A stretch of DNA of 36,715 nt from Candidatus Methylomirabilis sp. (GTDB lineage Bacteria; DYJV01). Position numbers and translations under genes: made by a program. Under the pieces are notes generated by a model, which was given only the letters and a program-made list of their open reading frames with translations, was not told the origin of the DNA and did no database searches. The DNA lies in assembly GCA_020722945.1 (NCBI GenBank), contig DYJV01000020.1, forward strand, positions 1-36,715, in the 5' to 3' direction. Numbering within the stretch: position 1 is the stretch's first letter; the number at the start of each line of letters is the position of its first letter. Of this stretch, positions 1 through 36,715 are shown in pieces.

Positions 1-101
1 AGTATCGGCTTACCACCAATTTCAACCATCGGTTTTGGCTTAAGATCCGTTTCTTCACTAATCCTCGTTCCATAACCACCTGCAAGTAATAATACTTTCA
101 T
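1..101 (-). CDS. rfbF: Glucose-1-phosphate cytidylyltransferase, N-terminal fragment (cut by window edge)
   Basis: Only the first 33 codons lie in the window; the gene runs off the left edge. The visible start [17 protein letters not shown] followed by [15 protein letters not shown] is the nucleotide-binding signature of sugar-1-phosphate nucleotidyltransferases, and the spacing and wording fit the CDP-glucose type (RfbF), which makes CDP-glucose from CTP and glucose-1-phosphate for deoxysugar synthesis. The ATG at 101-99 follows an AAGGAG that lies inside the last codons of fcl, and the fcl stop ends one base upstream, so the two genes are almost certainly co-translated. Another sugar nucleotidyltransferase specificity cannot be excluded from 33 residues. 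Confidence 0.8.
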
Positions 102-102
102 T

Positions 103-1428
103 TTATTTCACTCCTTGATTTTTTAGATACCATTCATACATAGTTTTGATTCCCTCTTCAAGTTTCACCTTGTATTTCCATCCTAAATTATTGAGTTTTG
201 ATGGGTCTGTGAGTTTTACCATCGTTCCATCTGGTTTATCAGTATTGAAATATAGCTCACCTTTAAAACCAATGATTTTTTTTACCAGCTCTGCAAGTTC
301 TTTGATATTTATGTCTTTACCTGTGCCGATGTTGATGTGGGTGTTACGAACTTCGTTTGGGTGAATAGTTGGTAGTGAGTAATTGATAGTGTCTTGTTTG
401 ATAATTTCTTCAAAATTAATCTTCTCCATTAAATATACACAGGCATCCGCCATATCTTCACTCCATAGAAATTCTCTTCTTGGGGTGCCACTACCCCAAA
501 TTTCGATGCTAACACTGGATTTAGGATTCAGGATATGGGATTTAGTGTCCTGGATTTTAGATTTGGTTGATATACCATACTTTTCTAAAATGTTTAATAT
601 CTCTTCTTTGGAGTTTTCTCCTGTAATACCTTCTATAGGATTTTTGTTTAAATCAGCTCTTATTTTCTCCCAATTCTCATCCTCCCCCTTAGCACTTAGC
701 GCATCCCATTTAACACTCTCAAGACATTTACCAAGATGCATTTTTCTAAGAAGTGCTGGAAGCACATGAGACTTTTCCAAATCAAAGTTATCATTTGGTC
801 CATAAAGATTTGTTGGCATAACAGATATAAAATTGGTTCCATATTGTAAATTGTAACTCTCACACATCTTTATCCCTGCTATTTTTGCTATGGCATAGGG
901 TTCGTTTGTGTATTCAAGTGGTGAAGTTAGAAGACAATCTTCACGCATAGGCTGCGGTGCATCTTTTGGATATATGCAAGTGCTCCCTAAAAATAGAAGT
1001 TTTTTTACACCATTAATATAGCTTTGGTGAATAATATTGTTTTGGATCATCAGGTTCTCGTAAATAAATTGGGCACGGTAAGTATTATTAGCAACAATAC
1101 CCCCGACTTTAGCGGCAGCGAGAAATACGAATTCAGGCTTCTCTGCTTCAAAAAACTCTTCAACTGCTTTTTGGTTGGTGAGATCAATTTGTTTCCATGC
1201 TATTGGTGTAGTGGTGTATTGGTTAGCAGTTAGTTGGGGTTGGGGGTTGGGGGTTGGTTTTCTCTTGTTGTAACTTGCAATTATGTTTGCATAGCCTTTT
1301 TCTAAAAGTTTTTTGATGATTGCACTACCCACTAGGCCTGTCCCACCAGCTACAAAAATTTTGCTGTTTTTTGTTATTGGTGTATTGGTTAGTGGAGGTT
1401 GGGAGTTGGGGGTTGGTTTGTTGCTCAT
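103..1428 (-). CDS. fcl: GDP-L-fucose synthase, long form with repeat-derived insertions
   Basis: Converts GDP-4-keto-6-deoxymannose, the product of the gmd gene upstream, into GDP-L-fucose with NADPH (epimerase plus reductase, cytoplasm). The extended SDR fold is clear: GGTGLVG at about 28-34, Ser149 in LGSTCIYP, and Tyr178/Lys182 of the YxxxK motif in EPYAIAK. At 441 residues it is well above the usual 310-320. One insert, about residues 232-306 before [12 protein letters not shown], contains a known long-form segment (DLNKNPIEG...[12 protein letters not shown]). Three further stretches look foreign: residues 3-20 ([13 protein letters not shown]), 56-78 ([14 protein letters not shown]) and 287-306 ([16 protein letters not shown]). 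They coincide with G-rich or heptad DNA repeats. The ATG follows GGAGG at 9 bases. The active site is intact, so I expect a working enzyme. Confidence 0.93.
517..565. repeat. Heptad repeat inside fcl (GGATTTA type)
   Basis: Seven consecutive 7-base units can be read on the plus strand: GGATTTA, GGATTCA, GGATATG, GGATTTA, GTGTCCT, GGATTTT, AGATTTG. They are translated on the minus strand as the [14 protein letters not shown] segment of fcl. This degenerate heptad array is unlike the neighbouring coding sequence. Comparable low-complexity heptads are known in some other bacteria as short tandemly repeated sequences; assignment to such a family is inference. Confidence 0.7.
1202..1260. repeat. 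Dispersed G-rich repeat, copy B, translated inside fcl
   Basis: The plus strand carries the core TGGTGTATTGGTTAG (1212-1226) followed by a TTGGGG/TTGGGGG heptad-like run and GGTTGG. It is read on the minus strand as residues of about 56-78 of GDP-fucose synthase, at a place where ordinary family members have no residues. The same core occurs at 1378-1392 and, in the opposite orientation relative to the plus strand, at about 1822-1836. Confidence 0.75.
1375..1420. repeat. Dispersed G-rich repeat, copy A, at the 5' end of fcl
   Basis: The core TGGTGTATTGGTTAG (1378-1392) is followed by GTTGGGA, GTTGGGG and GTTGGTT units. It encodes the proline- and threonine-rich N-terminal extension of GDP-fucose synthase, just ahead of the [12 protein letters not shown] nucleotide-binding loop. 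It has the same orientation and layout as copy B about 165 bases away. Confidence 0.75.
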
Positions 1429-1432
1429 TAGG

Positions 1433-1782
1433 TCATGCCTCCAATATTTTTTCTTCTATTTTTTTGATAAATCCGTTTAATTTTTTACCTAATAATTCTA
1501 AATCGTCTAACACTTTTTCATATTTTTCATTGATTATCAATTTTCTTTATATAGCAAGTACATCCAATATTTAGACTCCCATAAAGAACCTCTTGCATTA
1601 TAGTAAAATTTCAAACTATCTTTATAGTGAAACCGTCCATATCCTTCAGCTATATTTGCACCTATTGAATTTATGGAACGGATTACCTGACTTTCAATAT
1701 TGTATTTTAAATCAGTTTGCAAACTATAATATACCTCCCATATTTCTATGCTTAAATTAAAAGAAAGTTTATATACATCCAA
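1433..1782 (-). pseudogene. Four-helix-bundle protein (S23/intervening-sequence family), frameshifted
   Basis: From the TTG at 1782-1780 the frame reads MDVYKLSFNLSIEIWEVYY and then SINSIGANIAEGYGR, the hallmark of the small four-helix-bundle family (TIGR02436-like) often found as 23S rRNA intervening-sequence proteins or as stray genes in polysaccharide loci. The frame stops at 1537 after LLYKEN. Shifting frame in the A-run opposite 1541-1549 restores a family-like C-terminus, LIINEKYEKVLDDLELLG then KKLNGFIKKIEEKILEA, ending with TGA at 1433-1435. The restored length, about 117 residues, is normal. The N-terminus also looks a few residues short, with an in-frame TAA two codons before the TTG. 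It lies between gmd and fcl on the same strand; its 3' end carries the GGAGG used by fcl. A sequencing error in the A-run would give the same picture. Confidence 0.75.
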
Positions 1783-1811
1783 CTTTTACCTAATTCCACC
1801 TCTTTTCTCTC

Positions 1812-1843
1812 CCTCTAACTACTAACCAATACACCACCACAAC
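1812..1843. repeat. Dispersed repeat, copy C, between gmd and the four-helix-bundle gene
   Basis: The plus strand has CTAACTACTAACCAATACAC and a few more bases. It is the reverse complement of the core seen in copies A and B (TGGTGTATTGGTTAG), with the extended match to copy B reaching 21 of 22 bases. It begins immediately after the gmd stop codon and is not translated there. Confidence 0.65.
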
Positions 1844-3028
1844 TTACTCAAAATAACTCATAATTTTATATCCACCATCTTTGAGATATACATCTTTTGT
1901 CATAAGTTTGAGGTCTGATTCCATCATATCATCGACGAGGTCTTGGAGTTTAAATTCGCGCTTCCAGCCCAATTTTTGTTCTGCTTTTGTAGGGTCACCA
2001 AGGAGAATATCCACCTCTGTCGGTCTAAAGTATCTATGATCTACAGCTACAATCTCTTTGCCAATATTTAAATGAGTTAAATTTAAATTAAGCTCTTTGG
2101 CTCTTTCTTGATTTATAGACTCAATATATCCAATCTCTTCTGCTCCGTCACCTTTAAAGCCCAAATTTATACCACAATAAGCAAAACTCATTTTCACAAA
2201 ATCTCTAACAGTTGTTGTCTGACCTGTTGCAATTACCCAATCTTCAGGTTCTGGAGCTTGTAGGATCATCCACATCATTTTACAGTAATCCTTGGCATGG
2301 CCCCAGTCGCGTTTGGCATCGAGATTTCCAAGATAGAGTTTGTCTTGCAAACCCAGAGCTATTTTGCTAGTGGCACGGGTAATTTTGCGCGTGACAAAAG
2401 TCTCCCCACGGACGGGAGATTCGTGGTTAAAAAGTATCCCATTACATGCAAATATCCCATAGGCTTCTCTATAATTAACTGTTATCCAGTAAGCATACAT
2501 CTTTGCTACGCCATAAGGGCTCCTTGGGTAAAATGGCGTGGTCTCTTTTTGTGGGATCTCCTGAACTTTCCCAAAAAGTTCAGATGTGCTCGCCTGATAA
2601 ATTCTTGTTTTGTTTTTGAGTCCAAGCAATCTCACTGCCTCAAGTATTCTCAGGGTCCCAACTCCATCAGCATTTGCAGTATATTCTGGCTCTTCAAAAC
2701 TTACTGCTACATGAGATTGAGCTGCAAGATTGTATATTTCATCAGGCTGGACCTCCTGTATGATCCTCGTAAGGTTCATACTATCTGTCATATCACCGTA
2801 ATGAAGTATAAAATTTATATTCTCCACATGTGGATCTTGATAAAGGTGGTCAATCCTGTCTGTATTGAATAGCGAACTTCTCCTCTTTATCCCATGGACA
2901 ATGTAACCTTTTTTGAGTAAAAATTCAGCCAAATAACTCCCATCTTGGCCGGTAATCCCTGTAATAAGTGCTACTCTCCCTCTATATTGCGAATTCTCTA
3001 TAATGTTTGGAGTGGCAATATTAGTCAT
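1844..3028 (-). CDS. gmd: GDP-mannose 4,6-dehydratase
   Basis: Dehydrates GDP-mannose to GDP-4-keto-6-deoxymannose, the precursor of GDP-fucose, GDP-rhamnose or GDP-perosamine, in the cytoplasm. The NADP-binding loop is [13 protein letters not shown] (about 23-35). The catalytic Thr/Glu pair sits in QASTSELFG (Thr148, Glu150) and the YxxxK motif is Tyr172/Lys176 in [22 protein letters not shown] and HYRFRPTEVD-like wording ([17 protein letters not shown]) complete the family signature. The 394 residues exceed the usual 345-370, mainly from about 17 extra N-terminal residues before GRVALITG. The ATG follows AAGGAGG at 12 bases, slightly long. It is the first visible gene of the minus-strand sugar operon; fcl, two genes on, uses its product. 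Confidence 0.96.
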
Positions 3029-3483
3029 ATCAAATAATTTCCTCCTTAAAATTTATTTTAAATGTTAATTTCAATATTACTTTACTTACTTTTTGTAAAG
3101 ATATTTTATACCCATAAAAAGGGGATATTTACTTGCTAAATTAGAACTTTTATCACTTTAATGGGGAGTTAAAGCTCTTTCCCCTCCAAAATGTGAAATT
3201 TACTTTTGATACAACAGCATTGAATTATTTTTTTATTGTTTAAATTAATTTCCCCTATTCAAAATATCAAACTTATTTTTAAACCTTAACATTTTTAAAA
3301 AATTAGATAAAACTTAAAAAGATTAAATATTTTTAAAAATTCTACTAAAAATAGTAATCTGATAATATTTTAGAGAGTTATCAATCTTAATTTGAATACT
3401 CTTTTACTTTTATAAAAATGAAATAATTTGACTTTATCTGTCAAATTCAGTAAAATAAATAAAAAAAGAGTAGGAGTGTTTAT
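3029..3483. other. Divergent intergenic region between gmd and coaX
   Basis: About 455 bases of strongly AT-rich DNA separate two divergent genes. I see no RNA gene or credible open reading frame. The right end carries the coaX promoter described separately. The left end must hold the gmd promoter, but no convincing -35/-10 pair stood out. A GGGGA...TCCCC arrangement around 3163-3185 has mismatched inner bases and I do not count it as a terminator. Confidence 0.6.
3428..3456 (+). promoter_or_regulatory. Sigma70-type promoter for coaX with inverted repeat over the -35
   Basis: TTGACT at 3428-3433 and TAAAAT at 3451-3456 are separated by exactly 17 bases, close to the consensus pair. The -35 is embedded in an inverted repeat, TTTGAC (3427-3432) and GTCAAA (3440-3445), with a 7-base spacer, which could be an operator. 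The SD AGGAG at 3472-3476 and the coaX ATG at 3484 follow. Confidence 0.6.
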
Positions 3484-4248
3484 ATGCTTTTAGTAATAGA
3501 TATTGGGAATACAAATATCACTTTTGGTATTTTTGAAGAGAAAACCCTTATCAATCATTGGAGACTGAGCACAGACAAAAGCAAAACCATAGACAGCTAT
3601 GTTATTGATTTTATGAATATTTTTTTCTTCTCAAATATAAAAACTTCAATTATAAAGGGGATTATAATCTCATCAGTTGTCCCGTCACTCGAATACACTA
3701 TCAAGGAGACATGCCTAAGATGTTTTAACATTGTTCCAATGATAGTTTCCCATGGGATAAAAACAGGGATGCCAATACATTTAGACAATCCGAAAGAGCT
3801 TGGAGCAGATAGGATAGTAAATGCAGTTGCAGGATACGATAAATTTAAACAATCATTAATAATTGTTGATTTTGGGACAGCCACAACATTTGATTTTGTC
3901 TCATCAAAAGGTGTATATGAAGGTGGAGCAATCGCTCCTGGGCTTATGATATCACTCGATGCACTTATAAAAAATACAAGCAAGCTTCCAAATGTTGAGA
4001 TAAAACATGTAAACAAGGTTGTTGGCTCCAATACCGTTGCAGCTATCCAGTCAGGGATGTTTTTTGGATATATAGGTCTTGTAGATGGTATAATAAAACA
4101 GATAAAAAAAGAGAAAAGTGGCGATATCAAAGTCCTTGCAACTGGTGGCATAGCAAAACTTATTGCAGACAAATCTCTTGAGATAGATATAGTTGATGAA
4201 TTTTTGACTCTCGAAGGGTTAAGATTAATTTATAGCAGAAATATATAG
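3484..4248 (+). CDS. coaX: Type III pantothenate kinase
   Basis: Phosphorylates pantothenate with ATP, the first committed step of coenzyme A synthesis; the type III enzyme is insensitive to CoA feedback and needs a monovalent cation (family knowledge). Visible motifs are DIGNTNITFGIF at the N-terminus (phosphate-binding, ASKHA fold), GADRIVNAVAGYD, DFGTATTFDFV with the catalytic Asp, and EGGAIAPGL. The 254 residues match the family. The ATG is preceded by AGGAG at 7 bases and by a good promoter. It is the first gene of a plus-strand run, 46 bases ahead of the binding-protein gene. Confidence 0.96.
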   Translation: MLLVIDIGNTNITFGIFEEKTLINHWRLSTDKSKTIDSYVIDFMNIFFFSNIKTSIIKGIIISSVVPSLEYTIKETCLRCFNIVPMIVSHGIKTGMPIHLDNPKELGADRIVNAVAGYDKFKQSLIIVDFGTATTFDFVSSKGVYEGGAIAPGLMISLDALIKNTSKLPNVEIKHVNKVVGSNTVAAIQSGMFFGYIGLVDGIIKQIKKEKSGDIKVLATGGIAKLIADKSLEIDIVDEFLTLEGLRLIYSRNI

Positions 4249-4294
4249 CTATACAGTAGTTTTTTTACACACCCTTTAATCAAAGGAGGAATCG

Positions 4295-5266
4295 ATGAAA
4301 AAATTAATATTTATACTTATTATTTTTATGATTCCATTTAATCTACTCTCTGAAGAGGTCAAAAAAGTAGGGGCTATTCTCTACGCCAAGCCATTTTATA
4401 ACTCTTTTCTCGGTCTAAAAGATGGATTAAAAGATTTTGGGTATGAAGAGGGTAAAAATATCGTATATTACCCAGAAACAATCAACACTGACTTAAATAA
4501 GATTGAAGGGATACTTCAAAAATTCTCTCAAGAGAAAGTTGATATAATATTTACAACTTCAACTTTCGTTGCATTAAAAGTCAAGGAGTATATTTCACTA
4601 CATAAAATACCAATAATATTCAATGAGGTTGACGATCCTGTATTAAGTGGCATTGTTGACTCTCTATCAAAACCTAATGGCTGCTTTACAGGGGTAAGCC
4701 ATATTGCATCCAAATTAGTCCCTAAAAAGATAGAGATATTTAAATCTGTATTCCCACAAATAAAGAGGATATTTGTATTTTACAATAGCAGCACAAATTA
4801 TAAAAATGAAACAATAGACAAGGTTGAATCTACAGCTCAAAATCTTAATATTGAGCCCATCATTATACCTATTAAAGACATCAACGATCTGACAAAAAAA
4901 ACTTCTGACATTTCACTTTCTAATGAGAGTGACGCTCTATTCTGGGCACCTGATGCATTTATGACAGCAAATTCTGATATTTACTACTCACTTGCTGATA
5001 AATTCAAAGTCCCAATGATGGTTCTGGATAATATTTTTATTGAAAAGGGAGGCTGTATAGGATATTCACCAGATTTTTATGAAGTAGGGAAACAATCTGC
5101 CCATATAGCTAATCTTATTTTTAGTGGTGCCCAGCCAGCCAACATTCCAGTAGAATATCCTGAGAAAATTTTTCTCGTAATCAATCTAAAAGAGATAAAA
5201 CGGCTCGGGTTAGAGAAGTATCTCAATAAAGATTACCTTCATTTTGCAGATAAAATAATCAAATAA
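4295..5266 (+). CDS. Periplasmic ABC-type substrate-binding protein (ABC_sub_bind/TrpX-like)
   Basis: A 323-residue exported binding protein. The first 20 residues, MKKLIFILIIFMIPFNLLSE, form a Lys-Lys then hydrophobic signal peptide with likely cleavage after LLS; no lipobox Cys is visible. The mature part (GAILYAKPFYNSFLGLKDGL, YYPETINTDL, FTTSTFVALKVK, PIIFNEVDDPVLSGIVDSL) matches the periplasmic-binding fold of the ABC_sub_bind family (PF04392 type), whose members include TrpX-like proteins for amino-acid uptake. SD AAAGGAGG lies 5-7 bases before the ATG. No permease or ATPase is adjacent. The next gene, 101 bases on, is a membrane hybrid kinase with a periplasmic domain, so a role as the ligand-sensing subunit of that kinase is likely but is inference. 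Confidence 0.85.
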   Translation: MKKLIFILIIFMIPFNLLSEEVKKVGAILYAKPFYNSFLGLKDGLKDFGYEEGKNIVYYPETINTDLNKIEGILQKFSQEKVDIIFTTSTFVALKVKEYISLHKIPIIFNEVDDPVLSGIVDSLSKPNGCFTGVSHIASKLVPKKIEIFKSVFPQIKRIFVFYNSSTNYKNETIDKVESTAQNLNIEPIIIPIKDINDLTKKTSDISLSNESDALFWAPDAFMTANSDIYYSLADKFKVPMMVLDNIFIEKGGCIGYSPDFYEVGKQSAHIANLIFSGAQPANIPVEYPEKIFLVINLKEIKRLGLEKYLNKDYLHFADKIIK

Positions 5267-5367
5267 TATTAAAAAAAATTTTCCCAATTTATAGCAATCA
5301 ATTAAGATTTGATATTCTTTAAAGAGCAAAACTATCAATATCATCAAAATTAGAAAGGATTAAAAGA

Positions 5368-8316
5368 GTGAAAACATCCTTCTTATTTCAAAGTATCATA
5401 AAAATCTTATCGTGCATCTTTATTCCATTAATAATAGTATCTTATTTTTTCTATAAAGAGAGCACCAGCTATATAAATAGAGATATACTGTTACACCAAA
5501 AGCTCTCAGTAGAAACTATCTCATTAGAAATATCAAAAAATATTGAAAAAACATTTTATTTAGTAAACAATTTTAAGAAATTTATATCAATAAATTTCAA
5601 TATGAGAGATCAAGCTCTCAAAATACTTTTTTATAACAACAAAGAGATCTCAGAGATCAATATTACTGATGCAGATTATAATGTTTTATCATCCCTTTCA
5701 AGGTATAATTTTATAAAAAGTGGGACCATACTGACTAATTATAATTATTCAGAGGGAATTTCAATAATAGATGAGGACAACGAAAAAAAACTCCTTATAA
5801 ATGATTCAGGGAAAACTTCTCAAGGAGAACTCTTTCGTATAATATATAAGATTTCACTCAAAAATATATTCAAAGATCTAAAACTTTTAAAAGAAAAATT
5901 GAAAGATGACAATTTTTTTATCCTTGATAGAAAAGGAGAACTTCTTTACCACTCCAACTATAATTTTGTTTTAGCAAAGAGAGATTACTCCTTTTTATCA
6001 AAAGATGAGATACAATCTTCTGATGATATTAGATACTACTCCAATCAGATAATCAAAGACCCCATAACCTTAAAAGAGACACCTCACACCATTGCACTTC
6101 GCAAACTAAATAAATACCCCTTTATTGCAGGAGTTGAGGGGGATTATTTAAATGAAAAGAGGATAATAAATCTATACAAATATAATGCTCTCATTTATTC
6201 ATCAGCTTGGTTGTTTATACTACTTCTACTAATCTACTACATAGCAAAATCAATTACCAAGCCTATTAATAGATTACTCAAATTATCTGAGGATATTGGA
6301 GAGGGTAAATTGCTCATAGATATAGACCCCAAAGGTATCCCTAAGAATGAGCTTAGTTTACTATTTAAATCCCTCAAAGATACAGCAAAGAAACTTCACG
6401 ATATTATGCTGGAAAAGGATAATATTTATAAAGATACGAAGTTAAAAGAGGAGAAGCTGAATCTTTTATTTGATACTGTAACTGACGGGATTTATACAAT
6501 TGACAAAGATTTTAATCTTACAATGATAAATAAACAGGAGATGAATTACCTAAAAAAACCTTTAAATAGCATACTTGGCAAAAAATGTTACACAGTATTT
6601 ACAGAAAGTGATCACCCTTGCAAATTATGTCCTATCAAGGATTGTTTAAAAGAGCAAACTTCTTTTAATTTTATCAGCCTTAATGAAAATGGTTTCAGAA
6701 AAAATTGTGAAAGGAAGCAGGTTAGAATATCGTTTTTCCCTTTTGGCAAAGATGAATTCCTCATAAATATTCACGATATGACAGAAGTATACAATAGTTT
6801 TATCAAATTGCAACAGGAGAGAGACAAATTAGAGATAACTCTCAAATCTATTGGCGATGGTGTAATAGTTACAGATGAATCTGGCTGCGTAACTATGATA
6901 AACCCTATTGCTCAAAGTATAATTGGATATACAGAAAACTCCGCTATAGGCAGAAACATAGATGAAATCTTTCATATTTTTAAAGAGAATAGTGATGAGC
7001 ATATAGAAAATCCTGTCCATATTGCTTTAAAAAGCAAGAAAATCAAAATATTATCAAACCATTCAATCTTAAAATTGGAAGATGGCAGCCAAAAATTTAT
7101 AGAAGATTCTGCTTCACCCATAATATTTGAAGATAGAGTTTTAGGTGCTGTTTTGGTATTTAGAGATGTAACCATAAAGAGGAGAACAGAGGAGGAAATT
7201 ATAAAATCACAGAGACTTGCATCACTTGGGCAACTTGCCGCTGGGATAGCTCACAATTTTAACAATATTCTTACATCTGTCTACGGAAATTTAAGCCTTG
7301 CAAAGATGCTGCTCACTCAAAATCCAGAAAAAGCAGAAAATCTTCTTGCTAACTCTGAAAACTCTATCGACAAGGCAAAATATCTCACCAATCAGTTGTT
7401 GACATTTTCAAAGGGTGGTTCTCCTGTAAAGAGTATCGCTTCAATCCCCGATATTATAAAAGATACTGTTGAATTTATACTTTCAGGTTCAAATATAAAA
7501 ACCGTTTGTGAATTTTTTGAAGAAACACTATACCTAAATATCGACAAAAACCAAATAAGTCAGGTTTTTGAAAATCTGGCAATAAATGCAAAAGATGCTA
7601 TGCCAAATGGTGGGAATATCCATATAGAAGTAAAAAAAGTCGATATATCAGAAAATAAGATACTCGAAGACGGGAAATACATTCAGATCAAATTCTCAGA
7701 TGAAGGAGTAGGCATTGATCAATCCATACTTCCAAAGATATTTAACCCATTCTTCTCCACAAAACCTAAAAATACAGGGATAGGGCTCTCAATATGTCAT
7801 TCAATAATCAAAAATCACGATGGAGCTATTACAGTTGAATCTGAAAAAGATAAAGGGACAACTTTCTACATTTATCTGCCATGTAATTGCAAAGAGATTC
7901 CTACAGAAAAGCTATCGGCTGAAAAATCTGAAATTTCAGAATCTAATAATCAAAAAAAGAGTATCTTAATAGTGGACGATACACCTGATATTCTTGAAGT
8001 TGGCCGTGAATTATTTGAATTATTGGGATTTAATGTTCACACTGCTTCAACAGATATTGAGGCTTTTGAAAAATTTAAAGAACACCATTTTGATATTGCG
8101 ATAATAGACCTTACTCTACAGGGCTCCTGCTCAGGTGAAGAGATAGTCAAAGAGTTAAAAAGGATGAATAAAAATTTTAAAGCTATAGTATCAAGTGGTT
8201 ACTCTGACAATGATATAATCAAAAATTATGAAAATTATCTATTTGATGCAGCTCTTCCAAAACCTTACACAATTACAACACTAAAAAAGATGTTAAAAGA
8301 TATTGGAATGACCTAA
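5368..8316 (+). CDS. Membrane hybrid sensor histidine kinase (periplasmic sensor-HAMP-PAS-PAS-HisKA-HATPase-REC)
   Basis: A 982-residue inner-membrane sensor. TM1 is about residues 10-29, followed by a roughly 240-residue periplasmic Cache-like region, TM2 at about 273-293, and HAMP at 294-345 (KSITKPINRLLKLSEDIGEG). A first PAS (about 360-475) carries a Cys cluster, C407, C418, C421 and C426 (PCKLCPIKDC). A second PAS spans about 485-605. HisKA has phosphoacceptor His629 in GIAHNFNN; HATPase_c follows with SDEGVGID and GIGLSICHS. The C-terminal receiver (864-980) has Asp914 and Lys965. No HPt or DNA-binding domain is present. The start is GTG at 5368 with AAGGA 8 bases upstream; a weak TTGATA/TATCAA pair lies at 5309-5338. 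It probably works with the binding protein encoded just upstream. Confidence 0.93.
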   Translation: MKTSFLFQSIIKILSCIFIPLIIVSYFFYKESTSYINRDILLHQKLSVETISLEISKNIEKTFYLVNNFKKFISINFNMRDQALKILFYNNKEISEINITDADYNVLSSLSRYNFIKSGTILTNYNYSEGISIIDEDNEKKLLINDSGKTSQGELFRIIYKISLKNIFKDLKLLKEKLKDDNFFILDRKGELLYHSNYNFVLAKRDYSFLSKDEIQSSDDIRYYSNQIIKDPITLKETPHTIALRKLNKYPFIAGVEGDYLNEKRIINLYKYNALIYSSAWLFILLLLIYYIAKSITKPINRLLKLSEDIGEGKLLIDIDPKGIPKNELSLLFKSLKDTAKKLHDIMLEKDNIYKDTKLKEEKLNLLFDTVTDGIYTIDKDFNLTMINKQEMNYLKKPLNSILGKKCYTVFTESDHPCKLCPIKDCLKEQTSFNFISLNENGFRKNCERKQVRISFFPFGKDEFLINIHDMTEVYNSFIKLQQERDKLEITLKSIGDGVIVTDESGCVTMINPIAQSIIGYTENSAIGRNIDEIFHIFKENSDEHIENPVHIALKSKKIKILSNHSILKLEDGSQKFIEDSASPIIFEDRVLGAVLVFRDVTIKRRTEEEIIKSQRLASLGQLAAGIAHNFNNILTSVYGNLSLAKMLLTQNPEKAENLLANSENSIDKAKYLTNQLLTFSKGGSPVKSIASIPDIIKDTVEFILSGSNIKTVCEFFEETLYLNIDKNQISQVFENLAINAKDAMPNGGNIHIEVKKVDISENKILEDGKYIQIKFSDEGVGIDQSILPKIFNPFFSTKPKNTGIGLSICHSIIKNHDGAITVESEKDKGTTFYIYLPCNCKEIPTEKLSAEKSEISESNNQKKSILIVDDTPDILEVGRELFELLGFNVHTASTDIEAFEKFKEHHFDIAIIDLTLQGSCSGEEIVKELKRMNKNFKAIVSSGYSDNDIIKNYENYLFDAALPKPYTITTLKKMLKDIGMT

Positions 8317-8366
8317 GATAACCACTACTAAATCCCAAGCAAATTTTTAACGGAGTAGTTTAATTT

Positions 8367-9470
8367 ATGGACATACACCAAAAGTATATGCAGAAATGTC
8401 TAAATATTTCTCAAAAAGCAGGTAACAAAACTTACCCAAACCCTCTGGTAGGCTGTATAATTGTCAAAAATAATAAAATAATAGCCAAAGGCTACCATAA
8501 AGAGCACGGTTATCCACATGCTGAAGTAAATGCAATTAACAATGCTACTGAAAATGTAAGTGGAGCTGATCTTTATGTCAATCTTGAACCATGTAGCCAC
8601 TTTGGGAAAACTCCACCTTGTGCAGATCTGATAATCAAATCGAAAATAAAAAATGTTTATATTGGGATGGAAGATCCTAACCCTTTGGTTGGGGGTAATG
8701 GAATAAAAAAATTACGTGAAAATGGGATAAATGTTTACACTAATATTCTTGAAGATAAATGCAGGGAGCTAAACGAACCATTTATTAAATTTATTCAGAA
8801 AAAAGAAGCATTTATCACATTAAAGATAGCAGCAACCCTTGATGGTAAAACAGCAGAACCAAGTGGATACTCCAAATGGATAACATCTGACAAATCAAGA
8901 GCTTTTGTCCATAGATTACGTTTTTTATCAACAGCTATTTTAATAGGTGCAACTACATTAAAGAGAGACAATCCCTATCTAAATACAAGAAATGGTTTAA
9001 AAGTTATAGATGAACCTTACAAGATAGTTGTATCAGAAAACCTTCAACTTGATTTTAATTCTAACATATTTAAAATTCCAGAAAAAGTTATTATAGTAAC
9101 ATCTGAAAAAAATAGAGAAAAAGTAAAAGATTACAATGTTATTACACTCCCAGAAACATTCGACAAAAAATTAGATTTCACAACTCTAAATAAGGCACTC
9201 TACAAAAAAGGTATCTATACACTATTAGCAGAGGGTGGCAGCACTCTGACATCTTACCTTTTAAAATATAAATGCGTTGATAAAATATATATCTTTTATG
9301 GTAATAGTATCATGGGTGGGAAAGATTCTATCCCTATGGTAGGTGGTGATATATTTTTCCCTTTACAAAACCCGCTTAAAATAGATATAAAGGGAGTAAA
9401 GAAAATTTCTTCTGATATTATGCTCAAAGGTTACCCTTTGTATCACAACAATAAAAACAAGGAATTTTAA
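8367..9470 (+). CDS. ribD: Bifunctional diaminohydroxyphosphoribosylaminopyrimidine deaminase / 5-amino-6-(5-phosphoribosylamino)uracil reductase
   Basis: Catalyses the second and third steps of riboflavin synthesis. The N-terminal deaminase domain shows YPNPLVGCIIVKNNKIIAKG, the zinc ligand and proton-shuttling Glu in HAEVNA, and the Cys ligands in EPCSHFGKTPPC. The C-terminal reductase domain starts near residue 145 with KIAATLDGKTAEPSGYSKWI and contains LIGATTLKRDNP and LLAEGGSTL. The 367 residues match the family. The ATG follows GGAG at about 12 bases, longer than ideal. The next gene begins 4 bases after the stop, and its SD (AAGGA) lies inside ribD, so co-translation is likely. No other rib gene is in the window. 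Confidence 0.96.
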   Translation: MDIHQKYMQKCLNISQKAGNKTYPNPLVGCIIVKNNKIIAKGYHKEHGYPHAEVNAINNATENVSGADLYVNLEPCSHFGKTPPCADLIIKSKIKNVYIGMEDPNPLVGGNGIKKLRENGINVYTNILEDKCRELNEPFIKFIQKKEAFITLKIAATLDGKTAEPSGYSKWITSDKSRAFVHRLRFLSTAILIGATTLKRDNPYLNTRNGLKVIDEPYKIVVSENLQLDFNSNIFKIPEKVIIVTSEKNREKVKDYNVITLPETFDKKLDFTTLNKALYKKGIYTLLAEGGSTLTSYLLKYKCVDKIYIFYGNSIMGGKDSIPMVGGDIFFPLQNPLKIDIKGVKKISSDIMLKGYPLYHNNKNKEF

Positions 9471-9473
9471 GAG

Positions 9474-10712
9474 TTGAAAAAAGAAGATTTTATAGTATTT
9501 AACAAACTTACAAAAACTCTCCTCTCTAAAAGGCTTTCACATAAGATAAAATTAAAGAGAGCTCTCTCTATCATACTATCCCATACAAAGTGTAACCGTG
9601 GTTCTATTATGCTAAAAAACAACGATACTCTTGAGATTGTTGCCTCTACAAATGCCAAATTAATAGGAGTATCAACCCCATTAGATGATACCCGTAGCCC
9701 AGCAGTTAAAGCATTCAAAGAGCTGAAAATACTAAACCTAAAAACAGACTGTTCAAAAAAACAGTATAAAAACTTTACAACATTCTTGATTACCCCAATA
9801 AAGGTAAATAATGACGCTTACGGAGTAATCAACCTCACAGAAAAAGATAATGATCAAGATTTTACTGATAAAGATACAAAATTTATAAGCAAATTTGTAG
9901 AATCAATATCAATATTAATAGAAAATCTATACCTTACAAGTGAATTAGAAAATAAAAACAGTAAACTTACAACCACCCTTGATGAATTGAAGAAAACACA
10001 AAAATTTAGAGATGAATTGTCCAATATGATAATCCACGATCTTAAAAGTCCTTTATCAGAAATCATTGCTAATCTTGATATATTGTATCGAGATAGCTAC
10101 GTGAAGGATAATCTTTTTGATGTTGTTGATGCAGGAATCAAGGGTGCCCAAGATATGATGTCAATGATCCAGAATCTTGTAGATATTTATAAGATTGAGC
10201 AGAATAATCTAATTCTTAACAAAAACCTTGAAGATATAAATAATCTTTTACAAGAGACTGTTCACAAACTCTATAGTCTTATAATAGAGAAGAAACAGAA
10301 GCTATATCTCAATCTTGATAAAAGTATTCCACTTACAAATATCGACAAATTATTAATATTAAGGATTTTTTACAATCTCCTCAACAATGCAATAAAATAC
10401 TCACCTATAAAAAAAAGTATTTATATTCTAACCCAAAAAATAGATAATAACATCCTTATAGAAATTAAAAATACAGGTGTTGGAATCGCCAACAATCAGC
10501 TCACTAAAATTTTTGATAAATTTTATTCAATACAGAGAGGGCAAGACAATTCAGGTCTCGGATTAACCTTTGTTAAACTCGCAGTGGAAACACACAACGG
10601 AATTATAAAAGTTTTTAGCAAAAAAGATTTATGGACAAAATTTCAAATATTTTTACCAATAGAGGAAGACAAAAATGTCTTGGACCAAAAAATTCTCGAT
10701 TTGACACTTTAA
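9474..10712 (+). CDS. Soluble GAF-domain sensor histidine kinase
   Basis: A 412-residue cytoplasmic kinase with no membrane segment. A GAF domain covers about residues 20-145 (CNRGSIMLKN, FLITPIKVNNDAYGVINLTE). A coiled-coil stalk (about 148-180) leads to HisKA with His188 in SNMIIHDLKSPLSE. HATPase_c follows with the N-box NLLNNAIKYSP, NTGVGIA and the G2 box SGLGLTFVKLAVE. The TTG start at 9474 is supported by AAGGA inside the end of ribD about 10 bases upstream. The receiver-TPR gene begins 3 bases after its stop, making these two an obvious kinase-regulator pair. The GAF ligand cannot be deduced. Confidence 0.92.
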   Translation: MKKEDFIVFNKLTKTLLSKRLSHKIKLKRALSIILSHTKCNRGSIMLKNNDTLEIVASTNAKLIGVSTPLDDTRSPAVKAFKELKILNLKTDCSKKQYKNFTTFLITPIKVNNDAYGVINLTEKDNDQDFTDKDTKFISKFVESISILIENLYLTSELENKNSKLTTTLDELKKTQKFRDELSNMIIHDLKSPLSEIIANLDILYRDSYVKDNLFDVVDAGIKGAQDMMSMIQNLVDIYKIEQNNLILNKNLEDINNLLQETVHKLYSLIIEKKQKLYLNLDKSIPLTNIDKLLILRIFYNLLNNAIKYSPIKKSIYILTQKIDNNILIEIKNTGVGIANNQLTKIFDKFYSIQRGQDNSGLGLTFVKLAVETHNGIIKVFSKKDLWTKFQIFLPIEEDKNVLDQKILDLTL

Positions 10713-10715
10713 AAA

Positions 10716-11897
10716 ATGTCAAGAATAGATTTTAAAAACAAAAATGACAAAAATATTGTTTTTCTAATAGTGGATGATATTCCCAATATGCGTAGAACAT
10801 TGAGGAATATGCTAAAACATTTAGGCTATAAGAATATTTTTGAGACAGAAAACGGAAGGGCTGCACTTGCAAAGGTCAAAGTTCAACCTATTAACTTCAT
10901 AATAACAGACATTAATATGCCTATAATAAATGGAATCGAATTTATCAAAGTTATCAGAAAAGATCCTAAATTAAAATTTATACCCATTATTGTAATCACA
11001 GGTGAAACTGACAAAAACAGCATAGCTAATGCAGCAGAAGTAGGAGCTGACGAATACCTGATAAAACCTTTTTTCGTAACAACCTTAGAAACAAAGATAA
11101 AATCAACCATAAACTCCCTAATAAACCCAGAAAAAAGCCACTACCACTACATAAAGGGTGTCCAATACTACGACAACAACCAATTTGTTGAGGCTCTTGA
11201 TGAATTCAAAGAATCTGTAAAAATAGATAAAAAGTTTTCAAAAGCTTACTCTGGAATGGCAAACATATTTATTAAAAATAATCAGATTGACAAAGCTGAA
11301 ATGGTAATAAATGAATCTTTAAAGCACAACCCAAACTATATTGAAGCTTATCAGATATTAGGCGATATATACAAAACCAAAAAAGATATAAAAACAGCAA
11401 TACAATATTTTCAAAAAGCCTACTCACTTAATCCTAAAAATTTAGAGAGAATAATAAATTTAGCTCAAATAAATATAGAGATATCAAATAAAAATGAAGC
11501 TGACAAATACCTAAAAATAGCACTAAATACTGACAACACACAAGAAACAAAAAATAAAATAGCAGATATCTATCTTGAAAGTGGAAATTACGACAAAGCT
11601 ATCGAAATTTACGGTAAAATAGTGCAAGAGAATCCTGTTTACCTTCTCGCTTACAACAAAATGGGAATAGCATACAGAAAGCAGCAGAAATTTGACGAAG
11701 CAATAGAATCGTATAAAAAAGCCGTCACCTATGGGGGGGAGGACAAAAATGTTTACTACAATATGAGCAGAACTTATTACGAAAAAGGTGATATCGAAAA
11801 AGCAGCTACATTTGCTGAAAAAGCTTTAAAAATAGACCCAGATTTTATTGAAGCAAAGGAAGTATTAGCTGTTTTTAAAAAAAATATTAAGCCCTGA
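10716..11897 (+). CDS. Response regulator receiver domain fused to TPR repeats
   Basis: A 393-residue protein. The N-terminal CheY-like receiver (about 14-130) has acidic pocket residues Asp20/Asp21, phosphoacceptor Asp65 in FIITDINMP, Thr95 in VITGETD and Lys117 in YLIKPF, so it should be phosphorylatable. From about residue 143 to the end there are roughly seven 34-residue TPR units, with typical wording such as GDIYKTKKDIKTAIQYFQKA and KMGIAYRKQQKFDEAIESY. TPRs bind proteins, so the output is probably partner binding and not transcription. No clear SD precedes the ATG; it starts 3 bases after the kinase stop and may depend on translational coupling. Its last 33 bases overlap the 3' end of the radical SAM gene on the other strand. 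Confidence 0.92.
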   Translation: MSRIDFKNKNDKNIVFLIVDDIPNMRRTLRNMLKHLGYKNIFETENGRAALAKVKVQPINFIITDINMPIINGIEFIKVIRKDPKLKFIPIIVITGETDKNSIANAAEVGADEYLIKPFFVTTLETKIKSTINSLINPEKSHYHYIKGVQYYDNNQFVEALDEFKESVKIDKKFSKAYSGMANIFIKNNQIDKAEMVINESLKHNPNYIEAYQILGDIYKTKKDIKTAIQYFQKAYSLNPKNLERIINLAQINIEISNKNEADKYLKIALNTDNTQETKNKIADIYLESGNYDKAIEIYGKIVQENPVYLLAYNKMGIAYRKQQKFDEAIESYKKAVTYGGEDKNVYYNMSRTYYEKGDIEKAATFAEKALKIDPDFIEAKEVLAVFKKNIKP

Positions 11898-12782
11898 AAT
11901 AATTGATGATATCCTAAGATCCAATGCCATAGATAACTCCACATGTGCCGCAAACCCACAAAGTTTGCAGTTGATTTGGTCCCTATTTTTAAGGTAACAT
12001 CCATGGTTAATAACACCATTAGGTTCAGCATTTATAAGCCCTTCGGGGTGGCATTTCCAACTATTGTTTTTGAGTGCCTCAAGAGCTTCAACAGAATCAA
12101 GTAATGGGAGTTTCTCTCTTTTTAGCTCTATTAATCTGTTTAAGAGTGAAATTCTTTTATCTTTTTCAAGAAAAAGGTCAAAATTCTCATTATAAGGATA
12201 GTAAAATTGGATTGTAATCCCATTTACAATATTTTTTAGATAACATACAAGAGCAGGGATCTCTAAATAATTTAGAGAGTTGATACAAATATTAGCATAA
12301 ATATTAGGAAGCCCCTTTATTACTCTCTTCTTTACGGCAAACTCCTTTATATTTGATATAACTCTCTGGAAATTCCCTTGACCTCTTATCATATCGTGTG
12401 TATCACCTATCCCATCAATGCTTACCCATATTGAATCAGCAGGATAATCAAAACCATTTAACCCATTTGTTGTGAAATTAACACTAAAAAATTTACCCTT
12501 TGCATATTTTATAACATCAGTAAAATTATAACCGTCCTGACTCCACAGAGTAGGTTCTCCACCTTCAAAAATAATTATCTTTGCACCCGAGTTTGATAGA
12601 TGATCAATAACTTCCTTTACCTTCTCAAATATAAGGGGCGTATCACTATTTTTCCAGAAAGGGCAATGCTTACACCTCATATTGCATTTGTAGGTAATCT
12701 TATACCCAGCAAGAAGTGGAGATTTCTTGAAAAGATAATTGAAATATGCAGATGGTAAATTTAATACTTTTAGAAGATTCAT
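11865..12782 (-). CDS. Radical SAM protein with C-terminal Cys cluster, function unknown
   Basis: The 305-residue product carries the radical SAM [4Fe-4S] motif CNMRCKHC (Cys33, 37, 40) after the typical GYKITYK lead-in, then FEGGEPTLW (the GGE SAM-binding motif), TTNGLNG and SIDGIGDTHDMIRG. Further Cys residues near the C-terminus (WKCHPEG, HGCYLKN, INCKLCGF) could hold an auxiliary cluster as in SPASM or HpnH-like proteins. The substrate cannot be told from sequence. Its 3' end overlaps the receiver-TPR gene by 33 bases in convergent orientation. Upstream lies a region with nested inverted repeats (12844-12887). No peptide precursor or maturase gene is visible next to it. Confidence 0.88.
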   Translation of the reverse strand: MNLLKVLNLPSAYFNYLFKKSPLLAGYKITYKCNMRCKHCPFWKNSDTPLIFEKVKEVIDHLSNSGAKIIIFEGGEPTLWSQDGYNFTDVIKYAKGKFFSVNFTTNGLNGFDYPADSIWVSIDGIGDTHDMIRGQGNFQRVISNIKEFAVKKRVIKGLPNIYANICINSLNYLEIPALVCYLKNIVNGITIQFYYPYNENFDLFLEKDKRISLLNRLIELKREKLPLLDSVEALEALKNNSWKCHPEGLINAEPNGVINHGCYLKNRDQINCKLCGFAAHVELSMALDLRISSIISGLNIFFKNS

Positions 12783-12843
12783 TTTATGGTTAATTTTTAC
12801 TCAACCCAATAAATCATTAACAATTTTTTAACAAAAGCAGACT

Positions 12844-12887
12844 TAATCACAACTCTAATAACAGGTTATTAACAATTATTGTGATTA
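12844..12887. repeat. Nested perfect inverted repeats upstream of the radical SAM gene
   Basis: The outer arms TAATCACAA (12844-12852) and TTGTGATTA (12879-12887) are perfect 9-base complements. Inside lies a second perfect palindrome, TAATAAC (12856-12862) AG GTTATTA (12865-12871). The two centres are offset by 2 bases. A 10-base direct repeat ATTAACAATT occurs at 12816-12825 and 12868-12877. It could be a double operator or a leader-RNA structure for the minus-strand radical SAM gene starting at 12782. No terminator-like T-run follows. Confidence 0.55.
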
Positions 12888-12998
12888 CAGCCTATAATTA
12901 TCAGCAAATACTCATTTTTTGTAAATATATGAAATAACTTAATAAAAATAAAAATAAATAAAAATATATTAAAGATCATAAGGATTTATTCACATATT

Positions 12999-13775
12999 TC
13001 AAGGTTTTTTAGATTCTTCCCAGTAAAAATCCATCTCTTTCAGCGATGAAGCATCCAAACTCTTCCCTTTTTCCAAGAGTTTATCCTCTATATAGAGAAA
13101 TCTCTTCATAAATTTACTGTTTGAATTATTTAAAGCTTGCTCTGGATTTATATTTAAAAATCTACATAAATTAACAATCATAAATAAAACATCTCCAATT
13201 TCCTCTTCAATGTGGCGACTATCTTTTTCAATAAGAGCCTCTTCAACTTCATCCAACTCTTCCCCCAATTTTTCAAATATATTAGCAACACTGCTCCAGT
13301 CAAAACCTACTTTTGCAACCCTTTTTGTAATTTCGTAAGATTTTAACAAAGCTGGTAAAGATTTGGGGATACTGTCAAAGAATCTTCTACTCTCTTTACC
13401 CTTCTCTCTACTCTTTATATCATCCCAATTTTTGTTTATGGTAGCAATATCTGCACCTTTGAGATCACCAAAAACATGGGGATGTCTTCTTATAATTTTT
13501 GATATTATCTCTTCAAAAACAGAGTATTCAGAAAATTCTCCCTGCTCTTCAGCAATAACAATCTGAAATACGAGATGTAGAAAAAGATCTCCCAGCTCCT
13601 CTTTTATCTTATCTTTATCATTTTCATGCACAGCATCTGCAAATTCGTAAACCTCTTCTAAAAATTGAGGAAGTAAAGAGATTGAAGTTTGCTCCCTGTC
13701 CCATGGACAACCATCTGGTGCTCTTAGATCTTTTATCAAAGATTTTAATCTTTGAAAATTAATACTATCTTCCAT
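12999..13775 (-). CDS. mazG: Nucleoside triphosphate pyrophosphohydrolase MazG
   Basis: Hydrolyses NTPs or dNTPs to the monophosphate and pyrophosphate, a nucleotide-pool cleaning role. The 258-residue protein holds two tandem MazG domains, as in the E. coli-type enzyme. The first begins LIKDLRAPDGCPWDREQT and has EELGDLFLHLVFQ with metal-binding Glu/Asp. The second has GFDWSSVANIFEKLGEELDE, then EEEIGDVLFMIVNLCRFL. The terminal KEMDFYWEESKK is also characteristic. A weak purine-rich AAGGG lies about 12 bases before the ATG. It is read toward the radical SAM gene, with 216 bases between them, and probably has its own promoter. Confidence 0.95.
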   Translation of the reverse strand: MEDSINFQRLKSLIKDLRAPDGCPWDREQTSISLLPQFLEEVYEFADAVHENDKDKIKEELGDLFLHLVFQIVIAEEQGEFSEYSVFEEIISKIIRRHPHVFGDLKGADIATINKNWDDIKSREKGKESRRFFDSIPKSLPALLKSYEITKRVAKVGFDWSSVANIFEKLGEELDEVEEALIEKDSRHIEEEIGDVLFMIVNLCRFLNINPEQALNNSNSKFMKRFLYIEDKLLEKGKSLDASSLKEMDFYWEESKKP

Positions 13776-13890
13776 TTGGATATTTTCCCTTATATTTATT
13801 TGATGAAAAGTAACTTTTGTGAGTGTGAATTATTGAAATAGGGTAAAAATATTTGATAGATAATACTATTAAAAAAATATTTTTACAATA

Positions 13891-13923
13891 AAAAAGGCAC
13901 AACTAAAAGAGCTGTGCCTTTTT
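13891..13923 (-). terminator. Intrinsic terminator after the Sec-peroxiredoxin gene
   Basis: Arms GGCACA (13896-13901) and TGTGCC (13913-13918), flanked by AAAAA and TTTTT, form a stem around a short loop, with CT/AG extending it after one mismatch. Read on the minus strand, the hairpin ends in a U-run and lies 30 bases after the peroxiredoxin stop. The flanks are symmetric, so it could act in both directions. Confidence 0.8.
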
Positions 13924-13953
13924 TGAAATTTGATACATTAGATAAAAATTGGA

Positions 13954-14565
13954 CTATTCACCAACCTTCCATACCTTCCATACATTGCCAACAAGTTCTG
14001 GAGAAGGTTTTAATGTTTTCTTGCCAGGCTCCCAGCCTGCTGGACAAGCTTCTGTGCCACCAGCTTTTCTTACATGCTGAAAAGCTTTGAACTGTCTTAT
14101 AACTTCATTAACATTTCTACCAACCGGCGGAGAAAGAATTTCGATTGCCTGAATGATTCCATCAGGATCAATTATAAAACGTCCCCTGACATTTAAACCT
14201 CGTGCCTCATCATAAACACCATAATCTTTACCAATAGCTCCAGTAGGGTCAGTAAGAAGGGTATAAGGGTAATGACCTCCATCTACCATTTTTGAAAGCT
14301 CTGTCTCGTCCCAAATCTTATGGATAAACTCTTTATCAACACTAATTGGAAAAACTTCTACTCCAAGCTCTTTAAACTTATCTTTTTGAGCAGCAACTGC
14401 TGCTAACTCTGTAGGTCAAACAAAGGTAAAATCAGCAGGATAAAAACATAACATTACCCACTTCCCAAGATAGTTAGAAAGTTTAAACTCTCTGAAATCA
14501 CCATTAAAATAAGCTGTTGTTTCAAAATCAGGTGCTTTTAATCCAACTTTTGCTTTAACTGACAT
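13954..14565 (-). CDS. prxU: Selenocysteine-containing typical 2-Cys peroxiredoxin (in-frame UGA = Sec50)
   Basis: Reduces peroxides in the cytoplasm using a catalytic selenol. The frame reads [39 protein letters not shown] (14418-14416), [28 protein letters not shown] and so on to the stop at 13954. Everything after the TGA is in frame and fully conserved, and the TGA replaces the peroxidatic Cys of the invariant FTFVCPTE motif. The resolving Cys is present as Cys174 (TEACPAGW). Length 203 is normal, counting from the ATG at 14565, which follows AAGGAGG at 7 bases. An in-frame ATG at 14649, also with GGAGG, would add 28 residues. A hairpin starts 11 bases after the UGA. Sec-peroxiredoxins (PrxU) are known in other anaerobes. 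Automatic callers would split this into two short genes at 14416-14649 and 13954-14289. Confidence 0.93.
14389..14404 (-). promoter_or_regulatory. Candidate bacterial SECIS hairpin for Sec insertion
   Basis: On the minus strand, AGCAGC, loop AGTT, GCTGCT form a perfect 6-pair stem that starts 11 bases after the UGA. In the E. coli fdhF SECIS the minimal upper stem-loop also starts 11 bases after the UGA and carries essential G and U in the loop; here the loop contains GU. The same bases encode the conserved AAVAA of peroxiredoxins, so part of the pairing could be coincidental. The Sec-tRNA and SelB genes are not in this window. Confidence 0.6.
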
Positions 14566-14649
14566 CTCTTCTCCTCCTTCATATTTTATGTTATTACTTG
14601 ATTCCACAACTTCAGCAACTTGCGGTTTATTTTTCTTCAAACAAGCCAT
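14566..14649 (-). other. Possible 28-residue N-terminal extension or leader of prxU
   Basis: An in-frame ATG at 14649, with GGAGG 5 bases upstream, opens [16 protein letters not shown] and runs without a stop into the SD region (read as EGGEE) and the second ATG. Normal 2-Cys peroxiredoxins have nothing here. Either two protein forms are made or one start is unused; the second start has the better spacing and gives the family length. Confidence 0.4.
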
Positions 14650-14725
14650 CTATCCCTCCCACATTATAAAAATTCAATCAAAAATATATAAGAATAAATT
14701 ATATATATCATTTATTGATAATTGT

Positions 14726-14774
14726 TACTTATATCTCTTACCAATAAAAGTCAAGAAGATTAATCATTATTAAT
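14726..14774 (-). promoter_or_regulatory. Candidate promoter and inverted-repeat operator for prxU
   Basis: On the minus strand TTGACT (14754-14749) and TAAGTA (14731-14726) are 17 bases apart, about 80 bases before the first possible start. Four bases upstream of the -35 lies ATTAAT CATT ATTAAT (14759-14774), a perfect inverted repeat. It loosely recalls AT-rich Fur/PerR-type boxes but matches neither well. The rest of 14650-14935, between the divergent prxU and hisC genes, shows no other feature. Confidence 0.4.
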
Positions 14775-14935
14775 GCTAAACCTTAATAAATCATTGATAA
14801 AAGTTCAAAATAAACAAAGAATTTGATATTGCTTTTTAATCAATAATAATATAAGAGTTGTATCTTGTTTAGAAATATTACATTCTATTTTATTATATTT
14901 TCCACAAAAAGATCACATTTTGGAGCTAACATACT

Positions 14936-16039
14936 ATGATAAAACCCACTGCCAACATAGAAAACATTATCCCTTATAAAGCAGGGAAGACAATTGAAGA
15001 GATCAAAAGAAGATACAATATAGAAAAGATAATTAAATTAGGTTCCAACGAAAATTCACTCGGAACCTCCCCAAAAGCACTAAAAGCAATAAGAAATTTT
15101 AGTAAAAAAGCAAATCTATACCCTGACAGCTCATGTTATGAGCTAATAAAAAAGATGTCAAAAATACTTGATGTATCACCTTCAAATCTTATCTTTGGCA
15201 ATGGTTCAAATGAGATAATAGAGCTTGTTTTTAGAGCTTTTATATCTGAAGGCTCAGAGATAATTTCATCTTTTCCAACTTTCTCATTTTATAAAATATG
15301 TGCAAAAACTACTTTGGGTAAATTTACAGAAGTCCCCCTCAAAAATAATTTTATAGATACACCTCAAATCATAAAACATATCAACAGCAATACAAAGATA
15401 GTTATACTATGCAACCCTAACAACCCTACAGGCACAGTAATTGGACAAAAAGCTATTATAGACATTATCTCCTCTTTAAATGACGACTCTCTTTTGGTAA
15501 TAGACGAAGCCTATATCGAATTTACTGATAAATCACTTGGGATAGATTCAATCTCCCTTTTAAAAAATTTTCCAAATAAAAATATACTTATATCAAGGAC
15601 ATTCTCAAAAATATATGGGTTATCATCACTTCGTATAGGATACGCTGTTTCAAATGAATACATTATCAATTATCTTAACAGAGTTAGACAACCTTTCAAT
15701 GTAAACGGTTTTGCACAAGCAGCTGCATTGGAAGCACTTGATGATACAGCATTTCTTAATAAAACAATCAAAACTATCTCAAAAGGTAAAAAATACCTTT
15801 ACAAAGAGTTTTCAAAACTGAAAATAAATTATATAGATAGTGAGACAAATTTTATATTTTTTGAAACCAAATTTGACAATGATACTATTTTTGAAGAATT
15901 TCTTAAAAGAGGGGTAATTATACGCTCATTAAAAAGTTTCGGCTACGACAAAGCATTAAGGGTTACAATTGGAAAAGAGAGAGAGAATCAAATCTTTATT
16001 CAAGCATTGAAAAACATCTTAAAAGAGAGAGATAAATAA
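14936..16039 (+). CDS. hisC: Histidinol-phosphate aminotransferase
   Basis: PLP-dependent transfer of the amino group from glutamate to imidazole-acetol phosphate, the seventh step of histidine synthesis. The 367-residue product has the fold-type I aminotransferase series: LGSNENSLGTSPKAL near the N-terminus, FGNGSNEIIEL, CNPNNPTGTVIG, DEAYIEF with the PLP-binding Asp, and ISRTFSKIYGLSSLRIGYA with the Schiff-base Lys. The C-terminal RGVIIRSLKSFGYDKALRVT is typical of HisC. GGAG lies 10 bases before the ATG. Only 1 base separates it from cmk, so the two are co-transcribed; no other his gene is near. Some HisC-like enzymes act on aromatic keto acids; HisC is the best reading. Confidence 0.94.
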   Translation: MIKPTANIENIIPYKAGKTIEEIKRRYNIEKIIKLGSNENSLGTSPKALKAIRNFSKKANLYPDSSCYELIKKMSKILDVSPSNLIFGNGSNEIIELVFRAFISEGSEIISSFPTFSFYKICAKTTLGKFTEVPLKNNFIDTPQIIKHINSNTKIVILCNPNNPTGTVIGQKAIIDIISSLNDDSLLVIDEAYIEFTDKSLGIDSISLLKNFPNKNILISRTFSKIYGLSSLRIGYAVSNEYIINYLNRVRQPFNVNGFAQAAALEALDDTAFLNKTIKTISKGKKYLYKEFSKLKINYIDSETNFIFFETKFDNDTIFEEFLKRGVIIRSLKSFGYDKALRVTIGKERENQIFIQALKNILKERDK

Positions 16040-16040
16040 A

Positions 16041-16718
16041 ATGGATAAAGTAAATGTGATTGCTATTGATGGACCTTCAGGTTCAGGTAAAAGCACTATT
16101 TCAAAGATATTATCTGAGAAACTCGGCTACGAATATATTAACACAGGTTCAATGTATCGCCTTATCGGTTTACTTGCCGACACATTAGGTATATTTGATA
16201 ATGAGGAACAAATTTCAAAATTATGTCAAGATATTGCAAAAGATATCAGATTCAAAGATGGGAAAATTTTCTACAAAGGTAACGATTACTCTATAAAAGT
16301 TCACGAAAATAGAGTTAGTATGCTCGCATCTGAAGTTTCAAAAAGAGAGTCTGTAAGGAGAAATCTTGGACGAATTCAACGGGAGATAGGACTCAAAGCA
16401 CCATCTGTTTTGGAGGGTAGAGATATTGGGACAGTAATCTTTCCTGATGCAAAATACAAATTTTTTCTCGACGCAAATAGTGGTATCAGAGCTGCGAGAA
16501 GGGCAGCTCAGCTAAAATTATCTGGAGAAGAGGTAAAGATAACTGATATACTTTCAGAAATTGAGAAAAGAGATAAGAACGATTCCGAAAGGGAACTTGC
16601 TCCTCTCAGAAAAGCTGAAGATGCTCTATACATAGACACTTCAAATCTTTCAGTTAATCAGATTATTGATACAATAATCAACCAAGTCAAAAAAAACCCT
16701 TTTAAAAAGGGTAAATAA
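16041..16718 (+). CDS. cmk: Cytidylate kinase
   Basis: Phosphorylates CMP and dCMP with ATP. The P-loop GPSGSGKST occupies residues 11-19. YINTGSMYRLIG (CMP-binding), LEGRDIGTVIFPDAKYKFFL and the Arg-rich lid RDKNDSERELAPLRKAEDAL (with the Asp/Arg of the family) follow, then the YIDTSNLS end. The 225 residues are normal. It starts 1 base after hisC with GAGAGA as a weak SD. The order cmk, ispH, rpsA is shared with many other bacteria. The last codons (VKKNPFKKGK) carry a short perfect palindrome, ACCCTTTT A AAAAGGGT. Confidence 0.96.
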   Translation: MDKVNVIAIDGPSGSGKSTISKILSEKLGYEYINTGSMYRLIGLLADTLGIFDNEEQISKLCQDIAKDIRFKDGKIFYKGNDYSIKVHENRVSMLASEVSKRESVRRNLGRIQREIGLKAPSVLEGRDIGTVIFPDAKYKFFLDANSGIRAARRAAQLKLSGEEVKITDILSEIEKRDKNDSERELAPLRKAEDALYIDTSNLSVNQIIDTIINQVKKNPFKKGK

Positions 16719-16822
16719 TCTAAAGAGCACAACTTTTATCCAATCTTATTTTTGTAAAGGGATACAAATTAATATTTAAGAAAATAAGAGATACTAAATA
16801 TCACAATAATGGAGATAAAACT

Positions 16823-17686
16823 ATGGAGATAAACATAGTCAAATCAGCAGGTTTTTGTTTTGGAGTTAAAAGAGCTATAGACCTTGCAATGGAAACAGCT
16901 CATAAAAATATCCAAACCAACAAAATATATACAATAGGACCTATCATACACAACGACAATGTTGTAAAAGAGCTTGAAGCTAAGGGAATTAAAGCATTAG
17001 ATGAATCTCAAGTGAGCAATGTAAAAGATAGCTATGTTATTCTCCGCTCGCATGGAGTCGAAAAATATATCCTTGAAATTTTAAACAAAAATAACAACAT
17101 AGTTGTAAATGCTATCTGTCCATTTGTTGCAAAAATACACAATTATGTTGATATGCTTACCAAAGAGGGGTATTTTGTAATTATCATAGGCGATAAGGGA
17201 CACCCTGAAGTAAAGGCAATTTACAGTTTTGCTAACCCTTCAAAAAGTTTGGTTGTTGAAAATGAAAATGACCAAACTTTTATAAACTTCCTAACCCAAT
17301 CTCATAAAAAAATCGGCATTGTAGTTCAGACAACTCAAAATTTTGAAAATTTCAGCAAAATATCTGCAAAGATATTAAAGATGAAGGGTGAAATACGTAT
17401 ATTTAACTCTATTTGCAACGCAACTGATATGCGTCAAAAAGAGACAATTGAGGTAGCAAAAGTATCTGACATAATGATAGTTGTAGGTGGCAAACATAGT
17501 GCAAATACCAAAAGATTATACGAAATCTCAAAATCTATACAACCTGACACATTTCACATACAGAGCAAAGATGAGCTCAATTTCTCATCTTTTAAAAACA
17601 AAAAAAGAGTGGGAATAACAGCAGGTGCATCAACTCCTCAGAAAATAATTAAAGAAGTAGTCAATGAAATTAAAAATTTGCATTAA
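16823..17686 (+). CDS. ispH: 4-hydroxy-3-methylbut-2-enyl diphosphate reductase
   Basis: Last enzyme of the MEP isoprenoid pathway, making IPP and DMAPP with an oxygen-sensitive iron-sulfur cluster. The three cluster Cys residues are visible: Cys12 (AGFCFGVKRAID), Cys99 (NAICPFVAK) and Cys198 (NSICNATDMRQ). The catalytic Glu is in GDKGHPEVKA (about 129), and the substrate-binding His residues lie in IHNDNVV and RSHGVE. The 287 residues are normal. GGAG precedes the ATG at about 10 bases. It is followed by rpsA after 54 bases, an order kept in several phyla, where the two are sometimes fused. The window organism therefore uses the MEP and not the mevalonate route. Confidence 0.97.
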   Translation: MEINIVKSAGFCFGVKRAIDLAMETAHKNIQTNKIYTIGPIIHNDNVVKELEAKGIKALDESQVSNVKDSYVILRSHGVEKYILEILNKNNNIVVNAICPFVAKIHNYVDMLTKEGYFVIIIGDKGHPEVKAIYSFANPSKSLVVENENDQTFINFLTQSHKKIGIVVQTTQNFENFSKISAKILKMKGEIRIFNSICNATDMRQKETIEVAKVSDIMIVVGGKHSANTKRLYEISKSIQPDTFHIQSKDELNFSSFKNKKRVGITAGASTPQKIIKEVVNEIKNLH

Positions 17687-17740
17687 TTTTTTATATGTGT
17701 TAAAAAATAGTTTCAAAAAAAATAGGAGGATAAAAATATA

Positions 17741-19426
17741 ATGGAAGCAGTAAATGTTAACAACGAAGAAACTTTTCAAGAACTATTCGAGAAAAGTCTT
17801 GAGGATCTTCAAATAGAGTCTAACAGCATCATAAAGGGGCGCGTAGTTGAGATTCAAGACAAAGGTGTGATGGTAAATATAGGATTCAAATCAGAAGGGT
17901 TTATCTCTGTTGAAGAGTTTAAAGATTCAAAAGGGGAAATTACTGTCAAGCCTAATGATGAGATAGAACTTTATGTTTTAAGCAAAGAGGATGGTTTTGG
18001 AAGGATACGATTATCAAGGAAAAAAGCTTTACAGCTTATGTCTTGGGGGGTAATAAAAGAGTGTTTTAATGAAGGCAAACCTATTAACGGTTTTGTTACA
18101 AAGAAAGTTAATGGCGGATTTGAAGTAGACTTGAATGGTGCAAGAGCATTTTTACCATTTTCTCTTGCAAATACAGCACCAATTAAAAATCCAGATCTTT
18201 TCATAAATAGATACTACGACTTTAAAATAATCAGCCTCGAGGAGAAGAATTTTAATATTATTCTTGACCGAAAATCTTTACTTATTGAGAATATCGAGAA
18301 AAAAAGAGCAGAGCTATACGAAAAAATTGCAGTAAACACAATTATCGAAGGTGAGATCGAATTTGTTAAAGATGAAGGGGCAGTTGTTACTCTTGGAGCT
18401 GACATAAGGGGATTTTTACCAGCATCTAATATAGGATGGGGTAGAATTAAATCAGCAGGTAGCTATTTAAGAAAGGGTGATACCTTAAAATTAAAAATTA
18501 CAGAGATAGAGAGAGAGAAGAACAAAATCATACTAAGCATCAAACACATGACCCCTGACCCTTGGGAAAATATTGCAAACAAATACCAAAAAGGCTCCAA
18601 AATAAAAGGGAAAGTTACATCTATACAAGACTTTGGAGTATTTGTAGAGCTAGAACCCGGAGTTGAAGGGTTGATACATGTATCAGAGCTATCTTGGAGT
18701 AGAAAGAAGATCAATCCCAATACAATATTTGAACAAGGTGAGATTGCAGAGGTAATGATAAAAGATATAGATGTCCAAAACAGAAGAATTTCCCTCAGTC
18801 TCAAAGCTATCATGCCCACACAATGGGAAATTCTCCAAACCAAATACAAAGAGGGTGACAAAGTAAAAGGAACACTCAAAACCATTACACCTTTCGGTCT
18901 TTTCATTGATATTGGAGAGGATGAGAATCTATTTATACACAAAAATGATATCCTTTGGTCTAAAAAGAGTATAGACCTTAAATCAAATTATAAAATAGGT
19001 CAGGAGATTGAAGCTGTAATATTAGAGATAGGGAAGGACAACAAAAAATTCAGTGGAAGCATCAAACACTTATCAGCTGATCCTTATAAGGCATTCTACA
19101 ATTCCCACAAAGTTGGTGATGTTGTTGACTGTGAAGTATCAGGGATTGAAAATTTTGGGCTATTTGTTAGGTTATCTGACGAAATTGAAGGGCTTGTCCA
19201 TATTTCACAGTTATCTCCTGAAAGAGTAAAAGACCCTGCCTCAATTTTCAAAATAGGAGATAAAGTAAAAGCATTAATAAAGAGTATAGACTTCGAAAAC
19301 AGAAAGATATCTTTAAGCATAAGAGAGTTTATCGAGGGTGAAGAGAAGAAAGAGCTTAAAAATTACCAGAGTAACAACTCTTCAGCAGTAAAATTAGGGG
19401 AGATCCTAAATCAAGATAATAAATGA
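17741..19426 (+). CDS. rpsA: 30S ribosomal protein S1
   Basis: Binds mRNA on the 30S subunit and helps start translation. The 561-residue protein contains six S1 OB-fold repeats. The first two (about 35-190) are divergent ribosome-binding copies, and the later ones show the repeated GKVTSIQDFGVFVELEPGVE, GLIHVSELSW and ISLSLKA wording, the last being GLVHISQLSPERVKDP. The N-terminus MEAVNVNNEETFQELFEKSL is the usual acidic helix. AGGAGG lies about 8 bases before the ATG. Its stop overlaps the start of the next gene as ATGA, so the exchanger is translationally coupled to an abundant ribosomal protein. Confidence 0.96.
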   Translation: MEAVNVNNEETFQELFEKSLEDLQIESNSIIKGRVVEIQDKGVMVNIGFKSEGFISVEEFKDSKGEITVKPNDEIELYVLSKEDGFGRIRLSRKKALQLMSWGVIKECFNEGKPINGFVTKKVNGGFEVDLNGARAFLPFSLANTAPIKNPDLFINRYYDFKIISLEEKNFNIILDRKSLLIENIEKKRAELYEKIAVNTIIEGEIEFVKDEGAVVTLGADIRGFLPASNIGWGRIKSAGSYLRKGDTLKLKITEIEREKNKIILSIKHMTPDPWENIANKYQKGSKIKGKVTSIQDFGVFVELEPGVEGLIHVSELSWSRKKINPNTIFEQGEIAEVMIKDIDVQNRRISLSLKAIMPTQWEILQTKYKEGDKVKGTLKTITPFGLFIDIGEDENLFIHKNDILWSKKSIDLKSNYKIGQEIEAVILEIGKDNKKFSGSIKHLSADPYKAFYNSHKVGDVVDCEVSGIENFGLFVRLSDEIEGLVHISQLSPERVKDPASIFKIGDKVKALIKSIDFENRKISLSIREFIEGEEKKELKNYQSNNSSAVKLGEILNQDNK

Positions 19427-20427
19427 TCTGGATAAATTTTCTAATATCTATATTAATAATTTTTTATTCAGGGAGGAAACTCTCAACTTACGGAGATATT
19501 ATCTCTGACAAAACAGGCTTAGGTGGAGGATTTGTAGGGGTAATACTAATTGGCTTTATCACCTCCCTCCCTGAGCTTATTACAACCATCTCATCTGTCT
19601 CTTTAGTAAAAGACATTAACCTTGCATGGGGAAACATCTTAGGTAGCAATTTACTCAATATTACTGTTCTCGCTTTCTGTGATTTTCTGATAAAGAGGGG
19701 TAGTGTATTTAGAGTATTTGATAACGGAAATATATTGACAGGACTTTTCTCTATAATTATAACTGCTATTGCTTGCATCGGGATGATTACTGACAAAGAT
19801 ATTATATTTGCAGGCAATATAAGTATTTACACATTTATTGTATTTTTTATCTATATTTTTGGTTCTTATATACTTTACAGAAATGCTCTACACCAAAAGG
19901 ACAACTCTCCAACTATACAAATAGAAAATTCAAGCAATCATATATCTACCCCCAAGTTGGCAATTCTTTTCCTTATAAATGCCGCTCTTATAGTGGCAGC
20001 AGGAGTAAGCATAACCTACACATGTGATCAAATCAGCAAAATAACAGGTTTAGGCTCAACTTTTGTAGGGTCACTATTTCTTGCTACAGCTACTTCTTTA
20101 CCTGAGATAGTAGTTTCGGTTGTTTCTATAAAAATGGGTGCACTCAATTTGGCAATAGGGAATATCATTGGGAGCAATTTTTTTAATATTACAATATTGG
20201 GACTATCAGATTTCTTTTACAGAGGAGGCTCATTGTTTACATCCTCTGACAAAATAAATCTTCTCACATCAACTATTTTTATAATCAACACCAATATTCT
20301 ACTTATAGGGATGCTACTCAAATCAAAGAGAAGATTCTTTAGATTAGGTATTGATTCTATCTTTGCAATATCCCTTTACTTTATAACATTTTACTATATA
20401 TACAAAGGGATCGGCAATGCTTTATAA
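19423..20427 (+). CDS. CaCA-family cation/calcium exchanger (YrbG-like)
   Basis: A 334-residue inner-membrane protein with about ten hydrophobic segments in two inverted halves. Each half carries the alpha-repeat signature: GFITSLPELITTISS with GNILGSNLLNI in the first, and LATATSLPEIVVSVVS with GNIIGSNFFNI in the second. This is diagnostic of the Ca2+:cation antiporter family, type YrbG; the transported ion could be Ca2+ against Na+ or H+. The short loop between the halves (about residues 150-180) is hydrophilic. Its ATG overlaps the rpsA stop (ATGA) and its last 11 bases overlap sppA, so it is embedded in the operon. Confidence 0.92.
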   Translation: MIWINFLISILIIFYSGRKLSTYGDIISDKTGLGGGFVGVILIGFITSLPELITTISSVSLVKDINLAWGNILGSNLLNITVLAFCDFLIKRGSVFRVFDNGNILTGLFSIIITAIACIGMITDKDIIFAGNISIYTFIVFFIYIFGSYILYRNALHQKDNSPTIQIENSSNHISTPKLAILFLINAALIVAAGVSITYTCDQISKITGLGSTFVGSLFLATATSLPEIVVSVVSIKMGALNLAIGNIIGSNFFNITILGLSDFFYRGGSLFTSSDKINLLTSTIFIINTNILLIGMLLKSKRRFFRLGIDSIFAISLYFITFYYIYKGIGNAL

Positions 20428-21319
20428 TTTTTTCAATCACCCTATTGTTAAGATATTTTTTACTGTTCTATTTAGCTTTGGAATTTTTTTTATATCTCTT
20501 ATACTTTTTTTATCTGCATTAATAAGAATTATAAATGACGATACCCCCCTAATTACTGAGCCCAACAGTATCGGGGTTATTGAGGTTACAGGAATTATTA
20601 ATGACAGCAAGGATGCACTCGAAACTCTCTCCAAATATTCAGAAGATGAAAACATAAAAGCAATAATTTTCAAGATAAACTCACCCGGTGGTGGGGTTGT
20701 GCCATCACAAGAGATATACTCCGAAATATTAAAAGTAAAGGAGAAGAAGAGGGTATATGCATATTTTCAGAGTCTGGCTGCATCAGGTGGATACTATATA
20801 GGTTGTGCATGTAACAAGATAATTGCCAATCCCGGCACAGTGACAGGAAGTATTGGTGTAATAATAGAATTTACAAACTTTGAAAAACTATTTAACAAAA
20901 TAGGTATAGATGCTGTTTTTATCAAAAGTGGGAAATTCAAAGACACAGGGAATCCATTTAGACCCATGACAGAGGATGAGAAGTTGTGGATCTCAGAAGT
21001 AGTCCAAAACATTTACAATCAATTTTTAAATGCTGTATCTGTAAATCGTAATATCCCTATAGATTCACTAAAAGAGATTGCTGACGGGAGAATTTTTACA
21101 GGGGAGCAAGCACTCAAATACAATCTTATTGATAAAATAGGAAATTTTAATGATTTAATCAGTATCATAAAAGCTGAACTAAATTTACCAGACAAACCTA
21201 AAATAATTTACATTGAAAAGAAGAGAGATCTTATAGGCAAGCTATTTGAAAACAGTGAAAAAGTTTTTTTAAAATTTTTAGAAAACAAATTATTATCTAT
21301 AAATTACAATTTAAATTAG
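20417..21319 (+). CDS. sppA: Signal peptide peptidase SppA, short form
   Basis: A membrane-anchored serine protease that degrades leftover signal peptides. One N-terminal membrane segment (about residues 10-38) is followed by the protease domain: IGVIEVTGIIND, KINSPGGGVVPSQEIY (oxyanion region), nucleophile Ser123 in QSLAASGGYYIGC, TVTGSIGVI, and the general-base Lys175 in KSGKFKDTGNP. GRIFTGEQALKYNLIDKIG closes the core. The 300 residues fit the short (Bacillus-type) SppA and not the doubled E. coli form. The start overlaps the exchanger gene by 11 bases. The next gene follows after an AGGAGG at the sppA stop. Confidence 0.95.
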   Translation: MLYNFFNHPIVKIFFTVLFSFGIFFISLILFLSALIRIINDDTPLITEPNSIGVIEVTGIINDSKDALETLSKYSEDENIKAIIFKINSPGGGVVPSQEIYSEILKVKEKKRVYAYFQSLAASGGYYIGCACNKIIANPGTVTGSIGVIIEFTNFEKLFNKIGIDAVFIKSGKFKDTGNPFRPMTEDEKLWISEVVQNIYNQFLNAVSVNRNIPIDSLKEIADGRIFTGEQALKYNLIDKIGNFNDLISIIKAELNLPDKPKIIYIEKKRDLIGKLFENSEKVFLKFLENKLLSINYNLN

Positions 21320-21329
21320 GAGGATGAAT

Positions 21330-23294
21330 ATGAGTTGCTCAAAAAAACCAGTTTGGGTTCCGTCAGAGGAGAGGATAAAAAATGCTAACATAACCAAATA
21401 TACCAGTTATGTAAATAGCAGATATGGGAAAAATTTTAATAGCTACGACCAACTTTACAATTGGTCAGTTACTGATCTTGACAATTTTTGGGAATCAATA
21501 GCAGATTTCACAGGAATTAAATTTCAAAAAAAATATACAAAAGTGCTCGGCTCTTCAAAAATGCCACAAGCAGAGTGGTTTGTGGGTTCAGAGTTGAATT
21601 TTGCTGAAAATCTTCTCAAACATTCAGACAAAGATAAAACTGCAATAGTTTTTAAAGGTGAGAATCAGCCTATTGTTAAATACTCCTATAAAGAGCTTTA
21701 TCAAATTGTCGCAAAACTTTCAAAAGCATTAAAAGATGCTGGAGTAAAAAAGGGAGACAGAGTTGCAGGCTTTATGCCAAATATGTCAGAAACAGTAATG
21801 GCAATGTTGGCAACTTCCAGTATAGGTGCAATATGGTCATCCTGTTCCCCTGACTTTGGATTTAAAGGTGTAATGGACAGATTTGGTCAAATCGAACCTA
21901 CTGTTCTCTTTACTGCAAACGGTTATTTTTACGGCGGGAAGAAATTTGATTCACTTGAAAAGATTCAAACAGTGGTTAACGAAATAAAATCTATTAAAAA
22001 AGTTGTTGTTGTTCCTTACACCGAAAAAGACCCTGACATATCTAAAGTCAAAAATGGGGTTGTTTTTAAAGATTTTATAAACAATAATGCCACAAAAATA
22101 GACTTTGAACCTGTTCCATTTAATCACCCACTTTATATCCTTTACTCTTCAGGAACAACTGGGACACCAAAGTGTATCTGCCACGGAGTTGGAGGCACAC
22201 TTATACAACATGCAAAAGAGCATATTATACATGCTGATCTCAAAGAGGATGACGTCCTTTTCTACTACACAACATGCGGCTGGATGATGTGGAATTGGCT
22301 TGTAAGTGGATTATTTGCAGGTGCAACAATCGTTCTTTACGATGGGAATCCTGCTTTTCCAGATATATCAGCTCTATGGAAACTTGCAGAGGAGGTTGGA
22401 ATCACCATCTTCGGAACAAGTGCCAAATTTATATCCATCATGGAGCAAGAGAATTTTAAAGCTGAGGGAGTTTGTAATTTATCCAAAATAAAAACCATCT
22501 GCTCAACAGGCTCACCACTGACAGTTGAAAACTTCGAATATGTTTATACAAAAGTAAAGAGTGATGTCCTTCTTGCTTCAATATCAGGCGGGACAGATAT
22601 AGTCTCATGCTTTGTTCTTGGATGCCCTACTCTACCTGTTTATCTCGGTGAGATTCAGTGTAGAGGTCTTGGTATGGCTGTTGAAGCGTGGGACGACAAT
22701 GCAAAACCTGTAATTTCTCAAAAAGCTGAGCTTGTATGCGTAAAACCTGCACCTTCAATGCCTGTTTTCTTCTGGAATGACCCCAAATTTGAAAAATACA
22801 TCTCATCTTACTTCGACTATTACAAAGATAAAAATGTATGGAGACATGGAGATTTTATAGAAATTACAAAGCATGGGGGGGTAATAATTTACGGTAGATC
22901 AGATGCAACTCTCAACCCCGGCGGTGTAAGAATAGGGACAGCAGAGATTTACAGAGTAGTCGAAACATTTGACGAAATAAAGGATAGTCTTGTTGTGGGA
23001 CAAAATTTTCAGGATGATGTAAGAGTTATCCTCTTCCTAATAATGAAAGATGGTCATCAACTGACAGACCAATTAATATCATCACTCAAAACCAAAATAA
23101 GAACAGAGACTACTCCAAGACATGTCCCTGCTAAAATAATTACAATAAGTGATATCCCTTACACTCTAAATGGGAAAAAAGTTGAAGTAGCTGTTAACAA
23201 AATTATCAATGGTGGTGAAGTTACCAATAGGGATGCTCTTGCAAACCCTGCTTCACTCGATCTTTACAAAAATATACCAGCTCTTCAAAACTAA
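21330..23294 (+). CDS. Acetoacetyl-CoA synthetase (acetoacetate-CoA ligase)
   Basis: Activates acetoacetate with ATP and CoA; it is used to recover ketone-type intermediates or to feed acetyl-CoA pools. The 654-residue ANL-superfamily enzyme opens with KPVWVPSEERIKNANITKY, the family-specific N-terminus. The AMP-binding motif is ILYSSGTTGTPKCICHGVGG, followed by YYTTCGWMMWNWLVSGLFAG, SGGTDIVSCFVLG, WRHGDFIEI and GRSDATLNPGGVRIG. The C-terminal lysine for adenylation lies in YTLNGKKVEVAVNK. AGGAGG at 21318-21323 abuts the first ATG (21324) but is 6 bases from the ATG at 21330, which I chose. A related short-chain acyl-CoA synthetase is the alternative, but the N-terminus favours acetoacetate. 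Confidence 0.92.
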   Translation: MSCSKKPVWVPSEERIKNANITKYTSYVNSRYGKNFNSYDQLYNWSVTDLDNFWESIADFTGIKFQKKYTKVLGSSKMPQAEWFVGSELNFAENLLKHSDKDKTAIVFKGENQPIVKYSYKELYQIVAKLSKALKDAGVKKGDRVAGFMPNMSETVMAMLATSSIGAIWSSCSPDFGFKGVMDRFGQIEPTVLFTANGYFYGGKKFDSLEKIQTVVNEIKSIKKVVVVPYTEKDPDISKVKNGVVFKDFINNNATKIDFEPVPFNHPLYILYSSGTTGTPKCICHGVGGTLIQHAKEHIIHADLKEDDVLFYYTTCGWMMWNWLVSGLFAGATIVLYDGNPAFPDISALWKLAEEVGITIFGTSAKFISIMEQENFKAEGVCNLSKIKTICSTGSPLTVENFEYVYTKVKSDVLLASISGGTDIVSCFVLGCPTLPVYLGEIQCRGLGMAVEAWDDNAKPVISQKAELVCVKPAPSMPVFFWNDPKFEKYISSYFDYYKDKNVWRHGDFIEITKHGGVIIYGRSDATLNPGGVRIGTAEIYRVVETFDEIKDSLVVGQNFQDDVRVILFLIMKDGHQLTDQLISSLKTKIRTETTPRHVPAKIITISDIPYTLNGKKVEVAVNKIINGGEVTNRDALANPASLDLYKNIPALQN

Positions 23295-23308
23295 CAGAGG
23301 TTGAAAAG

Positions 23309-23557
23309 ATGCTATTAAAAATTTATGTTACTCACAAAAAAGGTGTCCTTGACCCACAAGGTAAAACAGTGCTCGATACATTACACTCACTTGGATATAA
23401 AGAGTTTGAGGAGTTAAGGCTTGGTAAATATTTTGAGATAAAGATATCAGACGATCTGACCGACAAAGAGCTGCTCAACAAAAAGATAAAAGAGATTGCA
23501 GACAAGGTTCTATCCAACCCTATTATGGAGACATACAGATACGAAATAGTAGATTAA
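23309..23557 (+). CDS. purS: Phosphoribosylformylglycinamidine synthase subunit PurS
   Basis: A small structural subunit that bridges PurL and PurQ in the three-part FGAM synthase of purine synthesis. The 82-residue protein shows KIYVTHKKGVLDPQGKTVLD, HSLGYKEFEELRLGKYFEI and a C-terminal NPIMETYRYEIVD, all typical. GAGG lies about 10 bases before the ATG. A strong hairpin with a T-run follows the stop and separates it from purQ; purL is not in the window. Confidence 0.95.
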   Translation: MLLKIYVTHKKGVLDPQGKTVLDTLHSLGYKEFEELRLGKYFEIKISDDLTDKELLNKKIKEIADKVLSNPIMETYRYEIVD

Positions 23558-23565
23558 ATTTACAA

Positions 23566-23613
23566 ATATATCCCCCTTTGCAAATATTTTTTGTAAAGGG
23601 GATATATCTTTTT
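23566..23613 (+). terminator. Intrinsic terminator between purS and purQ
   Basis: Arms ATATATCCCC (23566-23575) and GGGGATATAT (23598-23607) pair perfectly. After one bulged C they continue as TTTGCAAA against TTTGTAAA with one G-U pair, for about 18 pairs around a short loop. CTTTTTAT follows. This is the strongest terminator-like hairpin in the window, and it lies inside what looks like a purine gene pair. Confidence 0.85.
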
Positions 23614-23618
23614 ATAAA
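23591..23618 (+). promoter_or_regulatory. Candidate purQ promoter overlapping the terminator
   Basis: TTGTAA (23591-23596) and TATAAA (23613-23618) are 16 bases apart. The -35 lies within the 3' arm of the hairpin, and a start near 23625 would leave a short leader with AAGGAG at 23632-23637 before the purQ ATG at 23644. Confidence 0.35.
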
Positions 23619-23643
23619 TGAAGCATAGACAAAGGAGTAGCCA

Positions 23644-24333
23644 ATGAAATTTGGAGTAGTTACATTTCCAGGTTCAAATTGCGATGATGATTGTATAAAT
23701 GTGACAAACAATATCTTCAATATACCAACAGATAGATTATGGCACAAAGACAGCAGAGATTTATCCACTTACGATTGCATAATCTTACCGGGTGGATTCT
23801 CTTACGGCGACTACCTCAGACCCGGTGGCATAGCAAAATTTTCACCAATAATCCAGAAAGTAAAGGAGTATGCAGATAAAGGTGGGTTGGTTTTTGGTAT
23901 ATGTAATGGCTTTCAGATACTTGTAGAGACAGGTTTGCTTGACGGTGTCTTATTGAGAAATAGCTCACTCAAATTTATATGCAAAAATGTTTACCTAAAA
24001 CTTGAAAATAGCAATACACCATTTACAAACTCCTGCAAAAGTGTAATGAAAATCCCTATTGCACACAAAGATGGCTCCTTTTACTGTGAGAGTGACACAC
24101 TAAAAAAACTCGAGGACAACAATCAAGTAATATTTCGATACTGCAACCAGAAGGGGATTGTTGATAGTGAATCAAATCCAAACGGCTCTATTAACTCAAT
24201 AGCTGGTATCTGTAATAAAAATAAAAATGTTTTTGGTATGATGCCACACCCTGAAAGATGTTCAGAAGATATACTTGGCAACAGTGATGGCAAGCTTATA
24301 TTCACTTCAATTATCAACTTTTTATCTAAATAA
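23644..24333 (+). CDS. purQ: Phosphoribosylformylglycinamidine synthase subunit PurQ (glutaminase)
   Basis: Supplies ammonia from glutamine to PurL in FGAM synthesis. The class I glutamine amidotransferase triad is visible: nucleophile Cys in [10 protein letters not shown], and His/Glu in [11 protein letters not shown]. The N-terminus [17 protein letters not shown] and [20 protein letters not shown] are PurQ-specific. The 229 residues are normal. AAGGAG is 6 bases before the ATG. A terminator-like hairpin lies upstream, so it may be transcribed from its own promoter. The next gene is an unrelated ABC ATPase 16 bases on. Confidence 0.96.
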
Positions 24334-24349
24334 ATAACACTCACATTTA

Positions 24350-25126
24350 ATGATTGAAGCTATTAACATTGAAAAGAGTTACTTCCAGACAAAAATCTTT
24401 TCAAAAAAGAGAGTTGTAACTGCTTTAAAAAATTTTAACTTGAAAATAGAGAGAAACGATATTATAGGTCTCGTGGGTGAAAGTGGAAGTGGCAAGTCAA
24501 CTGCAGCAAGAATTATTATAGGTCTTGAGAAGCCTGACAAGGGAGAAATACTTTTTTTAGGTCAAAATATATCCAATTACTCGAGCCAACAATTAAAAGA
24601 GTTTAGAAGGAAAACTCAATTTATATTCCAAAATCCTTATAGCTCTCTTAATCCAAGACTTAAAGTAGGCTATTCAGTTGAAGAACCCCTTATTATTCAC
24701 AAAATATTTAAGAAAAAATTTGAACGGAGAGAGCAGGTTTTTGAAATGCTTGAAAATTGCGGATTAGAAAGGGAGTATTACGATAGATACCCTCACCAGC
24801 TAAGTGGAGGACAATCTCAACGAGCAGCAATAGCAAGAGCTCTCATATTAAAACCAGAGTTTATAATAGCTGACGAACCAACTTCATCTCTCGATATCTC
24901 TGTTCAGGCACAAATTCTTAATCTCCTCAAACAATTTCATCATAAATTCAATATTACAATGTTATTTATATCCCATGACTTAAGTGTAATAAGATTTATA
25001 GCAACAAAAGTTGCAGTTCTAAAAGATGGAGAGGTAGTAGAATTTGCAACAAATGAAGATTTTTTTAGAAATCCAAAGACCCAATATTCAAAAGCTTTAC
25101 TATCCTCAATAGCAGGAAAAAATTAA
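24350..25126 (+). CDS. Oligopeptide/dipeptide-type ABC transporter ATP-binding protein
   Basis: A 258-residue ABC ATPase with Walker A GESGSGKST, Q-loop FIFQNPYSSLNPRLK, signature LSGGQSQRAAIARAL, Walker B FIIADEPTSSLD and the H-loop His in LFISHDLSVIRF. The QNPYSSLNPR wording and the ending NPKTQYSKALLSSI place it with the OppF/DppF (peptide/nickel) subfamily. It lacks most of the usual C-terminal extension, which is 60 or more residues in that group. No permease, binding protein or partner ATPase is adjacent, so the transporter it serves is unknown. SD is weak: only an A/C-rich leader precedes the ATG. Confidence 0.9.
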   Translation: MIEAINIEKSYFQTKIFSKKRVVTALKNFNLKIERNDIIGLVGESGSGKSTAARIIIGLEKPDKGEILFLGQNISNYSSQQLKEFRRKTQFIFQNPYSSLNPRLKVGYSVEEPLIIHKIFKKKFERREQVFEMLENCGLEREYYDRYPHQLSGGQSQRAAIARALILKPEFIIADEPTSSLDISVQAQILNLLKQFHHKFNITMLFISHDLSVIRFIATKVAVLKDGEVVEFATNEDFFRNPKTQYSKALLSSIAGKN

Positions 25127-25175
25127 AAAGTTTTTCAAATCATCAGAGTAGTAGTATAAAATTAGAGGAGTAAAT

Positions 25176-26756
25176 ATGAATAACCTAAAAAATAATCTCT
25201 ACTTTACATACCTTATTTTAATGGCTATCCTTCTATGCTTCGGATTTTTAAATGTAATAGATTTATGGAATCCTGACGAACCAAGATATGTAGAAGTAGC
25301 AAGAGAGATGTTTGCTTTTGATAATTTTCTGGTGCCACATTTAAATGGTGCAATTTATGGACACAAACCTCCTATGTTTTTTTGGGCAATAGCAGGAGTT
25401 ATGCAACTTTTCTCATCTGATGCTGAATGGGTGGTAAGGTTAGTTCCTGCCGCAAGTGGCTTTCTAATGGTTCTATTCACATATTTCTATGTATCAAAAG
25501 TATTTAACAGAAATGTTGCTGCACACTCTGCTATAATCCTCTTAACCACTGTGGGAATAACTAATTTATCAAGAAGGTGCAACATTGACACATTATTCTC
25601 ACTATTTATACTATTAGCATTTATATTTATTCACCTCGGACTGATTGACACCCAAAAAAGGAGATTATACTTTTTAATCTCCTGCCTCTTTCAAGGATTA
25701 GGAGTCTTGACAAAAGGTCCTCTTGCACTGATTTTTCCACTTTTTACACTTTTATCTTACGCCTTTTTTACAAATGATAAAGATATATTCAAAAAAACTC
25801 CCTGGTTTTGGGGATTGGCAATAGCAATTTCAGTAATATTAGCATGGATACTCCCTGCTGCTATTGCAGGGGGCAAAGAGTATACATACGGGTTACTCTT
25901 CAAACACACAATTCAAAGATATGCCTCAGGGATAAGCCATCCTCAAAATTTTCTATACTATTTTTACTCTCTCCCATTTGATACCCTTCCATGGTCGCTG
26001 TTTCTCCCTTTTGTAATTGTAAAAGGTATAATGGACAGGAAAAAACCTTTAGACAAAAATTTACTATGGTTTATCTTATGGGTATCTGTAAATTTTATCT
26101 TTATGTCCTTTTCTACTGAAAAAAGAAGCCTCTATCTACTTCCACTATATCCTGCTTTAAGTGTGATTTGTGGTTACTATTTATCAGATGAAACATATCG
26201 TAGAGATAACTATCTCAAATTTGCATTTTATATAACTAACATATTAATATCCGTTACAAGTATTGCACTACTTATTTTCTACTACTTGAAAACAAAAACC
26301 TTAAACCCATATTTTATCACCCTCTCGTCATTAACTTTTTGGGTGGGGCTCTTTATGGTAAAATATCATAAAAACTTTAAAAATATTAGATTTATATCAA
26401 CTGCCACAATAGTATGGATAACTTTTTTTAATGTATACATATTTATATTTCCAATATTCAACGAGAGTAAAAGTCCAAAAATTTTTATAGAGAAACTTGC
26501 AAAATATAATGTCCAGTGGGATAAAACTGCTTTTTTTAATTTTTACCATGCTGGACTAAACTTTTATCTCAAACAGAACACAGTTTTTCACACTACAGAT
26601 ATAAAAGAGTTATCAGATTTTGTAGATAAAAAGTTTACAACAATTATAGTAAAAAAACAGTCTGTAAAAGATGTAGAACCTTATCTTAAAAATTATCAAT
26701 ACAAAGAAACCATTGAGCTTGGCCACAGATACCTTTATATTTATATGTTAAAATAA
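25176..26756 (+). CDS. GT39-type glycosyltransferase (ArnT/PMT family), membrane
   Basis: A 526-residue polytopic membrane enzyme with about ten to twelve hydrophobic segments. The first periplasmic loop holds the family's acidic catalytic motif, LWNPDEPRYVEVAREM, and YGHKPPMFFWAI follows. This is the ArnT/PMT_2 architecture, which moves a sugar from an isoprenoid-phosphate carrier to lipid A, a protein or another acceptor on the outer face of the inner membrane. The C-terminal soluble part (about 430-526) is short. AGAGGAG lies about 6 bases before the ATG. Donor and acceptor cannot be deduced. A GT4 glycosyltransferase is convergent 83 bases downstream. Confidence 0.9.
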   Translation: MNNLKNNLYFTYLILMAILLCFGFLNVIDLWNPDEPRYVEVAREMFAFDNFLVPHLNGAIYGHKPPMFFWAIAGVMQLFSSDAEWVVRLVPAASGFLMVLFTYFYVSKVFNRNVAAHSAIILLTTVGITNLSRRCNIDTLFSLFILLAFIFIHLGLIDTQKRRLYFLISCLFQGLGVLTKGPLALIFPLFTLLSYAFFTNDKDIFKKTPWFWGLAIAISVILAWILPAAIAGGKEYTYGLLFKHTIQRYASGISHPQNFLYYFYSLPFDTLPWSLFLPFVIVKGIMDRKKPLDKNLLWFILWVSVNFIFMSFSTEKRSLYLLPLYPALSVICGYYLSDETYRRDNYLKFAFYITNILISVTSIALLIFYYLKTKTLNPYFITLSSLTFWVGLFMVKYHKNFKNIRFISTATIVWITFFNVYIFIFPIFNESKSPKIFIEKLAKYNVQWDKTAFFNFYHAGLNFYLKQNTVFHTTDIKELSDFVDKKFTTIIVKKQSVKDVEPYLKNYQYKETIELGHRYLYIYMLK

Positions 26757-26839
26757 CCAATGCAAAATAGCTTCCGATTTTAATTTAAAAATTTTTTTTA
26801 GTAAAAAAGTATCTACAAAGTAATGGTAACTTTGAGCTT

Positions 26840-27985
26840 TTATGAAGTTGTGTCACTATACCCCATTATTTTTTTGTAAAATAGGAGATATTTCTCAACT
26901 TGTTTATCTTTAGAAAATTCACTATCCACTATTTTGAGACTTTCTTCTCCCATTTTCAGCCGCAGCTCTTTATTATCTATTAAGATTTTTAATTTTTCAG
27001 CTAACATCGGAACATTGCTCTTGGAATAAATAAAAAAACCATTTTTATCCTCAATTATTGTATCAATAAAAGAACCTCTCCTCACACCAACAACAGGTAA
27101 GCCACTTGCCATAGCTTCAAGGATTGCTCTACAACTTCCGTCACTCCCCCTATTTAGAAGAACAAATATATCTAATCCATGAAGTAGCTCTGGCAAATTC
27201 TCCCTCACATAACCTGTCCAGACAACATCAGAATCTATACCAAGCTTTTTAACATAAATTTTGAGAGAATCTAAAACCTCACCACGTCCAACAAGTATTA
27301 GTTTGATGTTATTATACCCTAATCTTTTTAAAGATTGAAAAGCATCTATCAAGTATTTATGACCTCGGCTCTCCTGAAACCTTGCAACCATACCTATCTT
27401 TATATATTCATCACCAATCCCATAATTTTTTATGAAAAAGTTACTTCTTCTGCTCTCACCACAAAATTTATTTTTATCAACAAATCCTTTTATAACTTCT
27501 AATTTATGAGAAGGAATTTCCATAAAAGAGAGAAGTAGATCTCTATATTCAGAGCAGTTTGTGATAATATAATCGTTAAAATTAAGTAAAAAAGAGCTAA
27601 AAATTTTTCTTTTCATAAATTTTTCATTATGAATGCTTCTCACTACTTTATAACTTGCACCTGAAAATTTTTTAATAAAAACAGCAAGTATATTTTCAAT
27701 ATCATTGTGGCAATGAATTATATCAGGTGTAAAATCTTTTACTATCTTAAACAGACCAAATATATCTCTAAAAAGAAGTATAGGATGGAAACCTTTGGGA
27801 AATTTGAGATCCTCTGTAAAATTTATACTATTTTCAATAAAGTGTCTCTTCAGACTCCCCTTATGAAAACTTCTAAATCCTATCATACTATCAAAACCTT
27901 TATCCTGAAGATACTTTGCAAGAGTAATCACATAATCTGTAGGACCTGTCCACTGATGTGCACTAATTAATTGTAATATTTTCAA
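26840..27985 (-). CDS. GT4-family glycosyltransferase
   Basis: A cytoplasmic GT-B transferase of 381 residues. The N-terminal acceptor domain opens KILQLISAHQWTGPTDYVIT and includes PDIIHCHND. The C-terminal nucleotide-sugar domain has GMVARFQESRGHKYLIDAF, LILVGRG, WTGYVRENLPELL and the EX7E-type EAMASGLPVVGVRRGSFIDT. These features match polysaccharide or LPS-core GT4 enzymes; sugar specificity is unknown. I chose the TTG at 27985 because AAAGG lies 7 bases upstream; the TTG two codons earlier directly abuts the SD. It is convergent with the GT39 gene, and the 83 bases between them contain no clear hairpin. Confidence 0.9.
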   Translation of the reverse strand: MKILQLISAHQWTGPTDYVITLAKYLQDKGFDSMIGFRSFHKGSLKRHFIENSINFTEDLKFPKGFHPILLFRDIFGLFKIVKDFTPDIIHCHNDIENILAVFIKKFSGASYKVVRSIHNEKFMKRKIFSSFLLNFNDYIITNCSEYRDLLLSFMEIPSHKLEVIKGFVDKNKFCGESRRSNFFIKNYGIGDEYIKIGMVARFQESRGHKYLIDAFQSLKRLGYNNIKLILVGRGEVLDSLKIYVKKLGIDSDVVWTGYVRENLPELLHGLDIFVLLNRGSDGSCRAILEAMASGLPVVGVRRGSFIDTIIEDKNGFFIYSKSNVPMLAEKLKILIDNKELRLKMGEESLKIVDSEFSKDKQVEKYLLFYKKIMGYSDTTS

Positions 27986-28032
27986 AAACAACCCTTTCTA
28001 TAAAAAAATTTTTATGCTAATAACACTTAAGT

Positions 28033-28521
28033 ATGGAAATTGTAAAATTTTTGTTAATTCTAATACAATTTTTACTTATTTTGTCAAGTATTTTAGGGTT
28101 CCCCGGCAATTTAGTTTCAATTGTAATCCCTTTGATTTTTCTCACTTTTAAATTTATTACTTGGCAAATTTTTCTAATAATTGTATTATTAATTCTCTTT
28201 GGTGAATTAGTAGAATTTCTAATAGGTTATTTTAGCAGTAAATTTTTTGGGATATCAAATAGGAGCTTCTGGTTGTCAGTTGTTTTATCTTTTATCTTTG
28301 GTATAATAATGTCACCACTATTTTTTGGCATTGGTGCACTATTTGGAGTCTTTATAGGTGCTTTTAGCGGAACATTCATATACGAATATTCAACTACCAA
28401 AAATTTTGGTGTAGCATTTAAAAGAGGCTTCTTATCACTATTTAGCAGAATTACAGGGTGTATCCTGAAAATAACAATCGGGCTTTATACTCTGTTTCTA
28501 AATTTTAATTATGGATTCTAA
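28033..28521 (+). CDS. DUF456 family membrane protein
   Basis: A 162-residue integral membrane protein of unknown function. It has four or five hydrophobic segments and the glycine-rich repeats that mark DUF456: ILGFPGNLVSIVIPL near the N-terminus, LFGELVEFLIGYFSSKFFG, and GIGALFGVFIGAFSGTFIYE. The paired Gly-x3-Gly stretches suggest tight helix packing. The SD is weak. hpt begins 3 bases after its stop, so it heads the hpt-cobU-cobS-udg run. The function is not inferable from context. Confidence 0.8.
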   Translation: MEIVKFLLILIQFLLILSSILGFPGNLVSIVIPLIFLTFKFITWQIFLIIVLLILFGELVEFLIGYFSSKFFGISNRSFWLSVVLSFIFGIIMSPLFFGIGALFGVFIGAFSGTFIYEYSTTKNFGVAFKRGFLSLFSRITGCILKITIGLYTLFLNFNYGF

Positions 28522-28524
28522 AAA

Positions 28525-29037
28525 ATGAACATTTTTATCACCCAAGATAAAATAAAAAAGAGGGTAAAAGAGCTATCTTTATTGATCAGTTCAGACTACC
28601 CAGACAAAGAGCTGATGCTCATATCAATCCTGAAAGGGAGTTTTATCTTTACTTCTGATCTTTTCAGAGAGCTATCGAGAGTAAAAAATAATATATCTGT
28701 TGATTTCATAAGAGCAAAAAGCTATTCAGGTAAACATTCCTCAGGAATTTTAAATATAGATGGTTCTATTCCTAATGTTTGCGGGAAAAATATAATTATT
28801 GTTGAAGATATATTGGATACAGGGTTTACTCTTGAACAGATTTACCATAAACTCCTCTCCCAAAAGCCAGAATCATTAGAGATAATTGTTTTAATAAATA
28901 AAAAAAGTTACGACAAATTGACCATCCCTATAAAATATTCAGGATTTACACTTGAAGATGACAAATTTATAGTCGGCTATGGGCTTGATTACAACGAAAA
29001 ATATCGTGGATTACCTGATATTTATACCATAGACTGA
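28525..29037 (+). CDS. hpt: Hypoxanthine phosphoribosyltransferase
   Basis: Purine salvage: joins hypoxanthine or guanine to PRPP to give IMP or GMP. The 170-residue type I PRTase has LMLISILKGSFIFTSDLFRE (PPi loop), VDFIRAKSYSGKHSSG (flexible loop), the PRPP-binding IIIVEDILDTGFTLEQI, and FIVGYGLDYNEKYRGLPDI with base-contacting residues. It starts 3 bases after the DUF456 gene, with only a weak SD, and is followed by cobU after 18 bases. Confidence 0.95.
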   Translation: MNIFITQDKIKKRVKELSLLISSDYPDKELMLISILKGSFIFTSDLFRELSRVKNNISVDFIRAKSYSGKHSSGILNIDGSIPNVCGKNIIIVEDILDTGFTLEQIYHKLLSQKPESLEIIVLINKKSYDKLTIPIKYSGFTLEDDKFIVGYGLDYNEKYRGLPDIYTID

Positions 29038-29055
29038 TTTTTAGGAGAAATTTTT

Positions 29056-29580
29056 GTGAGCAAAATTGTTTTTACTTTGGGGGGCAATAGAAGTGGTAAA
29101 AGTGATTTTACCCAAAAATATGCTGAAAGTTTAGAAGGTGTAAAAACATACATTGCTACAGCTATACCTTTTGACCAAGAGATGAAAAAGAGAATTGAGA
29201 TGCACAGAGTAAAACGGGGTAAAAAATGGGATAAGCTTATCGAAGAACCTTACAAACTCCCATTTGTAGTATCAGACCTAATAGGTAAAAGTGATATTGT
29301 CCTAATTGACTGCATAACCATCTGGCTAAGCAATTTATTACTTAAAGATGAGAATAATATCTCTCTTATTTATCAAAAAATAGATGAATTGATTCTAAAT
29401 ATATCAAATATAAACTACAATTTATTTATTGTTTCAAATGAGGTTGGAATGGGGATAGTCCCTGAAAATAGATTAGCAAGGATTTTTAGAGATATTTCAG
29501 GAGTTGCAAACCAGAAATTAGCCGAGATATCAGATGAATTTTATATAGCTTTTGCAGGTTTCCCTTTAAGATTAAAATAA
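29056..29580 (+). CDS. cobU: Adenosylcobinamide kinase / adenosylcobinamide-phosphate guanylyltransferase
   Basis: Activates adenosylcobinamide to its GDP derivative in the nucleotide-loop assembly of cobamides. The P-loop is GGNRSGKSDF (about 9-18). The guanylylated-His region is MHRVKRGKKWDKLIEEP, followed by LIDCITIWLSNLL and SNEVGMGIVPENRLARIFRD. The 174 residues are normal. The GTG start at 29056 follows AGGAG at 8 bases. cobS, the next pathway enzyme, is the next gene after 53 bases. Confidence 0.95.
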   Translation: MSKIVFTLGGNRSGKSDFTQKYAESLEGVKTYIATAIPFDQEMKKRIEMHRVKRGKKWDKLIEEPYKLPFVVSDLIGKSDIVLIDCITIWLSNLLLKDENNISLIYQKIDELILNISNINYNLFIVSNEVGMGIVPENRLARIFRDISGVANQKLAEISDEFYIAFAGFPLRLK

Positions 29581-29633
29581 ATTTCCCAGTGATAATACCC
29601 AAAATAAACTAAAACGACACTTTCGAGGGCAAT

Positions 29634-30353
29634 TTGAAAAACATTCTAACAGCTTTCTCATTTCTAACAATTATCCCTGTTCAGCTACAATCTGCAACTG
29701 AGGATAATTTTAAAAAATCGTTCAAATTTTTCCCAATGGTAGGTCTTTTCCTCGGAATAATTTTTTATGGAGTAACTTTTATCCCTATTGGATATGAACT
29801 AAAATCATTACTGATCCTATTTTTATGGATAATATTGACTGGTGGCTTCCATCTCGATGGAGTTGCAGATGTTTTTGATGCAATTGGTGCTGTAAAAAAT
29901 CGTGAAAGATGTTTCGAAATTATGAAAGATTCAAGGATTGGTGCAATAGGGGTAATCGCTCTTATCTCAGTAATTTTGTCAAAATTTATAATTATAAAAA
30001 ATATCGTTCTCCTCAAGCCTATATTTATAATATTACCACCAATAGCAGGACGATTTGCTATAAATTTCATGGCATGGAGACTCAACTACGCAAAAGAGTC
30101 GGGACTTGGCAAATCTATTGCAGACAATACAGATTTCAAAACATTTTTATTCACTCTGATATTCACTTTGGTAACATTTATTATACTCTCTCCAAAAACC
30201 ATCTTTGTTCTAATTGATCTACTCTTTCTACTTATCGCACTCTCTATCTTTGTTGAGAAAAAATTTGGTGGAGTAACAGGTGATATATTTGGGCTTTCAG
30301 TTGAATTATCTGAATTAGTTGTTTTATTTGGAGTGACAATCTTTGTTATCTGA
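29634..30353 (+). CDS. cobS: Adenosylcobinamide-GDP ribazoletransferase (cobalamin synthase)
   Basis: Joins adenosylcobinamide-GDP to alpha-ribazole (phosphate), the last chemical step in cobamide assembly. It is an inner-membrane protein of 239 residues with about six hydrophobic segments and the signature GGFHLDGVADVFDAIGAVK followed by MKDSRIGAIGV, whose acidic residues bind Mg2+. The TTG start at 29634 has GAGGG a few bases upstream. The last 11 bases overlap the uracil-DNA glycosylase gene. No cobalamin riboswitch was seen in the 53 bases upstream. Confidence 0.95.
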   Translation: MKNILTAFSFLTIIPVQLQSATEDNFKKSFKFFPMVGLFLGIIFYGVTFIPIGYELKSLLILFLWIILTGGFHLDGVADVFDAIGAVKNRERCFEIMKDSRIGAIGVIALISVILSKFIIIKNIVLLKPIFIILPPIAGRFAINFMAWRLNYAKESGLGKSIADNTDFKTFLFTLIFTLVTFIILSPKTIFVLIDLLFLLIALSIFVEKKFGGVTGDIFGLSVELSELVVLFGVTIFVI

Positions 30354-31062
30354 TGACTTAATCAAAAACCTTCAACTATTAAAAAAAGATGGGATACTTT
30401 TTCTCCCCAAATATACACCCGCTACCCAAGAAAAGATTGGTTTGGCCAAAACAGAATATCACACTACGGTTAAAACTTCTGAAAACATTGCTATTACAAA
30501 AGCTGATAAGATGGCTCAGCTCCAAGAGCAAATTAAAAATTGCCAAAATTGTAAACTTTCATCTTTACGGACAAATATTGTTTTTGGCGAAGGTAATCTT
30601 AATGCAGAGTTATTTTTTGTAGGTGAAGCACCGGGGGAGAATGAAGATCTTCAAGGTAAACCATTTGTGGGAAAAGCAGGAATTTTACTAACAAAAATAA
30701 TTAATGCGATGAATCTCTCAAGAGAGGAAGTTTATATCGGTAATATAATAAAATGTCGTCCTCCCAAAAATCGTGACCCAGAAAATGACGAAATAGATGC
30801 TTGCATAAATATTATTCTGGCTCAGATAGATATAATAAAACCTAAAATAATCTGCACTCTTGGAAGAGTTAGCTCCAAAACATTACTCGCAACAGATGAA
30901 AAGATATCAAAATTAAGAGGTAAATTTTACGATTTTAGAGGTATCAAACTTATGCCTACCTTTCACCCTGCCCACCTTCTCCATCACCCTGAAAGTAAAA
31001 AACCTGTTTGGGAAGATATGCAGATGATTATGAAAGAGCTTTCTATCCCTCTCAAAAAATAA
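30343..31062 (+). CDS. Type 4 (iron-sulfur) uracil-DNA glycosylase
   Basis: Removes uracil from DNA. The family 4 motifs are present: FFVGEAPGENEDLQGKPFVG (motif A), YIGNIIKCRPPKNRDP, and PTFHPAHLLHHP (motif B with the active-site His). The four cluster Cys residues are Cys67 and Cys70 (NCQNCKL) and Cys138 and Cys154 (KCRPPKN, IDAC). At 239 residues it carries an N-terminal segment of about 60 residues ahead of the cluster motif. The TTG start at 30343 follows GGAG at 9 bases and overlaps cobS. It ends 4 bases from the convergent hlyD stop, with no terminator between. Confidence 0.94.
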   Translation: MLSDDLIKNLQLLKKDGILFLPKYTPATQEKIGLAKTEYHTTVKTSENIAITKADKMAQLQEQIKNCQNCKLSSLRTNIVFGEGNLNAELFFVGEAPGENEDLQGKPFVGKAGILLTKIINAMNLSREEVYIGNIIKCRPPKNRDPENDEIDACINIILAQIDIIKPKIICTLGRVSSKTLLATDEKISKLRGKFYDFRGIKLMPTFHPAHLLHHPESKKPVWEDMQMIMKELSIPLKK

Positions 31063-31066
31063 TAAT

Positions 31067-32197
31067 TTATTTTCTTCGGCTTATCTTTATCTCTCCACCC
31101 ATACCTGAAAGGAGTATAGATTTGTCACCTTTTAATATTTTTACCCTTAACATCACCCTTTGTGCTACTTTTGTAAATTCACCTGCTGATATATCGCGGG
31201 GGACAAGTGCATAAGTTGCAGCAGTAGCAGGATAAATTTTTTCAACCTCACCCTCATAATGGATATCTGGATAAGAATCAACACTAAAATAGGCTTTACT
31301 CCCAATTTCTATCCCTTTTAACTTGGTCTCTTCAAGCCAGACTTCAACATATAAAAATTCGTTTCCAACAAGTGATAAAATAGGGTATCCACTCGCCACA
31401 TTCATTCCAGTTTCAACAAATTTTTTACCTATCTTCCCTGAAAACGGTGCATATATTTGGCAGTAAGATATTGAATTTTGTAGGTCTTTATATTTTTCAT
31501 CAAGAAGCTCTATCTGTTTTTGAATATTCTCAGCAGATTTAGTGATCTCACTTACCTGTTTAAAATCCTCCTCAACTATCTTGATACTTTTTAACTCTAT
31601 CTCCAGCTTCTTTTGAATACTTTTTTTCTCAAATTCTAAAGCATTTCTCTTGCTCTCATAAACTTTAAGCTCTGTCTCTATCTTCTCATAATCTCTCTTT
31701 GCAACAGCCTTTTTCTCATAAAGATTTTTATACCTCTGGTAATCTTTTTTGAGCTGAATTATACTGCTTTCAACCTCTTTTATGTTGTAATCGAGAGCCT
31801 TAATTTTGTCTGCAAAATATTCAGTGCTCTTTACTGAATTTTCCCTTTTTAATTTTAGCTGTTTATCCAATCTACTCTTCTGAATTATAACCCTCTCATA
31901 CTCTTTATTGAGTCCCTCTATCTGTTTACTGAGCTGACTAAGTGAATTTTTGTAATCAACAGGATCAATAGATGCAAGTAATTCACCCTTTTTAACAAAA
32001 TCACCCTCTTTAAAATATATTGCATCAATTCTACCCTTTACTCTTTTGAAGCTTAGGTTTGAAATGTAGTCACTCCTGATGAACATAGCATCTGTAACAG
32101 CAAAATTTTTAGTAAAATTAATATACTTATAAACTCCAACCAGAAGAGTAGTAAAAAACAACGATAATATTACTAAAGCTATCCTTTTTTTCTTCAT
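31067..32197 (-). CDS. HlyD-family periplasmic adaptor protein
   Basis: A 376-residue membrane-fusion protein linking an inner-membrane pump to TolC. Residues 1-24, KKKRIALVILSLFFTTLL, form a single membrane anchor. The split lipoyl domain is seen as FKRVKGRIDAIYFKEGDFV with GELLASIDPVDYKNSL, and again as YAPFSGKIGKKFVETGMNV. Between them lies an unusually long alpha-helical hairpin (about residues 75-235), rich in Lys/Glu heptads. The C-terminal beta-barrel domain includes VWLEETKLKGIEIGSKAYF. It starts 3 bases after tolC with GAGG inside the tolC end. The pump itself (ABC, RND or MFS) is not encoded here. Confidence 0.92.
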   Translation of the reverse strand: MKKKRIALVILSLFFTTLLVGVYKYINFTKNFAVTDAMFIRSDYISNLSFKRVKGRIDAIYFKEGDFVKKGELLASIDPVDYKNSLSQLSKQIEGLNKEYERVIIQKSRLDKQLKLKRENSVKSTEYFADKIKALDYNIKEVESSIIQLKKDYQRYKNLYEKKAVAKRDYEKIETELKVYESKRNALEFEKKSIQKKLEIELKSIKIVEEDFKQVSEITKSAENIQKQIELLDEKYKDLQNSISYCQIYAPFSGKIGKKFVETGMNVASGYPILSLVGNEFLYVEVWLEETKLKGIEIGSKAYFSVDSYPDIHYEGEVEKIYPATAATYALVPRDISAGEFTKVAQRVMLRVKILKGDKSILLSGMGGEIKISRRK

Positions 32198-32200
32198 ACT

Positions 32201-33481
32201 TTACCTCACTTCCTTCCCTACAACCCGTTCAATCATAAAAATTTTTTTTATAATGTTAAAATAGTTCGCCCTCTCTACCATCATAGAATCAGTCAGCATT
32301 GCCTCTGCATCAAGTAGATCTGAATTTTTCAAAAGACCCTCTTTATACTTGATCTTTACAACTCTGAAATATTCATCAGCACTATTTACAGAGCTTTTTG
32401 ATAGAGCAAAATTAGATTTTGCAGTAATATAATCTTCATAACTCCTTTTTATAGCAAGTAAAATTTGAAGATAAACTTGCTCTTTATCCTTTTGAAGCGA
32501 AAATTTCCTCTCCTTTAAGGCATTTCTCTCCTTGAAAGTTTTATCCCAATCTATCTGAAATTTGATACCACCCTGAATGAAAAAACTACCTTTGTTATCA
32601 AGATCATCTTGTATATCTGAATAACTATAGCCGCTTGTAAGATATAATTTAGGTTTATATTCAGAGTTTTTTATATCTATAGATGAGTTTAACGCTTCAA
32701 CCCTATATTCAAAATCTTTTAAGATAGGTCTATAACTCTTTGCAAGTGTATTTAAAAATTCAATATCTATATTCTTGTTTATGTCAAACAAAATATCATC
32801 TACATCAAAAGAATCATCAGGTTTGTCACCCATAATTACAGATAGATTACCCTTTGCAACTTTGATACTATTTTCTATCTCTGTTAATCTCTGTTTTGCT
32901 CTTTTAACCTTCACATCAGTCTGCAAAACATCAATTTGAGGAACAACCCCCTGCTCATAAAGAGAAGTTGCATCATTGTAATGTGCACTCAGTGCCTCAA
33001 CCTCTTTGAGAAGTATAGACCTATACGCCTTTAACTCTAAAATATCTACATAAGCAATCTTGGAATTGTATATAATATCAAGCTTTACCTCTTGAAGCTC
33101 CTCATTTTTTGAAAGTTTTTGATAATTTGCATAAGATATACCCCCTGAAACAAGACCACCTGTATATAAATTTAACCTAACTCCTGTTGAAAGATTTATA
33201 TAATCTTTCTCATTTAATAAGAATTTCTGTGTTCCTAATCCTGTATCAAACAAAACATTCTTCTCATCATTAAAAACATTGTAGTTACTATCAAAAAATA
33301 TTGAAGGATACCTGAGAGATTTGGCTGCATCTTCTTTGAATTGGTAAGATTGTAACTCATGCTTCTTTGAATTTAGGATACGATTCCCCTTTAATGCTCT
33401 ATCAACTGCTTCATCAATATTAAAAGAGTGCAAATTGGAAACAAAAAGTAAAATAAAAATTATGTTAATGGTAAATTTCAT
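32201..33481 (-). CDS. TolC-family outer membrane efflux protein
   Basis: A 426-residue outer-membrane channel subunit. The signal peptide MKFTINIIFILLFVSNLHS is followed by FNIDEAVDRALKGNR, the usual start of the mature helical barrel. The sequence has two internal repeats of long helices, ending YKEGLLKNSDLLDAEAML, a classic TolC motif. I place the start at the ATG at 33481-33479, which follows GGAG at 6 bases and begins the signal peptide; the TTG four codons upstream overlaps that SD. hlyD follows 3 bases downstream, forming a two-gene export unit. Confidence 0.92.
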   Translation of the reverse strand: MKFTINIIFILLFVSNLHSFNIDEAVDRALKGNRILNSKKHELQSYQFKEDAAKSLRYPSIFFDSNYNVFNDEKNVLFDTGLGTQKFLLNEKDYINLSTGVRLNLYTGGLVSGGISYANYQKLSKNEELQEVKLDIIYNSKIAYVDILELKAYRSILLKEVEALSAHYNDATSLYEQGVVPQIDVLQTDVKVKRAKQRLTEIENSIKVAKGNLSVIMGDKPDDSFDVDDILFDINKNIDIEFLNTLAKSYRPILKDFEYRVEALNSSIDIKNSEYKPKLYLTSGYSYSDIQDDLDNKGSFFIQGGIKFQIDWDKTFKERNALKERKFSLQKDKEQVYLQILLAIKRSYEDYITAKSNFALSKSSVNSADEYFRVVKIKYKEGLLKNSDLLDAEAMLTDSMMVERANYFNIIKKIFMIERVVGKEVR

Positions 33482-33940
33482 CAAATTCTCCAATCTTTAT
33501 CTAAAAATGATTTAGAGTCAAAACCTGAAGGCAATTTGGATCTGATCTTAAGAGATATAAACTTATAAATAAAAGGAAGAGTGCTGTAAAATAAAAACAT
33601 ATATAAATAATATCTACCTTATCTTGAGATAGTATCAAACTATTATCAATAAGATATTCAGTAATTATTTTATTAACCCTCTATAAATACAGTAATATTT
33701 TTCTATCTATAAAATTGTAGGAACAATATATGGGTATTTGGATATTACTTATCATTAACTCCTTTAATATCTTTTATAATAACAGAGTAATGGCAATCTG
33801 TCAATTTGTAGATATCCATCAAAGATATTTAACTTTTTGAAAAATAAAAATATTAATATTAAGATTATTGAAATAGTTTATTGACAATTATTTCACATTT
33901 ATATATATTTATTTATGTATTTAATAAACGGAGATACTCA
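33482..33940. other. Divergent intergenic region between tolC and the PAS hybrid kinase
   Basis: About 460 bases of AT-rich DNA. On the minus strand TTGACT (33521-33516) and TAAAGA (33499-33494) with a 16-base spacer could serve tolC; the spacer is filled by the inverted repeat TCTAAA (33500-33505), TTTAGA (33511-33516). The right end has the kinase promoter listed separately. The middle (about 33530-33870) shows only short AT-rich palindromes such as TATCTTGAGATA near 33630. No gene or RNA is recognisable. Confidence 0.5.
33881..33909 (+). promoter_or_regulatory. Strong sigma70-type promoter for the PAS hybrid kinase
   Basis: A perfect -35 TTGACA (33881-33886) and TATATT (33904-33909) are separated by 17 bases. 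Transcription would start near 33916, before the SD GGAG (33930-33933) and the ATG at 33941. This also argues against an earlier TTG start at 33881. Confidence 0.7.
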
Positions 33941-36244
33941 ATGAATCCATACAATTTTGACAATGCTCCATTTGGCTTTGCTTTATGTGAATTGATTTAT
34001 TATCAAGATGTCGATAAATTTGATTACACGTTTATCTCTATTAACAAAGCATTCGAAGATTTACTATCTTTGGATTACAATCAGATTATCAACCAAAAAG
34101 CATCAGATATTTTTAAAATGGTTAAGAGCAACCACCTTGACTTCATTAAAGATTATGTTCAAATAGCACAAAATGGTGGTTCAAAAACTGTAGAAAACTA
34201 TTTTGGTGATAGTAAAAAAATTTTTGATGTTTACATATATTCTTACGACAAAAATATCTTTGCCACCCTTTTTATTGATATTACACTAAAAAAAGTTAAG
34301 ATATCAAAGAATATTCACTCATATTCAAATCTCCTCAAAATTCACAGAAATCAACTCTCATTCAAAAATAGGGTATTTGAGAGTTCCCGTATCCCAATTA
34401 TCATAATGGACAAAAAAACTTTTAAATATATAGATTGCAATCAGGCTGCAGTTAACATCTATGGATACACCTCAAAAAGTGAAGTACTTGGAAAAACTCC
34501 TTTAGATGTGTCAGCCCCCATCCAGTATGATAACACTCCTTCAAACCAAAAAGCACTCTACTACATCAATAAAGCATTAAAGGACGGTTCTGTTGTTTTT
34601 GAATGGAAACATATGAGAGATGATGGGACAATCTGGGATGCTGAAGTCCATCTACTAAAGTTTACTTGTGATTCCAAAATATTTCTTCAATTTTCACTGA
34701 TAGATATCACAGAGCGTAAAAAATTTCAAAACGCCCTGATTCAAGAGAAAGAGCGTTTATCTGTCACACTAAAAAGTATTGGCGATGCAGTTATAACAAC
34801 AGACAACAATGGCAGAATAATATTAATGAATACCATTGCTGAAGAGCTCACAGGTTGGAAGCAATCTGAAGCTTTAGGGGCTCAATTTGATCAAGTAGTT
34901 AATTTTATTGATGAAAAATCATCAACTATCTCTGACAATCTAATTAATAAAGTAATTAACACAGGTGGTGGGATTGATTTTGTAAACAATACAATAATCT
35001 GTTCAAAAGGGAACATAAAGAGATTTGTAGAGTATAGTATCTCCCCTATTAAATTTGAAAATAGCATCATAGGGACAATTATAGTCATAAGAGATATTAC
35101 AAATAGGAGAAAATTTCTTGAAACAATCCAGAAAGCACAGAAGATAGAATCTCTTGGGGTTTTAGCTGGAGGTATTGCCCACGATTTTAACAATCTTCTA
35201 ACCGGAATATTTGGTTACATTGGGATAGCAATACTAAATACAAAAGATAAAAAAGTTAAAGATTCTTTACAAAAAGCATACAATACTATTGAGCAGGCAC
35301 ACTCTCTCAGTAATCAGCTCATTACATTTGCCAAAGGTGGAAAGCCACACAAAAATCATGAGCCACTTTCACCATTTTTAGAAGATACTATAAATTTTGC
35401 ATTAAGTGGTTCAAATATTACAGCTAAATTCAATGTATCTCCGGATCTTTTTCTAAATATCGACAAAAATCAGATTGCACAAGTTATAAGCAATATAGTT
35501 ATCAACGCCTGTCAAGCAATGTCAAATAGCGGAGAAATTGTAGTTACTGCAAAGGAGCTCTATATCTCTGAAGATCGCAAACCTCTCCTCAATAAAGGGA
35601 AATATGTAGTTATATCGATCAAAGATACAGGCATCGGGATACGAAAAGACCTTATAAACAGAGTTTTTGAGCCTTTTTACACCACCAAACCAAAAGGACA
35701 TGGACTCGGACTATCTATGTGCTACTCTATAATAAAAAAACATAATGGAATCATAGAAATAGAGTCCGAAATCAATAGTGGAACCACTGTATCAATATTT
35801 CTACCCTCTGCAGATAAATTAGAAAACAGTGATAAAAAACTAATCTCCCCAAAAAGTAAGAAACATCTTAAAGGTGGTAAAATTCTTGTTATGGACGATG
35901 AACTCTTCATGCAAAACATCTTATCAAAGATATTGAATATATTAGGATTTCAAGTTGTCACTGCTTCTGAAGGTAATACTGCAGTAAACAAATTTTTAGA
36001 AGCAAAAAATAACAATGTCCCTTTTGATGGATTAATATTAGACCTGACAATTCCGGGAGGCATAGATGGTGTGACTACCCTAAAAAAAATCAAGGAGATT
36101 GATGATAAAATAATTGCTTTTGTAATTAGTGGTTATAGTAATCACCCTATACTATCAAATCCGCAAGAGTATGGCTTTACTGACATCATCAAAAAACCAT
36201 TTACGATAGAGGAGATAGAAAAATTATTTAAAAAATATTTTTAA
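33941..36244 (+). CDS. Soluble PAS-PAS-PAS hybrid sensor histidine kinase
   Basis: A 767-residue cytoplasmic kinase without membrane segments. Three PAS domains span about 1-115, 140-260 and 270-395 (NQAAVNIYGYTSKSEVLGKT in the second, TLKSIGDAVITTDNNGRIIL in the third). HisKA has His414 in AGGIAHDFNNLLTG. HATPase_c has KDTGIGI and GHGLGLSMCYSII. The C-terminal receiver (about 645-767) has Asp701 in LILDLTIPG and Lys752 before Pro. It resembles the kinase at 5368-8316 from the third PAS on, down to NIDKNQI, FAKGG/FSKGG and LSGSNI, so the two are clearly paralogues. The ATG follows GGAG at 7 bases. The gene is convergent with the GGDEF gene 3 bases away. Confidence 0.93.
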   Translation: MNPYNFDNAPFGFALCELIYYQDVDKFDYTFISINKAFEDLLSLDYNQIINQKASDIFKMVKSNHLDFIKDYVQIAQNGGSKTVENYFGDSKKIFDVYIYSYDKNIFATLFIDITLKKVKISKNIHSYSNLLKIHRNQLSFKNRVFESSRIPIIIMDKKTFKYIDCNQAAVNIYGYTSKSEVLGKTPLDVSAPIQYDNTPSNQKALYYINKALKDGSVVFEWKHMRDDGTIWDAEVHLLKFTCDSKIFLQFSLIDITERKKFQNALIQEKERLSVTLKSIGDAVITTDNNGRIILMNTIAEELTGWKQSEALGAQFDQVVNFIDEKSSTISDNLINKVINTGGGIDFVNNTIICSKGNIKRFVEYSISPIKFENSIIGTIIVIRDITNRRKFLETIQKAQKIESLGVLAGGIAHDFNNLLTGIFGYIGIAILNTKDKKVKDSLQKAYNTIEQAHSLSNQLITFAKGGKPHKNHEPLSPFLEDTINFALSGSNITAKFNVSPDLFLNIDKNQIAQVISNIVINACQAMSNSGEIVVTAKELYISEDRKPLLNKGKYVVISIKDTGIGIRKDLINRVFEPFYTTKPKGHGLGLSMCYSIIKKHNGIIEIESEINSGTTVSIFLPSADKLENSDKKLISPKSKKHLKGGKILVMDDELFMQNILSKILNILGFQVVTASEGNTAVNKFLEAKNNNVPFDGLILDLTIPGGIDGVTTLKKIKEIDDKIIAFVISGYSNHPILSNPQEYGFTDIIKKPFTIEEIEKLFKKYF

Positions 36245-36247
36245 AAG

Positions 36248-36715
36248 TTAGATTACTGTTTTTCTACCTGAATTTTTGGCAAAATAAAGATTTTTATCAG
36301 CAACTAATATCATATTGTCTATCGAAAAACTACTCTTCTCAAATTCTAATGAATCAGCTATCCCAGCACTAAATGTAAAGGTTATACTATAATCTTTGAA
36401 AGTAAAAGTTTTACTTTTTATAATATTTAGGATACGCAAAATAACAGATTTGGCAGAACTCTTGTCAGCTTCAGGAAATATAATGAGGAACTCCTCACCA
36501 CCATACCTTCCTAATGTATCGTAAGGTCTTATATTTTGAGCAATTATTTTTGTAAACTCTTTCAGAATAAAATCACCAGCCTGATGCCCAAATTTATCAT
36601 TTATTTCTTTAAAATAGTCAATATCGAGAATTGCAATAGCAAAATATCTTTCAGTCCTGATAGATTGCTCAAATAACTCATTCAGCCTGTCAAATAGATA
36701 TCTCCTGTTAAAAAC
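36248..36715 (-). CDS. GGDEF-domain diguanylate cyclase, C-terminal part (cut by window edge)
   Basis: The last 155 codons of a minus-strand gene that enters from the right edge. They cover almost a whole GGDEF domain: LDIDYFKEINDKFGHQAGD (Mg2+ and guanine binding), the catalytic GRYGGEEFLIIF, then VADKNLYFAKNSGRKTV at the end. GGEEF is an active-type signature, and RPYD five residues before it matches the inhibitory I-site RxxD. The product should make cyclic di-GMP from GTP and be feedback-inhibited. The sensory N-terminus lies outside the window. Its stop is 3 bases from the convergent hybrid kinase stop. Confidence 0.93.
   Translation of the reverse strand, partial: VFNRRYLFDRLNELFEQSIRTERYFAIAILDIDYFKEINDKFGHQAGDFILKEFTKIIAQNIRPYDTLGRYGGEEFLIIFPEADKSSAKSVILRILNIIKSKTFTFKDYSITFTFSAGIADSLEFEKSSFSIDNMILVADKNLYFAKNSGRKTVI

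Follow-up and report, generated by a model that had tools for sequence, protein, structure and literature searches.

The locus at positions 13954-14649 (minus strand) of the window, that is, the whole 36,715-nucleotide stretch of Candidatus Methylomirabilis sp. DNA analysed here, is almost certainly an intact, single-gene prxU that encodes a selenocysteine (Sec) peroxiredoxin; its expression, Sec content and activity are predicted by comparison of sequences. PrxU is a kind of protein known today, and the window copy adds a new member from a lineage with little sampling. We further propose, with confidence evenly balanced, that PrxU may be a two-form selenoenzyme in many phyla, translated from one mRNA at two starts that are each led by a Shine-Dalgarno (SD) sequence, and that a Cys in the tail of the long form may give the enzyme a second thiol for resolving or docking.

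When TGA is translated as Sec (U), the minus strand from 14649 to 13954 holds a single frame of 231 amino acids in which the sole TGA is codon 78, and neither a frameshift nor a second stop is required. The first-pass annotation had described two open reading frames that join across one TGA without a shift, and the peroxiredoxin matches in Pfam, NCBIfam and PDB indeed run continuously through this TGA. As was also claimed, the TGA (14418-14416) lies exactly at the peroxidatic position, between FTFV and PTE (FTFV-U-PTE), which is Sec78 of the long form and Sec50 of the short form by translation and comparison with homologues. Translation and alignment place the C-terminal resolving Cys, Cys202, at 14044-14046 (minus strand) in the motif EACPAGW, and the window protein has both residues of a typical 2-Cys peroxiredoxin, the peroxidatic Sec78 and the resolving Cys202. 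It is important to note that the earlier numbering (Cys174, 22 kDa) counts from an internal start at 14565, while counting from 14649 gives Sec78 and Cys202. Downstream of the gene, a probable intrinsic terminator (13890-13924, minus strand) consists of a 15-bp stem and a U run with a folding energy of −19.5 kcal/mol. Such a hairpin and U run after the prxU stop suggest that the gene is probably transcribed alone; a promoter scan returned many AT-driven matches.

The profile matches identify the family. The protein reaches 347.7 bits with the NCBIfam model of PrxU (NF040737; cut-off 270), with residues 3-229 aligned to model positions 4-231 of 233, and the AhpC equivalog model (TIGR03137) stays below its cut-off (196.3 bits against 272). 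Pfam detects AhpC-TSA (residues 35-168), Redoxin and 1-cysPrx_C in the protein, and 2-Cys peroxiredoxins in PDB align to residues 31-217. An AlphaFold2 (AF2) monomer model, built from an alignment of 39 sequences from which two plasmid-collection rows were left out, has the peroxiredoxin core (pLDDT 82.5, pTM 0.80), places Sec78 at the N-terminus of the helix 77-87 and leaves residues 1-27 disordered. The best PDB matches found by Foldseek are Prx1, Prx3, Prx4, plant PrxA, AhpC and TXNPx. The fold, the FTFVxPTE active site and the ECPAGW-type motif of the resolving Cys are shared with typical 2-Cys peroxiredoxins (AhpC, Prx1-4, TXNPx); these proteins, however, have Cys where the window protein has Sec, and the latter is set apart by its score below the AhpC cut-off and by an N-terminal extension with a Cys.

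Sec peroxiredoxins appear in PMC1794560, PMC1088965 and PMC13188914, and the last of these cites Sohling et al. 2001 for PrxU of Peptoclostridium (Eubacterium) acidaminophilum. The annotated prxU of that species is 56.5% identical to the window protein over 97% of the query and carries TGA at the same codon, which bears out the earlier statement that the class is established elsewhere. The expectation that the gene would be missed or mis-annotated holds in part: gene callers using translation table 11 would give two pieces, but NCBI already models the protein. Since NCBIfam has a model of the class and the P. acidaminophilum record names the gene, prxU is less hidden than had been suggested.

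Homologues were collected from public genomes and two plasmid records; with the window counted among the Sec genes, 88 have Sec and 22 have Cys. This ratio is not a frequency, because similarity to Sec forms guided the choice of most relatives. The tree groups the window with the founding P. acidaminophilum protein, apart from the Cys-type AhpC/Prx proteins, in a clade that holds 87 Sec rows and a single Cys row (support 100/98; placement to clade level). This PrxU clade spans about fifteen phyla, as judged by record titles. The peroxidatic codon is TGA in 87 of its 88 members, the window included, and TGT in one. That sole Cys member, from Peptoniphilus mikwangii (L091, about 2000-2660), has TGT in place of TGA and a degraded or lost SECIS pattern, a probable Sec-to-Cys change on this comparison.

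Two translation starts can be recognized in the window. The upstream ATG (14647-14649, minus strand), supported by translation and start comparison, opens the long form of 231 amino acids and follows the SD sequence GGGAGGG (14654-14660, minus strand; anti-SD energy −10.7). The internal ATG (14563-14565, minus strand), supported by its open reading frame and start comparison, opens a short form of 203 amino acids with Sec50 and follows AAGGAGG (14573-14579, minus strand; anti-SD energy −11.7), an SD that is found family-wide. In 79 of 87 Sec genes, an in-frame extension opened by a second SD-led start lies upstream of the point where the Cys homologues begin (for example, L051, L087, L115 and L131). 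The distance between the two starts is mostly 34-39 codons (about 36); in the window it is 28.

The extension differs among 17 close pairs of genes, not all of them independent, at 202, 179 and 319 sites of codon positions 1, 2 and 3, whereas the 60 nt upstream of it, used as a control, show an even 187, 216 and 215. To judge from this codon-position bias, the PrxU extension is translated. It is a variable, disordered linker apart from one Cys, which falls within the first 16 residues in 78 of 79 extensions and is invariant in the long forms that could be aligned (44/44); in the window it is Cys3, with its codon at 14641-14643 (minus strand). A translated extension with an invariant Cys points to selection on the long form. 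In 11 of 16 Cys homologues, the open frame upstream of the short start is shorter than 25 codons, which makes this start look ancestral.

The main competing explanation accepts a real PrxU but lets only one start be used, with an internal SD that arises incidentally from a linker rich in lysine and glutamate, or with an upstream start that is minor. We give it rather less than even confidence. KEE/EGGEE residues yield an SD through their codons anyway, so the synonymous-codon test is weak for any single gene (median p 0.17; window 0.35). The founding PrxU paper reportedly numbered the residue Sec47, a count that would match the short form and would fit a single start. However, the internal SD equals the upstream one in average strength (−10.3 and −10.5 kcal/mol, respectively) and is far above that of ATGs in the gene body: it reaches −8 or lower in 82% of genes, compared with 4.5% of windows picked from the gene body by an identical rule, and the mean for synonymous-codon shuffles is −6.4 against the observed −10.3. 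The translated extension with its invariant Cys and the ancestral look of the short start also argue against one start only, as does Peptoniphilus mikwangii, in which both starts share the same AATATTAAGGAGGAAA stretch. The use of both starts, the reading we propose, may be a new observation as a family-wide architecture with an invariant N-terminal Cys: no description of two starts or of an N-terminal Cys in PrxU was found in the literature searched, which covered papers free of subscription.

The C-terminal resolving Cys behaves differently from the tail Cys. The first-pass annotation had offered an intact resolving Cys as support; the residue is present in the window, but 67 of the 87 Sec homologues do without it and have Thr, Met or Ala there instead. 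The founding PrxU of P. acidaminophilum is among those without it. The trait changes four times on the tree. The C-terminal Cys is kept in 16 of 78 proteins with the N-terminal Cys and in 4 of 9 without, which is only a hint of an anti-correlation between the two. Together with the frequent absence of the C-terminal Cys, the signs of two starts and the conservation of the tail Cys suggest a long and a short PrxU and a catalytic or docking role for the tail Cys; if it were a second resolving or docking thiol, one could understand how PrxU proteins mostly manage with no C-terminal Cys. The founding protein shares with the window copy the TGA at the peroxidatic codon, the SECIS with an AGUU loop and an N-terminal extension with one Cys; it differs in having Ala at the resolving position (EVAPSGW), where the window keeps Cys (EACPAGW), and in the length of the extension (about 35 amino acids against 28), the window lacking the GCARP motif apart from its Cys. 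Human peroxiredoxin 4 likewise has an extra N-terminal Cys before the peroxiredoxin core (PDB lists a C51A mutant), but this is an analogy only, as it is a eukaryotic protein of the secretory pathway with Cys rather than Sec.

A bacterial SECIS element follows the TGA. Its apical hairpin, AGCAGC-AGUU-GCUGCU (14389-14404, minus strand), starts 12 nt after the TGA and is supported by folding, conservation and covariation. According to the known rule (PMC1088965), a bacterial SECIS element is a stem-loop that immediately follows the UGA and carries a conserved G in its small apical loop; the window hairpin has this arrangement, with the conserved G as the second base of the AGUU loop. Positions 20-25 after the TGA read C-RGTY-G in all 88 Sec genes and in none of the 22 Cys genes, and the stem pairs on both sides. 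Positions 18, 21, 24 and 27 are third codon positions (of Ala-Val-Ala in most genes), where protein constraint is weak. At the loop-edge wobble positions 21 and 24, the 88 Sec genes have GGTC (45), AGTT (40) or GGTT (3) and never AGTC, and the four informative contrasts on the tree all agree, too few for significance. The pair 18/27, in which both positions are wobble, is a standard pair in 88 of 88 genes through several pair types, and tree-controlled independent contrasts change in the same direction (7:0, p 0.016). In a single-sequence fold, the window hairpin is no more stable than shuffled sequences (z −0.5 to −0.7), and an Rfam scan found no SECIS model at the gathering threshold, with only chance matches (E 2-3) over 14250-14500, so bacterial SECIS elements of this type are not captured there. 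The SECIS assignment is thus drawn from comparison among homologues.

This comparison also bears on the proposal that the locus is a pseudogene or a sequencing error, that is, an ordinary Cys peroxiredoxin whose TGC or TGT codon has mutated to a stop or was miscalled as TGA. A draft assembly with a peroxiredoxin that is unremarkable but for a single in-frame stop is what such an error would look like, but the stop sits at the one catalytic codon. The chance that a random stop would fall there is about 1/231, and the same TGA is common to 87 of 88 clade members, so the earlier argument that random decay would hardly choose this codon is well founded. Moreover, the hairpin is intact although its wobble positions were free to drift, the gene has no other damage, and the genome carries a full Sec machinery. 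We consider decay or miscall very improbable and reject it on the shared TGA and the SECIS.

The assembly (2.51 Mb in 184 contigs, 98.1% complete with 5.8% estimated contamination; the window is contig C4) has all the genes for Sec decoding that a Sec peroxiredoxin had been said to imply, and the search for selA, selB, selC and selD proposed with that statement found every one of them, including the selB and selC whose absence would have spoken against the gene. SelA (contig C37, 595.8 bits), SelB (C46, 350.9 bits), SelD (C91, 334.1 bits) and tRNA-Sec (C23, 72.8 bits) all exceed their curated cut-offs, and ARAGORN calls the tRNA SeC with the anticodon tca (UCA). None of these genes shares a contig with the window, but their GC content is similar (29.6-34.8% against 32%). 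SelD itself (C91, L011) has an in-frame TGA in AAGUAGK, and FdhA (C110, L146) has one in DHCARLUHSSTV, positions that we take to be the standard Sec sites of both families. By their sequences, SelD and FdhA are two further, independent selenoproteins of the same genome. In one relative of the same order, SelB is present (43% identity over the C-terminal two thirds), and no peroxiredoxin match at all was found in it. Two TrxR-type thioredoxin reductases are also encoded in the genome; no AhpF match exceeds its cut-off.

A variant code with TGA read everywhere as Trp, Gly or Cys, to which a sense-like TGA in a conserved gene could point, is the least credible reading and is rejected, as TGA acts as a stop elsewhere (it terminates 5 of the 30 window genes, and in four of these a further stop lies within 0-2 codons), the internal TGA of each of the three genes examined is at a known Sec site, and the UCA-anticodon tRNA is tRNA-Sec.

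Two other arrangements in the window were noted. At 28525-29580, an hpt-like gene ends in TGA and a cobU-like gene comes next, in frame with it and with no intervening stop; they are probably ordinary neighbouring genes, the cobU-like one having its own GTG start at 29056. At 11865-11897, the 3' ends of two convergent genes overlap, a response regulator with TPR-like repeats (plus strand) and a radical SAM-like gene (minus strand).

For the Sec-containing PrxU that we favour, a mechanism can be outlined. From established knowledge of SelB and SECIS, SelB and Sec-tRNA(UCA) would bind the hairpin with the AGUU loop and insert Sec at codon 78. As in peroxiredoxins generally, the selenolate would reduce H2O2 or alkyl hydroperoxides and become a selenenic acid, which in the window copy could be resolved as a Se-S bond by Cys202 of the partner subunit; thioredoxin would then reduce this bond. 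As the window copy keeps Cys202, a Se-S intermediate reduced by thioredoxin would be the simplest cycle. If both starts are used, as the conserved signals across phyla suggest, the cell would make a long form with a flexible Cys3 tail and a short, tailless form. The Cys in the tail may be an alternative thiol for resolving or docking, especially in the majority of PrxU proteins, which have no Cys202.

In short, PrxU, SelD and FdhA together with selA, selB, selC and selD make up a complete and independently supported Sec decoding trait in a poorly sampled lineage. PrxU is not an ordinary 2-Cys enzyme: most members are without the usual resolving Cys, and nearly all have a tail Cys. The gene architecture predicts two translation products, and it becomes possible to test directly how a Sec peroxiredoxin that has no classical partner Cys is regenerated.
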